Positions 1-59,203 of a stretch of DNA of 59,203 nt are shown piece by piece. The notes below the pieces were generated by a model. The model was given only the letters and a program-made list of their open reading frames with translations. It searched no databases and had not been told where the DNA came from. Numbering within the stretch: position 1 is the first letter of the stretch; every line of letters starts with the position of its first letter. The stretch comes from Snowella sp. (GTDB lineage: Bacteria; Cyanobacteriota; Cyanobacteriia; Cyanobacteriales; Microcystaceae). The stretch is from positions 68,247 to 127,449 of the forward strand of contig QBMS01000001.1 of the NCBI GenBank assembly GCA_003249095.1. Reading direction: 5' to 3'. The translations under genes and the position numbers were made by a program.

Positions 1-268
1 AAATCTTTAATCACGTTGACTTACCCGCCCCATTGCGCCCAATAATCCCAATACACTCCCCCTGCTTCACCTCAAACGAAACATCTTTTAAAGCCCAAAA
101 CTCCTCCTTATTCTCAGGAATCCCAGACCCCCTACCAGACAGGGATCGCCAAAAAGACTTCGCCCCATCCGCAATCACATCCCGCAACAACCTGTAACGC
201 TCCTGCTTCTGATGACCAATAATATACTTCTTACTGAGATTCTCGACCTCGATCACCGTATCAGACAT
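1..268 (-). pseudogene. ABC exporter ATP-binding subunit (Wzt-like), 5' part, interrupted by a stop
   Basis: The reading frame starts at ATG 268-266 (an ATG nine bases upstream is also possible) and runs into the left window edge. The protein resembles polysaccharide/O-antigen ABC exporter ATPases (Wzt/TagH type): an early VENLSKKY strand, a linker of about 40 residues, then ALKDVSFEV and a Walker A motif GRNGAGKST. Directly after that Thr codon the frame has TGA (13-11), followed in the same frame by Leu-Lys-Ile. The family normally continues STLLKI, so one Leu codon appears changed to a stop. Either this is a nonsense-mutated gene or a base error. The signature, Walker B and H-loop lie outside the window. 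Seen: the stop and the in-frame continuation. Inferred: loss of function. Confidence 0.7.
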
Positions 269-393
269 AAAACACAAAATAAATTAACGACTTATCCAGT
301 CCTATCCTAAAGTACCCAGAACGCCAACTCAAGCGATCGCCCCTCCACAAAAATTAACGTGATTATCTTTTAAACCTAACGAATTAATTACCA

Positions 394-618
394 TCAAGCT
401 ACCTGTAAAAGCAACGGATTTTTAGGAAGTGGTAAAGCTTTTCCCCTTTCTTTATATAGTTCTAGGTAGGTATCAATCACTTCTTGTCCCCGTTTTGCCG
501 CTTCTTCGTAGGTATCTCCATGAGTATGAAATTCTTGGAAGGGAAAGTCAGGCAGATGGACTAGATAGCAGTTATCTTCATTTGACCAAATAATAACCAT
601 GCTGTAATGAAAATTCAT
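394..618 (-). CDS. hicB: HicB family antitoxin
   Basis: This 74-residue protein has the partial RNase H-like fold sequence typical of short HicB antitoxins: an initial strand with MVIIWSNEDNCYLVHLPDFP, then a helix GDTYEEAAKRGQEVIDTYLELYKERGKA, ending in a Pro-rich tail. There is no obvious C-terminal DNA-binding domain, as in many short HicB proteins. Its ATG overlaps the TGA of the upstream hicA gene (ATGA overlap), so the two are translated as a coupled pair. In the family HicB binds and blocks the HicA mRNA interferase and usually represses the operon. Confidence 0.85.
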   Translation of the reverse strand: MNFHYSMVIIWSNEDNCYLVHLPDFPFQEFHTHGDTYEEAAKRGQEVIDTYLELYKERGKALPLPKNPLLLQVA

Positions 619-821
619 TGTAATTCCTCTAGCTTTTTTAATCTTTGTTTAACTGTTTTTTCTAGGTAAATTTTAGCATCATCGCCATCTTTCCCTGCAA
701 TGGTAATGGGAAGTTCAGGAAGTTGTTCATGTGTCCAAATTGTATGACTCCCCTTTCCTGGGCGATAAGTAAAACCAGCTTTTAACAATATTGCTTTTAG
801 TTCTCGAACTTTTTTTGGCAT
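615..821 (-). CDS. hicA: HicA family mRNA interferase toxin
   Basis: This 68-residue protein has the double-stranded-RNA-binding-like HicA fold: VRELKAILLKAGFTYRPGKGSHTIW, with the catalytic histidine (about residue 26) in the GSH motif, and a basic C-terminal helix. HicA proteins cleave mRNA independently of the ribosome and inhibit growth until neutralised by HicB. The gene is upstream of and overlaps hicB by four bases, the usual toxin-first order for this family. Length and motif look complete, so the toxin is probably functional. Confidence 0.85.
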   Translation of the reverse strand: MPKKVRELKAILLKAGFTYRPGKGSHTIWTHEQLPELPITIAGKDGDDAKIYLEKTVKQRLKKLEELQ

Positions 822-884
822 TAGATTATAAGTTAGTAATCATGGTAATCTTTTTAAACTATATGTATTTCATGATAATACTCA

Positions 885-1199
885 TCATCCATAGAGAACT
901 TTCCCCTCATGAATCACTCGACTGATCAAGGAACTCCGTACATTTACCTTCTTTTTAACTTCCTCTCGCGTCATTACAATCACATCAGTAGGGATCGAAA
1001 TTCCACGCAATGCCCTGTATGCTTTAGGCGATCGCCGATAACGAGGTTGATCAGACTCAGAGACAATCACCAATAAATCAACATCACTGTCTTCATTGGG
1101 TTCACCATAGGCATGAGAACCAAACAAAATAATCTGTTCAGGATGCAAACTTTCCACCAATCTCTGCACAATTTGAGTCAATAAACCCGCAGTTAACAT
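885..1199 (-). CDS. MNT-type minimal nucleotidyltransferase (MntA-like antitoxin)
   Basis: This 104-residue protein carries the nucleotidyltransferase signature GSHAYGEPNEDSDVDLLV: Gly27-Ser28 followed by the metal-binding Asp39-x-Asp41 pair. This matches MNT-domain proteins that, in known systems, AMPylate a HEPN-domain toxin (HepT) to silence it. The start is ATG 1199-1197. No HEPN gene is visible on either side: the next downstream genes are hicA/hicB and upstream is an Rpn-type protein. It may therefore be an orphan, act on a distant HepT, or have another substrate. The fold assignment is strong; the role is inferred. Confidence 0.75.
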   Translation of the reverse strand: MLTAGLLTQIVQRLVESLHPEQIILFGSHAYGEPNEDSDVDLLVIVSESDQPRYRRSPKAYRALRGISIPTDVIVMTREEVKKKVNVRSSLISRVIHEGKVLYG

Positions 1200-1267
1200 T
1201 TTCGGAATACATTCCCCTTACTTAAATAATCACAACAATAATTTACGCGATCGCCTTTCAAATCAGC

Positions 1268-2137
1268 TCAATCAATTTTTTCTAACCAATTCAATAAATC
1301 TTGTAACTTAGAAAAATCAAGTAAACTTTCTCCTAATAATTCTAATTGAGGAATAGATAATTTTTGAATGCTTTGTTTTATCGGCAAGTCAATTTCCCCA
1401 AAACGTCGCCGTAGTTGGCGGAGTATTAGATTAGTTTCTCCCTGTTGTAAGCCTTGTTTCTCACCTTTTTCTAATCCTTCTTTCAGGATTTCTTGATACC
1501 AAGGCGATTCTCGTAATACGGTCATATCCCACCTCATAATTTGTTGTACTAAAGGAATATCCAACACAAAGCTAGCGAAAAATGATAATAAGGGTTCTAA
1601 GTCTTTTAACTGTTCGTCTGCCCGTAATTCTCTCACGGCTTGACGTAGGTTTTTTTCACTATTTCCTCCTTTTAGAATAGGAACAAACGGTAATAAAGTA
1701 GAAAGATTGTCTTGAAAAACTAAATTAACATCGACTTCCCAAAGATTGATGACTTGATAATCTTGATGGGCAGTAATTCCTAAAATTTCTGAATAATAGC
1801 AATTAGGAATGGTTTGTTTAGTCGAAATCGGTAATATGTTAATTAACACAGGATATACCCGTAAATTATAACGTTCTTCGGCTAAAGCCGTGTAAGCTCG
1901 CAAGCGTTGGGGCATTTTAGGACTATACCGCAGTTGCAATTCGTTGAGCAGTAAAAATTCCCCTTCTTCTGGGCTATAAACTTTGAGCAATACGTCGCTT
2001 TCTCGTTCTATCCATTGGAATTCCGTATTGAGAATATCTTGAACTTGGAGATCGTTGCGTTTAGTGATCCAGCGTACCCATTTATCGGGAGCTAAACTGA
2101 TTAATCTTTTACTACCAATGTCTGCTTTTTTAGCCAC
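1268..2137 (-). CDS. Rpn/YhgA-like putative nuclease with DUF4351 C-terminus
   Basis: This 289-residue protein starts at GTG 2137-2135. The N-terminal two thirds resemble the PD-(D/E)XK-type Rpn family (recombination-promoting nuclease/putative transposase) that is expanded in cyanobacteria, including a LLLNELQLRYSP strand with an ExQ-type motif. After a Gln/Gly-rich linker (GLEKGEKQGLQQGE) comes the DUF4351 tail ILRQLRRRFGEIDLP...LLGESLLDF. Such proteins are thought to be DNA-acting enzymes linked to mobile DNA, but few have been studied. No transposon ends are visible around it. It is flanked by MNT and Uma2 genes on the same strand. Confidence 0.75.
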   Translation of the reverse strand: MAKKADIGSKRLISLAPDKWVRWITKRNDLQVQDILNTEFQWIERESDVLLKVYSPEEGEFLLLNELQLRYSPKMPQRLRAYTALAEERYNLRVYPVLINILPISTKQTIPNCYYSEILGITAHQDYQVINLWEVDVNLVFQDNLSTLLPFVPILKGGNSEKNLRQAVRELRADEQLKDLEPLLSFFASFVLDIPLVQQIMRWDMTVLRESPWYQEILKEGLEKGEKQGLQQGETNLILRQLRRRFGEIDLPIKQSIQKLSIPQLELLGESLLDFSKLQDLLNWLEKID

Positions 2138-2200
2138 TTTTCTCGTTTTTGTAGAATTAATGATTTTAGTGTAATGTGTAATATTTTCATTTTAGTTCCT

Positions 2201-2848
2201 CTATTGTCCCAATTCAAAAATTTGCGCTGTGGTTAGACTAAGTTCAGGAAATAAGCAAGATTTCAGAACATTTTGACCTTGAAATAACTCTACGACATAT
2301 TCCCCTTCCACTAAATGATAAATGGAAATCGTTGGTTGTTTGGGACTGCCAATATAACGTCTTCCTCCTAGACCCAAATAATCAATAATCCAATATTCTT
2401 CAATTCCTAATTTTTCATATTCCCCTAATTTCATCAAATAGTCATCTTGCCAATTCGTACTCACCACCTCGATCGCTAATTTAATAGTTGCTCCTTGGGT
2501 AATAGTTGATCGCTTTTTCCACATTGGTTCATTGTTTTTGACAAAATTATTATCCAGTACCATCACATCAGGAATATAAGCTGCTTTATCTGTGTCTATA
2601 GCTTTAATTAATCCTTGACGGGGAATAAATAAGGGTAAATTCAAACGCTTAATTTCAACACTTAGTTCCATCGCGAGAAACCCCGCTACCTGTTCATGAG
2701 TACCAGTAGGTTGCATCTTGACGATAACTCCATTGTGTAATTCAAATCGACCTTCATAACCATCAGGATACCAATCAAGAAACTTATTTAAAGTCACTAA
2801 TTTTTCTTCTTGATTCAAATCACTGTCAATTTTGTCTTGAACAAACAT
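2201..2848 (-). CDS. Uma2 family (DUF820) putative restriction endonuclease-like protein
   Basis: This 215-residue protein has the Uma2 PD-(D/E)XK nuclease layout: an N-terminal FELHNGVIVKMQPTGTHE segment, the PDVMVLD motif, then IKLAIEVVSTNWQDDY with the acidic residue, and a GEYEKLGIEEYWIIDYLG segment typical of the family. Uma2 genes are amplified in cyanobacteria and their cellular role is unknown despite the restriction-enzyme-like fold. It starts at ATG 2848-2846 and sits upstream of the Rpn gene on the same strand. A second Uma2 gene begins divergently at 3031. Confidence 0.85.
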   Translation of the reverse strand: MFVQDKIDSDLNQEEKLVTLNKFLDWYPDGYEGRFELHNGVIVKMQPTGTHEQVAGFLAMELSVEIKRLNLPLFIPRQGLIKAIDTDKAAYIPDVMVLDNNFVKNNEPMWKKRSTITQGATIKLAIEVVSTNWQDDYLMKLGEYEKLGIEEYWIIDYLGLGGRRYIGSPKQPTISIYHLVEGEYVVELFQGQNVLKSCLFPELSLTTAQIFELGQ

Positions 2849-3030
2849 GATTGATACTTCCTTAAATTTCTAGAATAAATTATTCTAGCTTAAATTTATT
2901 GCGATCGCTGTCCTTCATGATTTCAAGTTAATTCATGCACTCAATGCCGTTACTGATTATATCCTTCGCCCTTAATATCCTCTAAAATAAAACTAACAAA
3001 AACTCAGTAGGGATTAACGAGGCTAACGAG

Positions 3031-3714
3031 ATGGTAATCTCCCTAAAACGCGACATTATCTACCCCGACAGTGATGGACAACCCATGGCCGATAACACCA
3101 AGCAATTTCGTTGGATTGTTTTACTTAAAGAAAACCTAGAATGCTTATTTGCCAACGATCCCCAAGTATTTGTTGCAGGAGACTTGCTCTGGTATCCCGT
3201 GGAAGGAAGTCCTGATATCCGCGTTGCCCCCGATGTGTTTGTCGTATTGGGAAGACCCAAAGGAGATAGAGGCTCCTATCGTCAGTGGCAGGAAGAAAAT
3301 ATTGCTCCCCAGGTCGTCTTTGAAATCCTACCTCCAGAGAATACCATCAAAGAAATGGCAAAAAAACTGCAATTTTATAACCGTTATGGCGTAGAAGAAT
3401 ACTATATTTATGATCCCGATCATCAAGAATTAGCGGGCTTACAAAGACTGGGCGATGAATTGACCGTGATTGAAGAAATAGACCATTGGAAAAGTCCACT
3501 GTTGGGAATTAGTTTTGTCTTAACCCCAGAAGGATTGAATGTTTATTATCCTGATGGTGAGCCATTTCTAACGACAGTAGAATTAGCACAGAAAGCCGAA
3601 TCCGAGAAACAACGGGCTGAGTTCGAGAAACAACGGGCTGAGTTCGAGAAACAAAGAGCCGATCGCCTAGCGGCACAGTTAAAATCATTGGGAGTTGATC
3701 CAAATGAAATTTGA
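3031..3714 (+). CDS. Uma2 family (DUF820) protein with a heptad-repeat tail
   Basis: This 227-residue protein has the Uma2 core: DIRVAPDVFVVLG with the PD motif, QVVFEILPPENT with the acidic residue, and KKLQFYNRYGVEEYYIYDPDH. The C-terminus is a charged coiled coil built from the unit EKQRAEF, encoded by two exact 21-bp direct repeats plus a third partial one (about 3604-3660), and ends GVDPNEI. Such tails occur in many cyanobacterial Uma2 and Rpn proteins and probably mediate oligomerisation. It is transcribed away from the first Uma2 gene. The biological role is not established. Confidence 0.85.
   Translation: MVISLKRDIIYPDSDGQPMADNTKQFRWIVLLKENLECLFANDPQVFVAGDLLWYPVEGSPDIRVAPDVFVVLGRPKGDRGSYRQWQEENIAPQVVFEILPPENTIKEMAKKLQFYNRYGVEEYYIYDPDHQELAGLQRLGDELTVIEEIDHWKSPLLGISFVLTPEGLNVYYPDGEPFLTTVELAQKAESEKQRAEFEKQRAEFEKQRADRLAAQLKSLGVDPNEI
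3604..3660 (+). repeat. 21-bp tandem direct repeat inside the Uma2 gene
   Basis: Two exact 21-bp units (3604-3624, 3625-3645) and a diverging third encode the heptad EKQRAEF. Because 21 bp is exactly seven codons, copy-number change would lengthen or shorten the coiled coil without shifting the frame. Confidence 0.85.
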
Positions 3715-3728
3715 TTAAATGCTCAAAA

Positions 3729-4205
3729 TTAAGGCTGATAACCGCCATCTGATAATAAATTCGACTGCTTGGCTGCGGCCACCGCTAGGCGATCGCATTT
3801 TTCGTTTTCCGTATTACCCGAATGACCTCTGACCCAAATAAATTTGACTTTATGTTCTTTACAAAGTTTTAATAACCGTTCCCAAAGATCGGGATTTTTT
3901 GCCATTTCCTTCGCGTTTCGTTTCCAACCGTTTGCTTGCCATTTTTTAGCCCAGCCTTTCTCCATCGCATTAATTAAATACTGAGAATCACTATAGAGTG
4001 TGACGACAGAAGGGTTACTCAACGCTTCTAGAGCCGCGATCGCCGCCATCATTTCCATCCGATTATTAGTGGTTAGGCGGTATCCTGCTGACAATTCCTG
4101 GCGATCGCCCTGATGGAGTAAAACCACACCATAGCCACCAGGGCCAGGGTTCCCCATACAGGCACCATCGGTATAAATTGTCACAGACTCAAGGGATTGA
4201 TTCAT
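3729..4205 (-). CDS. rnhA: Ribonuclease HI
   Basis: This 158-residue protein is a full-length type 1 RNase H that removes the RNA strand of RNA-DNA hybrids (R-loops, Okazaki primers). The four metal-binding carboxylates are present: Asp13 in YTDGACMGNPGPGG, Glu51 in NNRMEMMAA, Asp73 in YSDSQYL and Asp138 in EKCDRLA, with the catalytic-loop His128 in RGHSG. The basic protrusion region (GWAKKWQANGWKRN) is also present. The start at ATG 4205-4203 matches the family. It converges on the Uma2 gene with only 14 bp between stop codons. Confidence 0.95.
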   Translation of the reverse strand: MNQSLESVTIYTDGACMGNPGPGGYGVVLLHQGDRQELSAGYRLTTNNRMEMMAAIAALEALSNPSVVTLYSDSQYLINAMEKGWAKKWQANGWKRNAKEMAKNPDLWERLLKLCKEHKVKFIWVRGHSGNTENEKCDRLAVAAAKQSNLLSDGGYQP

Positions 4206-4327
4206 TACTAGTCGTTTAAAATAAAAAATATTTTAGAGAGAGATTTATCTTAAAATTAGGTAAAAATAAATCCTGTCTGATAATAACAGAATTGGGTTTA
4301 TTTCGCGAAAAAATATTATTATCCCAA

Positions 4328-5005
4328 ATGCCCTATCCTAAAACAACAAAACTTTGGGGACTCTTAGAATATAAACCACAGTGGACATTAAGTCCCCAGG
4401 GCTGGGGAATATTGACTATTTCCTTAATCATACTTTTGATTGTAATTCTCAGAACAGTCCAACCTTTTTTGGTAGTTTCCCAACCCATTCCCTCCCAAAT
4501 ATTAGTGGTTGAAGGATGGATGGATGAGTATGCCATGCAAGCAGTAAAAATGGAATTTCAACAAGGTCAATATGATTTAATTTTGACCACAGGGGAAGAA
4601 TTAGGGGAAGGCTCTGTTCTAGCCAGTTATAAAAGTTATGCAGGTCTGGCAGAAGCAATGTTAATCAATTTAGGCGTTGATCCCAAGAAAATTGTGGTGA
4701 TCCCCACGCCTAGACTCAAAAAAGACCGAACCGCCGCGTCGGCCTTAGTGATTAAAAATTGGATTTTAGCGTCTTCATTACCGATTAAGGCAATTAATTT
4801 ATATTCCTACGATGCCCATAGCAGAAGAAGTTGGTTTATTTTTTCTCGAATTTTATATCCCGAAGTTTCTGTGGGAATTCTTGCCTATCCTTCTCCCTTT
4901 TATGAACCGACTAAATGGTGGGCTTCTAGTGCAGGTTTTCGGACAATTACTTCGGAAGCGATCGCCTACCTCTACGCGATTTTAATTTGGCAATTTATGG
5001 GATAG
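4328..5005 (+). CDS. YdcF/SanA-type DUF218 membrane protein
   Basis: About 225 residues if translation starts at ATG 4328; an in-frame TTG at 4292 would add 12 residues. A hydrophobic segment (GILTISLIILLIVILRTVQPFLVV) near the N-terminus is followed by the DUF218 core: ILVVEGWMDEYAMQA, a LTTGEEL motif, GVDPKKIVVIPTPRLKKDRTAASALVIKNWI, and a late YSYDAHSRRSWFIF segment. DUF218 proteins such as SanA/ElyC are linked to cell-envelope integrity in other bacteria; the enzymatic activity here is unknown. The gene is divergent from rnhA. Confidence 0.75.
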   Translation: MPYPKTTKLWGLLEYKPQWTLSPQGWGILTISLIILLIVILRTVQPFLVVSQPIPSQILVVEGWMDEYAMQAVKMEFQQGQYDLILTTGEELGEGSVLASYKSYAGLAEAMLINLGVDPKKIVVIPTPRLKKDRTAASALVIKNWILASSLPIKAINLYSYDAHSRRSWFIFSRILYPEVSVGILAYPSPFYEPTKWWASSAGFRTITSEAIAYLYAILIWQFMG

Positions 5006-5017
5006 AAATTCATCAAA

Positions 5018-5569
5018 TTACCAATAATTTTTATAAAAATGTAGTCGGCCAACGCCTAAATACATCGATTGGGCGATCGCCCCTTCGGGAAAAACCGTCA
5101 CACCAAATAAATAGGTTCCAGCAACGCTAGGATTCTGGAGTGGTTTCAAGCCGACCGTGATAGTTGCCCCAGGAGGAATCGGAGGATCAAAGGTAATTGT
5201 CATACTATTGGTTTCTGGATTCCATTGGCTCTGCTGAATATTTAATCCCTTCCCCCGCTCATCACGAGTTCCCATAAAAGCGATCGTTTTTTCAGGATAA
5301 AAATCAATCATTTCAGGGCTTGGTTTTTGTTGAAACACAACCTGTTTTAGGGGTTCTCCCGCATTATCTGGCAGAAAAATGGTGAAATAATATCTAGCCG
5401 CCCAAACCCACACTTCTTTATAGGTTGTTGAAGCCTCTAACAGTAAGGGGGGATGATCGAAAAAAGTTTGGCCGTTATTCAATTGTCCTGCTTGGACTGG
5501 AAGTAAAAAGACAAAGAAACTCATTAAAAGATTACTCAAAACAAATCTATAAACTCGTAAAGTCTTCAT
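5018..5569 (-). CDS. DUF2808 domain exported protein
   Basis: This 183-residue protein has a signal peptide (RFVLSNLLMSFFVFLLPVQAG, cleavage probably after QA-G) followed by the DUF2808 pattern of cyanobacteria: HPPLLLEASTTY, YYFTIFLPDNAGEPLKQVVFQQ, the FDPPIPPGATITVGLKPLQNPS strand, and GTYLFGVTVFPEG. Function is unknown; the family is periplasmic or cell-surface and nearly restricted to cyanobacteria. It converges with the DUF218 gene, 12 bp apart. Confidence 0.85.
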   Translation of the reverse strand: MKTLRVYRFVLSNLLMSFFVFLLPVQAGQLNNGQTFFDHPPLLLEASTTYKEVWVWAARYYFTIFLPDNAGEPLKQVVFQQKPSPEMIDFYPEKTIAFMGTRDERGKGLNIQQSQWNPETNSMTITFDPPIPPGATITVGLKPLQNPSVAGTYLFGVTVFPEGAIAQSMYLGVGRLHFYKNYW

Positions 5570-5634
5570 TTATTTAGGCTAAATTTGTTTCTAAAAATTT
5601 AGATTGCATAATGGCTTTGTTAAAAGTTTTATAA

Positions 5635-5654
5635 CAAGGGGCTTAAGCCCCTTG
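5635..5654. repeat. 20-bp perfect palindrome, dispersed copy 1
   Basis: The palindrome caaggggcttaagccccttg lies between DUF2808 and asnS. An identical palindrome with similar flanks in inverted orientation is at 24462-24481 (flank ttGCCTgta here, taGGCAag there). It may form a hairpin, or belong to a small dispersed repeat family. Confidence 0.8.
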
Positions 5655-5723
5655 CCTGTATGCGTTTTAGATAATTAACAGCTTAACAGCCCTAAACTTC
5701 ATTGAATTTGGCATTACCACCAT

Positions 5724-7115
5724 CTAAAACTCTGCATTTAAAGGTGTCCGAGGGAAAGGAATCACATCTCGAATATTAGCCATTCCTGTCATAAATTGAA
5801 CGATACGCTCAAATCCTAACCCAAAACCCGCATGGGGAACGGTTCCAAAACGGCGTAGATCCAGATACCACCAGAGATCATCGGGATTCATCGCCTGGGC
5901 TTTAATCCGTTGTTCTAGCACATCTAACCGTTCTTCCCGTTGGGAACCACCGATAATTTCACCAATTTTTGGAGCTAAAATATCCATTGCCGCAACGGTT
6001 TTTCCGTCTTCATTTAAACGCATATAAAACGCTTTAATTTGGGCGGGATAATCGGTGACAATCATCGGCTTTTTAAATACTTCTTCGGCTAAATAGCGTT
6101 CGTGTTCTGATTGTAAATCAATTCCCCATTCAACAGGATATTGAAAGGAGCGATCGCAGTTTTCTAATAATTTAATTGCTTCGGTGTAGGTAATCCGAGC
6201 AAAGTCATTGTTAATAATATTATTCGCTGTCTCTAAGACCGTATTATCAATGCGTTGATTAAAGAATTCCATATCTTCGGGACAGGTTTCCATCACGTAT
6301 TTAAAAATATATTTGAGGAACTCTTCTGCTAAGTTCTGGTCGCCTTCCAAATCACAAAATGCCATTTCGGGTTCCACCATCCAAAATTCTGCTAAATGGC
6401 GCGAAGTATTCGAGTTTTCTGCCCGAAAAGTAGGGCCAAAGGTATAAACATTTTGAAAGGCCATGGCCATAATTTCTGCTTCTAATTGACCGCTAACCGT
6501 TAGATAGGCTTGTTTTCCAAAAAAGTCTTTTTCAAAATCAACGGTCTTTTTTTCGGTTAGGGGTAATTGATTTAAATTCAAATTCGTGACGGTAAATAAT
6601 TCCCCTGCGCCTTCACAATCACTGGCGGTAATAATGGGAGTATGTACCCACAAAAAGCCTTTTTCTTGAAAGAATTGATGAATCGCCGTCGCACAGGCAT
6701 TTCGTACTCGCATCACGGCTCCCAAGCTATTGGTACGCGATCGCAGATGGCCAATAGTGCGCAGAAATTCAAAACTATGGCGTTTCTTTTGTAGAGGATA
6801 GGTTTCGGGATTGGCTTCCCCAAAAACTGTGACAGCATCGGCTTTGAGTTCAATGCGTTGACCCTTGGCAGGTGAGGGAACCAGATTACCTGAAACTTCT
6901 AGGGAAGCCCCTGTATTGAGTTTTGAAATCAACGATTGATAATCGGGGAGGTTGGCATCGAGAATAACCTGTAAATTCGCTAGGGAAGAACCGTCATTGA
7001 CTTCGACAAAACTAAACTCCTTTAATTCCCGTTTGGTACGCACCCAGGCTTGGACGATGACGACTTCTTCAGGTTGACCATTGCGTAAAATATCAAGAAT
7101 ACGTCGATTTTTCAT
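5724..7115 (-). CDS. asnS: Asparaginyl-tRNA synthetase
   Basis: This 463-residue class II aminoacyl-tRNA synthetase charges tRNA-Asn with asparagine in the cytoplasm. The N-terminal OB-fold anticodon-binding domain (about residues 1-115; [26 protein letters not shown]) is followed by the catalytic core, with motif 2 around [24 protein letters not shown] and motif 3 in [15 protein letters not shown], ending [16 protein letters not shown], as in bacterial AsnRS. The insertion of about 35 residues in the catalytic domain ([17 protein letters not shown]) is typical of bacterial AsnS. ATG at 7115-7113. Complete. Confidence 0.95.
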
Positions 7116-7207
7116 AGGGATTATTATCGGCTAATTAATTTATCTTGAACTTATTTTATCCTGAAATGACATTTTTTAGTAAAGGCGAGAAATTAATGGA
7201 TAAAGTA

Positions 7208-7336
7208 TATACTTGGCACGGTCATTGATTCAGATTTTTGCCCCCTAAATCCCCCAATTCTGGGGGACTTTGAAACCCATAAATAGAGAACGGTTCCCCC
7301 CAACTTTGGGGGGCTAGGGGGGCTAAATTAAAAATC
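7208..7336 (+). repeat. 129-bp dispersed intergenic repeat, copy 1
   Basis: This copy lies between asnS and dusB. It contains two hairpin-like palindromes, ccccccaattctggggg-type and ccccccaactttggggggg-type, separated by the segment ctttgaaacccataaatag. A second copy of the same length is at 12041-12169 in inverted orientation, with only a few mismatches. It has no coding capacity, and both copies are intergenic. It is probably a MITE-like or REP-like element. Confidence 0.85.
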
Positions 7337-7361
7337 AACAAAAATGGAGATCAAAATATTT

Positions 7362-8453
7362 TTAAACACTAACTTTTTCTCGCTTCTCTACTTTGTTAAC
7401 TTGCTGATCCGCGATCGCGCGATCGAGTAATTCTATTCCTTCTGTCACTGTCGAAATCTGAGAAACCTGATCCCGTAAAGTAGAAGCTCCCGCAAATCCT
7501 TTACAATACCAAGCTAAATGTTTACGAGATTGATAAATTCCCCGTTGTCCCTTATATTCCCACAATTGACGCAAATGTTCCTTGGCACATTCCAAAGACT
7601 GTTCAGGACTCATGGAAGTTAACACATTTCCTGTTTTTAAAAAGTGATCAATCTCTCCCACCAACGCAGGATAACCCAACGTTCCCCGTGAACACATGAC
7701 CCCATCGGCTCCCGTTATTTCTAAACAATTAATTGCATCTTCAAGGGAAAAAATATCTCCATTGGCAATAACAGGAATCGATAAAACTTCTTTAACTCGC
7801 CGAATCCAATCCCAATTGGCTGTTCCCGTATATCCCTGCGATCGCGTTCTTCCGTGTAGGGTGAGCATGGCCGCCCCCGCATCCTGTAAACCCTGGGCGA
7901 ATTCGAGAATAGAAATTTCGTTTTCATCCCAACCCAAGCGGGTTTTAACGGTGACAGGCACTTGCACTGCATTAACGACGGTTTCCACGATCGCCTGGGC
8001 CACTTTTGGTTGCCGTAAAAGGGAAGATCCACCGCCTTTTTTGGTGATTTTATTCACGGGACAGCCCATATTAATATCAATTGTTTTTGCTCCTTCGGCG
8101 ACGGCTTTTTGAGCGGCTTCTGCCATAAAATCGGGACGACAATCAAATAATTGGATACTAATAGGTTGTTCCTGGGGATCGATTTCCATCACCTGGGGTA
8201 ACTGACTGAGATGATGAATTTCTGTTGCGCTCACCATTTCGGTATAGAGCATGGAATCTGGGGCATAGCGTCGCACTAATCGCCGAAAAACTAGGTCGGT
8301 GACCCCAGACAAGGGCGATTGGAATACACGACTATTCAGGGTAAGGTCGCCAATTTTTAAGGGAATAGATAATTTTTGTTTGAGGCTCGGACTCAGGCGG
8401 GGCTTAACTGGAGTGGGGCGATCGGGCGTTAAATCTTGAAGCAAATAATTCAT
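7362..8453 (-). CDS. dusB: tRNA-dihydrouridine synthase (DusB type)
   Basis: This 363-residue flavoenzyme reduces specific uridines in tRNA to dihydrouridine. The TIM-barrel core begins with LTLNSRVFQSPLSGVTDLVFRRL. The catalytic Cys is in DINMGCPVNKITKKGGGSSLL, followed by VPVTVKTRLGWDE, TLHGRTRSQGYTG and PVIANGDIF, and then the C-terminal helical tRNA-binding region (YKGQRGIYQSRKHLAWYCKGFAGAS). All are characteristic of Dus proteins. A short Pro-rich N-terminal extension precedes the barrel. ATG at 8453-8451. The gene is divergent from the NurA-domain gene. Confidence 0.92.
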   Translation of the reverse strand: MNYLLQDLTPDRPTPVKPRLSPSLKQKLSIPLKIGDLTLNSRVFQSPLSGVTDLVFRRLVRRYAPDSMLYTEMVSATEIHHLSQLPQVMEIDPQEQPISIQLFDCRPDFMAEAAQKAVAEGAKTIDINMGCPVNKITKKGGGSSLLRQPKVAQAIVETVVNAVQVPVTVKTRLGWDENEISILEFAQGLQDAGAAMLTLHGRTRSQGYTGTANWDWIRRVKEVLSIPVIANGDIFSLEDAINCLEITGADGVMCSRGTLGYPALVGEIDHFLKTGNVLTSMSPEQSLECAKEHLRQLWEYKGQRGIYQSRKHLAWYCKGFAGASTLRDQVSQISTVTEGIELLDRAIADQQVNKVEKREKVSV

Positions 8454-8552
8454 TTTTCGTACCGCGACCCAGGATAATCTATTCAGGAATAATGGACAGG
8501 TGGAACTCGTTCGCTACTAGAAATATTTAAACCCTAAACAGGATCATTTACC

Positions 8553-9749
8553 ATGTTAGACCTCACCAAACTTGCAGGACAAATGCCAGGAATTGGTCAA
8601 CACTTCACCAAAGAAGTCGCCGCGAGTCGTCAACGCCTCGAAAAAGCTGAAAAATTATTGATCCAAGCCCAACACCAACAGCAAGAACTGATCAAAAAAT
8701 ATCAGACCTGGCGCGATCGCCTCTTTTTTTCCGTTGCGATCCCCGTAGAACCTCTAGAAACCCGCAAAAATCTCTCTTTGTATCTTGATCCCCACAGTGT
8801 TTTTTCCACCGATGGTTCCCAGATCGCCCCTTCTAACCACGAAATCGCCTATTGCTATTTGATTAATATTGGTCGAATTATGCTCCATTACGGGCAAAAT
8901 CGCCATCCCTTGCTGGATAGCATTCCCGAAATCTATTATCGTGGCGAAGACCTGCATATTTCTAAACATTGGGGCATTCGTACCGAAGAATGGATGGGTT
9001 ACCGCAGAACGGTGCTAGAAGCCCAGGGTTTAGCGGAAATGGGCTGTCGCTGGGTGAGTCCCCCTGGCCCCCACAAAGAACCGAATTTAGCGATGGTGGA
9101 TGGCTCTTTGATCTATTGGTTCCTCGAAAGTTTACCGACCGAAGCCAGGGAGCGTATTTTACCGCCGATCCTCGAAGCCTGGGAAGATTTACGGGAACAT
9201 AACATTCCTCTGATGGGCTATATCAGTGCCGCTCGGAGTACGGAAGCGATGAATTTTTTGCGATTACAGGCGTGTAGTTATGATCAACCCAATTGCCCCG
9301 TTCATTGTGCGACCCTAGTGGATGAAAAAACGCCCTGTCAAGTCTTTGATCCCCTCCGAGATGCGACTTTTTGGAGTTATTTTCTAGAACCTGGTCAACG
9401 CAGTCCCCTCTGGCAGAGTTCTTCCCGTATTTTGGATTTATATCCCGAAGCCCAACGTGTTTATTTTTGTTATGTCAATGTGGGAACTGAGATTGCCCGC
9501 GTGGAGTTTCCCGCCTGGGTCGTTCAAGATTCCGATCTGTTAGACCGATCGCTGGGAATTATGTTAGCCCAGGTCAGTAAGGGTTACGGTTATCCTGTGG
9601 CGATCGCGGAAGCCCACAACCAGGCTGTCGTCAGAGGCGGCGATCGCGCTCGATTTTTTGCCCTATTAGAACAACAGATGCTACGGAGTGGACTCCAAAA
9701 AATAGGGACATCCTACAAAGAAGCCCGCAAAAGAAGCAGTATTATTTAA
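8553..9749 (+). CDS. NurA domain nuclease-like protein
   Basis: This 398-residue protein starts with a coiled-coil stretch (about residues 15-55), followed by the NurA motifs FSTDGSQI (first acidic motif) and LAMVDGSLIYWFLE (second), a later GYISAARS segment, and C-terminal AIAEAHNQAVVRGGDRARFFALLEQQM. In archaea NurA is a 5'-3' nuclease that acts with the HerA helicase at double-strand breaks. Cyanobacteria carry a NurA-like protein whose partner is less clear, and no herA gene lies in this window. The ATG at 8553 is the only good start. Confidence 0.8.
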   Translation: MLDLTKLAGQMPGIGQHFTKEVAASRQRLEKAEKLLIQAQHQQQELIKKYQTWRDRLFFSVAIPVEPLETRKNLSLYLDPHSVFSTDGSQIAPSNHEIAYCYLINIGRIMLHYGQNRHPLLDSIPEIYYRGEDLHISKHWGIRTEEWMGYRRTVLEAQGLAEMGCRWVSPPGPHKEPNLAMVDGSLIYWFLESLPTEARERILPPILEAWEDLREHNIPLMGYISAARSTEAMNFLRLQACSYDQPNCPVHCATLVDEKTPCQVFDPLRDATFWSYFLEPGQRSPLWQSSSRILDLYPEAQRVYFCYVNVGTEIARVEFPAWVVQDSDLLDRSLGIMLAQVSKGYGYPVAIAEAHNQAVVRGGDRARFFALLEQQMLRSGLQKIGTSYKEARKRSSII

Positions 9750-9773
9750 AATTTGCCTAGCTTTCCCCTTAAC

Positions 9774-11549
9774 CTAACGAATTTGGAACAAATTATTATC
9801 AGGTAAATTACTAACCGCCCGTTGTATTTTATTCAAGGCCTGGTTATAACCAATAATCGCCTGGAGATAGCGTCCCCGTGCATTGGCCAAATCCCGTTGG
9901 GCGTTAATCACATCCGTCTGGGTTCCCACCCCCGCCTGAAACCGTAACCGCGCCAGTCTGAGGGCTTCTTCAAAACGGGTAACGTTGGTGCGAGTGCTAC
10001 TAATATTTTCCTTGGTTGAAGTGAGGGTGTAATAGGATTCTTCCACATCAAAGCGAATTTGATCCCGTTGTTTGGCAAATTCAGTCTGGGCCGAGTCCAT
10101 GTCGCGATCGGCTTTCCGTGCTTCAGCAAAGGCTCTGCCCCCATCAAAAAATGTCCAGCGAACCCTAGCAGCAAAGGAATAACCATCAACTATGCCAACG
10201 GAGTTGTCGAAGTTATTTTGGTAATTGTAATTCGCTAAAAAGTCAATCTTGGGCTGAATGGAGGAGAGAGCAATAAAACGATCTTGTTCATAAATATCGA
10301 TTTGCAATAATTGCTGTTCGAGTTCGGCGCGGTTTTTATAGGCTTGAACAATGCTGGTCTCCAGGGGCATTGTCCAATCTCCTGCTTCGGTGATGGGATC
10401 GGCGGCGGTGAGTTCAACCTTTTGTCCCACCCCCAGAACCTGGACTAACCTCCGTCTGGCGGTTCTTTGATCAGAAATGGCCCGCGTTAAGGCTTCGTTG
10501 GCAGTAGCTAAATCTCCCTCGGCTCGTAGTACATCAAAGCGAGTTCCCAGTCCTGCTTGCTCCAATAATCGGGCATCTCTCAAACTTTGGGACGCATCTT
10601 CGACGGAGGCCTGGGCGATCGCGACCTGGGCATCGGTTCCCTGAAGAGCATAGTAACTATCTGTTGCACTAAAACGAGTTTGTTCAGCCGTCACTTCTAC
10701 CTGCAACCGACTACTACGGACTTGTTTTTCTGCCTTTTCAATTTGGGCTGACCGTTCCCCTCCAGAAAAAATATTGTAGGTCAATTGCACATTACCCGTC
10801 GCGTTAGTTGAAGACTCACTTTGCAGGATTGGTTCGGTGGGAATGGGGGAATTTAGAGCATTTTGAGTACTCAGGGCATTTTGTAATTCAGTAGCAGCAC
10901 TGTTGTCTCGACTTAGCTCAAATTCCGTCGTCAGGCTGGGAAATAAAGCAGAGCGAGCCGAGATTAAATTCGCTTCACTTTTTTCTAGGGCAATACGAGC
11001 GGCTTGGAAATCCTTATTGTTCCGCAGGGCTAATTCGATCGCCTGATTCAGGGTAAGGGACTGACGGGTTGTGGTATCTACTTCCTGGGGATTCGTGGGG
11101 AAAATTAAAGGATTACCGCTAGAATTCAATTCATTCGGAGCAGGATTGGCAGGGGTAACATTTCCCGCCCCATCATTGGCAGAATTAGCTGGAAAAACAG
11201 GATTCTGAGTCGATTGAGCCAGGGGATTGGGCGTTTGGAAAGAAGGGTTGGCGATCGATTGAGAGATTCGACTAGGAAAGGCGATCGCGCTGGGTTGCAA
11301 GGGCTGTTCTGAGGAGAAATCCGACGCGGCTTGAGTTCCGACATCTGGCTTAGACTCTGAGGATAAATTTGCGGAATCAGTAACAGGCTTGGCCTTCATC
11401 GAGGCCTTAGCCCAGGGAGCGGGAGGGCGAGAAGGAGAAGTCTGGGCGGTGGTGACAATGCCAAAGGTGAGGGCAAAAATGACACTGGTACCAAGAATCG
11501 TTAAAGAACGAGACATAAGCATGGATAGTAGGGGGCTGTTTGATTTCAT
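9774..11549 (-). CDS. TolC family outer membrane efflux/secretion protein
   Basis: This 591-residue protein has an N-terminal hydrophobic signal segment (SLTILGTSVIFALTFGIVTTAQ), then a Pro/Asn/Ser-rich spacer to about residue 160, then two outer-membrane efflux protein repeats starting at LTLNQAIELALRNNKDFQAARIALEKSEA. The second contains VEESYYTLTSTKENISSTRTNV and LRLARLRFQAGVGTQTDVINAQRDLANARGRY. TolC proteins form trimeric outer-membrane tunnels for type I secretion and drug efflux; the long spacer is common in cyanobacteria. A membrane-fusion protein is encoded at 25101, not adjacent, so pairing is only possible. The true start may be one of the Met codons shortly downstream of 11549. 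Confidence 0.88.
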   Translation of the reverse strand: MKSNSPLLSMLMSRSLTILGTSVIFALTFGIVTTAQTSPSRPPAPWAKASMKAKPVTDSANLSSESKPDVGTQAASDFSSEQPLQPSAIAFPSRISQSIANPSFQTPNPLAQSTQNPVFPANSANDGAGNVTPANPAPNELNSSGNPLIFPTNPQEVDTTTRQSLTLNQAIELALRNNKDFQAARIALEKSEANLISARSALFPSLTTEFELSRDNSAATELQNALSTQNALNSPIPTEPILQSESSTNATGNVQLTYNIFSGGERSAQIEKAEKQVRSSRLQVEVTAEQTRFSATDSYYALQGTDAQVAIAQASVEDASQSLRDARLLEQAGLGTRFDVLRAEGDLATANEALTRAISDQRTARRRLVQVLGVGQKVELTAADPITEAGDWTMPLETSIVQAYKNRAELEQQLLQIDIYEQDRFIALSSIQPKIDFLANYNYQNNFDNSVGIVDGYSFAARVRWTFFDGGRAFAEARKADRDMDSAQTEFAKQRDQIRFDVEESYYTLTSTKENISSTRTNVTRFEEALRLARLRFQAGVGTQTDVINAQRDLANARGRYLQAIIGYNQALNKIQRAVSNLPDNNLFQIR

Positions 11550-12040
11550 GGGTTTGTTTGTCCAGTCAAAAAGAAGTCATCTCTTAACCAGAACTTATGA
11601 ATTAAGACTTCTCTCGTTAAATAACTTACCTTATTCAGTAGATAATGGAAAACAATCTCTAACAAATTAGGCGTAGGCTGGGACTCCAAGACCCTGGGAT
11701 CGCCGACTCTCTCTGATTTCCCTGACGGCGATCGCCACAAAACACAGACTCCCCCCAAAAACATCTTGGGTTCCTCCCAATAATCAATCTTGGCTTTATC
11801 AGCAAATACTAACGCTTTTATGACTTCTAGGCAATTTGTAAGGTTCCAAGTTTAGCGTTTATCCTCCTAATGAATTTAAGAAGAATTAGTGGAGGCATCT
11901 AGGGAAAATTGGGAATTTAAACCGTTAGAAATTTCTTAAAAAATTCGAGGGCAGATAAGATTAGAATCCCCTGCCCCTAAGAATAGGTTTGAAAAGCAGG
12001 CTCTAACCTTATCTAACAACCTCGCATGGTGATAATTTAC
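11550..12040. other. Long intergenic region upstream of tolC-like gene
   Basis: No convincing gene is seen here. The stretch includes the probable promoter region of the TolC-type gene and some HIP1 sites. The 129-bp repeat copy 2 follows at 12041. The remaining bases to 12309 contain only a short frame on the minus strand (about 26 codons) with no identifiable family. Confidence 0.5.
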
Positions 12041-12169
12041 GATTTTTAGTTCAGCCCCCCTAGCCCCCCAAGTTTGGGGGGAACCGTTCTCTATTTATGG
12101 GTTTCAAAGTCCCCCAGAATTGGGGGATTTAGGGGGCAAAAATCTCAATCTATGACCGTGCCAAGTATA
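12041..12169 (-). repeat. 129-bp dispersed intergenic repeat, copy 2 (inverted)
   Basis: This is the reverse complement of copy 1 at 7208-7336, matching over the whole 129 bp with about half a dozen differences. Ends: ccaagtata on the right here matches tatacttgg on the left there. It is located downstream of the GT4 gene and upstream of the tolC-like gene. Confidence 0.85.
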
Positions 12170-12309
12170 ACAACGTCCAAATCGCGAGGGCAACGACTAG
12201 ATCAGGCAAGAATTGGAGGATTCTCACCAAAATGTTCAAACCCATTCTCACAAATACGTTCTAAAAAAGTGACTAGAGCCTTTTAATTCAGTTTTTATAC
12301 AAATAGAGC

Positions 12310-13383
12310 TTAGAATACTCCCGCTATTTGATGAGCATAGCCATTTTGAGTATATTTCTCCGCCATCACTTGCTGATAGACTTCCTCATAACTAGTCGTC
12401 ATCCGTTCCGCACTAAACTTCTCCACAACATACTGATGACACGCATCACGACTCAGGTTCGGAACCTTTTCCAGGGCGGCAATACACTCATCAACGGTGT
12501 TGCAGATATAGCCCGTTTTCCCATGAGCGATCACCTCTGAAACCGATCCCAAATTTATGGCAATAACAGGAGTTCCCACGACCATTGATTCGACCATGAC
12601 TAAACCAAAAGGTTCGCGCCAGGTGATGGGAAACAGGGTGGCAAAAGCCCCCCCTAAAAGAACGCTTTTATCCTCATGTTTAGCCTCCCCTAAATATTCA
12701 ATTTGCTGACCATCACAAAGGGGTTTAATCTGAGTTTCAAAAAATTCTCGATCAATAGGATCAACTTTTCCTGCTATTTTGAGTTTCCAACCACTCCGCT
12801 TAGCAATTTCAATCGCTAAATGGGGGCCTTTCTCAGGGGATATTCTACCTAAAAAAGCTAAATAGGGTGGATTATCGGGTTCAGGATGAAAGGTATAACG
12901 ATTGGGGTTAATGCCGTTATAAACCGTTGCAGCATAGTTGAGATTTAATCGAGGTTCCCGTTGAGACTGGGAAATGCTGATAAAAGGTTGTTTGTGACTA
13001 TGTTTAAATAACTTTTCATTGTCGGGGGTAAAAATACCATGTAAGGTGTGAACGGTAGGCGTTTTCACTAAAGAAGCATAGGTTAAGGCTACACAACCGA
13101 CATGGGAATGAATAATATCAAATTCATTTGCTCTTTCATAAACCGTAGAGAGGTTGAGCATATCATAAATACCATATTCTTTAACCTGATCATCTAGTCG
13201 TAATGCTCGTGGATGAACAGACACTAATTCAGCCAAGGTTGTCGAATCTCCAGAGGCAAATAGGGTGACTTCATGGCCTCTTTTCACTAATCCGTCTGTT
13301 AATAAACCAACTACTAACTCCGTTCCACCATAAGCAGGAGGGGGAACTCTTTCCCATAATGGTGCAATTTGAGCAATTTTCAT
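12310..13383 (-). CDS. Glycosyltransferase family 4 (GT-B fold)
   Basis: This 357-residue protein has both Rossmann halves of a GT-B enzyme. The N-terminal half has MKIAQIAPLWERVPPPAYGGTELVVGLL, GHEVTLFASGDS and DIIHSHVG. The C-terminal half has FLGRISPEKGPHLAIEIAKRSG, KIAGKV, and the donor-binding segment REPFGLVMVESMVVGTPVIAINLGSVSEVI with the two family glutamates. It probably transfers a sugar from a nucleotide-sugar to an acceptor in polysaccharide or glycolipid synthesis; the substrate cannot be read from the sequence. ATG at 13383-13381. It stands alone. Confidence 0.88.
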   Translation of the reverse strand: MKIAQIAPLWERVPPPAYGGTELVVGLLTDGLVKRGHEVTLFASGDSTTLAELVSVHPRALRLDDQVKEYGIYDMLNLSTVYERANEFDIIHSHVGCVALTYASLVKTPTVHTLHGIFTPDNEKLFKHSHKQPFISISQSQREPRLNLNYAATVYNGINPNRYTFHPEPDNPPYLAFLGRISPEKGPHLAIEIAKRSGWKLKIAGKVDPIDREFFETQIKPLCDGQQIEYLGEAKHEDKSVLLGGAFATLFPITWREPFGLVMVESMVVGTPVIAINLGSVSEVIAHGKTGYICNTVDECIAALEKVPNLSRDACHQYVVEKFSAERMTTSYEEVYQQVMAEKYTQNGYAHQIAGVF

Positions 13384-13855
13384 TTTATACCTCTTGTTTT
13401 TTATATTACTAAATTATCCAAATCTTGCGCCCTACTAAAATAAGCTATACGTTTTTTCCGTATTGATAATATTTTTATAAAAATGACTATAAAATAGGGA
13501 AAAATAAGAAATTTTCTTGGAAAACATCTTTTGATTTTGGTCAGGATCGAGTGACTAAATCCATAAACAATAAGACTTAGGAACTAAACTCCTATCCTCC
13601 ATTAAAAGGAAGATGAAAGTGGCATTTAGTAGGAGACAATAATTTAGGACAAATTAGGTTAAATTAATAACGGATTAATGCTATTTTGCCATAACAACGT
13701 TTGAGATCTAGTCTCAATCAATGTCTAAGATGCTTGAAATGTATAAATTCTCTCTAAAAAAGATCTAAAAAGGGTCTATTTTTTACGGTTAAAAGGCTAA
13801 ATAAAGCCTTGATATTTTTGAAAAGGGTTTTTACAATAGGCGATCGCCACTAAAC
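13384..13855. other. Intergenic region upstream of the GT4 gene
   Basis: A 472-bp AT-rich stretch with several short A/T runs and no supported coding sequence or RNA gene. It separates the GT4 gene from the gene remnants at 13856-14394. Confidence 0.5.
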
Positions 13856-14101
13856 TCACCGATTACCAGCAGACACTAGGCAAATAGTCTTTCGAGAAGA
13901 TTTGAGTGCGCTATGTTTTGTTTTGCGATCGAGGCGTTTTCGTTGGGAATTACGGGTAGGTTTGGTCGGTTTCCGCTTTCGGGGTAAGCTTGCCACACTC
14001 AATAGCAATTCCTGGAGTCGTTGGAGAGCTTCTTCTCGATTTTGTTCCTGAGAAGGTCTAAAATGAGTAAAAAGGCTTGCACCCCTCTCCTTCCAGAGCA
14101 T
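13856..14101 (-). pseudogene. arfB: arfB-like peptidyl-tRNA hydrolase, C-terminal remnant
   Basis: The frame encodes only the C-terminal half of an ArfB/YaeJ-type protein: SQEQNREEALQRLQELL, then the basic tail RKRKPTKPTRNSQRKRLDRKTKHSAL, which is the ribosome-entering tail of the family. The catalytic GGQ domain, normally about 70 residues upstream, is missing. Upstream the frame stays open for a while, but as antisense of the glmS remnant it does not resemble ArfB. So this is a 5'-truncated gene end, left by a rearrangement. ArfB normally rescues stalled ribosomes by hydrolysing peptidyl-tRNA; this fragment should not. Confidence 0.75.
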
Positions 14102-14166
14102 TGAACGATGTAGCCCAAAAAAGAGTCCAAAAAATCCACTGTTGAAAACTTCAAAATACCAAGTGA

Positions 14167-14394
<228 letters not shown>

Positions 14395-14493
14395 AGTTAT
14401 CTCAATATGGATAGGGCGATCGTCAGTCTATCCATATTTTATTTTCTACTCAAGAAATTCGGGATGCCGTACCAAATTTTCAAGAAAAATATC

Positions 14494-15168
14494 TTAATTG
14501 CTGGGAATATTTCTTGCTTGTAGTTCTTCAATAAAAATCTTGAAACTAGGATTCTCAGGGAAGTGTTTTAGTAGAGTTTTATTTTTGCTGTATTGATAGG
14601 AAATTTGTTTGTAGTGATCAAGGATTTTGACTTTATTTGTCAGATCAAAATAAAATTTGATTTTTTTCTGTTTGTGTAGCTCATTAATTTTTTTGCCTAA
14701 TAAAGTAAAACATCGCTCAATCTTTGCTTTATTATTATCTTGATAATATAGAGGTAATAGCCAGCATTCCATCGAATGAACAGAAATAGCAAAAATAATT
14801 CTCTCAGAATTTTCTTGATAAAAATCGGTACCAATTAATTCAATTAATTTAGCTTTAACATTTTCAATTAGAACCTCTGGCTCAAGAACATTGCCTTTTT
14901 CATCACGATGAGAAACTTCAAAACCTTTTTCCTCCGAAATATCCGTATCAATTTGAATAATGAGATAATCATTTGTTTGAAAGGATTGCTGAAAATCTGA
15001 AGAGCGACAATAGTTAAAAACTTTTCCCCAACCGCCGTCTCTATCAATTTCAGGTTGTAAATAGCGAACATCATCAACGACATCTTCTCCGAACAATCCA
15101 TACAATATGTCTTCGATGATAATTTGATCAGTCGGCCCTTCAGTAATTAAACCAAATGTTATTTTCAT
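14494..15168 (-). CDS. TOPRIM-like protein paired with an ABC-type ATPase (candidate defence effector)
   Basis: This 224-residue protein shows a TOPRIM-like pattern: an N-terminal strand and acidic loop FGLITEGPTDQIIIEDIL (Glu10), then a strand YLIIQIDTDI with the Asp74-x-Asp76 pair, followed by a SVHSMECWLLPLYY segment seen in DUF4435/DUF4276-like proteins. It starts 2 bp after the stop of the ATPase gene, so the two form an operon. ATPase plus TOPRIM pairs are known in anti-phage systems (OLD-, PARIS- and RloAB-like). The subfamily cannot be assigned by eye. The DNA is AT-rich compared with neighbours, suggesting transfer. Confidence 0.6.
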   Translation of the reverse strand: MKITFGLITEGPTDQIIIEDILYGLFGEDVVDDVRYLQPEIDRDGGWGKVFNYCRSSDFQQSFQTNDYLIIQIDTDISEEKGFEVSHRDEKGNVLEPEVLIENVKAKLIELIGTDFYQENSERIIFAISVHSMECWLLPLYYQDNNKAKIERCFTLLGKKINELHKQKKIKFYFDLTNKVKILDHYKQISYQYSKNKTLLKHFPENPSFKIFIEELQARNIPSN

Positions 15169-15170
15169 AA

Positions 15171-16334
15171 CTAGAAACTCTTGGGTAAGCCTCCGATATA
15201 ACCTCTTAAAAATGCTTCCGATAATCTAACGGGTTCTTGTCCTTCTAAGGGTTTTGGTGGAAAGATTTGAATTGCCTTGGTCTGTCCTGAACGTTTACGC
15301 TTAATTACATAAAGTTTTTGTTCTTGGTCGTCTAAATCTAAACCGTCCAAAACAGAAGGGTTATGGGTAGTTAAGATGACTTGTTTATCATATTTTTTGG
15401 CAAGTTCGACCAATTCTTGGATTAAACGACGACACAAGCGAGGATTAAGGGAACTGTCTATATTATCAATCGCGAAGAATTTAGGGGTTTCTTCACCGAT
15501 GAATAGACAAAAATAAAAGAGTAAAAATAAAAAGCCTTCATTGGCACTTTTTTGATCGAAGTATTCTAAATCAGAATCAAGATAGCGATCTTTAATTTTT
15601 AAAGTTCTTTCGCCTGGATATAAATTATCAGGAATCTCAAAATCTTCAAACCAATCTATTAATTCTAATTTTTCTTTAATTTCATCCATGTTTTTTTTGT
15701 TTTTATCTAAACTCAAATGTTGAATATATTTAAATAATCCTTCACCATGAATGCCTAAAGGTAAAATTTGTCCTTCCTCTTTAAAATTTTGAATCTTAGA
15801 AAATTCCAATGCAAATAAAATAAAATTTAGTATCCCTTCTGTTTCTAATATTTTTTTTGAGGATTTATTTTTTTTATTAAAAGTCTCAAGAACACTGTTA
15901 ATGTTATTTGCTAAAAACTTGTGATCCAAGAGAGAATCTTGTTCAAATTGCTTTATAATAGCTGGTATTTGTTGCTCTAAAATTTGCTCTAAAATAGGAT
16001 TTTTAATTTTATAGGAAGGGTAGTCTTTTCCTTTTATTTCAAAAGAGAAATCAAAATTCTGATTATCAATATTTTTAAAATTCACCTTAATATGCTCAGA
16101 TGAGTCTTTGTCAAAAGCCGATCGCATCAATTTAGGATCAGTCACACGAATCCCTCTAGGAGCCAAAAACTCCTTATCTAACTTATCCGTCGCCGCCGCC
16201 GAACCCAACGCGACCGCCTCTAGAATATTCGATTTACCGCAACCATTTTCGCCAATAACAACCGTTACCCGACCCAACTCTATCGATAAAGATTGAATCG
16301 ACTTATAATTCTCAATCGTAATTTCTTGAATCAT
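15171..16334 (-). CDS. AAA15/21-type ABC ATPase, first gene of an ATPase-TOPRIM pair
   Basis: This 387-residue SMC/RecF/OLD-like ATPase has an N-terminal ITIENYKSIQSLSIEL strand and Walker A GENGCGKSN (28-36), a long variable helical insertion (about 80-260), a signature-like SANEGFLFLLF (263-273), a Walker B FFAIDN (Asp290) and an H-loop TTHNPS (His324). At the catalytic Glu position after Asp290 there is Asn291, followed by IDSSLNPRLC. The C-terminal LSEAFLRGYIGGLP is typical of these ATPases. It is followed after 2 bp by the TOPRIM-like gene. The role as sensor/regulator of the nuclease-like partner is inferred from known systems. Confidence 0.75.
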   Translation of the reverse strand: MIQEITIENYKSIQSLSIELGRVTVVIGENGCGKSNILEAVALGSAAATDKLDKEFLAPRGIRVTDPKLMRSAFDKDSSEHIKVNFKNIDNQNFDFSFEIKGKDYPSYKIKNPILEQILEQQIPAIIKQFEQDSLLDHKFLANNINSVLETFNKKNKSSKKILETEGILNFILFALEFSKIQNFKEEGQILPLGIHGEGLFKYIQHLSLDKNKKNMDEIKEKLELIDWFEDFEIPDNLYPGERTLKIKDRYLDSDLEYFDQKSANEGFLFLLFYFCLFIGEETPKFFAIDNIDSSLNPRLCRRLIQELVELAKKYDKQVILTTHNPSVLDGLDLDDQEQKLYVIKRKRSGQTKAIQIFPPKPLEGQEPVRLSEAFLRGYIGGLPKSF

Positions 16335-16478
16335 AATAATTTAATCCGTGAGTCAGTAAAATAATCTTCGTAAAAATCAACTATAACAAAAATATTATGG
16401 TAGATCTCGCGATCGCGTCCCAGAAACCTTAAAATATAAACCTTAACGCAAAGAGCAAATATCAAAGCGAGAAAAACA

Positions 16479-16763
16479 ATGGCAAAAGCAATTTGGAACG
16501 GTGCAATCCTCGCCGAAAGCGATCGCGGTGAAATCGTAGAAGGAAACTACTATTTTCCACCAGATTCCATCAATAAAGACTATTTTAAACCCAGTACCAC
16601 CCATACCGTCTGTTCTTGGAAAGGAGAAGCCAGTTACTATACCATTGCCGTAGATGGTCAAGAAAACAAAGATGCCGCTTGGTATTATCCCGCCCCCAAG
16701 GAAAGAGCCAAAAATATTCAAAATTATGTCGCCTTTTGGAAAGGGGTTAAGGTCGAAAAATAG
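16479..16763 (+). CDS. DUF427 domain protein
   Basis: This 94-residue single-domain protein has the complete DUF427 sequence: AIWNGAILAESDRGEIVEGNYYFP, THTVCSWKGEASYYTIAVDG and AAWYYPAPKERAKNIQNYVAFWKGVKVE. The family is a small all-beta domain found in cyanobacteria and actinobacteria with unknown biochemical role. ATG at 16479, preceded by a purine-rich AGCGAGAAAA. It is divergent from the ATPase gene. Confidence 0.9.
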   Translation: MAKAIWNGAILAESDRGEIVEGNYYFPPDSINKDYFKPSTTHTVCSWKGEASYYTIAVDGQENKDAAWYYPAPKERAKNIQNYVAFWKGVKVEK

Positions 16764-16826
16764 AACTGGTTAACGACCCAGAATGACGAACGGGGATCGA
16801 GATTTTTCCCATTTTTCCCTCATAAC

Positions 16827-16874
16827 GGCCTTAAAATACCTTTAGTCAAAAAATCTAAAAAATATTTTAAGGCC
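16827..16874. terminator. Long perfect inverted repeat between DUF427 and YtxH genes
   Basis: Arms ggccttaaaata (16827-16838) and tattttaaggcc (16863-16874) are perfect 12-bp complements with a 24-bp A-rich loop. It may act as a terminator for the DUF427 gene or as an operator/attenuator for the downstream YtxH gene. No clear U-tract follows, so the terminator call is tentative. Confidence 0.4.
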
Positions 16875-16931
16875 ATTTTCGGCAGATTGACTTATCTCCT
16901 TTACAATAGTTTTAAGCGTTGCAGGGGCAAA

Positions 16932-17276
16932 ATGTCTAAAAAAAATAATAGTGGAGCATTGTTCGTGGGTATAGTCGTCGGAGGTCTAGTAGGAACCGTT
17001 ACGGGCCTACTCTTGGCTCCTCGGACAGGTCGAGAAACGAGGCGTATTCTCAAAAAATCTGCCGATGCCCTACCCGAATTAGTCGAAGATCTGGCGACTA
17101 GCCTCCAATTACAAACCGACAACCTTTCTGAATCAGCCCAACGCAATTGGCAAGGAACCCTAGATCGCTTAAAAGACGCGATCGCCGCAGGAGTCGAAGC
17201 AAGCCAAATGGAAGTAGTTGAAACCCCCGATAAGCGCGAAATCACCTCCAATGCGAAAGCTGTTGACAAATACTAA
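16932..17276 (+). CDS. YtxH domain membrane-anchored small protein
   Basis: About 114 residues from ATG 16932, which has a purine-rich GCAGGGGC upstream; an earlier in-frame start exists but lacks family similarity. The N-terminus has a single glycine-rich membrane segment FVGIVVGGLVGTVTGLLLAPRTGRETR, the YtxH hallmark, followed by a soluble amphipathic helix region. YtxH proteins are general stress-type proteins of unknown function. The DUF948 gene follows after 28 bp, and the two are often neighbours, suggesting a joint role at the membrane. Confidence 0.85.
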   Translation: MSKKNNSGALFVGIVVGGLVGTVTGLLLAPRTGRETRRILKKSADALPELVEDLATSLQLQTDNLSESAQRNWQGTLDRLKDAIAAGVEASQMEVVETPDKREITSNAKAVDKY

Positions 17277-17304
17277 TTTAAGCATTCAACTTCAGGATTC
17301 AGCC

Positions 17305-17721
17305 ATGACCGATCCGATTTTTTGGCTTGGAATGTCCCTATTTCTCGTTTCGATTAGCTTAACGGCGGTTCTCATTGCCGCCTTACCCGCTCTACAGGAA
17401 TTGGGCAGAGCCGCTCGTAGTGCCGAAAAATTATTTGATAGTCTCAGTCGGGAATTTCCGCCGACCTTGGAATCCATTCGTTTAACGGGCTTAGAAATTA
17501 GTGAATTAACGGACGACCTCAATCAAGGTGTGCAAAGCGTGACCGATATAGTGCAAACCGTTGATCAAACCTTAATCGGTGCGAAGGAACAAGTCGGAAA
17601 AGTTCAAGTGGGAACCCGTCGTTTTTCCGCAGGTATTAAGGCGGCTTGGCAGACCTGGCAACACCATCCGCTTCAGAATCCTCGCTTTTCCCGATCGCTA
17701 CCCACAAATCAAGAAGATTAA
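17305..17721 (+). CDS. DUF948 domain membrane protein
   Basis: This 138-residue protein starts at ATG 17305 (MTDPIFWLG). It has one N-terminal membrane helix (LGMSLFLVSISLTAVLIAALPAL) followed by a long amphipathic helix with coiled-coil character, ELGRAARSAEKLFDSLSREFPPTLESIRLTG and LTDDLNQGVQSVTDIVQTV, the DUF948 pattern. It is probably co-transcribed with the YtxH gene. Function is not known. Confidence 0.85.
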   Translation: MTDPIFWLGMSLFLVSISLTAVLIAALPALQELGRAARSAEKLFDSLSREFPPTLESIRLTGLEISELTDDLNQGVQSVTDIVQTVDQTLIGAKEQVGKVQVGTRRFSAGIKAAWQTWQHHPLQNPRFSRSLPTNQED

Positions 17722-17888
17722 GGCTGATTTCCCAGAAAATTTTCCCTAAAGCCGTACCTGGTATGATTAAGTCTCCTAATTTTTATCGGATTCAGGCCAG
17801 ATGTTTGGGTTTCTCAGACCAAATCCCTTAGAATAAAGTAAACAATTGTAACAAAACTAAATTTTTACTCATTTAATTCAGGGTGTTT

Positions 17889-18698
17889 ATGAATAAGCCT
17901 AGTCTTCGAGGTTGTTTGCTGGGAATATTGGTTTGCTGTCTGAGTGTCATGCTCAGCTTTACTTTTCCGACTTCCGCGATCGCGGTTAATAATCCCGAAC
18001 TGTTACCCGACACGGTTACGCCCATCGTGGATTTGGCGAATTTTTTACCCCAGCCCCAGGAAGACGCGCTTATTCAAGATATCAATACCTTCGAGGCAGA
18101 AACAGGCTGGAAGTTACGAATTTTAACTCAATATGACCGTAGCCCAGGCAGGGCCGTAATTAAATTTTGGGGATTGGATGACAAAAGTATTTTATTAGTG
18201 GCGGATGCTAGGGGCGGAAATATTCTAGCGTTTAGTATTGGCGATGCAGTTTATGAATTAATGCCGCGCACTTTTTGGATTGAACTTCAGGCCCGCTTTG
18301 GCAATATTTATTACGTCCGTGAAAATGGCGAAAATCGGGCGATTACTCAAGCCATAGAAACGGTCAAAGGTTGTTTAGTTAAAGAAAATGGTTGTCTTGT
18401 CGTTCCAGGGTTGCCGAATGAACAATGGATTTTTACCCTCGTTACCTCAATGTTGGGAGGAGTGATTGTCGGTTTAGCGGCCATTCCCCGTAAGGAAGGT
18501 CAAGTCTTTGCTTGGCAATGGGTTTTGTTGCTGTCGCCTCTCTGGGGAATTTTAGTGATTTCCTTTGGCATTGGCCCCGTTGTGACTCGTACCAGTGATT
18601 GGTTACCCCTTTTGCGGAATGTGATGGGATTTGCGATCGGAGCGTTAGTTGCCTATCTTTCTCCCCTGATTAACCAGAACAGTCTATCGAAGAGTTAG
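17889..18698 (+). CDS. psb32: TPM domain protein, Psb32 family
   Basis: About 269 residues from ATG 17889. It has a signal peptide (CLLGILVCCLSVMLSFTFPTSAIA), a TPM domain (about residues 40-165; VDLANFLPQPQEDALIQDINTFEAETGWKLRILTQYDRSPG, FWGLDDKSILLVADARGG, FWIELQARFGNIYYVRENGE), then C-terminal membrane helices. This is the layout of cyanobacterial Psb32, linked to photosystem II protection and repair in Synechocystis. The symbol rests on architecture and recall, not a search. It converges with the SDR gene. Confidence 0.75.
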   Translation: MNKPSLRGCLLGILVCCLSVMLSFTFPTSAIAVNNPELLPDTVTPIVDLANFLPQPQEDALIQDINTFEAETGWKLRILTQYDRSPGRAVIKFWGLDDKSILLVADARGGNILAFSIGDAVYELMPRTFWIELQARFGNIYYVRENGENRAITQAIETVKGCLVKENGCLVVPGLPNEQWIFTLVTSMLGGVIVGLAAIPRKEGQVFAWQWVLLLSPLWGILVISFGIGPVVTRTSDWLPLLRNVMGFAIGALVAYLSPLINQNSLSKS

Positions 18699-18754
18699 AA
18701 ACCCAATGTTTTTAGGGCGATCGCAATCATTAGACATCTCCAAGAATTAAGTAG

Positions 18755-18774
18755 GGGCAATTCATGAATTGCCC
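18755..18774. terminator. Perfect 20-bp palindrome between convergent genes
   Basis: The palindrome gggcaattcatgaattgccc lies midway between the convergent stops of the Psb32-like gene (18698) and the SDR gene (18831). A hairpin here could act as a bidirectional terminator. This kind of sequence is also a common dispersed repeat in cyanobacteria. Confidence 0.5.
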
Positions 18775-18830
18775 TTACCAAGGCTTTCAATCGATTCACT
18801 CTTGATTTCTGGGGATATCTATTGATCCCC

Positions 18831-19487
18831 TTAAACCTGGGCAAAAAGTTGTTCATCAGAAACGGCAGGAGCATCGGCCTTGCAAACAATCTCAACAATT
18901 TTATTGCGAGAGGCGGCTTGAAAGAGAGATTCTACGCAAATATGCGCGACTTTTTGGCGGGGAATACTGCCTTCAAACAGGGTATCTGCGGATGACATGA
19001 CAATGGGATAGGTATTATCTTCATTCTTAAGTCCCCCTGGTCGCACGATAGTATAGGTTAAACCGCTTTCCTTGAGATAATTTTCGGCTTGCTGTTTCCA
19101 GAATAAAATCAACCAAAAAAGATTGAGGGGATGGAAAAACTGAGAAACACAAAGGGAGGTCACTAAAACGAAATGCTCAATACCGCTAGATTTAGCGATA
19201 TCTACCAGATTTTTAGTACCAAAATAGTCAACTTGCAAGGGGCCAGTAAAATCTAAACTCGGTTTTGCTCCCGTTGCACAGATCAACACCGTACAATCAG
19301 CGATCACATTTTTCAGGGTTTCGGGCTTGAGGACATCGCCTAACACTAATTCCACTTCAGGCGGAAAAAGGTTTTTGGCGAGATCTAAATTACGGACTAA
19401 TGCCTTAACGGGAATTTGGCGATCGACCAATGCTTGCACAATCCATCGTCCCGTTCCACCCGTTGCCCCAGCGACTAATACTTTCAT
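18831..19487 (-). CDS. NAD(P)-binding atypical short-chain dehydrogenase
   Basis: This 218-residue protein has a Rossmann fold: nucleotide-binding GATGGTG at residues 7-13, then ALVRNLD, a GDVLKPETL segment, ICATGAKP, and a C-terminal SGLTYTIVRPGGLKNE and VAHICVESLFQAASRNKIVEIV typical of the NmrA/complex-I-assembly (atypical SDR) group common in cyanobacteria. Substrate unknown. The plant and algal relatives (Tic62/HCF173/Ycf39 types) work with photosynthetic membranes, but a specific role here is only speculation. ATG at 19487-19485. Confidence 0.85.
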   Translation of the reverse strand: MKVLVAGATGGTGRWIVQALVDRQIPVKALVRNLDLAKNLFPPEVELVLGDVLKPETLKNVIADCTVLICATGAKPSLDFTGPLQVDYFGTKNLVDIAKSSGIEHFVLVTSLCVSQFFHPLNLFWLILFWKQQAENYLKESGLTYTIVRPGGLKNEDNTYPIVMSSADTLFEGSIPRQKVAHICVESLFQAASRNKIVEIVCKADAPAVSDEQLFAQV

Positions 19488-19671
19488 CTTGCTACCTTAG
19501 ACACAGAATTTGATTTAGGTTTTTGTTTATCTTAACTTTCTTGATTATCTTACTATTGTATTAAGTTTTGTAAATTTTGGAGACTGAGATAATTCTCTAA
19601 AAAAGGGAGGGAAGACTAAAACCATTCCCCTCGACTCGACAAAGAACACGCCACTCCATAGGAAAACGGTT

Positions 19672-20412
19672 ATGCAGAGCCAAATAATTTCTTCTCAAAT
19701 GATTGAGTTCGACAGCGATCGCGCCCCAAACGATCAGGTCTTAGACGGAGCAGACGCAAAGGCCATTCATTTCCAGACCCATTTTGAAGGTTACATGGAA
19801 ATGTATAGCGATGGGGAGACCGTTGCCCAATATCTCCAATCCCATGAAGGATGGTTTTGTCGTTGCGCCCAACCGATGACCGTCGAACCCTACGGCGAAA
19901 ATGGTTATATTTTGACAGTGGGTCGTTTTGGAGCCTTGGGGTTTGATGTGGAACCCAAAATTGCCGTTGTCTTGGAACCACCCCAGGATGGACAATATTT
20001 TATGCACACCATTCCCCTGCCCGATCCCACTTTTTTGGGCTATGAAGTGGATTATCAAGCCGTGATGACATTGAACGAAATTGCGCGGAATGAAGCAGGA
20101 GAAGGACTAGAAAAAGTGTATCGCAAGCAAGGAATCGACGAATTACCAGAGAATGTCACCAAGGTTCAGTGGCAATTAAACATGGATGTGGCGGTCTTTT
20201 TCCCCAAATATATCCACAAATTACCCCAGGCTCTCATCCGTAAAACAGGCGATCGCTTGCTCGCAGAAATTATTCGTCAAGTCTCTCCGCGCCTAACATT
20301 TAAAGTGCAACAGGATTTTCATGAAGGAATGAAGTTACCCTTACCGCCCAAATCGAGCCGTCATTTCCAACGAGTCCGCGCAACGGATGCTCCCGACGAA
20401 ACGGAAGATTAA
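19672..20412 (+). CDS. DUF1997 domain protein
   Basis: This 246-residue protein starts at ATG 19672 after GGAAAACGGTT. The core has FQTHFEGYMEMYSDGETVAQYLQSHEGWFCRCAQPM, GENGYILTVGRFGALGFDVEPKIAVVLEPP and LNMDVAVFFPKYIHKLPQALIRKTGDRLLAEIIRQVSPRLTFKVQQDFH. This is the cyanobacterial/plastid DUF1997 pattern (helix-grip-like, possible lipid or hydrophobic ligand binding). The function is unknown. Confidence 0.88.
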   Translation: MQSQIISSQMIEFDSDRAPNDQVLDGADAKAIHFQTHFEGYMEMYSDGETVAQYLQSHEGWFCRCAQPMTVEPYGENGYILTVGRFGALGFDVEPKIAVVLEPPQDGQYFMHTIPLPDPTFLGYEVDYQAVMTLNEIARNEAGEGLEKVYRKQGIDELPENVTKVQWQLNMDVAVFFPKYIHKLPQALIRKTGDRLLAEIIRQVSPRLTFKVQQDFHEGMKLPLPPKSSRHFQRVRATDAPDETED

Positions 20413-20477
20413 GGTAAATTCGTTAGCATCACGAATCTTTCTCGCTGGGTCAAAGATAAAAAGTCAAGCCTTTCTGA

Positions 20478-20627
20478 AGTGCGGCATCCCTCTCGGCCAT
20501 TGACTTTGCTACTGTCGTTTCCGAACCCCTGGCGATTCTCGGAGCCGTTACTACCGCAGGATTTGGCGCGGACTTCTAACGCAAATTAGCGAAAAATCCA
20601 AAAGACAAAGATCAACAAGAGGCTTAA
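20478..20627 (+). pseudogene. Gene remnant with an in-frame stop (unidentified family)
   Basis: After TGA at 20475-20477, the frame reads SAIDFATVVSEPLAILGA...GFGADF, then TAA (20577-20579), then continues sensibly RKLAKNPKDKDQQEA to a second stop at 20625. A Tyr codon changed to TAA would explain it. The composition looks like the C-terminal end of a real membrane-associated protein, but I cannot name the family. No start is visible, so this is a decayed gene end. Confidence 0.4.
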
Positions 20628-20750
20628 TTGATGCTCTTTAAAATATCCAAAAAGAATCTTCTGAATGACGCAAAATTTAGGAGATTTTTTCTGTCTTCTG
20701 CTTTATGCTAACATCAAATTAAGTGCAAATTAAGTGTAAGGCTCTTGACA

Positions 20751-21041
20751 ATGATTAATTTAAGCCGAGATATTCAGTCTCTTTCTACCTTTAAACGCAA
20801 CACCAATCAACTCATTATTCAAATGAAAGAAACAGGCAACCCTGTCGTTTTAACCGTTAATGGGAAAGCTGAGTTGGTCGTACAAGACGCAGAATCTTAT
20901 CAAAAACTTCTTGATGCAGTGGAACATCTAGAAACGATTATTGGCATTAAAAAAGGATTAGAAGATATTACCAAGGGAGAAACCCAATTCCTGAACGAAT
21001 TTATCGAAGAAATGCAACAAAAACATGGAATTTCAGGTTAA
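20751..21041 (+). CDS. Phd/YefM family antitoxin
   Basis: About 96 residues from ATG 20751 (TTG 20745 also in frame). The N-terminal half is the Phd/YefM DNA-binding fold: LSRDIQSLSTFKRNTNQLIIQMKETGNPVVLTVNGKAELVVQDAESYQKLLDAVE. The C-terminal helix (LEDITKGETQFLNEFIEEM) would wrap the toxin. The gene overlaps the following toxin gene by 17 bp, indicating translational coupling. In this family the pair represses its own promoter. Confidence 0.88.
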   Translation: MINLSRDIQSLSTFKRNTNQLIIQMKETGNPVVLTVNGKAELVVQDAESYQKLLDAVEHLETIIGIKKGLEDITKGETQFLNEFIEEMQQKHGISG

Positions 21042-21357
21042 ATTAACCGCTAATGCTAAACGTGAGATTGAAGCTGCCTATCTTTGGCTCAAACAAAGTA
21101 ATCCAGTTTATGCAGATCAATGGTTTCGATCTTTAATGAATGTGATCGCGACTTTACAAGAGAAACCTAGACGTTGTGCTTTATCAAGAGAAAATGATAA
21201 TTTTCCTGAAGAAATAAGACAACTCATCTTTGGGAAATCAAGAAATAAATATAGGATTATTTTTACAATTAGGGATGATATGGTTTATGTGATTTATCTT
21301 CGTCATAGCTCGCAATCTTCCATTTCGTTTAACGTTCTTGATTGGGATTTAGAGTGA
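21025..21357 (+). CDS. RelE/ParE family toxin
   Basis: This 110-residue protein has the RelE/ParE fold: VKLTANAKREIEAAYLWLKQSNPVYADQWFRSLMNVIATLQEKPRRCALSREND, then strands FGKSRNKYRIIFTIRDDMVYVIYLRHSSQ. The final RHSSQ element and the R-x-I-F strand are typical. Family members cleave ribosome-bound mRNA or inhibit gyrase; which one applies here cannot be read. It overlaps its antitoxin gene by 17 bp and looks intact. Confidence 0.88.
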   Translation: MEFQVKLTANAKREIEAAYLWLKQSNPVYADQWFRSLMNVIATLQEKPRRCALSRENDNFPEEIRQLIFGKSRNKYRIIFTIRDDMVYVIYLRHSSQSSISFNVLDWDLE

Positions 21358-21367
21358 AAATTACTAG

Positions 21368-21505
21368 ATATATCTCTATATTGCAGGTTTTCAGAAAAAT
21401 AGTCAGCTACTAACTAAGTTAGGGTTATCGATCGCAGAAATTGCTGAAGAATTAGAGATTGATGTTGCTTTAGTCAATCAGTTTCTCGCTAATCAGAATC
21501 ATTAG
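21368..21505 (+). pseudogene. C-terminal fragment of an Rpn-type or similar protein
   Basis: Between an in-frame TAG (21365) and TAG (21503) lie 45 codons with no start codon. They read FQKNSQLLTKLGLSIAEIAEELEIDVALVNQFLANQ. The segment LGLSIAEIAEELEIDVALV resembles the HTH-like end of Rpn/transposase-like cyanobacterial proteins. It is likely a decayed gene end downstream of the toxin gene. Confidence 0.4.
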
Positions 21506-21562
21506 ACTTAGACGGATCGCATTTTTTCTTAATTTGGAAAGAGGCGATCGCCTTTAATTTAG

Positions 21563-22171
21563 TTATGATGACGGGATTAAAATCGTAGAGTTTGCCATTT
21601 TTACTAGAGTTTTTAAATCACCAGCTTTAATCGCCAACCTGTAAAGATAGCCCTTTTCCTGCCAACTGATAGTCGAGTCAGAGCAATTAGCCCCACAGGT
21701 GGCATCCACAAAATATCCCTGTCTTTTTCGCGATAGGGTTATTTTTTTCCCTTTTAAAAGCTTATTTTGACTATTAATCTTTTCTCCCGAAATACTCCCC
21801 AAGCGACAGGCCGTTGCTCCGTTACATTGGGAATCAAAACCTAACAGAATAGAATAATTTTTCGCCGTGACGATTTCCAATTGGGCATAGAGCGGAATGT
21901 CTCCATCAGACTCAGGAATATAGCTGGGTAGCCAAAGGGGAACCTGGGTTTTTTTCTTGAGGATCGGAATAATCGGTTTGAAAACAGGATTAAAAGTTTG
22001 ATTGATGGAAAAAGTTTGGGCGGGCTTGGTCGCAATCCTCACACCATGCTCCCTTGGTTGGATTGATTGGCCAGGTAGGGCGATCGCAACGACCCCCATA
22101 ACTCCCAAAATTCCTAACCCAAATTTACCCATGTTTTTAAAAAATCTCCCCAACACCTGGGTAAACATCAT
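21563..22171 (-). CDS. Exported protein of unknown function
   Basis: About 203 residues from ATG 22171; a TTG at 22213 and ATG at 22132 are alternative starts. A hydrophobic segment MGKFGLGILGVMGVVAIALPG suggests a signal peptide or anchor, followed by a mature domain with LWLPSYIPESDGDIPLYAQLEIVTAKNYSILLGFDSQCNGATACRLGSISGE and two Cys pairs (CNGATAC, CGANC) likely oxidised in the periplasm. I do not recognise a named family. The gene is divergent from atpB. Confidence 0.6.
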   Translation of the reverse strand: MMFTQVLGRFFKNMGKFGLGILGVMGVVAIALPGQSIQPREHGVRIATKPAQTFSINQTFNPVFKPIIPILKKKTQVPLWLPSYIPESDGDIPLYAQLEIVTAKNYSILLGFDSQCNGATACRLGSISGEKINSQNKLLKGKKITLSRKRQGYFVDATCGANCSDSTISWQEKGYLYRLAIKAGDLKTLVKMANSTILIPSS

Positions 22172-22304
22172 TGCAAAACCTACGACGACCCCCAGCGATC
22201 GCGCATCTCTCAATTTTAAGCTTTCATTATAAAAAATCTGACGATCCCGAATACTTTCTCGATCCCCAAGGATGATAAACTATTGAACGGGAAACCCAAG
22301 AAAT

Positions 22305-22333
22305 TTAACACTTGTCCTGTAATCTTATTATAA
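22305..22333 (+). promoter_or_regulatory. Possible sigma70-type promoter of atpB
   Basis: TTAACA (22305-22310) and TTATAA (22328-22333) are 17 bp apart, 21 bp before the atpB ATG. Other -10 choices nearby (TATTAT) are possible. Confidence 0.3.
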
Positions 22334-22345
22334 GTAAATCCTTAG

Positions 22346-23800
<1,455 letters not shown>

Positions 23801-23951
23801 ATCTTAATTGATAGTGGATAATTGATAGTGGATAATGAATAATGGATTAATTTGGGTAATGTTAGAAACTCAGATTACTGTTCTCATTAAAAGATCTTCT
23901 GTCAATTATTAACTGTCAATTGTTAATTATCAATTATCAATTAATAAAAAG
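23801..23951. repeat. AT-rich short repeats between atpB and atpC
   Basis: Tandem ttgatagtggataa units (from about 23808) are mirrored by inverted tcaattattaa/tcaattgttaa/tcaattatcaa units (about 23899-23942), so the 151-bp spacer could fold into a long imperfect hairpin. It may affect relative atpB and atpC expression. Confidence 0.6.
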
Positions 23952-24365
23952 ATGACATTAACAGTAAGGGTTATTACTCCTGATAAGGTAGTTTGGGATG
24001 ATGTGGTGCAGGAAGTCATTCTCCCTAGTACGACGGGACAAATGGGGATTCTCAGTAATCACGCAGCTCTTTTAACTGCACTGGAAATCGGCGTGATGCG
24101 CGTTCGTCCAGGGAAAGACTGGAAAAATATTGCGGTCATGGGTGGCTTTGCAGAAGTTGAAAATAATGAGGTTAAAGTCCTCGTCAATTCAGCAGAAATC
24201 GGCGACAACATTGATAAGGAAGTGGCAAAAACCGAATATAGCCAGGCCCAAGCTAAGCTAGAAGAAGCTAGTCGTAGTGGTGATGCCCCTAAACAATTAC
24301 AGGCGACGCAGGCAGTTAAAAAAGCTCGCGCTCGTTTTCAGGCGGCTGGTGGTGTTGCTAATTAA
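23952..24365 (+). CDS. atpC: ATP synthase F1 subunit epsilon
   Basis: This 137-residue epsilon subunit has an N-terminal beta-sandwich: [50 protein letters not shown], with the conserved TPD and GILxxHA motifs. The C-terminal two-helix domain ([16 protein letters not shown] and [11 protein letters not shown]) regulates ATPase activity in the family. It follows atpB on the same strand after 151 bp and a terminator hairpin lies just downstream. It is called atpE in chloroplast naming. Confidence 0.95.
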
Positions 24366-24394
24366 GCATTCATTAATTTTCATGATTTTTACTG

Positions 24395-24418
24395 AAGGAG
24401 TTGCGGCTCCTTTTTTTG
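24395..24418 (+). terminator. Rho-independent terminator after atpC
   Basis: AAGGAG (24395-24400) pairs with CTCCTT (24407-24412) across a 6-base loop and is followed by a T-run. It lies 30 bp after the atpC stop and fits the end of the atpB-atpC operon. Confidence 0.8.
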
Positions 24419-24461
24419 TTTTAATGTCAATATAGCGGTGTGCAGTCGTATGACGTGTAGG

Positions 24462-24481
24462 CAAGGGGCTTAAGCCCCTTG
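24462..24481. repeat. 20-bp perfect palindrome, dispersed copy 2
   Basis: Identical to the palindrome at 5635-5654, with the flanking bases in inverted orientation (taGGCaagggg... here). It lies in the long intergenic region downstream of atpC. Confidence 0.8.
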
Positions 24482-24599
24482 TTAATTAAGCTTTGGCAAT
24501 ACGTCACTTGTATGAATAGTGCTATATAGGTAAATAATATGTACTAAATCCAGTTTCCCTGAAGATTTTCTTTGAACCTTTATTTCCTCTACCTTTGTC

Positions 24600-25020
24600 T
24601 AAAACCGTTAAGGTGAACTACCTACACTGACCTGACGGTAGAGTGTAGGCTTCCTACCCAATCGATAGCTTTTTGCTCCGAAGAACAACGAGTCTTACAT
24701 CAAGGCGATAGGCTACTCCCTCGTTCCGAAGGTAAAAATACTGTTGCTTGCTTTGGATCACAACTTCGGCAAGTCCACTGTGGAGGGTCGGGTTCAGCAA
24801 GAAATACATCCCTCTTTCTTCTATCGCCCAAATCGTTACCCCAAGTCATTACCTTGTAGAGCTATCAAGCGATTTCTTTATTTTACATCAGCAATGATTG
24901 TAATTGTTTCACGATTTATTTTGCTCGTTTCCTCAATGTTCCCTTTCCTCGCCTTCGGCATTGGTCAGGGAACCATCGTCAACTCACTCGCATTCATCTC
25001 ATCACTTCCCTTCGGGTAAG
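24600..25020. other. Non-coding or decayed region, possible IS200/IS605-type remnant
   Basis: A 735-bp gap separates atpC from the next gene. It includes an inverted repeat cctacact...agtgtagg (24621-24649) and a 91-codon open frame (24744-25019) with no recognisable family. The arrangement of a short inverted repeat ahead of a decayed stretch recalls the ends of TnpB-type elements, but no transposase motif is readable in any frame. Treat this only as an unassigned stretch. Confidence 0.25.
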
Positions 25021-25100
25021 TGAGAGGCTTCTGCTGTTTCAGCTAACTTAAGCGAAGTGTTAATTTAAAGACCAGTATCGCTATTGACAAGGTTAAGTAG

Positions 25101-26609
25101 ATGGTTAGTGATTTTCAGAAAAAAGGCAAATCTTCCTTAAAAAAAGCCAATCCTTGGATTTCAAGGACGAAATGGTTGGCTGGTTTCGTTTTTTTGATAC
25201 TTTTAGGGTGGAGTGGGTTTGAATTTTATCGACAAACGGTGACTCTGCCCGAAATGAGGTTAAAACTCGCTAAAGACTCGATCGCGGTAACGAGGGATAA
25301 TTTATTGCTGACGGTGACGGCTAATGGGACAGTGGCACCAGAAATGTCGATTAATGTCAGTCCTAAAAATTCTGGTATTCTCAAAAGTTTATTCGTGAAA
25401 GAAGGCGATCGCGTCGAAAAGGGTCAACTTTTAGCCCGCATGGATGATTCTAATTTACAGGGTCAACTTCTGCAAAATCAGGGTCAACTGGCAGAAGCCG
25501 AGGCCAATTTAGCCAAAGTCAAAACGGGCAACCGTCCCCAGGATATTGCCCAAGCCCAGGCCACTCTCGCTGAAGCCCAGGCAAATCTGCAACGTCTTAA
25601 GGCAGGCAACCGCATTCAAGATATTTCCCAAGCAAAAGCCCGATACGATAGTGCTACTAGCAGTAAAAAACAGGCAGAAATTGTTTTTCGGCAAAATGAA
25701 CAACTTTACCGACAAGGGGCGATTTCTGAACGAGATTGGGAAAGTTCCCGTTCCCAGCTTGATATTGCCAAGGCTCAAGTCCGAGAAGCTCAACAAGCCC
25801 TGAATTTGCAAAAAGTTGGCCCCCGTCCAGAGGATATTGCCCAGGCTCAGGCGATCGTTGCCCAAAAACAAGCGGCTCTTTCCCTAGTGAAAGCGGGTTC
25901 TCGCAATGAAGATATTGCCCAAGCCCAAGCCCAAGTAACGGTTGCTAAGGGCAGTTTAAAGACTATTCAATCTCAGATAAAGGATATGGAAATTCGCGCT
26001 CCTTTTGCGGGGATTGTGACTCGTAAATTTGCTGATCCAGGGGCGTTCGTTACTCCAACAACGGCAGGAAGTTCGGTTTCTTCTGCAACTTCTTCTTCGA
26101 TTCTTTCCCTGGCTTCCCAAAATCAAATTGTTACCAATGTTTCGGAAAGTAGTATTTCTCAGATGCGTTTAGGACAAAAGGCGACGATTAAAGCCGATGC
26201 CTATCCTGATAAAACTTTTGTGGGCCGAGTGACACAGATTTCTCCTCAATCGATTGTGCAGCAGAATGTGACGAGTTTTGAGGTAAAAGTGGAAATTCTG
26301 GATGATTCCCAAAATTTATTACGCTCTGGGATGAATGTTCAGGTGGAGTTTGAAGCTGGAAAGTTAACGGATGTTTTGGTGCTGCCGACGGTGGCGATTG
26401 TTCGGGAAGCGAAGGCTACGGGGGTTTATCTATTGAAAAACGGGAAGCCTGAATTTGTGCCGATTACGACGGGAATGACGGTCAATGATAAGACGGAAGT
26501 GCGATCGGGTTTGCAAGAAAAGGATCAAGTTTTGATTACTTTTCCTGATGGTAAACGACCGATTTCCAGAATTCCAGGGGCGGCGGGAATGCCAGGGGGC
26601 AGACCTTAA
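25101..26609 (+). CDS. Efflux pump periplasmic adaptor (HlyD/MacA-like membrane-fusion protein)
   Basis: This 502-residue protein has one N-terminal membrane helix (WLAGFVFLILLGWSGFEFY), then a lipoyl/barrel-type segment VTANGTVAPEMSINVSPKNSGILKSLFVKEGDRVEKGQLLARMD, a long hairpin coiled coil rich in repeated Q-A units (about residues 120-290; the motif DIAQAQA recurs four times), and a second half-barrel MEIRAPFAGIVTRKFADPGAFV, followed by the beta-barrel FVGRVTQISPQSI. It would bridge an inner-membrane transporter to a TolC-like tunnel. No permease gene follows, so the partner is unknown. The tail GAAGMPGGRP is Gly/Pro-rich. Confidence 0.88.
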   Translation: MVSDFQKKGKSSLKKANPWISRTKWLAGFVFLILLGWSGFEFYRQTVTLPEMRLKLAKDSIAVTRDNLLLTVTANGTVAPEMSINVSPKNSGILKSLFVKEGDRVEKGQLLARMDDSNLQGQLLQNQGQLAEAEANLAKVKTGNRPQDIAQAQATLAEAQANLQRLKAGNRIQDISQAKARYDSATSSKKQAEIVFRQNEQLYRQGAISERDWESSRSQLDIAKAQVREAQQALNLQKVGPRPEDIAQAQAIVAQKQAALSLVKAGSRNEDIAQAQAQVTVAKGSLKTIQSQIKDMEIRAPFAGIVTRKFADPGAFVTPTTAGSSVSSATSSSILSLASQNQIVTNVSESSISQMRLGQKATIKADAYPDKTFVGRVTQISPQSIVQQNVTSFEVKVEILDDSQNLLRSGMNVQVEFEAGKLTDVLVLPTVAIVREAKATGVYLLKNGKPEFVPITTGMTVNDKTEVRSGLQEKDQVLITFPDGKRPISRIPGAAGMPGGRP

Positions 26610-26653
26610 AGCGATTGATCGCATTTTTTCCTGTTAATCCTTCCCATGCGATA

Positions 26654-28942
26654 TTAGTTAGAAATAGGCAAAAAGAGCGTGTTTTCAATTTCAGCACGAA
26701 CTCCGCGATCGATGACGGCTTCCCGACCGAGACATTCCATTAATAAAATATTGGCAGTGTGATATTGCTCTAACAAATCTTTTTGTTGCCAATTAAATTG
26801 CCAGTCGTGGCCAATATTGCGATGGGTGATCATAATTTGGCGTAATTGCTCTGCCCACGCTTTACCATTTTCTTTCTGCCATTGTTTAAATGGTTCTTTG
26901 TTTTGAGGATCGGGACGTTCAGCGAATAAACTCTGTAGTTCTTCTTTTAATAAAATCTGTGAGGGGGGGATTTTATTGAGGAGATTGGTGAATTTTTGGT
27001 CGAGTGAGAGTGAGAGTAAGAGGAAGAGGTCAAGGTCGAGGTAGAGACAGAGGGAGAATTCGAGGTAGAGATGAAGGTCGAGGTAGTCGAGGCCGAGGTC
27101 GAGTTGGAATTCGAGGTAGAGGTAGAGGTGGCGTATTTTGGGCTGATTTGATTTAATATAAGCTAAAAAAGAGAATCTTTCAGTAATTTGTTCAATATCC
27201 TTAGCTGTATATTCTTCTTCTAAAGAATCGGCTTTAGCTTTTAACCATTGCAAATATTCTTGTAGCCGTTCATCTTCTGCTAAGAGTTGATCCACTGCTT
27301 GCTTCATTAACTGAATTAATTCGGTTGCATCTTCTAGCATTTCTACTGCTAACAAAATCACCTCTCGCCAGCGTTTTTCGGTGAGATGACTGACTAATTC
27401 CCTGAGAGTTTCCGTTGTTGGATTTAAGGTTAATTTTCTGGTTGCAAAATATTCCTGAAAGGTTAAATGGGAAAAAGAATAAATACCCTTAGCCCTAGTC
27501 ACTAATAGCCCATGATTAGCTTCAATAGACCACAAAACATCTTCACTATCCAAGCGCAAAGCTTCGGGATCACTTTTAGCATCAGGTAAATTTTCAATAA
27601 ACTGAGCAATATAGGTTTCTGCTACTTTTTGTTTAAAGAAATAATTTCCCTGCCGAAAGGTTTCTAGGGCAATTAAACTTAACAGATCTTCCTTCCGTTT
27701 AGCCGACAAATTTTTATAAAGTTGATCCCGTTCAATCCCTCGCTTACCGTCCCATCTTTTTAATAAAATATCTACTCCTTCTTCGTATAATTCTGCTCGA
27801 TTCTGGGGAAAATTAGTTAATTCTCCAAAAACTAAACATAACAGCGTTAATAAAAGCGGACTACTTGCTAATTCTTGAATGGGTTCATTGTCAGCCAATT
27901 TTTCAATAAATTTTTCTGCCTTAACGGGATTTTTTGATTGGAACCATTTCGTCACAAAAACCTCTATTTGCTCTTGATCAAAATCCGCCACTTCCACTTC
28001 TCGAAAATCTTGAAACAAATATTCCTTAGCTGCAATTCGACAAGTTATCAAAAATTGATTTTTGCCATAGTGTAAATGATCGGCTAATTGCTGAATTTGG
28101 GAAATAACGCGATGGCTATCTTTTTCTAAAACTTCATCCAATCCATCTAACAAAATTAAGGCTTTCCCATGATTTAAAAGCTTTTCTATGATTTCAGCTT
28201 TAACGCCCGCATCTACAAATTTATGATTAATATAGTGAAGCAATTCAGGTTTACCTGGCTTTTCTGCAAATTCCTTTAAAGACAGAAAAATAGGAAAACA
28301 ATCCGTTCCCAATCGTTCCGCCAAACATTCCATTGCAATATATTTTAAAAAAGTGGTTTTTCCTGCTCCAGGTTTCCCCCAAATCATTAACTTGCGATGA
28401 CCTTGAACCGCCTCTAATCCCGATACTCTTTTTTGTGCTTTACCCCATCCCAACCGCTCAAAATCTGCTAACTTACTATTGAACAAACAATGTAAATCTT
28501 CTAAACCCAAACGTTGCTTGGCAGTAAGATTTTCCAGAATATTAACATCCGTATAAATTTCCCCTAACGCGATGTCCTGCTCCATATCCAAAACCCGCAT
28601 CTTTCCACATTCTTTTTTAACCATTGGTTCAATGCGTTGACGAATATCCGCGATTAAATCCTTAATTTCTAGGTCATCTTCTGTGGATAATTCGGCTTCT
28701 TTAACAATCATTTCTTGCCAATCCAAACCTAATTCCTGACAGATTGCCAGAAAATAATCCTCATCAATGGGATCACCTTTGTATAAATGCTGTCCTATCG
28801 TTTGTCGCACACAACCGACTCGACCTGCTAGAAGATCCTGTGACCACTTTTTACGTTTTATTGCTCTTTTAATTGCCTGAATTCCTACCGAAGAAGCCTG
28901 TAATGTGCGCCGTCCCATCTTGTTTACCATTTGTAAGGTCAA
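26654..28942 (-). CDS. HTH-NACHT NTPase with a low-complexity C-terminal tract (candidate defence STAND protein)
   Basis: This 762-residue protein has an N-terminal XRE-like helix-turn-helix (about residues 20-80; KKWSQDLLAGRVGCVRQTIGQHL), a linker to about 180, and a NACHT NTPase domain with Walker A GKPGAGKTT (189-197), Walker B ALILLDGLDE (261-270), and later FLITCR, SPLLLTLLC and FSHLTFQEYFATRKL motifs that match cyanobacterial NACHT proteins. The C-terminal part (about residues 605-649) is an alternating Leu/Asp/Tyr tract, encoded by a GAGGTA/GAGGTC-like repeat. bNACHT proteins are reported anti-phage STAND NTPases, which makes a defence role plausible, but the HTH could also mean transcription control. 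Confidence 0.82.
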   Translation of the reverse strand: MTLQMVNKMGRRTLQASSVGIQAIKRAIKRKKWSQDLLAGRVGCVRQTIGQHLYKGDPIDEDYFLAICQELGLDWQEMIVKEAELSTEDDLEIKDLIADIRQRIEPMVKKECGKMRVLDMEQDIALGEIYTDVNILENLTAKQRLGLEDLHCLFNSKLADFERLGWGKAQKRVSGLEAVQGHRKLMIWGKPGAGKTTFLKYIAMECLAERLGTDCFPIFLSLKEFAEKPGKPELLHYINHKFVDAGVKAEIIEKLLNHGKALILLDGLDEVLEKDSHRVISQIQQLADHLHYGKNQFLITCRIAAKEYLFQDFREVEVADFDQEQIEVFVTKWFQSKNPVKAEKFIEKLADNEPIQELASSPLLLTLLCLVFGELTNFPQNRAELYEEGVDILLKRWDGKRGIERDQLYKNLSAKRKEDLLSLIALETFRQGNYFFKQKVAETYIAQFIENLPDAKSDPEALRLDSEDVLWSIEANHGLLVTRAKGIYSFSHLTFQEYFATRKLTLNPTTETLRELVSHLTEKRWREVILLAVEMLEDATELIQLMKQAVDQLLAEDERLQEYLQWLKAKADSLEEEYTAKDIEQITERFSFLAYIKSNQPKIRHLYLYLEFQLDLGLDYLDLHLYLEFSLCLYLDLDLFLLLSLSLDQKFTNLLNKIPPSQILLKEELQSLFAERPDPQNKEPFKQWQKENGKAWAEQLRQIMITHRNIGHDWQFNWQQKDLLEQYHTANILLMECLGREAVIDRGVRAEIENTLFLPISN
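26999..27131. repeat. Hexanucleotide-like simple repeat in the NACHT gene
   Basis: On the plus strand the stretch is built from gaggta/gaggtc/gagagt units. It encodes the alternating Leu with Asp, Tyr, Glu or Phe run of the NACHT protein. Units of six bases keep the frame, so the length may vary between strains. Confidence 0.75.
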
Positions 28943-29098
28943 TTGAACTTTAACAAGTTTAACAACTTTAACCGCAACTCAAACACTGGCTTTGACCTTT
29001 TTTCAGGATTTATGGCTCATTGTAGAACTATAGCGGTTATCACTCCACAGTGAACAACCAAACAAGAAAACCTATTTTAAAATTTAGACGAGCAAATT

Positions 29099-29287
29099 AT
29101 GCAAACTCAACTCAAACAACCTCAAACTCAAGCCATCCAAACTCAAGCTATCCAAACTCAACCGATAAAAATTACAATTGATGTACCCAACTTTGATGCT
29201 AATGGCCCCGTCGGCATTATTATTGCGATCGCAGTTCTCGTTAAAGTCTTAGTCGGTAATCAAACAACCCGTTCTCATAAACCCTAA
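29099..29287 (+). CDS. Small Gln-rich membrane protein next to the NACHT gene
   Basis: A 62-residue protein starting at ATG 29099. The N-terminal half is a tandem TQAIQTQ repeat, followed by a hydrophobic segment (GPVGIIIAIAVLVKVLVG) that can form one membrane helix, and a short basic tail. It is divergent from the NACHT gene with a shared 156-bp upstream region. There is no recognised family. Coding is supported by composition and the membrane segment only; it could be a small membrane partner of the NACHT protein or unrelated. Confidence 0.5.
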   Translation: MQTQLKQPQTQAIQTQAIQTQPIKITIDVPNFDANGPVGIIIAIAVLVKVLVGNQTTRSHKP

Positions 29288-29356
29288 AATCTAAAGGCGA
29301 TCGCCGAGTAAACACCATGAAACGCGATCGCCGAGTCAAAAATCTTTAAATTAGGA

Positions 29357-30763
29357 TTAACGAAAAGAACCAATAATATCTCGAACCACAATTTTTTGAG
29401 TTGCTGAATAACCCGAAAAAGTGCGCGTTGCCACAATCTCTACTTCCACTCCTAAACCTGACTTGAGATACTCTTCCTCAATCGGTAATTGACCTAAATC
29501 TAAGGTAAAGCGATCGCCATTTAACTTGACCAATTCATCGGGAATAACCCCCGAATACTTCGTTAAATAATCGGAAACAGGACGAAAACGGGGATCGGAA
29601 CGAGTGATATTATATTTGACCTGAAATTTGGTTGCAATGAGGTTAGATTGATTTGCCTTATCCACTAGGACTAACTTGAGATTTCTACCATTTCCCGTGA
29701 GAGAACTCTCTTCTAAACGAGTCACATCACCCAATAAAATGGCATTGTAAACCAGAAATTCCGTTACCTCATTGCGTTTCTGAGTCGTTCCCTCAATCCA
29801 AACATCCGAGGGCAAACCGACCTTAATTTCCTGTTGATCATCCAGACTCAAGGTGAAATTCTTATCCGCAAAACGATTAAAAGGTTGAGGCGCATTCCAA
29901 ATCAGGAGAAAAGAACGTTCGAGTCTTTCCGTCAGAGCCTCATACTGATCCTCAATCACCGACCCAGGAGCTAACAAGTCCCTAGCACCCTGGCGAGTTT
30001 CCCAACGATTACGGGATAAAACCACACCCTGGTCTTTCATCATTGCCATCGTCACCGAAGCGGTCGGTTTGTCCGGCTCTAGGGGTTTATTGAGATTCAG
30101 CAGGGTTAATCGCCCTGGAAAGCCGTCTCGCCCCGTTAGCCCTGGGGTTCCCTTCACACCGTTGCGACCGTTATAACAGCGAAATTCTTTGGTAGTACAG
30201 CGATAATCCGAGGCTCCGCGATCGCCCGAACAGGTTTCCACCGTCCAGTAAGGTTTCGCGCAATTACAGCCTTCACCCGCATTACCACCTGGCCCCATCT
30301 GTCCCCCTTTTCCGCCCGCCGAATTGACCACAATTTGCCGTAGTTGGGCAGGATTCGTGGAATAAATACTAATTGATCCGCCATTTCCCCCGTCACCGCC
30401 GTTACCGCCATTTCCCCCATTTCCCCCATCGGGAGCCACCAGATCCGTACTGACATTAGTCGGTTGAGTTCCACAATTAGCTGCGATCGCATCTCCGCCA
30501 GGTTTACCATCTTCACCGTTTTTTCCCGCTAAATTTAAAGTCAAAGGCGTTCCATCGGCAAAAATCGTTAAATTATCACTATTGGCTCCATTCGCTCCAT
30601 TTTCTCCCGTTTTACCCAATTGCCCATTCGTCCCAAAAGATTGCCTATTCGTACCTTGGGCAATCCACGAACAATCCTGAGAACTCGGAAGGGGAGCCGC
30701 CGAAATGCCCTGGGGGAAAATCAATAGACTCAAAAAAACTGACAGAGGGGCAAAACGACGCAT
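29357..30763 (-). CDS. Exported collagen-like Gly-rich protein
   Basis: About 468 residues from ATG 30763 (ATG 30778 is also in frame). A signal peptide (RRFAPLSVFLSLLIFPQGISAAP) is followed by several Gly-X-Y or Gly-Gly-Asn tracts: LGKTGENGANGAN, NGEDGKPGGD, GGNGGNGGNGGDGGNGG, and GVKGTPGLTGRDGFPG. Cys residues and the remainder form a beta-rich C-terminal domain of about 250 residues (LLNLNKPLEPDKPTASV to IGSFR). The function is not known; it is probably a cell-surface or extracellular structural protein. It ends about 70 bp from the small membrane protein gene. Confidence 0.75.
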   Translation of the reverse strand: MRRFAPLSVFLSLLIFPQGISAAPLPSSQDCSWIAQGTNRQSFGTNGQLGKTGENGANGANSDNLTIFADGTPLTLNLAGKNGEDGKPGGDAIAANCGTQPTNVSTDLVAPDGGNGGNGGNGGDGGNGGSISIYSTNPAQLRQIVVNSAGGKGGQMGPGGNAGEGCNCAKPYWTVETCSGDRGASDYRCTTKEFRCYNGRNGVKGTPGLTGRDGFPGRLTLLNLNKPLEPDKPTASVTMAMMKDQGVVLSRNRWETRQGARDLLAPGSVIEDQYEALTERLERSFLLIWNAPQPFNRFADKNFTLSLDDQQEIKVGLPSDVWIEGTTQKRNEVTEFLVYNAILLGDVTRLEESSLTGNGRNLKLVLVDKANQSNLIATKFQVKYNITRSDPRFRPVSDYLTKYSGVIPDELVKLNGDRFTLDLGQLPIEEEYLKSGLGVEVEIVATRTFSGYSATQKIVVRDIIGSFR

Positions 30764-30976
30764 AACAAGAAAAATCAATAAAATAGAAAACTTTTGAAGA
30801 CATTTTCAAGATCTAGTTCCTAGACCTATTTTTGTAACTATTTGTTTCCCGATTAAAAAAGCCTGTGGCCATTTCATAAACTTTTTGAAGTTTTTTACAA
30901 CCTCTTGCTTTCCAGATGTCCCCCACAGTCCTAAACTTGACTTGAGAGGTGTTATAGGCAGTCGTGAGGTCTTATT

Positions 30977-32266
30977 TTGAAAAGAGTTTTAGCTATTATT
31001 CTCGGCGGCGGAGCGGGTACTCGTCTTTATCCCCTAACCAAGCTCAGAGCCAAACCCGCCGTTCCCCTAGCGGGCAAATATCGTTTAATTGATATTCCCG
31101 TCAGCAATTGTATTAATTCAGAAATCGTTAAAATTTATACCCTGACCCAATTTAACTCGGCTTCCCTTAATCGTCACTTGGCCCAGACTTACAATTTTTC
31201 TGCCTTCCAGGAAGGATTCGTCGAAGTGTTAGCGGCCCAGCAAACGGCCGATAATCCCCAATGGTTCCAAGGAACGGCTGATGCAGTCCGTCAATACCTA
31301 ACCCTATTTATGGAATGGGATGTGGATGAATACCTGATTCTGTCGGGAGATCATCTCTATCGGATGGATTATAGCCAATTTGTCCGACGGCATCGAGAAA
31401 CTAACGCAGACATTACCCTCTCCGTTGTTCCTGTCAATGAAAAAAAAGCCCCCGAATTGGGGTTAATGAAAATTGATAGCCAGGGAAGAGTGATCGATTT
31501 TGCCGAAAAACCCTCTGGTGAAGCGTTGAAACAGATGCAGGTGGATACGACCGTTTTGGGCCTAACCCCAGATGTTGCCAAGGAAAATCCCTATATTGCT
31601 TCTATGGGGATTTATGTTTTTAAAAAAGAAATTTTAGCCAAGTTACTCCAAGCCAATATGGAGCATACCGACTTTGGCAAAGAAATTATCCCCGCCTCTG
31701 CGAAGGATTACAATCTACAAGCCTATCTTTTTGCGGACTATTGGGAAGACATCGGAACGATTGAAGCGTTTTATGAGGCAAATTTAGCCTTAACTCAGCA
31801 ACCCCAGCCACCGTTTAGCTTTTATGATGAAAAATCTCCCATTTACACTCGTGGACGCTATCTCCCCCCTTCAAAGATTTTAGATTGTAGTATCACTGAA
31901 TCTATGATTGGAGAAGGCTGTATCCTCAAAGCCTGTCGTATTCATCACTCGGTTTTAGGGATTCGCAGTCGCATTGAATCGGGGTGTACGATTGAGGATT
32001 CCTTACTGATGGGTTCTGATTTCTATGAATCTGCGGTAGAAAGGGAATCTAATTTCAATCAAAGTAGTGTTCCTATTGGTATTGGGGCGGGTACAACTAT
32101 CCGTCGCGCCATTATCGACAAAAATGCTCGTATTGGCAAAAATGTGATGATTATTAATAAAGAGAATGTCCAGGAAGCGAACCGAGAAGACGACGGTTTC
32201 TATATCCGTAGCGGCATTGTGGTGGTCATTAAAAACAGAACGATTCCCGACGGAATGGTGATTTAG
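30977..32266 (+). CDS. glgC: Glucose-1-phosphate adenylyltransferase (ADP-glucose pyrophosphorylase)
   Basis: This 429-residue protein makes ADP-glucose for glycogen synthesis. The N-terminal nucleotidyltransferase motif is [41 protein letters not shown], followed by [22 protein letters not shown] and the sugar-binding [10 protein letters not shown]. The C-terminal left-handed beta-helix carries the allosteric 3-phosphoglycerate site (C-terminal [20 protein letters not shown]). The start is TTG (30977), which gives [12 protein letters not shown]; there is no ATG at the right place. A terminator hairpin follows at 32294. Confidence 0.95.
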
Positions 32267-32293
32267 GAGAAATTTCAATAATTTTAACGATTT

Positions 32294-32328
32294 GGGGGAA
32301 AATTAAGTTATCCCCCTTTATTTTTTTC
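32294..32328 (+). terminator. Rho-independent terminator after glgC
   Basis: GGGGGA (32294-32299) pairs with TCCCCC (32311-32316), followed by a T-rich run to 32328. It lies 28 bp downstream of the glgC stop. Confidence 0.75.
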
Positions 32329-32425
32329 AAATTTTCTGGAAAAATGGTCTGACATTTGGGCGATCAATCCGCTAAACTACGAAGATAAAGCATAATATTT
32401 TAAGAATAGATCTGTAGCAGAGAGT

Positions 32426-33073
32426 ATGTCAGAGGAGATACGAAAAATGAGTGAACAGACTCCCTATCAAACCCTTGGAGTGACAGAAGATTCTTCCTTT
32501 GATGAGATTCAGGCGGTTAAAAGTCGGCTAAGCCAAAAATACCAGGGAGACAGCCGCGCTTTAGATATTGTCGAGTCTGCCTATGATGCTATTTTGATGG
32601 ATCGTTTGAAGTTACGGCAAGAGGGCAAAATTAAGGTTCCCGATGTTATTCGGTTTCCTGAACGGGCGATCGAGAAGCCGCCGTCTTTGCCGTCGCTCAA
32701 TATGTCGAATTCCCCCGCCTGGATTCAACAATTGGTTGATACTCCCTCTCGGAATGATATTTTGTTGCCCGCAGGGGTTTTTGCGGCTTTAGCGGGAATT
32801 AGTGCTTTCAATCACGATACAACGGGATCTTTTAGTTCGTTACTATTGGTCATCGGCGTTTTTATTACGATTTATTTTATTAACCGCAAAGAAAGAAAAA
32901 TTGGCCGTGCCTTTTTGATCACCTTAGTTGCCCTTTTGTTAGGGGTTGCCTTGGGAACAGGTTTAGCAGGTCTTTTAGGGGCTTCAGGGTTGATGTTTGG
33001 ACTAGCATCGGAGCAAGTTGCTTGTTTTGTTGCTTTTCTATTCTTTTGGATCGCTAGTAGCTTTTTGCGCTAA
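32426..33073 (+). CDS. CPP1/CDF1-like J-domain-like membrane protein
   Basis: About 215 residues from ATG 32426 (32447 is an alternative). The N-terminus is a J-domain-like fold without the HPD motif: TPYQTLGVTEDSSFDEIQAVKSRLSQKYQGDSRALDIVESAYDAILMDRL, followed by VPDVIRFPER. The C-terminal third has three or more membrane helices (ILLPAGVFAALAGI, LLLVIGVFITIYFI, FLITLVALLLGVALGTGLAGLLGASGLMFG). This matches CPP1-like (CDF1, DUF3353) proteins of cyanobacteria and chloroplasts, linked to protochlorophyllide reductase stability in plants. The role here is inferred. Confidence 0.85.
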   Translation: MSEEIRKMSEQTPYQTLGVTEDSSFDEIQAVKSRLSQKYQGDSRALDIVESAYDAILMDRLKLRQEGKIKVPDVIRFPERAIEKPPSLPSLNMSNSPAWIQQLVDTPSRNDILLPAGVFAALAGISAFNHDTTGSFSSLLLVIGVFITIYFINRKERKIGRAFLITLVALLLGVALGTGLAGLLGASGLMFGLASEQVACFVAFLFFWIASSFLR

Positions 33074-33147
33074 TGGGATGGGTGGAACTTGCACGGCGAT
33101 CGCGAAAAAATTAAACGATTGAAATTTTAGAGAAATCAACCATCAGA

Positions 33148-33675
33148 ATGACCGCTCAGTTATTGTCTCTGCCGATACAGTTTAAACAATTTCTAGAAAT
33201 TTGCCCCGTTGGTATTTTCATTATCGATGCCGAGGGTCATCCCTATTATGCCAATCATCGAGCTTTAGATCTTTTAGGGAAAGGCGTTTTGGCATCAGTA
33301 ACCATTGATCAACTGAATGTAGTCTATCAATCCTATCAAGTGGAAACTAATCAGTTTTATCCCATCACCGATAATCCTTTGATTAGGGCGTTACAGGGGG
33401 AATCAACAACTATTGAAGACATGGAAATTCATCAGGGCGGCCAGATTATTCCCCTGGAGTTTTCGGCAGTGCCTATTTATGATGATCAGGGAAAAATTAT
33501 TTTTGCGATCGCAGCTTTTCACGATATTAGCGATCGCCGTCGGCAAGAGAAAAAACAGGAACAACTCAGACAGGAATTAATCCGCAAAAATCAAGGATTA
33601 CAACAGGAAAATCAAACTCTAAAAGCAATAATCGAACGACAAAAAGCTGAAATTGCCCAATTAAAGTCCCCATAA
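33148..33675 (+). CDS. PAS domain protein
   Basis: This 175-residue protein has a single PAS domain: FLEICPVGIFIIDAEGHPYYANHRALDLLGKGV, IEDMEIHQGGQIIPLEFSAVPIYDDQGKIIFAIAAFHDISDRR, then a coiled-coil tail (LRQELIRKNQGLQQENQTLKAIIERQKAEI). No output domain is present, so it may pair with another protein through the coiled coil. cbiD begins 12 bp downstream, suggesting a shared transcript. Confidence 0.85.
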   Translation: MTAQLLSLPIQFKQFLEICPVGIFIIDAEGHPYYANHRALDLLGKGVLASVTIDQLNVVYQSYQVETNQFYPITDNPLIRALQGESTTIEDMEIHQGGQIIPLEFSAVPIYDDQGKIIFAIAAFHDISDRRRQEKKQEQLRQELIRKNQGLQQENQTLKAIIERQKAEIAQLKSP

Positions 33676-33687
33676 TCCCCGTCTCCC

Positions 33688-34797
33688 ATGCCTCAAGCTC
33701 GTTCTGGTTATACTCTCCCTGTTTTTGCCTGTGCTTCGGCGATCGCGGCTCTACGTCATTTAAGGGAAAATTCTTCGATTTCGTCTGTGAAAGTCAACCT
33801 ATTAGAACCTGCTGAAATCGTGGAAATTGCGATCGAACAGGTTGCCAAATTAGAGGAACAAAAAGCGTTAGCGATTACTCGTAGTGATCCAGGCGATAAC
33901 TTAGATTTAACTCGTGATACCCCGATTTGGGCCTTAGTAGAACTCAAAGAGGGCCTTTCTCAAGTCATCATTGAAGGCGGTGAAGGCATTGGAAAAAAGC
34001 TTGATCAGGACGGTCAAGCGGCAATTTATCATTATGCACAACAGTTATTTCAAGGGAATCTAGAACCTTTTTTAAGACCATCAGAAACGATTTTAGTCAC
34101 CCTTATTTTGCCAGAGGGAAAAGCTTTAGCCGAAAGAACTTCTAATGCGGCTTTTGGAGTGGTTGAAGGATTATCTTTATTAGGAACAACGGGGATTTCC
34201 CAACCCCTGAGTGCGCCTCAGCAATTAGAAACTTTTCAAGATGAGTTGATCCAAAAAGCAAAAGAATTTGATTGTTTAGTCTTTTGTGTTGGGGAAAATG
34301 GTTTAGATTTAGCCCGTCAACTGGGCATTAATCCTGCTCAACTAATGAAAACGGCAAATTGGTTAGGACCTTTATTAGTGGCGGCGGCGTTAACTGAAAT
34401 TAATCAGATTTTGCTCTTTGGTTATCACGGTAAATTAATTAAATTAGCAGGGGGAATTTTTCATACTCACCATCATTTAGCGGATGCGCGTCTAGAAATT
34501 CTCACTGCCCAGGCAGTAAAAATTGGATTATCAACTCCCTATCTTCAGCAACTTTTGGTTTGTGAAACCACAGAAATGGCGTTAACAAAATTACGTCTAT
34601 GGGATCAGGAATTAAACCAAAACTGGGTCAAGCAAATCTACCAATCGATCGCCGACACCATTGATTTTCGGTCTCAACGGTATATTTATGAACACACAGC
34701 AAAATCTATTCAGGTGGGATCTATTTTATTTGACCGCGATCGCCATATCCTGGTTCGGAGTCAGCAAGGGGAAATATTAACTCAAAAAATATTATAG
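33688..34797 (+). CDS. cbiD: Cobalt-precorrin-5B C1-methyltransferase
   Basis: This 369-residue protein catalyses methylation at C1 in anaerobic cobalamin synthesis. Motifs are RSGYTLPVFACASAIAALRHL (N-terminal, substrate loop), RSDPGDNLDLTRDTPIWALVEL, and GTTGISQPLS, with LLFGYHGKLIKLAGGIFHTHHHLADAR in the C-terminal half, all typical for CbiD. Length matches the family. It is 12 bp downstream of the PAS gene. No other cob/cbi genes are in the window, as expected because cyanobacterial cobalamin genes are scattered. Confidence 0.9.
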   Translation: MPQARSGYTLPVFACASAIAALRHLRENSSISSVKVNLLEPAEIVEIAIEQVAKLEEQKALAITRSDPGDNLDLTRDTPIWALVELKEGLSQVIIEGGEGIGKKLDQDGQAAIYHYAQQLFQGNLEPFLRPSETILVTLILPEGKALAERTSNAAFGVVEGLSLLGTTGISQPLSAPQQLETFQDELIQKAKEFDCLVFCVGENGLDLARQLGINPAQLMKTANWLGPLLVAAALTEINQILLFGYHGKLIKLAGGIFHTHHHLADARLEILTAQAVKIGLSTPYLQQLLVCETTEMALTKLRLWDQELNQNWVKQIYQSIADTIDFRSQRYIYEHTAKSIQVGSILFDRDRHILVRSQQGEILTQKIL

Positions 34798-34812
34798 AAT
34801 TAAACCCAAAAA

Positions 34813-35937
34813 TTAGGCAGAAATCGCGTAATTACTGGCGGGATCAATCAAATTGAGTAATTCATTGGGGAAAAAAGGGTTCCCGATATAGGCAGACGCT
34901 CCCGACAGTTTTGCCCGAATCCGCTCGCTGATACCATTATTTTCTCCCAAAATAAAGATGGGAACCTCATTCAATGCGCCCGACTTACGACACAGTGAGC
35001 AGAGCTGATAACCACTAATACTTTCCATATCTGCATCTAAAAGAATTGCTTTGGGTTGTTGTCCCAACAGAATTGACAATGCCTTGAAAGGATCTTCTAA
35101 TTGTAGCGATCGGAACCCCCCCGCATCTAGGGTATATTGGAGGATTCTCTGCATTGCTGGGCGATCGTTAACACAGACCACCAGGGGACGATTATCGGTT
35201 TCAATCTCCTGATAGGACAACATTTTAATTTCCCCTGATTTAATCAAAGGGCGCATCAGCAGAGCCAACTGTAGGGTACTCAATTGGGTATGACTCGCAA
35301 TACCGTAGAGACAATCGAGATTTTCCATACATTGACGGAATCCCTTCAGTAGATTGTATCCACGTAGTTCGGCTTTAACTAAAGTTCGGTTGAATTTATC
35401 CCAATTTTCGACCAGGGGACGTTGAAAGGGAGAATTAATTTCTGACTTTAGTTCCCACCAGTAACGAATTTTATGTTTGAGAGGAGTGATCGATTTCTGG
35501 AAGTCTAAATTCAAAAATAAATGATGTAGATTATCGTTTTTATTAAAATCACAATTTGTTTTAGGTAAAGAAAGAATTTGAACTAAAGCTTCCTGGGTAA
35601 ATTGGGTCAGGATCGAGCGAGTTTGTTGGAAAGAAAAAATCTCTTTTTTCCAGAGTTCACAGAGGTAATCATAATCATTATGAATCTTTGGGGGGAGGGT
35701 GATTTTCCTCTTATTAAGATGATTACCCATCAAATAGTTAAGTCTTTCTTCGGGGCCAGTCGCACTATTGGCAAAGTGAATTTTACCATTGCCCAAATAA
35801 ACCTGCCAAGTCACTAGTTCATCAAAGGGATTCTGAACGGTTAATTTCCCTGTTGCTTGGCGATTAACTAGATCATTGAGGAGAGTCGAGGGAATAGCTT
35901 GTCCAGAAAAACGAGGAGTGAGAGCAGTAATGTTCAT
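34813..35937 (-). CDS. PatA-like two-domain response regulator
   Basis: This 374-residue protein has an N-terminal DUF4388-like domain (STLLNDLVNRQATGKLTVQNPFDELVTWQVYLGNGKIHFANS), a helical middle, and a C-terminal receiver domain (about residues 251-370). The phosphoacceptor is Asp301 in AILLDADM. The acidic pocket is reduced (VCVNDRP) and the conserved Lys of the KPF motif is Asn353 (YIGNPF). This is the PatA/PixG architecture of cyanobacterial pili and heterocyst regulators. The receiver may be phosphorylated weakly or not at all. It is convergent with cbiD. Confidence 0.8.
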   Translation of the reverse strand: MNITALTPRFSGQAIPSTLLNDLVNRQATGKLTVQNPFDELVTWQVYLGNGKIHFANSATGPEERLNYLMGNHLNKRKITLPPKIHNDYDYLCELWKKEIFSFQQTRSILTQFTQEALVQILSLPKTNCDFNKNDNLHHLFLNLDFQKSITPLKHKIRYWWELKSEINSPFQRPLVENWDKFNRTLVKAELRGYNLLKGFRQCMENLDCLYGIASHTQLSTLQLALLMRPLIKSGEIKMLSYQEIETDNRPLVVCVNDRPAMQRILQYTLDAGGFRSLQLEDPFKALSILLGQQPKAILLDADMESISGYQLCSLCRKSGALNEVPIFILGENNGISERIRAKLSGASAYIGNPFFPNELLNLIDPASNYAISA

Positions 35938-36036
35938 GATCCTAGTATAACTTTTTTTTGCTTATTTTATAACGATAGATATTACACCAATCAGTGATGA
36001 TTAATCTTTTAAAAAGAGAATCCACCATTGATTATT

Positions 36037-37077
36037 CTAAGAAAAAAGAAGTTGCGGTAGATGAATGCCTAATTTGACTTGTCGAAAATAGTGAATCAGT
36101 GCTTCGAGGTGGAGGGGGCGGCTCAAAAAATAACCCTGACCACAATCGCAATTCATTGCCTTAAGCATTTTAAGTTGTCCTTCATTTTCGATACCTTCAG
36201 CAATTATTTGCAGTTTCAGACGATGCCCCAATTCAATGATACTTTGTAAAATGACCTGATTTTTGTTTGTTACCAACAAATCATCCAGGAAGGATTTATC
36301 AATTTTGAGGGTTTGAATCGGTAGATTTTTCAAGGACGAAAGAGAAGAATAACCTGTCCCAAAGTCATCGATCGCAATCTGGATTCCTAATTTCCGCAGT
36401 TCGGTCAAAGTCGCGATCGCGGCAGAAATATTTGATGCCATGAAGCTTTCGGTAATTTCAAGTTCTAAATAATCGGGATTGATCTCGGTTTCGGTGAGAA
36501 TTGAATGAATAACGGGGACAAGATTGGGGTCTTTAAGTTGACAGAGAGAAAGATTAACTGATAACTTAGACGGGGCAATTCCCAAGGACTGCCACTGTTT
36601 ATATTGCTGACAAGCCCGACGCAAAATCCAATAACCCATGGGAATAATCAGTCCTGTTTCTTCTGCAATGGGAATAAAATCAGCAGGAGAAATGCGCCCT
36701 AGACGGGGATGATGCCAACGAACCAAAGATTCAACCCCCAACAATTGTCCCGTTTCTAGCTCAATTTGGGGTTGATAATCTAGAAAAAGTTCATCTCTCT
36801 CTAGGGCTTGACCCAACTCCACTGCAAAATTATGATTTTTTGGATCTGCGATCGCGTCTGAAAGGGATTCTTCCTGAAGATTCGGCTGAAAAATAAGGGG
36901 AGTCGCGCTCTTTAACCTACTTTCCAAATTACGCGCTAGTTTTAAGAGTGCTGTCGTTAGATACTGAAGCATAGAAAACTTGAAGCGATGGGTCGCCTGG
37001 GGAACTTGATTAAAAGAAATTAAGGGAGGGGTCATTTCTTGATCAAAACGATTGAAAAAAGAGAATTGGCGATACAT
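36037..37077 (-). CDS. EAL-domain c-di-GMP phosphodiesterase-like protein
   Basis: This 346-residue protein has an N-terminal low-conserved region (about 80 residues), then an EAL domain from ELGQALERDELFLDYQPQI. The Glu of the signature is kept (GVESLVRWHHPRLG; ESL at 116-118). The lid and metal motifs look intact: DFIPIAEETGLI, LSVNLS, LEITESF, IAIDDFGTGYSSLSSL and IAEGIENEGQ, with the last segment GYFLSRPL. It likely hydrolyses c-di-GMP. No GGDEF domain is present. ATG at 37077-37075. The upstream 600 bp has no genes. Confidence 0.88.
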   Translation of the reverse strand: MYRQFSFFNRFDQEMTPPLISFNQVPQATHRFKFSMLQYLTTALLKLARNLESRLKSATPLIFQPNLQEESLSDAIADPKNHNFAVELGQALERDELFLDYQPQIELETGQLLGVESLVRWHHPRLGRISPADFIPIAEETGLIIPMGYWILRRACQQYKQWQSLGIAPSKLSVNLSLCQLKDPNLVPVIHSILTETEINPDYLELEITESFMASNISAAIATLTELRKLGIQIAIDDFGTGYSSLSSLKNLPIQTLKIDKSFLDDLLVTNKNQVILQSIIELGHRLKLQIIAEGIENEGQLKMLKAMNCDCGQGYFLSRPLHLEALIHYFRQVKLGIHLPQLLFS

Positions 37078-37676
37078 GGACTATTTGCCTATGAGTTAAT
37101 TAAACAAGACTTAAAAACAGAGAGTGTCGTCTACACTACCAAAAAAACACTAAGTGAGATGAATCGAAACCTGTTATTGTCAATTGAGCAGGATAGTGCA
37201 AAAAGAACAGAATCGAGACATACGAGGCGACAAAGGTCAATAATTAAAAACAAAAGTTTACAAAACTCTCATACAAAGACTGTATCGTTAATCCTACTCA
37301 TGACAAATCAGTAAAAATGCTTAACTTTACTATGGTCATAGAGAAAAATCAATCTATTCTGTTTTGGAGTTATTAGGTATCCAGTAGAGGCGAATTTTTC
37401 CGAAAAAACAAAATTTTTTGTAAAAAAATATCCATAATTCTTAAGCATCAAGTCTTAATTGTCCAAAAAAATGATTGTCCCCCCGTTGAGTCAACCGTAT
37501 TAACACGTAAGTTTTTATTCTTGAGCCATAAAATCTTGACATTAGGAAGCCAAAAGTATGAGTAAAAATACATATCCCTGGGGAGTGATTTTAAAGAAAG
37601 TATTAAGACCTTGGGATTTTTTCTCTCGTGTTGGGTCTTTCTGGCTTCAAAGTTTCTAGATCCTTGGTGAGAAAAA
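37078..37676. other. Gene-free region between the EAL and comM-like genes
   Basis: About 600 bp, AT-rich, without a supported gene. Two 91-codon frames (37039-37314 plus, 37448-37723 minus) have no family similarity and unusual composition, so they were not called. The promoter of the EAL gene should be here. Confidence 0.5.
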
Positions 37677-39206
37677 TTAAGCAATGCGATCCAATGTCCG
37701 ATATTGAATCGCTTCAGCCACATGAGAACTCTGGATTTTTTCGCTTTCTGCCAAGTCTGCGATCGTTCGGGACACTTTTAAGATCCGGTCCATTGCCCTC
37801 GCTGATAATCCTAATTTGCGAATGGCTCCCTCCAATAAACTCCGACTGTCTTCATCTAATTGACAAAATTGGCGTAGATGACCCGACTGCATTTCGGCAT
37901 TAGATTTAATGGATTTTTCCTGTTTAAACCGTTCCTGGGCAACTTGTCGAGCTTGTTTAACGCGATCGCGGATGGCTTGGGAATCTTCTCCTGTGGGTTG
38001 GCGAGTCATCTCTTCGGGTTTCAATCGGTTGACTGCCACTTGTAAATCAATGCGATCCATTAACGGGCCTGATAATTTTGCCCAATACATTTCGCGTTGG
38101 CGGGGAGAGCAGGAACAGGCTTGAATGGGATCACCGAAATAACCACAGGGACAGGGATTGGTGCTGGCAATTAAGGTAAACTGGGCGGGAAAGGTAACAG
38201 ATTGTTTGGTGCGGGAAATACTGACAAATCCATCTTCTAGGGGCTGGCGTAAAAATTCCAGCACATTGCGTTTAAATTCCGTTAATTCATCTAAAAACAA
38301 CACTCCCCGATGGGCCAAAGAAATTTCTCCAGGTCTGGGGAAACTGCCGCCACCGACTAAGGAAGGGCCAGAGGCCGAATGATGGGGAGCGCGGAACGGT
38401 CGTTCTCGGATTAAAGACCCCTTATTTTTGAGTAACCCTACCACCGAATGAATTTCTGATACTTCTAAGGCTTCCTCAAATCCTAACGGCGGCAAAATGC
38501 CTGGTAAACGTCGGGCCAGCATGGTTTTTCCACTGCCTGGAGGCCCCACAAAAATGAGGTTATGACCCCCTGCGGCGGCAATTTCCAAGGCACGGCGAGC
38601 GTGATTTTGTCCTTTGACATCTTTGAGATCGGGAGTAGGAAAGGGCAATTTGGTTGATTCAGCGATCGCGTCTAACTGGACGGCTTGATGGCGATCGGGT
38701 TCGGCCAAAAACTGAGCCACTTCCGATAAATGCTTAAAACCATAAACCGAAATTCCCTTAACAATCGCCGCTTCCTGGGCATTATCCAAGGGAACCACCA
38801 TTCCCGTGAACCCTAATTTTTCGGCTCTGGCGGCGATCGGTAAAATCCCAGGCACTGCCCGTAAACTCCCATCAAGCGACATTTCTCCCACAAATAAAAA
38901 ATCCCCTAACAATTGGGGATCAACCTGTTCAGAAGCTGCTAAAACGCCCACACTAATGGGTAAATCAAAGCTGGGGCCTTCCTTGCGTAAATCAGCAGGG
39001 GTGAGATTAATGACAATCTTACGAACAGGAAAAGCAAAACCTGAATTTTTCAGCGCGGCCCTCACCCGTTCCCTCGATTCCTGGACAGCCGTATCAGGCA
39101 GACCCACTACCGTAATGGCAGGCAAGCCCCCTGACACATCCACTTCTACCCCCACCTTGACCGATTCAATCCCAATCAGGGATGCACTCCAAACCCTAGC
39201 CAGCAT
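37677..39206 (-). CDS. comM: YifB/ComM family Mg-chelatase-like AAA+ ATPase
   Basis: This 509-residue protein has an N-terminal Lon-protease-like domain (MLARVWSASLIGIESVKVGVEVDVSGGLPAITVVGLPDTAVQESRERV), then an AAA+ core with Walker A FVGPPGSGKTMLARRLPGILPP, Walker B GVLFLDELTEFKRNVLE, and sensor 1 IASTNPCPCGYFG, followed by a C-terminal Mg-chelatase-like helical region (RKLGLSARAMDRILKVSRTIADLAESE). ComM is a hexameric helicase that promotes branch migration during natural transformation in other bacteria. It ends 34 bp from rpoC1 in the same direction and may share a transcript. Confidence 0.9.
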   Translation of the reverse strand: MLARVWSASLIGIESVKVGVEVDVSGGLPAITVVGLPDTAVQESRERVRAALKNSGFAFPVRKIVINLTPADLRKEGPSFDLPISVGVLAASEQVDPQLLGDFLFVGEMSLDGSLRAVPGILPIAARAEKLGFTGMVVPLDNAQEAAIVKGISVYGFKHLSEVAQFLAEPDRHQAVQLDAIAESTKLPFPTPDLKDVKGQNHARRALEIAAAGGHNLIFVGPPGSGKTMLARRLPGILPPLGFEEALEVSEIHSVVGLLKNKGSLIRERPFRAPHHSASGPSLVGGGSFPRPGEISLAHRGVLFLDELTEFKRNVLEFLRQPLEDGFVSISRTKQSVTFPAQFTLIASTNPCPCGYFGDPIQACSCSPRQREMYWAKLSGPLMDRIDLQVAVNRLKPEEMTRQPTGEDSQAIRDRVKQARQVAQERFKQEKSIKSNAEMQSGHLRQFCQLDEDSRSLLEGAIRKLGLSARAMDRILKVSRTIADLAESEKIQSSHVAEAIQYRTLDRIA

Positions 39207-39240
39207 CAGATTGTATGGTATGTAAAAATTTGACTTTTGA

Positions 39241-41124
39241 TTAAACCACGTTTAAGGCCGCTTCAATCGTCATATTATACATAACCCGTCCAGGCGTAGT
39301 TAAAATATACTGAGCCAGCAATTCTCCCTCCGCCGTTTCCCGTAATTTGCGTTGGCGATAATATTTCATCACTGTGCCATCTTCCAGGGTTTCGGTTTTC
39401 AGAATTTCATCATCGGGCTTATCGGTGACAACATTCACATCATTATGACGAACCCAAATCGAAGCATGGAGATCCACACCGCCCTGGTCAAAAATCTTGA
39501 CCACATCATCCAGGTTAGCAAAATGGGTTCCGCCGCCTTTTTGAGCTTTTGGATTATCCGCCGTTAGGTAATAACAACCCAAAACCATATCCTGGGAAGG
39601 AGCGACAATCGGTCGTCCCGTAGCAGGAGATAACACATTATGGCAAGCCAACATTAACAAACGGGATTCTGCTTGGGCTTCTAGGGATAAAGGGACGTGA
39701 ACCGCCATTTGGTCTCCGTCGAAGTCAGCGTTAAAGGCAGGACAAACGAGGGGATGAAGTTGAATCGCTCGACCATTGACCAAAATGGGTTCAAAAGCTT
39801 GAATCCCCAAACGGTGCAAGGTCGGTGCGCGGTTTAACAGGACAGGATGGCCCGTAATCACTTCTTCTAGGACGACCCACACTTGAGGATCGGCTCGCTG
39901 AATCAGTTTCTTGGCCGCCTTAATGTTATTGACCATCCCTAGTTTGATCAGACGATGAATGACAAAGGGTTGGAAGAGTTCGATCGCCATTTCACGGGGC
40001 AGACCACACTGATAAATTTTCAGACTGGGGCCGACGACAATGACAGAACGTCCTGAATAATCCACCCGTTTTCCAAGTAGATTTTGACGGAAACGACCCT
40101 GTTTTCCTTCAATAATGTCCGAAAGGGATTTGAGAGGGCGGTTATTCGCTCCGACCACCGTACGTCCCCGTCGTCCATTGTCAATCAGGGCATCGACGGC
40201 TTCCTGTAACATCCGTTTTTCATTACGGACAATAATTTCGGGGGCGAGAATTTCCTGGAGTCGGGCTAAACGATTATTACGGTTGATAACCCGTCGATAA
40301 AGATCATTCAAATCGGAGGTCGCAAACCGTCCCCCATCCAGTTGCACCATTGGCCGCAAATCAGGGGGAATGACGGGAATGGCACTTAATACCATCCAAT
40401 CGGGGTGGGAATTGGTCGCAATAAAGTTATCAATAACGCGGAGACGTTTAATCAGCTTGGCCCGTTTTTGTCCCTTACTATCCAGAATTTCTTCCCGTAG
40501 CTTTTCGGCCACATCTTCTAATTCCAATTCTTCTAAGACACGCTGAATGGCTTCAGCCCCGATGCCAACTTCAATGCCCTCTAGTTCCGAGTCTTCGGCA
40601 TAGATTTGATCTTCAATTTCAACCCACTGGTCTTCGGTGAGGAGTTGCTTGTACTGTAAGTTACTGGCATTCCCAGGATTAAGGACGACGTAGGCATTGA
40701 AGTAAACAATTTGCTCTACATCCCGTAGGGGCATATCCAACAAAATACTTAAATAGCTGGGAATTCCCTTTAAATACCAAACATGGGTGACGGGAGCCGC
40801 CAGTTTAATGTAGCCCATGCGATGACGACGCACGCGGGATTCGGTGACTTCCACACCACAGCGTTCACAGACAATCCCCCGATGACGTACCCGTTTATAT
40901 TTTCCACACCAGCATTCCCAATCCTTCGAGGGGCCAAAAATCTTTTCGCAGAAAAGTCCGTCCATTTCTGGCTTGAGGGTACGGTAATTGATGGTTTCGG
41001 GTTTGGTTACTTCACCGACAACCATGCCGTTGGGAAGGCTGCGTTCTCCCCACTGACGGATTCTTTCTGGAGAGGCGATCGCAATTTTAACGTAGTCAAA
41101 CCGTTGTTGTGTTGGTGATTTCAT
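39241..41124 (-). CDS. rpoC1: RNA polymerase gamma subunit (RpoC1)
   Basis: This 627-residue protein is the N-terminal half of the split beta-prime subunit, which is unique to cyanobacteria and plastids. The zinc-binding Cys cluster [24 protein letters not shown] is present near the start, followed by [55 protein letters not shown] and the catalytic [12 protein letters not shown] motif. rpoB and rpoC2 are not in the flanks: yifB/comM follows and vipp1 is upstream divergent. This layout (rpoC1 separated) is found in Synechocystis-type lineages. Confidence 0.95.
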
Positions 41125-41487
41125 TCCGTGTTCGCGCTATAGATAAGGGGTAAATAATGAGGCTGGGGGATTCGTTCAATTCACTGAAACGTCATGCCAA
41201 TCTGGAAGCAAATTAATAAACTAAAAGAGTTACATTTAACATAAAACAGGTATAGCCTACTGATTATACTATAATTATTTCTGTTATTGCTTTTTTGATT
41301 AGCTTTGACTAGCCCGCGATCGGCAATAAATTGATTGCTGACCAGGTAAAATAATCTCGTCGCGTAGTTTATATTAAAAGGTAATCGCGCCTAAGCAGGG
41401 GCTACAAATCTATCATACTTAATCTGATTTCCCCTTTGCCTAGAGCCTACACCCAACCCCCACGATGCTGAAAGGATAGACAAGATT
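41125..41487. other. Divergent regulatory region between rpoC1 and vipp1
   Basis: 363 bp without a gene. It should contain the promoters of both rpoC1 and vipp1. A gene-proximal purine-rich site GCTGAAAGGATAG precedes the vipp1 ATG. No clear -35/-10 pair was assigned. Confidence 0.5.
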
Positions 41488-42270
41488 ATGGGATTATTTG
41501 ACCGTCTGAGCCGAGTTGTCCGTGCAAATCTAAACGATCTCGTCAGTCAAGCCGAAGATCCAGAAAAAGTACTGGAACAAGCGGTCATTGATATGCAGGA
41601 AGACTTGGTTCAATTGCGCCAGGCCGTTGCTCGCACCATTGCAGAACAAAAGCGAACAGAACAACGTTATAACAGTGATATTACTGAAGCAGGTAAATGG
41701 GAACAACGAGCTAAGTTAGCTTTAACCAAGGGAGACGAAGCTCTTGCGAAAGAAGCCCTAACCCGCAAGAAAACCTTTAGTGATACGGCCGCAACCCTGA
41801 AAGCTCAATTAGAACAACAATCGGGACAGGTTGAGAGTTTGCGTCGAAATTTGGTTGCCCTAGAAGGAAAAATTTCTGAGGCTAAGACCAAGAAAAATAT
41901 GCTCCAAGCCAGGGCAAAAGCGGCTAAGGCCAACGAAGAATTGCAAAAAACCCTGGGCGGTATTGATACGAGCAGTGCGATGGGAGCCTTTGAACGGATG
42001 GAAAATAAGGTTCTCGATTTAGAAGCTCGTTCCCAGGCGGTAGGAGAATTAGGGGGCTATGGCATTGAACAGCAGTTTGCCCAACTGGAATCGAGTAGTG
42101 ATGTGGATGATGAATTAGCCATGCTCAAGGCCCAAATGAGTGGTGGTGCGTTACCTGCGGCTTCTAGTCCAGCGACTCCCCAAATTGAAGCGGCAAAAAC
42201 GGCTACTCCGACGGATGGGGTAATTGATGCGGAATTGGAAGATCTGCGCCGTAAGTTGAATGATCTTTAA
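41488..42270 (+). CDS. vipp1: Vesicle-inducing protein in plastids 1 (IM30/PspA family)
   Basis: This 260-residue protein is the ESCRT-III-like membrane remodelling factor needed for thylakoid biogenesis. The N-terminal amphipathic helix (MGLFDRLSRVVRANLNDLV) binds membranes, followed by the long PspA helical hairpin (EDPEKVLEQAVIDMQEDLVQLRQAVARTIAEQKR, KKTFSDTAATLKAQL). After the PspA part there is the Vipp1-specific C-terminal extension with the last helix VIDAELEDLRRKLNDL, which separates Vipp1 from PspA. ATG at 41488 with a good purine-rich upstream site. Confidence 0.93.
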   Translation: MGLFDRLSRVVRANLNDLVSQAEDPEKVLEQAVIDMQEDLVQLRQAVARTIAEQKRTEQRYNSDITEAGKWEQRAKLALTKGDEALAKEALTRKKTFSDTAATLKAQLEQQSGQVESLRRNLVALEGKISEAKTKKNMLQARAKAAKANEELQKTLGGIDTSSAMGAFERMENKVLDLEARSQAVGELGGYGIEQQFAQLESSSDVDDELAMLKAQMSGGALPAASSPATPQIEAAKTATPTDGVIDAELEDLRRKLNDL

Positions 42271-42302
42271 TAAAATTTAGTTATTCGGGTATAGCTGAAG
42301 TT

Positions 42303-42350
42303 TTGGGGCGCAGGTTTTGGGCGCAGGTTTTGGGCGCAAGCCTTGCGCCC
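42303..42350. repeat. Short tandem repeats and palindrome upstream of thioredoxin gene
   Basis: Two tandem ttttgggcgcagg units are followed by gggcgcaagccttgcgccc (42332-42350), a palindrome with one mismatched centre. The palindrome could form a hairpin, ending vipp1 transcription or forming part of a dispersed repeat family. Confidence 0.6.
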
Positions 42351-42428
42351 CTACGGATGGTTTGTTTGGGCCTGTTAATTGGTATAGTTTATTTTGTTTG
42401 TTTAGAATTCTATTATAAAAATTTTCTC

Positions 42429-42749
42429 ATGAGTTTACTCGAAATCACGGACGCAGAATTTCAAGAAGCATTAGAAACGGATCAATTGGTTTTGGCTTAT
42501 TTTTGGGCGGTCTGGTGTGGTCCCTGTCGTCTGGTGGCTCCTTCCGTTACAGCGATCGCGACTGAATACGGCGATCGATTAAAAGTTCTCAAATTAAATG
42601 TTGATTCCAGTCCCATCGCGGCCAGCGAATATAAAGTAGAAGGGGTTCCGGGCTTTCGTTTCTTTAAAAATAAAAAATTAATTGCATCCCATGAAGGGGC
42701 GATTACCAAGCAAAAACTCAAGATCTTAATTGATAGATATTTGGATTAA
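42429..42749 (+). CDS. Thioredoxin family protein
   Basis: About 106 residues from ATG 42429 (MSLLEITDAEF); an upstream in-frame start would add 42 residues with repeat-derived sequence and is less likely. The active site is WCGPC (Cys30, Cys33) in VLAYFWAVWCGPCRLVAPSV. The cis-Pro is in VEGVPGFRFFKNKK (GVPGF rather than the common PT or IPT). It is a small cytosolic thiol-disulfide reductant; the exact isoform (TrxA, TrxM-like or thioredoxin-like) cannot be fixed. It is upstream of purC on the same strand. Confidence 0.87.
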   Translation: MSLLEITDAEFQEALETDQLVLAYFWAVWCGPCRLVAPSVTAIATEYGDRLKVLKLNVDSSPIAASEYKVEGVPGFRFFKNKKLIASHEGAITKQKLKILIDRYLD

Positions 42750-42873
42750 AAGATTCAGTGTCTTGCCTCCTGTCAATCAATTGGAATCAAGAGTCACTTC
42801 TTTCTCTGCCCTAGCTCAAACAGATAACCTTGCGGTCGTGCGGTAAGATGGTCAAGCCAATCATTTGTGTTCA

Positions 42874-43614
42874 ATGGGACTCATGGAAAAACTCTACGAA
42901 GGCAAAGCAAAGATTCTCTATCCGACCGATGATCCAGAGATTCTTTTGACCGTTTTTAAAGATGATGCGACGGCTTTTAATGCCCAAAAACGCGGACAAA
43001 TTCAGGGAAAAGGCGAAATTAATTGTGCGATTTCTGCCGCTTTGTTTCGCTGGTTAGAATCCTTGGGAATTGCGACCCATTACCTCAACACGCCCTCGCC
43101 GAACCAGATGCGGGTTAAATCGGTGAAAATTTTGCCCCTCGAAGTGGTGGTGAGAAATATCGCCGCAGGGAGTCTTTGTAAACAAACAGGTTTAACGGAA
43201 GGCACTGTTTTACCCTTTCCCCTGGTGGAGTTTTATTTAAAAGATGATGCTCTCGGTGATCCGCTCCTGACCCGCGATCGCATTTTAGTGTTAGAAGTAG
43301 CGACTCCCGAACAATTGGAAGAATTGCAGTCTAAAGCATTACAGATTAACGAATATCTCAAAGACTTTTTTAATTGCTGTAATATTACCCTAGTGGATTT
43401 TAAATTAGAATTTGGCTTAGATTCCCAAGGACAAATCTTGCTCGCCGATGAAATTAGTCCAGATACCTGTCGATTATGGGATCAAGCCCAGACCGATCCC
43501 CAAGCCAGAGTTTTAGATAAAGACCGCTTCCGACGAGATCTTGGCCAAGTTGAATCGGCCTACCAACAGGTACAAAAACGAGTCTTAGAACAAATCGCCC
43601 AGGTTTCCGTCTAA
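42874..43614 (+). CDS. purC: Phosphoribosylaminoimidazole-succinocarboxamide synthase
   Basis: About 246 residues from ATG 42874 (ATG 42883 also gives a good start, MEKLYEGKAK). This ATP-dependent enzyme makes SAICAR in purine synthesis. Key motifs are EKLYEGKAKILYPTDDPE, FKDDATAFNAQKRGQIQGKGEINCAIS, LPLEVVVRNIAAGSLCKQTGL, FYLKDDALGDPLL, LVDFKLEFGLDSQGQILLADEISPDTCRLWD, and LGQVESAYQQV. All match bacterial PurC. bamA follows after 173 bp. Confidence 0.95.
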   Translation: MGLMEKLYEGKAKILYPTDDPEILLTVFKDDATAFNAQKRGQIQGKGEINCAISAALFRWLESLGIATHYLNTPSPNQMRVKSVKILPLEVVVRNIAAGSLCKQTGLTEGTVLPFPLVEFYLKDDALGDPLLTRDRILVLEVATPEQLEELQSKALQINEYLKDFFNCCNITLVDFKLEFGLDSQGQILLADEISPDTCRLWDQAQTDPQARVLDKDRFRRDLGQVESAYQQVQKRVLEQIAQVSV

Positions 43615-43787
43615 ATCTAGATCAGGAACATTCTATTTCGGAAAAAGTCAAGACTGAAGACAAGAACTGTACTTTAGTCACGCTTTGATCTAAGGATAAT
43701 TCTGTGGGGCGATCGTCAAATCGTAGTACCTTATATAGACAGTTAATTTACATTTGCTCACTTTATTGCTTGATTGGGTGTTAGGAC

Positions 43788-46055
43788 GTGTTAAACAACA
43801 ATAAAAACGTGTATATCTCTCCATTATTCAGCCTGCTATTGACGACAACTAGCTTGGTACTTGTACCAACTATTGCCAAGGGAGCAACGGAGTCTCATTC
43901 TCCCCAATCAACCAGTAGAGCTATCTTTCCCTTTAAATCGATACCCGTTAATTTTGACCCGATAAGCACGAACAAGTTTCCTCAGAAAGCAAATTTTTTT
44001 AGTCCTAATCTCCTCTTAGCTCAGGAAACAACACCGACTCCAGAAACTGTTCCTGCAAGCGAGACACCAACTCCCGAAGCAACGCCTTCCCCTGCAAGCG
44101 AAACATCCCCACCAGAAGCCGTTCCTGCGCCTGCAACCGATACGCCAATCCCGACAGAACAACCGTCCCAACAACTGCCTTCCTTCGACTCTTCTCCCAC
44201 CACCACTCCCCCCCAGGAATCCGCCCAACCCGACGGAAAAACCGAGGCTCGTGTCTTGGTCAGTGAAGTCGTTGTCAGTGGAGCGACCCCAGAACTGGAA
44301 AAATTAGTCTATAACACTGTTAGTACCAAGCCTGGACGGACAGCAACGCGATCGCAGTTACAGGAAGATGTCAACGCTATTTACGCCACAGGTTATTTTG
44401 GCAATGTTAAAGTTAGCCCCGAAGATACGCCACTGGGAGTCCGAGTCACCTTTGCGGTTCAACCCAACCCCGTTCTTCAATCCGTCGTCATTGAAACTGT
44501 TCCTGCCACCGATAAAGCCAAAGTTTTACCCGATGATATCCTCGCTACCACGTTTTCTGAACAATACGGAAAAATTTTAAATCTGAGAGAGTTACAAGAA
44601 GGCATCAAAAAAATCAATGAATGGTACTCCTCTAATGGTTATGACCTAGCCCAGGTCGTTGGTGCGCCCAAGGTCGGAGAAGACGGCAAGGTGACTCTGG
44701 TCATTTCTGAAGGGATTGTGGAAAATATTCAAGTTCGATTTTTTAATGCAGACGATGAACCCGCCACAGGCAGAACCCGTGAGTTCATCGTCACCCGTGA
44801 AATGCAATTGAAGCCTGGGGACGTTTTTAACCGCAATACAGCCCAAAGAGATTTACAACGAATCTATGGCTTAGGGTTATTTGAGGATGCTCGTTTTTCC
44901 TTTAATCCTGGGACAGATCCCAGGGAAGTAATTGTCAATGTAGATGTGGTGGAAGGCAATACAGGTTCCATCGCGGCTGGGGGCGGGGTCAGTAGCACCA
45001 GTGGACTCTTTGCCACCTTGAGTTATCAAGAAAAGAATTTGGGAGGAAATGCCCAAACCTTTGGAACGGAATTGCAAGTGGGACAACGGGAATTATTATT
45101 TGATGTCAATTTCACCGATCCTTGGATTGCGGGAGATCCCTATCGCACCGCCTATACCGTCAACGGTTTCCGTCGTCGTACCATTACCCTGGTCTATGAC
45201 GGAAATGAGTCTTCTATTAGAACCCTCGATAATCTGGATAGTCCTAGAGTGGTTCGGACTGGTTTAGGGGTTACTTTTTTCCGTCCCCTCGCTCCTGATA
45301 TCTTTACCGCTCCCGATTGGCGATTATCGGCGGGCTTTACGTATCAACACGTCGAACTGACGGATGGAGATGGAGATATTGCTCCCTTGTCGGCTCCCCT
45401 CAATGGCTATGGCTCTCAAAATCTAGCCTTCAGTCCTAGTGGGATCGATGATCTCTGGATTTTCTCGGTGGGAGCCTCCCAGGATACCCGTAATAGTCCG
45501 TTGCAACCCACCAGTGGTTCGGTGATTCGTTTTGGGATGGAACAAACTGCCCCTGTTGGTTCGGGTAGTATTTTATTTAACCGTTTACGAGGTAGTTATA
45601 GTTACTATCTCCCCGTCAATTGGCTGGATTTAACGGGTTTTGGCTTTACGGAAAGTACCCAGCCCCAGGCCTTGGCTTTTAATATTCAAGCAGGGACAGT
45701 TTTAGGGGATTTACCGCCCTATGAGGCTTTTATTATCGGCGGTAGTAATTCGGTGCGGGGTTATGCGGAGGGAGATGTGGGCAATGGACGGAGCTATGTT
45801 CAGGCAACGGCGGAATACCGTTTTCCCATTATTTCGGCGGTGGGCGGCGCACTCTTTTTTGACTACGGTTCGACTTTAGGCTCGGATGACGCTGTGCCAG
45901 GCATTCCCTCAATTATTCGGGGTTTACCTGGTCAGGGCTACGGTTATGGAATTGGGGTACGAATTCAATCTCCTGTTGGCCCTATTCGGATTGATTATGG
46001 GATTAATGAACAGGGCGGATCGCGGGTCAATTTTGGGATTGGGGAGAAATTTTAG
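43788..46055 (+). CDS. bamA: BamA/Omp85 outer-membrane protein insertion porin
   Basis: This 755-residue protein starts at GTG 43788 with a signal segment ([19 protein letters not shown]), a Pro/Thr/Glu-rich linker (about residues 60-150), then three POTRA-type repeats ([58 protein letters not shown] with [33 protein letters not shown]), and a C-terminal 16-stranded barrel ending [25 protein letters not shown], with the conserved [10 protein letters not shown] motif. It is the cyanobacterial relative of chloroplast Toc75, inserting beta-barrel proteins into the outer membrane. lpxC starts 5 bp after the stop. Confidence 0.93.
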
Positions 46056-46059
46056 GGTA

Positions 46060-46884
46060 ATGACCAATACGCTCAAAGAAAGTTTTACGATTCAAGGGGT
46101 TGGTTTGCATTCTGGGGTGGAAACTCAGGTGAGCATTTTACCAACCAGATTGGGAAAGGGGCGATATTTTGTCCGAACTGATGTTCCTGGACAACCGATA
46201 ATTCCTGCTAGTTTAGGGATTGTTCAGGAAGCAATGCTTTCTACGGAGTTGGGGGAAGGTGAGGCAACAGTCCGCACGGTTGAACATCTTTTAGCGGCGT
46301 TGGTGATGAGTGGGGTTGATGAGGCACGGATTGAAATTGATGGCCCTGAAGTTCCGCTTTTGGATGGTTCTGCGAAAATTTGGATGGAGGCGATCGCGTC
46401 GGCAGGGATTGAATCTTTTAACAATCATTTAATTCCTGAAAAACAGATTACAGAACCGATTTGGCATCAGGAAGGGGATATATTTGTGGCGGCTTTACCT
46501 TCACCCCAGATGCTATTTTCCTATGGTGTGGATTATCCCTACCAGCCCATCGGGAGTCAATGGTATAGTTGGAATCCTCAGATTGAAGAATTTAAAAATG
46601 CGATCGCCCCTGCTCGAACCTTTGGATTTGCCGATCAAATTGAACAGTTACGGGGCATGGGATTAATTAAGGGCGGCAGTTTAGAAAATGCCTTGGTCTG
46701 CGATCGCGAAAAATGGCTCAATCCTCCCCTGCGTTTTGAGAACGAACCTGTGCGTCATAAATTATTGGATTTAATTGGGGATTTAAGTTTGCTCGGAAAA
46801 ATTCCCCAGGCTCATTATTTGGCCTATAAAGCGAGTCATAAACTCCACACCCAACTGGCTCAAAAAATTGCTCTGTTACCCTAA
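46060..46884 (+). CDS. lpxC: UDP-3-O-acyl-N-acetylglucosamine deacetylase
   Basis: This 274-residue zinc enzyme catalyses the first committed step of lipid A synthesis. ATG 46060 ([19 protein letters not shown]) is chosen because upstream in-frame codons lie within bamA. Zinc-binding and catalytic motifs are present: [13 protein letters not shown] (His), [25 protein letters not shown], and [21 protein letters not shown] (His and Asp). It is 4 bp downstream of bamA. In many cyanobacteria fabZ and lpxA follow lpxC, but here the next genes are a toxin-antitoxin remnant. Confidence 0.93.
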
Positions 46885-46921
46885 GCGATCGCACTCTCTA
46901 AATTCAATAAAATGCGATCGC
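46885..46921. repeat. 37-bp HIP1-bracketed element, copy 1
   Basis: Starts right after the lpxC stop. GCGATCGC at both ends encloses a pyrimidine-rich stretch and TTCAATAAAAT. The two HIP1 sites are self-complementary, so the element can form a hairpin. A 37-bp copy is at 47529-47565. Confidence 0.7.
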
Positions 46922-47083
46922 TCTCTCTTTCAAAACAGCGATTACTCCTTAAACTACCCTAAAAAGAACCTTCCTTTAACTCTCTTCAAAAAAGTGATTC
47001 TAAAGCGATCTGTTACATGATACGAATTATTATAGAAAAAATGATAAAATAAGAAATAAATTGTTATTACAGGGATCACTAAT

Positions 47084-47284
47084 ATGACAAAGTTACAATT
47101 AATTCAAACAGAAATTGAAACGCTTACGGATCATGAATTTACCTATTTAAAAAATTGGATTAATGAATTAGATGCTCAACAGTGGGAAAATCAAATTGAA
47201 GAAGATTCTAATTCAGGAAGACTTGATTTTTTGATTGAGGAATCTTTATTGGAAAAAAGTAAGGGTCAGTTAAGGGAGTTGTAA
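47084..47284 (+). CDS. Small antitoxin-like protein (partner of decayed toxin)
   Basis: A 66-residue protein with an SD-like ACAGGGA upstream of ATG 47084. It is acidic and helical (LIQTEIETLTDHEFTYLKNWINELDAQQWENQIEEDSNSGRLDFLIEESLLEKSKGQL), the type found just upstream of RelE/ParE-like toxins in cyanobacteria. Its stop is directly followed (no gap) by the GTG of a broken toxin gene. No DNA-binding domain is visible. It probably functioned as an antitoxin; whether it still matters without a toxin is unknown. Confidence 0.65.
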   Translation: MTKLQLIQTEIETLTDHEFTYLKNWINELDAQQWENQIEEDSNSGRLDFLIEESLLEKSKGQLREL

Positions 47285-47528
47285 GTGCATCGAACGAATC
47301 AAAGATTTTGGCAGTGTTTTAATCAGTTACCTAAACCAATTCAGATATTGGCTAGGAAGAATTTTGAATTGTTAAAAAATGATCTAAATCATCCCTTTTA
47401 AAAAAGTTGGAAAGTTTTGGTCTGCAAGAGTGGGTATTAATTATCGAGCTTTAGCTTTTAAAGATGGCGAAGATTATATTTGGGTTTGAATAGGAATTCA
47501 TGAAAAATATGAAAGATTGTTAAAATAA
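47285..47528 (+). pseudogene. RelE/ParE-like toxin pseudogene (frameshift plus stop)
   Basis: Starts at GTG 47285 immediately after the antitoxin stop. The first frame encodes RTNQRFWQCFNQLPKPIQIL and then ends at TAA 47399 within a T/A-rich run. Shifting the frame by one base there restores KVGKFWSARVGINYRALAFKDGEDYIWV, the conserved core of the toxin, which then meets TGA (47487-47489) where Trp is expected, and ends IGIHEKYERLLK at 47528. One frameshift and one nonsense change therefore disable the toxin, while the antitoxin is intact. Confidence 0.8.
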
Positions 47529-47565
47529 GCGATCGCACTTCTCGAACTCAATAAAACGCGATCGC
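47529..47565. repeat. 37-bp HIP1-bracketed element, copy 2
   Basis: Immediately after the toxin pseudogene's last stop. It has the same plan and length as copy 1: GCGATCGC, a short pyrimidine-rich stretch, CTCAATAAAA, GCGATCGC. It lies between convergent coding regions (PIN gene on the other side). Confidence 0.7.
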
Positions 47566-47567
47566 CT

Positions 47568-48017
47568 TTAAATGTTTTGCCAGTCTTCTGCCTCAGTAAA
47601 GAGGGATAGGTGTTTTTTGTTGCTGGTGGCAATAATCACTTCATAATCAAGATTTTTTAACGCCAGAGCTTGAGACGCTAAAATCACATCTCCATCTAGG
47701 GCTTGATTATCGGCAGTTGGTTTTCCCTGTTGTCTGGCTTTAGCCCATAGTTCGGCGGCTTTTAACATAATTTCTGTGGTGATCGGTAGATAAAGAATTT
47801 CTGATTTAAGCTGATCTAACCTCGTTAAACCTGATAGTTTATTTGCTCTTAATAATTCTCGTCTAATTTCATAATCTACGATTTCAGGTAATATTACCTT
47901 ATACTTTCTTTGAAGTAGTGTATAAAACCATTGCTGACAGTCTTTTGCTAAAGGATTGGCTTTGGGATTGGTAATTAATCCCACTGGTGATGAATCGAGC
48001 ATAATAACTTTTTCCAT
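47568..48017 (-). CDS. PIN domain toxin (VapC-like)
   Basis: About 149 residues from ATG 48017; an upstream in-frame start at 48107 would overlap the antitoxin frame and is less likely. PIN-domain acidic residues are visible: MLDSSPVGLI (Asp), VDYEIRRELLRA (Glu), and ALDGDVILASQALALK (Asp pair), followed by IIATSNKKHL (Ser/Asn instead of the usual Asp). It likely cleaves RNA. The antitoxin gene is 4 bp upstream on the same strand. Confidence 0.82.
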   Translation of the reverse strand: MEKVIMLDSSPVGLITNPKANPLAKDCQQWFYTLLQRKYKVILPEIVDYEIRRELLRANKLSGLTRLDQLKSEILYLPITTEIMLKAAELWAKARQQGKPTADNQALDGDVILASQALALKNLDYEVIIATSNKKHLSLFTEAEDWQNI

Positions 48018-48021
48018 TGTT

Positions 48022-48381
48022 TTAAATGGCCACCTTTTCCACAGATTGAATAATTTCCAATGTTGCTTTTTGTTCTTGTTCATCATTGGATTGATTCCAA
48101 GAGTCAAACAATTTTTTGATTTTTTCGGCTTGGTTTTCTGGAGTCTCTGTTTTTAATTTTTCAAGAGCATTTTCCCAATTATGTTCAGATTGAAATAAAA
48201 TGTTTTTTACAGCTTCTAATGAATAGATTGGGTCATCTTTTTGTTCTGCTTTGGCTTGTCGTAGGTCTTCTAAATTCTCTAAGTCTTCTAACAGTTCTTG
48301 GATTTGTTGAAATTCGGCATAGGGCAAAACCACAAAATCTTGTCCGTTCTTGGTTAAGGGTTCTGGATGTAGTTGGAGCAT
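48022..48381 (-). CDS. Antitoxin-like protein upstream of the PIN gene
   Basis: A 119-residue acidic protein. The N-terminal KNGQDFVVLPYAEFQQIQELLEDLENLEDLRQAKAEQKDD is the Phd/YefM-like C-terminal or antitoxin pattern of cyanobacteria, and the rest is highly charged and helical. It ends 4 bp before the PIN toxin start. Likely the antitoxin of the pair, though it could be a longer regulator. ATG at 48381-48379. Confidence 0.7.
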   Translation of the reverse strand: MLQLHPEPLTKNGQDFVVLPYAEFQQIQELLEDLENLEDLRQAKAEQKDDPIYSLEAVKNILFQSEHNWENALEKLKTETPENQAEKIKKLFDSWNQSNDEQEQKATLEIIQSVEKVAI

Positions 48382-48445
48382 TGTTTTACCTCAGTAGTTC
48401 ATATTTTGCTAAAAGTTAATCCAGTTTAATCTAAAGTCTTCAAAA

Positions 48446-48620
48446 GCGATCGCCCTCTCCTCTCTTCACAACCCAACAGCGATCGCCTCTCTTCCCTCTC
48501 CACGACCAAAACGCGATCGCCCTCTCCTCTCTCCACAACCAAACAGTGATCGCCCTTTCCCCTCTCTTCACAACCCAACAGAGATCGCACTTCCTAAACT
48601 CAATAAAAACACCGATCTCA
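48446..48620. repeat. HIP1-containing tandem minisatellite
   Basis: Four degenerate units of 33-35 bp, each starting with gcgatcgc (or gtgatcgc) followed by a C/T-rich stretch and acaaCC(c)aaCa, then a partial fifth that turns into a degenerate copy of the 37-bp element (48582-48620). The 327-bp stretch between the antitoxin gene and the NB-ARC gene has no other content. Confidence 0.7.
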
Positions 48621-48708
48621 CTTTATTCCCTGCAAATATTTTCCGTAAGCTCTGCAAGATTAATGTATATCTCTGCAACAGTAATGTATGGTCTAGAATC
48701 AATATTGT

Positions 48709-51141
48709 TTAACTATGCAATGCTTCCCGTAGGCTCTGCAATAGTTGGGGATTGGTTGCAATTCTTTCTAGCAACATTAAATTTTTTTCTGTATCTGGAT
48801 AGGGAAGGTTTGCTTGTTGAGCAATGGCTTTTAGAATAGTAAATAATGTATCTGAATCGCAATTCAGAAGGACTTGTACGTTAAACATCTTTGTTGCCAA
48901 TAGAGAGTCTTGAGTATCGGGGTGGTGATCGCCTAATGCGTTTTGATAAATGGTTAAGGCTCGTTGAGATAGATTTTTTGCGTCTGCATAATTACCTTGG
49001 GCGTTATAAAATAACGCTAAATTGTTGAGACTGGTGGCAACGTCGGGATGATTTTCTCCTAATTGCTTTTCCTTGATAGAAAGCGATCGCCGATAGAGAG
49101 GTTCGGCTTCTTCGTCTTTCCCTTGGGCATTGTAAAGTAAAGCCAGATTGTTGAGACTAGTGGCAATGTCGGGATGATTTTCTGCTAATTGGTTTTCATA
49201 GATAGAAAGCGATCTCCAATAAAGAGGTTCCGCATCCTTGTATTTCCCTTGAGAATAGTAAAGTAACGCTAAGTTGTTGAGACTGGTAGCAACATCGGGA
49301 TGATTTTCTCCTAATTGCTTTTCCCTGATAGAAAGCGATCGCAAATAGAGAGGTTCCGCTTCGTTGTATTTTCCTTGAGTACGGTAAAGCTCTGCCAGAT
49401 TGTTGAGAGCGGCGGCAAAGTTGGGATGATTTTCTGCTAATTGCTTTTCCCAGATAGAAAGCGATCGCAGATAGAGAGGTTCCGCTTCGTCGTATTTCCC
49501 CTGGAAATTGTAAAGACTTGCCAGATTGTTGAGACTGGTGGCAACGTCGGGATGATTTTCTCCTAATTGCTTTTCCCTGATAGAAAGCGATCGCAGATAG
49601 AGAGGTTCAGTTTCGTCGTATTTCCCTTGGGAATGGTAAAGTGCTGCCAGATTGTTGAGACTGTTGGCAAAGTCGGGATGATTTTCTCCTAATTGGTTTT
49701 CATAGATAGAAAGTGATCGCAGATAGAGAGGTTCAGCTTCGTCATATTTCCCTTGGGAATAGTAAAGAAATGCTAATCCATTTAGGCTAAAGGCAAATTG
49801 AACATCTTCATTCCCCTCGCACCAATCAATCATCTTTTTTAAATGAGGTTCAATCAGATTAAATACTGCTAGGGTCGTTGATTGCTCGACCGCATCAGCA
49901 ACCCTCACAAATAGATCACAATATGCCTGTTTAATCTCACTGTATTGAGGATGCTTTTTAAATTGTTCTCCTAAATAATCCCTAATCAGAGGATGCAAAT
50001 CATAAATATCCGTCTCCACCGTCAGAACAAGGTGCAGTTTCCTGAGAGATTTTAGCCACTTATCTTTCAGATTATCCTCACTAAAAGATTCACCCTGTAA
50101 CTTTGCATAGATACCTCTCACAAAACCCCAATAAATCGCCGCCTCTGCAAATGACCCCAACACACAAGCGAGATATTTTGCCTCTGGTGTCAACTCATCC
50201 CAACTCAAATCAAAAGCCGCTTGAATTCCCCTAGTCGCTGCGATCGCCATCGGCACTTCTTCGGGTGACAAAGCAGGATGTTTAACCTTTTCCTTTAACT
50301 TATCCCCCATCGCGGCCAAAGAAAGGGATTGATAATCCTCATCCTCCAAGTAATAACCCACCAATTCCAACGCCAAGGGCAAATAGCCCAACTCCTCACA
50401 AAGTCTTTCTGCGGCGGGTGTTTCTCTTGCCACTCTTTCTTCGCCAATAATCGAAGCTAATAATTCTACTGCCGATTCAGGTAATAACACTTTTAGAGGC
50501 AATTCTTCCGCAATGCGTTGATCGGGTGTATCCCGTGAAGTGATCAGTAACCGCAATGTCCCTAAATCCGAAAGCGGTAAATATTGTTTAAAATTTTTAG
50601 CTAAACCAGATACATCATCCAGAATCAATAACACCGCTTCGGTCTGGGTTTTCCAGGCTTGCCAACACTGAGTTATTTTCTGGGTATCCGATAAACCATC
50701 CGCTATCTGTGCCTGAAAATGATACTGTGTCACGGCCACAATATCCGCCGCAATATTCTCACGACTCCGTACATCAACATAAAATACTCCTCCCGAAAAA
50801 TGCGCCTGGCAATCATCGCTTTTGACATACTCCCGCACTAATTCCGTTTTACCTACTCCTCCCATTCCCGACACCACACAGACGTTCTTCTTGGTTTGCA
50901 ATAACTCATGCAGTCTGGTTAACTCTGTTTCCCGACCAATCAATCCTCCCTTGTCTTCCTCACGGGGTTGCGGTGGTACAAAAGGATTTCCTGCTAGAGA
51001 AGCTTTTCCCGAACTACCATAGTTAATATTGACAGTACCAGAATTATCTTTAACAAAGGGAGCTTTATTATCTGTAAAAAGATTCTGCTCTGCCTTACCC
51101 GTCACATTCCAAGACTCAAAAGCAGGTGTTTCGTTGAACAT
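48709..51141 (-). CDS. NB-ARC/TPR STAND NTPase with N-terminal shared motif (candidate NLR-like receptor)
   Basis: This 810-residue protein has an N-terminal motif (residues 11-42, with KAEQN and FTDNKAP cores) that is nearly the same as the C-terminus of the small protein encoded just upstream. Then follows an NB-ARC domain: Walker A GMGGVGKT (92-99), LLILDDV (171-177), ITSRD (200-204), LGYLPLALEL (251-260), and a DLHPLIRDYL segment (about 381-390). The C-terminus is seven 42-residue TPR units (about 451-744), of kinesin light-chain type, then a helical end. In known systems such proteins sense a ligand with the TPR part and trigger a partner. Confidence 0.85.
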   Translation of the reverse strand: MFNETPAFESWNVTGKAEQNLFTDNKAPFVKDNSGTVNINYGSSGKASLAGNPFVPPQPREEDKGGLIGRETELTRLHELLQTKKNVCVVSGMGGVGKTELVREYVKSDDCQAHFSGGVFYVDVRSRENIAADIVAVTQYHFQAQIADGLSDTQKITQCWQAWKTQTEAVLLILDDVSGLAKNFKQYLPLSDLGTLRLLITSRDTPDQRIAEELPLKVLLPESAVELLASIIGEERVARETPAAERLCEELGYLPLALELVGYYLEDEDYQSLSLAAMGDKLKEKVKHPALSPEEVPMAIAATRGIQAAFDLSWDELTPEAKYLACVLGSFAEAAIYWGFVRGIYAKLQGESFSEDNLKDKWLKSLRKLHLVLTVETDIYDLHPLIRDYLGEQFKKHPQYSEIKQAYCDLFVRVADAVEQSTTLAVFNLIEPHLKKMIDWCEGNEDVQFAFSLNGLAFLYYSQGKYDEAEPLYLRSLSIYENQLGENHPDFANSLNNLAALYHSQGKYDETEPLYLRSLSIREKQLGENHPDVATSLNNLASLYNFQGKYDEAEPLYLRSLSIWEKQLAENHPNFAAALNNLAELYRTQGKYNEAEPLYLRSLSIREKQLGENHPDVATSLNNLALLYYSQGKYKDAEPLYWRSLSIYENQLAENHPDIATSLNNLALLYNAQGKDEEAEPLYRRSLSIKEKQLGENHPDVATSLNNLALFYNAQGNYADAKNLSQRALTIYQNALGDHHPDTQDSLLATKMFNVQVLLNCDSDTLFTILKAIAQQANLPYPDTEKNLMLLERIATNPQLLQSLREALHS
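48910..49791. repeat. Seven tandem 126-bp TPR-encoding units
   Basis: The region encodes seven consecutive 42-residue repeats of the plan LNNLALLYxxQGKYxEAEPLYxRSLSI. Neighbouring units are very similar at the DNA level, implying recent duplication or concerted evolution, and 126 bp is 42 codons. Confidence 0.85.
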
Positions 51142-51150
51142 TTTTTTCTC

Positions 51151-51609
51151 CTACGCTTGGGGTGGCATACCGTAGTTAATCGTTACCGTACCACTGCTAT
51201 CTTTAATAATCGGTGCTTTATTATCCGTAAATACATTCTTCTCTGCCTTACCAATCACATTCCAAACTTCTCCCCCCGCCCCCTGCTGAATATCAATATC
51301 TTGCTGAATTTGCTGGGCTAATGATTGCACTTCTTGAGCAAAAACTTCATCCTTCATGGCAGATTCTAAATGTTCACCCACCGTCTTGATCGCCGTAACA
51401 TCACCTTTTTCTGCTTCCGTTAGTGCTGTATCCAACTTTTCATCTTGGCCCCGTAATTTATGAACAATCATTTTACGCAATTCATTCATTTTAGCGATCG
51501 CCCCTGCGGAAAACTTTTTCGCCACTTCACCCGCTCCCGACTTGATAAACTCTCGAAACGCTAAATCCGCGATCGCGCTGGCAGTCAATATTGTGAATGG
51601 ATCTGTCAT
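51151..51609 (-). CDS. Small helical protein with C-terminal motif shared with the NB-ARC protein (candidate effector)
   Basis: A 152-residue protein. Residues 1-110 are a hydrophobic-to-amphipathic helical domain starting DPFTILTASAIADLAFREF and rich in Ala, Glu and Lys; this layout fits bacterial Bell-like or similar membrane-acting domains, but is not proven. Residues 116-147 (WNVIGKAEKN... FTDNKAP... SSGTVTINYG) share 25 of 32 positions with residues 11-42 of the downstream NB-ARC protein. The genes are 9 bp apart and co-directional. The shared motif near a C-terminus of one and the N-terminus of the other suggests direct signalling. Confidence 0.7.
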   Translation of the reverse strand: MTDPFTILTASAIADLAFREFIKSGAGEVAKKFSAGAIAKMNELRKMIVHKLRGQDEKLDTALTEAEKGDVTAIKTVGEHLESAMKDEVFAQEVQSLAQQIQQDIDIQQGAGGEVWNVIGKAEKNVFTDNKAPIIKDSSGTVTINYGMPPQA

Positions 51610-51720
51610 TTTTCTATCTCCTGGTTTAAATTAACTGCTCTCATTATAGCAATCAAAATTATTCTTAAATTTTTAGGATTAAATAAAGAATTAGAGCCAA
51701 TCATTGATGATTGTAATTGA

Positions 51721-53637
51721 TTACTTTGGAAACCAAAAAATTTGAGATTTTTGATGAGATTCCCGCATTTTATTCAAACGATTCAAATGACGAATCAGAG
51801 AAACCCCATTAAACGGAGGCAAAATATAATCTGCGATCTCCACCGAACGACCCAGCCAGGGCAAACCACTCCCTGCTTTGAGACTAAAAGCAATCAAGGG
51901 AACCGTTTGCAAATTGGGGTGAGTGCGTAGCTCTTTTTCCCATTCTTCGATTTCTGTTTTGGACAAATCGGTGGTGATAATGATCAATTGAATCGGTAAT
52001 CCCCAGTAGGGACGACCCAACGCTTGGGGATCGGGGGAAAAATACACTTCAAAGCCATTATTGGCGAGCCATTCCTGGGTTGGGTTTGTATCCTTGGGCA
52101 GTTCTCCAATCACTAAGATTCCTGTTTTGCCCTGTTCTGTGGTCAAGGTTTCCTGTTCAGGCCCATTGGCTCCTTCTTCTACTAAACAAAGGTTACAATT
52201 CGGCACATCGTAGGCTTGTCCCGACTGTACCGCGATCGGCAGACTACACCGAGAACATTCCTGTACCGTGTATTGATTTACCGAAAAATCATGGAAATTG
52301 TGGACATCTCCTTCCAGAGATAGTTCGGCAAAATCACTACGCCCAGAAAGTTGATGCCAATATTCTAAAAAAGCGGGACTATAACCTTCGTATTCATACA
52401 CGGGCTGGGAAAATAGGAGTTTTCCATCGATCGCACTGTGGACAGACGCACCCCGACTAACGAAATAGGCAATATAGTTTTGTAATAAATCTTGTTCAGA
52501 CAGCGCAGGCAGGGCAAAGGTGGCGGAAGGGGGTAAGGTATTACGGTAATTTTTTTTGATCGGCTGCATAACCAAAAGATTACTGACAACGCGATCGCGT
52601 CCTTGTTCTTTTGCCTTATAAAGTAAATGATCAGCATCGGCAACCAACTGAACGGGTAAACGACTCGCTTCAGGAATCATCGTCGCCACTCCTGCACTAA
52701 TGCTGACATAGCGACAGGGCGCATTGGGAGCCGCTTGGATCTGTAAATTTTCTATCTGCGATCGCACTCTTTCCGCTAGATAACTCGCCCCTGACAGATG
52801 GGTATTCGGTAGGATTATCGCAAATTCTTCTCCCCCATAGCGTGCGACCAAATCCCCTGGACGACTGACTGCCACCCCAATCGCATTCGCAACTTTTTGT
52901 AAACAGCGATCGCCCGCCACATGACCGAAGGTATCATTAAACTTTTTAAAGCAATCAATATCGAGCAAAATCAAAGATAACGGTTGTTTATCCCGTGCCA
53001 TACGCCGCCATTCCTGGGCAAGATACTGGTCAAAATACCGACGATTCGCTACCTTTGTTAAATCATCCCAATAGGCCAATTCTTTCAAATGAAGATTATT
53101 CTGACTCAGTTGATGGGCAAATTGGTTTTGTTGAATGGTCATACTAATTTGCGTGGCAAAAAAGGATAACAATCCAATCTCCGTCGGTTGCCATTGGCGA
53201 GGCCCGCTACATTGATGTACCATCAACAAACCCCAGAGTTGAGGCTTTTTAGGGAAGTCGTCTGACAAATTTTCATCACAGGAATAATGCCAAATGGGGA
53301 CAATGACATGGGCTTGAGTCCCAAATAAATGATCCATCGTAGCCATTAATTGTTCTCGATATCCCTCTTCATTCACGTCCTCAATAACCTGGAGCTTGCC
53401 CTGATGAAAATAATTCAAATCTTGAGATCCCCAAAATTGACTCAAGCGGACATTCAGCATGGTTTTATAACTAGGGTTTCGGACTTCTTCAATAACGGTG
53501 ATTTCTCCCTTCGGCATTATTTTAGCCACAATAACCCGATCAGCCGTTAAAAACTGTTGAATCCCCATCAGGGAAGTCCTCAACATTTCCCGTAACAGCA
53601 GCGCGGTATTGCTAGAGGGCGAAACGGATAACACCAT
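51721..53637 (-). CDS. GAF-GGDEF diguanylate cyclase with Cys pairs and pseudo-receiver
   Basis: This 638-residue protein has a GAF domain (about 15-170; the AHVIVPIWHYSC ... WGLLMVHQCSGPRQW pattern), a GGDEF domain with GGEEF at 268-272 and an inhibitory RxxD (RPGD, 259-262) five residues before, a middle region with CxxC pairs at 461-464 and 481-484, and a C-terminal receiver-like fold (about 505-630; TGILVIGELPKD, PIQLIIITTDLSK) lacking a clear phosphoacceptor pocket. It probably makes c-di-GMP. The Cys pairs could bind zinc. I do not know a named protein with this order. Confidence 0.85.
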   Translation of the reverse strand: MVLSVSPSSNTALLLREMLRTSLMGIQQFLTADRVIVAKIMPKGEITVIEEVRNPSYKTMLNVRLSQFWGSQDLNYFHQGKLQVIEDVNEEGYREQLMATMDHLFGTQAHVIVPIWHYSCDENLSDDFPKKPQLWGLLMVHQCSGPRQWQPTEIGLLSFFATQISMTIQQNQFAHQLSQNNLHLKELAYWDDLTKVANRRYFDQYLAQEWRRMARDKQPLSLILLDIDCFKKFNDTFGHVAGDRCLQKVANAIGVAVSRPGDLVARYGGEEFAIILPNTHLSGASYLAERVRSQIENLQIQAAPNAPCRYVSISAGVATMIPEASRLPVQLVADADHLLYKAKEQGRDRVVSNLLVMQPIKKNYRNTLPPSATFALPALSEQDLLQNYIAYFVSRGASVHSAIDGKLLFSQPVYEYEGYSPAFLEYWHQLSGRSDFAELSLEGDVHNFHDFSVNQYTVQECSRCSLPIAVQSGQAYDVPNCNLCLVEEGANGPEQETLTTEQGKTGILVIGELPKDTNPTQEWLANNGFEVYFSPDPQALGRPYWGLPIQLIIITTDLSKTEIEEWEKELRTHPNLQTVPLIAFSLKAGSGLPWLGRSVEIADYILPPFNGVSLIRHLNRLNKMRESHQKSQIFWFPK

Positions 53638-53934
53638 AAAAATCTCCGAATATCTATCTGAACCAGCAGTTGAAAGAATGAGGCGAAAAATTCAGTAATG
53701 TCTTATACCATTTATTATCGGACACAATCATAAATCAGGGAGATAATCGTTTTAAAATTTAGTAAAACTTAATTTTGAGACCGTATTTTTACGGTTATTA
53801 TTAATCAATATCCTCTTTTTCCCTTAGTTATTAAAGACCCTTAGTTATTTAAAGATCTCAATATAACCAACTCTTCCAGTCCTATCCCTGCAAAGAGCGA
53901 TCGCGTGTTTCGGTTTTTAATTTTTGATCTTGAT

Positions 53935-54660
53935 TTAATTTTTATTGGAACTTTCAACGGTATATAAACTCACTAATCTGGCAATAATAACGGCAGGATA
54001 CAGTTGACCCGCGATCGCCTCTAGGTTTGCCATGATCATCGTTGCTCTATGAACGGGTAAAATATCTCCATAACCGACGGTTGTTAACGTCACAAAACTA
54101 AAATAAAAGACTTGATAACCACTCAATTCGCCTTCAAAAGCTTGGGGAACAATGGTCAAAATAATTTGATAAATTTGAAACCAGACAATGCCCAACATTA
54201 AATAAACGCTAATTCCCCCCCGTAGCGTATCCCCCGTTACTTTGGTGTCAGAAAATATTTTTTTGATAATCACTAAGACGGCGATCGCGATAAAAATCAA
54301 ATCAATAACTTGACCCAAAAGATAGAGTATCTTGTTATCTTGAGAATCAAAAATAATTGCGAATACACTAAAAATAAAAGATAAAACCGCGATCGCTCTA
54401 AAAACATTTAAAAACTTTTGTCGTAATTTAAAGGTTTCAATGACACATAGCACAGTCATCAGAAACAAGAAGGTTAAACTGATTCGCCCGAAAATATTAT
54501 TTTCATTTACAAAAGCAAAAGAGAAAAATAGGATAATTAATGACCAAAATAGATGTTCATAGGGGCTAAGAACAAATCGTTTCCAGTAGGGAGAAAATTT
54601 ATCATGCCAATGTTGAAAGTTCATCTGTTTATTATTAAATGTTGACGATGACTTCATCAA
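53935..54660 (-). CDS. Two-pore-type potassium channel-like membrane protein
   Basis: This 241-residue integral membrane protein has about six predicted helices (HLFWSLIILFFSFAF, SLTFLFLMTVLCVI, AIAVLSFIFSVFAIIF, LIFIAIAVLVIIKKIF, MLGIVWFQIYQIILTI, MIMANLEAIAGQLYPAVIIARLV) and the selectivity filter TLTTVGYGD (TVGYGD at 194-199) between the last two. It resembles small cyanobacterial ion_trans_2 proteins. The C-terminus is short, with no RCK/TrkA regulatory domain. Confidence 0.88.
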   Translation of the reverse strand: MMKSSSTFNNKQMNFQHWHDKFSPYWKRFVLSPYEHLFWSLIILFFSFAFVNENNIFGRISLTFLFLMTVLCVIETFKLRQKFLNVFRAIAVLSFIFSVFAIIFDSQDNKILYLLGQVIDLIFIAIAVLVIIKKIFSDTKVTGDTLRGGISVYLMLGIVWFQIYQIILTIVPQAFEGELSGYQVFYFSFVTLTTVGYGDILPVHRATMIMANLEAIAGQLYPAVIIARLVSLYTVESSNKN

Positions 54661-54698
54661 GTTTAGTCAAAAATGTTAGGTATTTAGATAAACTTAAG

Positions 54699-55997
54699 TT
54701 AAGGTTGCACCTGTTTCGGGCGATCGCTGCCCATTGCAATTTGATTCAACACTTTGTCATAGGCGACCTGTTGTTGAAGAAGGTGGGTTGAAGAAAGTAA
54801 ATTAGTAAGGCCCTGAATTAATCGCAGGATATCTCGCCGTAAACTGGGATTACCCGTCAGTTCATCCACATCAGCAGTAATTTTATTGAGATTATTCAAA
54901 AGAGATTGGGCTGAATCCATAATTTGTTGGATTTGTAGATGCGATCGCGGATCTTTAAGTTGAGTAGAAATCTCATTCAGATTCGTCGTTAGTTGGGCCG
55001 AATTCCGAGTAATGATTTCCAAATTTTCTAATAAATTTTTTTCTTGAATTTGTTCTGAGAGGGGGTCTAACTTTCGCACCGTTAATGTTACCTGTTTACT
55101 CAGCTGTTCAATACTAATGAGGGTATTCTTCAGATTATTTTGATTGATTTGCATAAAAACCTGAACCTGATCTGCTGCACTTCCCACCGATCCCAGGGTG
55201 GCATTCAAACGATTAATGGTTTGGGTTTGTCTTACGGTTTCGATTAATCCTGTCCCTTGATCACTCAATCTTCCTGCTTTTTGGGCAACCACGCTGATAT
55301 TATTGGCGGCTTGTTCCACTGAAGTTAAGGTTTTATCCAATTTATTCAGTGTTTTGTCTATTTTATCTATTTTTAAAAGTCCTTGAACCTCCTGTCCCAA
55401 CTGACCCAACTCCTGCACCGTGCCTTTCATTTCCTGCACATTTGAACTGACATCTCCTACGTTTGTTTCTATTGATTGTACTCCAGCATTAATGCCCTGG
55501 ATAGAATTCAATGAATAAACGAGATTTCCCCAGTAGAGCCTACTGATACTAGAAATTCTCTTAGTATTACAAAAAATAATTTTAGGGTCGCAATTCGGAC
55601 TTTTGGGAGTCATTTTATCCGCCTCTGGGGGCAACGAACTGCGGGGCTGAATATCAAGACTGCTTTCCCCTTCAACTCGTGACAACTTAAATAAAGAATC
55701 CCTGGGAATTAGGCGATCGGCTGGCCAAATTTGTATCTCAACAGCCACTCCTTTCGGCTCTGGCTCAAAACCCATGACAGCTCCAACTTTTGCGCCCCAA
55801 TAGGTTACAGGCATTCCCCGCGTAATTCCTCTTGCATTGGGCAAAAATAATATCGTATGGAAACTGCGACCGCGAATAATCTGAAGACCTAAAAATACTG
55901 CGCCCCCCAAAAGCCCTAAGCCCAGCAGAAAAACAAGGTTTTTTCGTTTCGATCTAAAGCTAGTGTTTTGATGATTTTCCCTGTCCTCTGTGGTCAC
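54699..55997 (-). CDS. MCE/MlaD family lipid transport protein
   Basis: This 432-residue protein starts at GTG 55997. It has an N-terminal membrane anchor (NLVFLLGLGLLGGAVFLGLQII), then an MlaD domain: ARGITRGMPVTYWGAKVGAVMGFEPEPKGVAVEIQIWPADRLIPRDSLFKLSRVEGESSLDIQP. The rest is a long alpha-helical region with repeated coiled-coil units (NISVVAQKAGRLSDQGTGLIETV and similar). MCE proteins bind lipids for transport across the periplasm; in cyanobacteria they may deliver lipids to the outer or thylakoid membrane. No ATPase or permease gene is adjacent. Confidence 0.85.
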   Translation of the reverse strand: MTTEDRENHQNTSFRSKRKNLVFLLGLGLLGGAVFLGLQIIRGRSFHTILFLPNARGITRGMPVTYWGAKVGAVMGFEPEPKGVAVEIQIWPADRLIPRDSLFKLSRVEGESSLDIQPRSSLPPEADKMTPKSPNCDPKIIFCNTKRISSISRLYWGNLVYSLNSIQGINAGVQSIETNVGDVSSNVQEMKGTVQELGQLGQEVQGLLKIDKIDKTLNKLDKTLTSVEQAANNISVVAQKAGRLSDQGTGLIETVRQTQTINRLNATLGSVGSAADQVQVFMQINQNNLKNTLISIEQLSKQVTLTVRKLDPLSEQIQEKNLLENLEIITRNSAQLTTNLNEISTQLKDPRSHLQIQQIMDSAQSLLNNLNKITADVDELTGNPSLRRDILRLIQGLTNLLSSTHLLQQQVAYDKVLNQIAMGSDRPKQVQP

Positions 55998-56272
55998 AAC
56001 TTATCCTTCCCAAATTTAAACCCACTAACTTTAAAACCCACTAACAAAGTATATCAACTAGATTGAAGTCGGAGAGAATCAACCGTGATCATCTTGCTGA
56101 AAATAGTTTTGTTTCAATCTTATATACTGAATATACCAACAAAAATATACTGATAAAATTAAAATCGCAGAAATTCAGTGAACAATTTTCAGTTATTATC
56201 ATTTATAAACTTCAAACTAAATGAATTCTATTTTGTTCACCGAATTTCAACATTATTCAAGGTTATTAATGC

Positions 56273-56731
56273 TTAAAGGGAAGCAACTTGAATTTCAACT
56301 TCGGCAGTCACTTCAGGATGAATTTTAATTTGAGCTTTGTAGAATCCAACTTTACTAATTTCAGGCAAGGTAATACCCCGACGATCAACTTCTTGACTTG
56401 TAGCCGCTTTGATTGAGTCCGCCACATCTTGAGTTGTGACCGTCCCAAAAATAGCTTCCGCTTCTCCTACTTGTTTTTGGATAATAAAGCGACCAACGGT
56501 CTGTAAAGCAGTCTTACGGGCTTCAGCCGCTTCTTTTTCGGCAAGGAGACGCTCTTGGTCTTTGGCTCTACGTTGTTCTACTTGACGGAGAAGCCCAGGG
56601 GTCGCGACAACAGCCATTCCTTGGGGAATAAGATAATTGCGGGCGTAACCAGGGGCTACTTCTAATAAATCACCATTTCTGCCCAATTTATCGACAGTTT
56701 TACTTAAAACTACTTGTACTCGTTTAGACAT
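56273..56731 (-). CDS. rplI: 50S ribosomal protein L9
   Basis: This 152-residue protein has the N-terminal L9 domain [42 protein letters not shown], the long connecting helix ([27 protein letters not shown]), and the C-terminal domain [61 protein letters not shown]. It binds the 23S rRNA near the L1 stalk. ATG at 56731-56729. tRNA-Pro lies about 115 bp upstream on the same strand. Confidence 0.96.
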
Positions 56732-56846
56732 AATCTTGGTTTTTCCAATTCTAAAAATTACAACTGATAATCACGATCCTTCATCATACAATCTTTTTCT
56801 GAGTTAGCACAACGGCCATGCCGTAATCAAGCTAACTCGTCAGAAA

Positions 56847-56920
56847 TCGGGATGACAGGATTTGAACCTGCGGCCCCTTCGTCCCGAACGAAGTGCGCTA
56901 CCAAGCTGCGCCACATCCCG
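56847..56920 (-). tRNA. trnP: tRNA-Pro (anticodon CGG)
   Basis: A 74-nt cloverleaf on the minus strand: acceptor arms cgggatg/catcccg, D arm gcgc...gcgc, anticodon stem cttcg/cgaag with loop ttcggga (anticodon CGG), T arm gcagg/cctgt with ttcaaat, and a discriminator A. CCA is not encoded. It reads CCG codons. Confidence 0.95.
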
Positions 56921-57071
56921 TGTAAAATCAGCTTTTTGATCCTAACATATCTTGCCTAGTCGAAACGACAGGACGAGAATTGCTGATCTGAATATTTTTT
57001 TTGCGCTCTTCTGCTTATTACGATATTTTGCTTTTTTGTCGGTTTAATCCTTCTTAATGAGGTAAATTCAT

Positions 57072-58727
57072 TTACCAGGTCACTTTTCCTGCTAATTTCC
57101 GCAATTTACTCTCACCGATTCCCGAAACTCGTTTTAAATCTTCTAGGGAGGTAAAGGGTTTTTCCTGACGTTCCTGAAGGATGCGATCGCTTAATTTGGG
57201 GCCGACTCCAGGCAAACTGTCTAGTTCTTCTTTGGTTGCTGTGTTTAGGTTGATAAGCGCGCTAGGACTGGCGGTTTGATTAAAAACTGGACTGGGAACT
57301 GGGGCGGGTTGAGGTGAGTAAACGGCACATTTTTGTTTTTCCTGGGCAATCGTCTTCTGAACAAATTCTGGAACCCCTAAATTCGCATTTTTATACAATT
57401 GCTCAAATTCCTGTTGGTAGTGGGCATTAATGACAGGATTATTTAAGATTAATAAGGTTTCATCATTGAGACGATTAGCGGCATCTGACCAATTATGAGA
57501 ACCCGTAATCACTAAATTTTGATCAACAATTCCCGTTTTATGATGCAATTTATCCCCGTTTGGTAAATTAGGAACACCCACCGTTTTGAGAGGAACTGAC
57601 CAAGGATTATTATTAGCTTCAGCGCGACACATTTGGGTAACTTCAACCCCTAATAAATCTAACCCTTCACTATAGGGACGATAGGCGAACTCAGGATCAA
57701 TTAGGGCTTTAATGGTAACTCCCTTTTTTTGTTGATTTTCTAATAAATCGGCTAACCGTTGTTCGCTCAGAACGAAAAGAGCTAGGGAAACACTCTTTTG
57801 AGCTTGACTGAGGGTTTGGGCAATCAGACCATTGGTGGTATCGAACCAATTAATTTTATTCGTATCAGGAGAAAATTTAACAGATAGCTTAGTTGTTCCG
57901 ATCGCAAATCTCCTAGTTTCCCGAAACGGTTTATTGGTTCCAAACAAACTATTCTTTGTTCCGCCCGCCCCATCGCCCCACATCAGATTAAATTCTTCTG
58001 TAAAGTAATTTGCTAATTCTGAAGATTGGATGACTAATAAGTTATTAGCATTACCCCTAGTTTTAGAGCGCGTATAATCTCCATGTTGGTCACTTAGAGT
58101 AAAATTAGCTGAGGTGACAATGACCGTTTTTCCGTCTATTATGATAAATTTATGGTGCATTAATCCTGACCCCTTAGAGCCATCTTCGGTGTCATCAATG
58201 ATGGGAACTTGAGCATTATTTAAAATAGTAATAGCATCCCGTTGATTCATTTCTTCTTCACTTAATCGGCCATCATGATTGAGATCAACAAAGGCAATAT
58301 AATCTTCTCTGCGACTTTGCTCTCGTTTATTTTTTTTGTTCGCTTTTATAGAAGAGCTATTACTAATGGGTTGATTATAAATATTTTCTAAAATTATTCT
58401 AACCTTAACCCCCGTTTTCTGCTTTTTTACCAATGCCTGAGCTACCAGGGGTAAACGTAATTCCTGAACCGCAAGATCCACACTCAGTGTAGCTGAATTA
58501 ATGGTATCAATGATGATTTTTTCTAAATTATCTCCCTCGCGTTTAATTTGACGATAGGGATCCGTGTAATGAGCTTTCGGATTGTGATTAAAATAAACTT
58601 GAATTAAGGGATCTTGAGGTAACCTATTGACCCGTTGACCGATCGCTTGACAAGCGGAAAATAAAACCGCGATCGCCAAAATAATGAAGGGAAATAAAAG
58701 AATTGGATTTTTTCTTATTAATTTCAT
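57072..58727 (-). CDS. PLD-like lipoprotein with EF-hand insertion and C-terminal HhH domain
   Basis: This 551-residue protein starts with a lipoprotein signal (IILAIAVLFSAC; Cys26). Two PLD HKD motifs follow: LMHHKFIIIDGKTVIVTSANFT (His192-Lys193...Asp198) and HHKTGIVDQNLVITGSHNWSD (His396-Lys397...Asp402). Between residues 148-159 is an EF-hand-like loop DLNHDGRLSEEE. The C-terminus (492-551) is a ComEA-like double HhH: INLNTATKEELDSLPGVGPKL and FTSLEDLKRVSGIGESKLRKL. The pair of HKDs suggests a phospholipase or nuclease; the HhH suggests DNA binding. Such a fused protein could process extracellular DNA. Confidence 0.85.
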   Translation of the reverse strand: MKLIRKNPILLFPFIILAIAVLFSACQAIGQRVNRLPQDPLIQVYFNHNPKAHYTDPYRQIKREGDNLEKIIIDTINSATLSVDLAVQELRLPLVAQALVKKQKTGVKVRIILENIYNQPISNSSSIKANKKNKREQSRREDYIAFVDLNHDGRLSEEEMNQRDAITILNNAQVPIIDDTEDGSKGSGLMHHKFIIIDGKTVIVTSANFTLSDQHGDYTRSKTRGNANNLLVIQSSELANYFTEEFNLMWGDGAGGTKNSLFGTNKPFRETRRFAIGTTKLSVKFSPDTNKINWFDTTNGLIAQTLSQAQKSVSLALFVLSEQRLADLLENQQKKGVTIKALIDPEFAYRPYSEGLDLLGVEVTQMCRAEANNNPWSVPLKTVGVPNLPNGDKLHHKTGIVDQNLVITGSHNWSDAANRLNDETLLILNNPVINAHYQQEFEQLYKNANLGVPEFVQKTIAQEKQKCAVYSPQPAPVPSPVFNQTASPSALINLNTATKEELDSLPGVGPKLSDRILQERQEKPFTSLEDLKRVSGIGESKLRKLAGKVTW

Positions 58728-59119
58728 TGATGCAAATATCCTAAATAAGATTTTTGGGATAAAAGTTGTTTTTATTCAAAGAATCTAGTTAAGTTCATCT
58801 ATTAAGGAGCGATCGCAGTTCGATATTAATGATTCTGCGTTTGCCGTTCAATTTGCCGTTACGTCTTTTCATAAAAACAAGATATTGATTCAAATTTAGC
58901 ACATTCCAGAGATTCAGCGCGATCGCGGCTCTTCCCATTTAGTCTGACACAAGAAAATACAAAGCTCGTCTTAACTCTTTTGAGGCTGATTATTTATATT
59001 TTATTGATTAATACGCCAGGCGGATTGAAGGTGTTGATATTCTCTGGTTTACAGCAAATTTCGTTCAAACCCGCTATAAGTATGGTAACATGAAAAAAAC
59101 TTAAAGAAATTAATGAGAT
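58728..59119. other. Intergenic region before the IS630-type transposase
   Basis: About 390 bp with no supported gene. It holds HIP1-like GCGATCGC sites and a likely left end of the IS element just before the transposase ATG, but no clear terminal inverted repeat can be confirmed because the other end lies outside the window. Confidence 0.45.
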
Positions 59120-59203
59120 ATGGCAGCATATTCGCTAGATTTACGCCAAAGAATACTAACGGCATGGCAAAACCAAGAAAATACTCAAAGAGGTTTAGCA
59201 AAA
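59120..59203 (+). mobile_element. IS630-family transposase, 5' end (cut by window)
   Basis: ATG 59120 starts a frame reading AAYSLDLRQRILTAWQNQEN then TQRGLAK, which is the N-terminal HTH of IS630-type transposases of cyanobacteria (SLDLRQKIL...GSQRELAK). The catalytic DDE part lies beyond the window. Because only 28 codons are present, whether it is intact is unknown. Confidence 0.75.

What the first reader, a model, noticed from the sequence alone, without database searches (positions are those of the whole stretch)
26654..28942. HTH-NACHT protein with a repetitive Leu/Asp tail
The fusion of an XRE-like helix-turn-helix to a NACHT NTPase and the low-complexity (about 45 residue) Leu/Asp/Tyr tract are unusual. 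The tract is made by a GAGGTA/GAGGTC-like simple repeat and could vary quickly, which suits a sensor surface. It could equally be neutral repeat expansion.
Basis: partly seen in the sequence, partly recalled or inferred. Interest (0 to 1): 0.6.

Follow-up and report, generated by a model that had tools for sequence, protein, structure and literature searches.

The report
Fast-changing dipeptide tract in NACHT sensor
A cyanobacterial relative of animal and plant immune sensors carries a short stretch built from six-letter DNA repeats that differs sharply even between closely related copies of the gene, which suggests a self-renewing recognition surface in a bacterial immune-like protein.

Summary
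The gene (26654-28942, minus strand) encodes an N-terminal helix-turn-helix, a NACHT NTPase, an alternating Leu-x tract (residues 605-647) and then a C-terminal NCH2 domain, so the tract is internal, not a tail.

In 23 of 119 related sequences, this one included, the same place holds a 6-nt-periodic dipeptide tract. A second NACHT-NCH2 clade, with two copies in this genome, holds Ala-x tracts there. In the seven pairs of repetitive tracts whose flanks are over 90% identical (90.7-95.0%), tracts are 22-64% identical. Codon positions 1 and 2 vary while position 3 stays mostly C (94% of pyrimidine-ending codons in Leu-type tracts, about 38% in the rest of those genes). In four same-genus orthologs the tract and an 11-codon NCH2 patch have dN above dS; the N-terminal/NACHT part has dN/dS 0.10-0.25.

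Best reading: the recognition region of a NACHT immune-like sensor, renewed by hexamer turnover under diversifying selection, analogous to fungal NLR repeats but with a two-residue unit. Sensing, ligand and phage defence are inferred. Neutral turnover in a tolerant helical insert remains possible. No diversity-generating retroelement template was found, but only held DNA could be scanned fully.

The parts
26654..28942 (-). HTH-NACHT-tract-NCH2 protein gene (762 aa from TTG 28942; ATG at 28930 is the likelier start)
   Evidence: ORF; start conserved in the G049 ortholog
28709..28891 (-). N-terminal Cro/C1-like helix-turn-helix, residues 18-78
   Evidence: five helices, pLDDT 75-90; HTH_3 E 0.026 here (under cut-off), 7e-08 in homolog L009
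27935..28390 (-). NACHT NTPase, residues 185-336, with Walker A (189-197) and Walker B (262-271)
   Evidence: PF05729 E 6.9e-17; motif positions
27143..27925 (-). helical region after NACHT, residues about 340-600
   Evidence: AlphaFold2 helices, partly low confidence; conserved in alignment A1
27002..27130 (-). hypervariable Leu-x dipeptide tract, residues 605-647, made of hexamers with CTC alternating with a variable codon (GAGGTA/GAGGTC-like on the + strand)
   Evidence: differs in homologs
26666..26950 (-). NCH2 domain (NACHT C-terminal helical domain 2), residues 665-759
   Evidence: PF22727 E 2e-32
29099..29287 (+). divergent 62-aa ORF with one hydrophobic stretch; its last 23 residues are identical in the G049 ortholog locus; possible partner, very uncertain

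Best explanation
This is a cyanobacterial NACHT (STAND) sensor-type protein: N-terminal DNA-binding-like HTH, NTPase switch, and a C-terminal helical sensor made of a hypervariable tract plus NCH2. Shown: the tract is a run of 6-nt units in which one codon is nearly constant (Leu CTC; mostly Ala GCC or GCT in the sister clade) and the other varies mainly at codon positions 1 and 2, with its third base largely fixed; it sits at one fixed place; it differs between species far more than its flanks. Inferred: units are duplicated, lost and reshuffled in frame by slippage or recombination, which keeps synonymous sites young and uniform, while selection keeps new combinations of the variable residue. 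Inferred: tract and NCH2 together form the surface that recognises a foreign or modified partner; recognition triggers the NACHT switch, and the HTH (or an associated small protein) gives the output.
For: Same place, recurrent: 23 of 119 Leu-type sequences are repetitive with C-ending bias; the label needs 11 changes on a tree built without the tract, at least 8 forced by starred branches. In the Ala-type clade 25 of the 40 tracts long enough to score are repetitive. Third base C among pyrimidine-ending tract codons: 1007 of 1073 in the 23 repetitive Leu-type tracts against 1128 of 3201 in the 96 non-repetitive ones; 1314 of 1541 in repetitive Ala-type tracts, rest of gene 0.27 on average. Within tracts, nonsynonymous exceeds synonymous difference at the variable codon in 20 of 24 Leu-set and 16 of 25 Ala-type tracts, L003 counted in both. 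Four g10 Ala-type orthologs, six pairs: N-terminal/NACHT part dN/dS 0.10-0.25; tract dN 0.26-0.77, dN/dS 1.7-60; NCH2 patch of 11 codons dN 0.22-0.65 with dS 0 in all six. Position 1+2 against position 3 differences, tract against NACHT part: p 1e-5 and 8e-5 in two disjoint pairs; q/L014, tract against rest: p 0.007. q against its 88-89% ortholog: tract 55% identical with 7 gapped codons, other regions 84-98%. Exact (GCCNNC)4GCC in 50 family genomes: 18 matches, all inside two NACHT tracts, reversed control 0.
Against: No functional test; no strain-level data on a repetitive tract. Aligning repeats is ambiguous and inflates dN in tracts, because the third base is nearly constant whatever the register. 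Tract dS is itself 0.01-0.38 in the g10 pairs, above the NACHT part (0.05-0.08) in five of six, so synonymous sites there are not untouched. The patch is ungapped, but its bounds were chosen after seeing the alignment, the rest of the C-terminal part also has raised dN/dS in several pairs, and q/L014 shows no excess in 650-762 (w 0.28). Some non-repetitive tracts change fast too (L092/L094: flanks 0.86, tract 0.25; nine Ala-type non-repetitive pairs, median ratio 2.8), and non-repetitive Ala-type tracts still have 398 of 712 C. Many relatives keep a conserved non-repetitive tract (92 pairs, median flank 0.90, tract 0.94). The own-genome paralog L002 lacks the tract. In 4 of 24 and 9 of 25 tracts synonymous difference is at least as large as nonsynonymous. 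The CTC version of the spaced pattern is not specific: 18 of 22 matches in NACHT tracts, but 18 in the reversed control.
Confidence: 0.53

Rival explanations
1. Neutral or nearly neutral repeat turnover in a tolerant helical insert: a seed such as LALDLALD expands by slippage, in-frame changes persist because the insert carries no specific role, and uniform codons merely reflect youth.
For: Uniform unit-specific codons, including GCT alternating with NNC in L232 and L221, show that homogenisation by itself gives fixed third bases. Conserved relatives contain LALDLALD-like seeds. Tract-less paralog L002 and non-repetitive relatives exist. Tract dS is raised as well as dN in most g10 pairs.
Against: The constant-variable alternation recurs with different constant residues; nonsynonymous excess at the variable codon in 36 of 49 tract entries; ungapped patch in NCH2 with dN 0.22-0.65 and dS 0; L158 and L161 keep third-base C (0.87, 0.91) while alternation has decayed, the reverse of neutral decay.
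Confidence: 0.28
2. Diversity-generating retroelement target: adenine-directed mutagenesis of AAC codons from a template repeat produces NNC codons.
For: NNC codons with a fixed third base are the hallmark of such targets as I recall it; DGRs diversify proteins associated with NACHT systems in other bacteria (PMC10907252, abstract and passages).
Against: Constant alternating codon, small residue sets in many tracts and exact unit duplications are not template-like. With each tract's own copy masked, the best 60-base A-substituted fit in the window, four other own-genome loci (one around the single RVT_1 gene, L179) and three of the six G024 reverse-transcriptase matches has 12 or more forbidden mismatches, no better than reversed-tract controls (11 or more); only the two own Ala-type tracts fit each other better, 7. 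Own-genome spaced-CTC search: the three matches with at most 1 mismatch are in this gene.
Confidence: 0.05
3. Old allelic diversity kept by balancing selection and spread by gene transfer, without any raised mutation rate: flanks are homogenised by recombination while tract alleles persist.
For: Genes are mobile: around the gene only about 390 bp upstream are shared between the G000 and G049 loci; 38 plasmid records hold relatives at E<=1e-60.
Against: Old alleles in genes with few C-ending codons should lose third-base C at synonymous sites; repetitive tracts have mostly not.
Confidence: 0.14

Closest known systems
Fungal NLRs of the HNWD type with high internal repeat conservation (Podospora; PMC4986451, passages)
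   Same: NACHT-type sensor whose C-terminal repeats are highly alike, shuffled by concerted evolution, with positive selection at a few positions
   Different: Fungal units are WD40, TPR or ANK repeats of tens of residues (unit length recalled); here the unit is two residues (6 nt), in bacteria, and is followed by NCH2
Bacterial NACHT anti-phage proteins (bNACHT; bNACHT25 with NCH1, PMC12169576, passages)
   Same: NACHT module with a C-terminal helical domain
   Different: N-terminal HTH rather than the nuclease of bNACHT25; NCH2 rather than NCH1 or SNaCT; no defence test here; a dipeptide tract is not mentioned in the passages I saw
DGR-diversified NACHT-associated sensors (PMC10907252, abstract and passages)
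   Same: hypervariable putative sensor linked to NACHT; NNC-like codons (the codon hallmark is recalled)
   Different: no template found; periodic repeat; no lectin family in the Pfam scan
Animal NLRs (NLRC4, NOD2)
   Same: profile match of the NACHT region to NLRC4 (E 1.9e-09); NOD2 and NLRC4 top the fold search, weakly (E 1.2e-03)
   Different: no LRR family match; the Leu-x tract has a two-residue period

Membership tests
NACHT-clade STAND NTPase | NACHT domain with Walker A and B | tested here: met
   PF05729 62.2 bits over cut-off 26.7; GKPGAGKTT and LILLDGLDEV
NACHT-clade STAND NTPase | NTP-dependent oligomerising switch | not testable with these tools
   needs biochemistry
NCH2-type bacterial NACHT proteins | C-terminal NCH2 domain | tested here: met
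   PF22727 111.6 bits over cut-off 27; 6 of 6 members of A1 at E<=0.1
Characterised bNACHT/Avs/EruA anti-phage systems | match over curated cut-off to a defence model | tested here: not met
   EruA 45 bits against cut-off 1000; best PADLOC hit PDC-S60 covers residues 180-508 only (PADLOC gives no cut-off)
Characterised bNACHT/Avs/EruA anti-phage systems | protection against phage | not testable with these tools
   no experiment
DGR target protein | template repeat with adenine-only differences | tested here: inconclusive
Concerted-repeat NLR (HNWD-like) | internally conserved repeats, number variation, positively selected positions | tested here: inconclusive
   internal conservation and length variation met; selection suggested but not by population data
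Concerted-repeat NLR (HNWD-like) | WD40, TPR or ANK repeat unit | tested here: not met
   two-residue unit; no such Pfam match in q
LRR protein | LRR family match | tested here: not met
   no LRR family in Pfam at E<=1; helices predicted

The most novel reading that the evidence does not exclude
A self-diversifying immune-like receptor in bacteria that needs no retroelement: the DNA code of the tract (hexamers with a fixed third base, never a stop codon when ending in C) is itself the diversity generator, reshuffled in frame by recombination or slippage and read by an NLR-like sensor, across two paralogous NACHT clades in cyanobacteria.
Probability: 0.3. Interest if true: 0.87.

Novelty: new variant of a known kind. 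Interest (0 to 1): 0.66.

Why it matters
NLR-type sensors in fungi gain variety through shuffled repeats, and some bacterial conflict systems use retroelements to vary putative sensors. A widespread cyanobacterial NACHT family that varies a two-residue repeat at one fixed site, with nonsynonymous sites variable and the third base largely fixed, would be a third route and a compact system in which to test how immune receptors renew recognition. My nine searches of the held paper library listed no paper whose title or abstract start describes it; listings were capped, and most subscription papers are not in that library.

Tried and rejected
Leucine-rich repeat or beta-solenoid: rejected as the leading idea, because no LRR family matched and two AlphaFold2 models, each from a 6-sequence alignment, gave helices in the tract (mean pLDDT 59.8 and 67.6; residues 605-619 are below 50 in both). 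Fold search of the C-terminal model found nothing usable (best E 1.3); the whole-protein model gave NOD2 and NLRC4 at E 1.2e-03. Phage or virus origin: 0 relatives in one viral-contig scan and none in phage records. Strain-level variation through plasmids: of three Tolypothrix strains compared, two are identical in the gene and the third differs mostly by substitutions around the tract region without a length change there; that tract is not repetitive, so the test is uninformative for repeats.

Rows dropped: one search left out 9 rows that covered under 600 query residues (L019 twice, L033 twice, L002, L042, L041, L004, L005) and L008. Searches left out two Ala-type tracts that were too short (L169, L164) and four duplicate loci (L211, L212, L213, L237). 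L003 sits in both the Leu and Ala tables; it was removed from the tree and from the recount. L068 and L082 are the same gene. Loci were chosen as best hits and same-genus sets, so proportions are not unbiased frequencies. Pairs share sequences and are not independent. The template scan showed only self-matches for some tract-locus pairs; it was repeated with the own copy masked and with controls.

Full report
What is there. The ORF at 26654-28942 on the minus strand encodes 762 residues. Pfam gives NACHT at 185-336 and NCH2 at 665-759, both well over cut-off. Walker A starts at residue 189 and Walker B at 262. The N-terminus matches helix-turn-helix models only weakly (nothing at E<=1 in the whole protein; E 0.022-0.026 for the first 90 residues), but homolog L009 matches HTH_3 at 7e-08, and the model has five helices there at pLDDT 75-90. 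The start is probably ATG at 28930, where the G049 ortholog begins. The Leu/Asp/Tyr tract, residues 605-647, lies between the helical region after NACHT and NCH2; it is not the C-terminus.

Is the tract more than chance? Yes. TRF reports a period-12 array of about 9 copies at 27019-27129, with only 59% matches. DNA identity at lag 6 is 0.63, z 5.3 against 200 codon shuffles. Leu and non-Leu alternate at 35 of 42 steps against 21.4 expected. Leu is CTC in 19 of 22 codons of residues 598-660 and in 5 of 96 elsewhere. In the own genome, a spaced CTC pattern with one mismatch occurs three times, all in this gene; with two mismatches it is not specific (9 of 22 matches here; the reversed control has 16 matches in all).

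Relatives. The family is common: 39 of 50 genomes of the family at E<=1e-60 and 168 of 291 of the order at E<=1e-100. The five named relatives from genome contigs are cyanobacteria, and 38 plasmid records hold relatives, 37 of them from cyanobacterial genera. I aligned 120 sequences. At the tract's place some hold a conserved, non-repetitive sequence (for example LALDLALDRTLAL); others hold long dipeptide runs such as LDLSLDLSRSL, RALDRALD or ASALASAL. On a tree without tract columns, 23 of 119 are repetitive and the state changes at least 11 times, 8 of them forced by starred branches (FastTree; long-branch warnings were printed, including for q with L056; changes may be gains or losses).

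A second clade. The own genome also carries L003 and L175 (57% identical over 544 residues), with alternating Ala-x tracts at the same place. Searching with L003 gives matches at E<=1e-80 in 68 of 291 order genomes, some of them members of the Leu-type clade. Of 40 tracts long enough to score, 25 are repetitive. Two of them, L221 and L232, use GCT for all or nearly all their Ala codons and NNC for nearly every variable codon, so what is fixed is the unit, not C as such.

Fixed third bases. In the 23 repetitive Leu-type tracts 1007 of 1073 pyrimidine-ending codons end in C; in the 96 non-repetitive ones 1128 of 3201. In repetitive Ala-type tracts it is 1314 of 1541, in non-repetitive ones 398 of 712. 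The mean for the rest of the repetitive genes is 0.38 (Leu) and 0.27 (Ala). Within tracts, the variable codon shows more nonsynonymous than synonymous difference in 20 of 24 and 16 of 25 tracts (L003 is in both sets). Two modes of decay exist. L170 keeps much of Ala-x but loses third-base C (0.33), while L158 and L161 keep it (0.87, 0.91) although alternation has largely gone. The second mode is not what neutral decay predicts.

Rate. Four Ala-type orthologs of genus g10 have N-terminal/NACHT parts 96-99% identical (dN/dS 0.10-0.25) while tracts are 27-60% identical, with dN 0.26-0.77 and dS 0.01-0.38. Tract dS exceeds that of the NACHT part (0.05-0.08) in five of six pairs, so the region as a whole is divergent and only its positions 1 and 2 stand out further: differences at positions 1, 2 and 3 are 17, 20, 3 and 24, 30, 16 in two disjoint pairs (p 1e-5 and 8e-5 against the NACHT part). 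An 11-codon patch of NCH2, ungapped, has dN 0.22-0.65 and dS 0 in all six pairs; I chose its limits after seeing the alignment, and the stretch between tract and patch also has dN/dS of about 0.65 to 2, undefined in one pair, on few changes. q and its ortholog L014 differ in the tract at 45% of aligned residues plus 7 gapped codons, elsewhere at 2-16% per region; there the last region shows no excess (w 0.28). Over all pairs with flanks 70-99.5% identical, tract divergence over flank divergence has median 2.3 in 32 repetitive Leu-type pairs, 0.65 in 92 non-repetitive Leu-type pairs, 2.7 in 32 repetitive Ala-type pairs and 2.8 in 9 non-repetitive Ala-type pairs; mixed pairs give 2.9 (30) and 2.8 (39). 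So fast tracts are not only the ones that are still periodic.

Where such tracts occur. In 50 family genomes the exact pattern (GCCNNC)4GCC has 18 matches, all in the NACHT tracts of L162 and L160, control 0. (CTCNNC)4CTC has 22 matches: 16 in the G049 ortholog, 2 in the L019 homolog and 4 in plain CTCATC or CTCTTC-like runs whose genes I did not examine; the reversed control had 18 matches, so this pattern alone is not specific.

How it probably works. A STAND switch with HTH at the N-terminus and a helical C-terminus suggests a sensor with a DNA-directed or partner-directed output. Both AlphaFold2 models place helices in the tract (620-634 and 637-655 or 656), at block pLDDT 57-76; residues 605-619 are below 50. 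If tract and NCH2 patch form one surface, hexamer turnover would change its side chains in steps of two residues without frame loss, and C-ending codons can never be stops. Steps shown: the architecture, the periodicity, the fixed site, fast divergence between species, the codon signature. Steps inferred: the recombination or slippage mechanism, diversifying selection, ligand sensing, defence and output.

Mobility and context. In the window the gene lies between a HlyD-type gene and, beyond the 62-aa ORF and an unassigned ORF, a gene with the glgC-type nucleotidyltransferase domains. In the 16 kb fetched around the G049 ortholog, the gene and stretches up to about 390 bp upstream match the window, apart from one 27-bp match, so it appears to move as a unit. 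Of eight plasmid relatives read, four sit beside a tyrosine recombinase (L280, L281, L282, L286), one beside a type I restriction subunit R (L287) and one near an S subunit (L285); L283 and L284 show neither. L280 and L281 are the same gene. That is weak support for a mobile, defence-like role.

Comparison. The closest working analogy is the fungal HNWD receptors, described in passages of PMC4986451: internally conserved repeats, reshuffling within and between genes, positive selection at specific codons. Bacterial NACHT proteins with NCH1 or SNaCT domains defend against phage (passages of PMC12169576). DGR-varied sensors associated with NACHT defences are proposed in PMC10907252 (abstract and passages). 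Passages of PMC7159879 on variable conflict systems mention no such tract. No match to a defence model in NCBIfam reached its cut-off, and the best PADLOC hit covers residues 180-508 only. With own copies masked, no template-like repeat in held DNA beat the reversed controls, except that the two own Ala-type tracts resemble each other. The own genome has one RVT_1 match, over cut-off.

Verdict. What was missed is that it belongs to a recurring hypervariable site in two NACHT clades with an unusual codon signature.

Noticed in passing
window 29099-29287 (+): Divergent 62-aa ORF with a hydrophobic stretch; its last 23 residues are identical in the G049 locus while the N-terminal part differs; tblastn found it at no other locus scanned.
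   Followed up: partly
L002 (G000:C133:41137-42858): Own-genome NACHT paralog, 40% identical, that lacks the tract and goes straight to an NCH2-like end.
   Followed up: partly
L179 (G000:C235:285-776): Single RVT_1-type reverse-transcriptase match of the own genome (388 aa ORF), type not determined.
   Followed up: partly
L019/L178 (G036:C3 around 2971500-2975000): 59% identical homolog split into two ORFs, apparently a broken copy, with a Leu-Tyr/Asp tract still recognisable.
   Followed up: no
window 48995-49773: 126-bp tandem array of about 6 copies inside the ORF 48709-51141 (-).
   Followed up: no
L157 (G030): Same-genus Ala-type ortholog whose tract and part of the C-terminal domain are replaced by a different, non-repetitive sequence.
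   Followed up: partly
window 30377-30429: Nine-base repeat (TCCCCCATT) in the ORF 29357-30778 (-), which encodes Gly-rich stretches and has no Pfam match.
   Followed up: no
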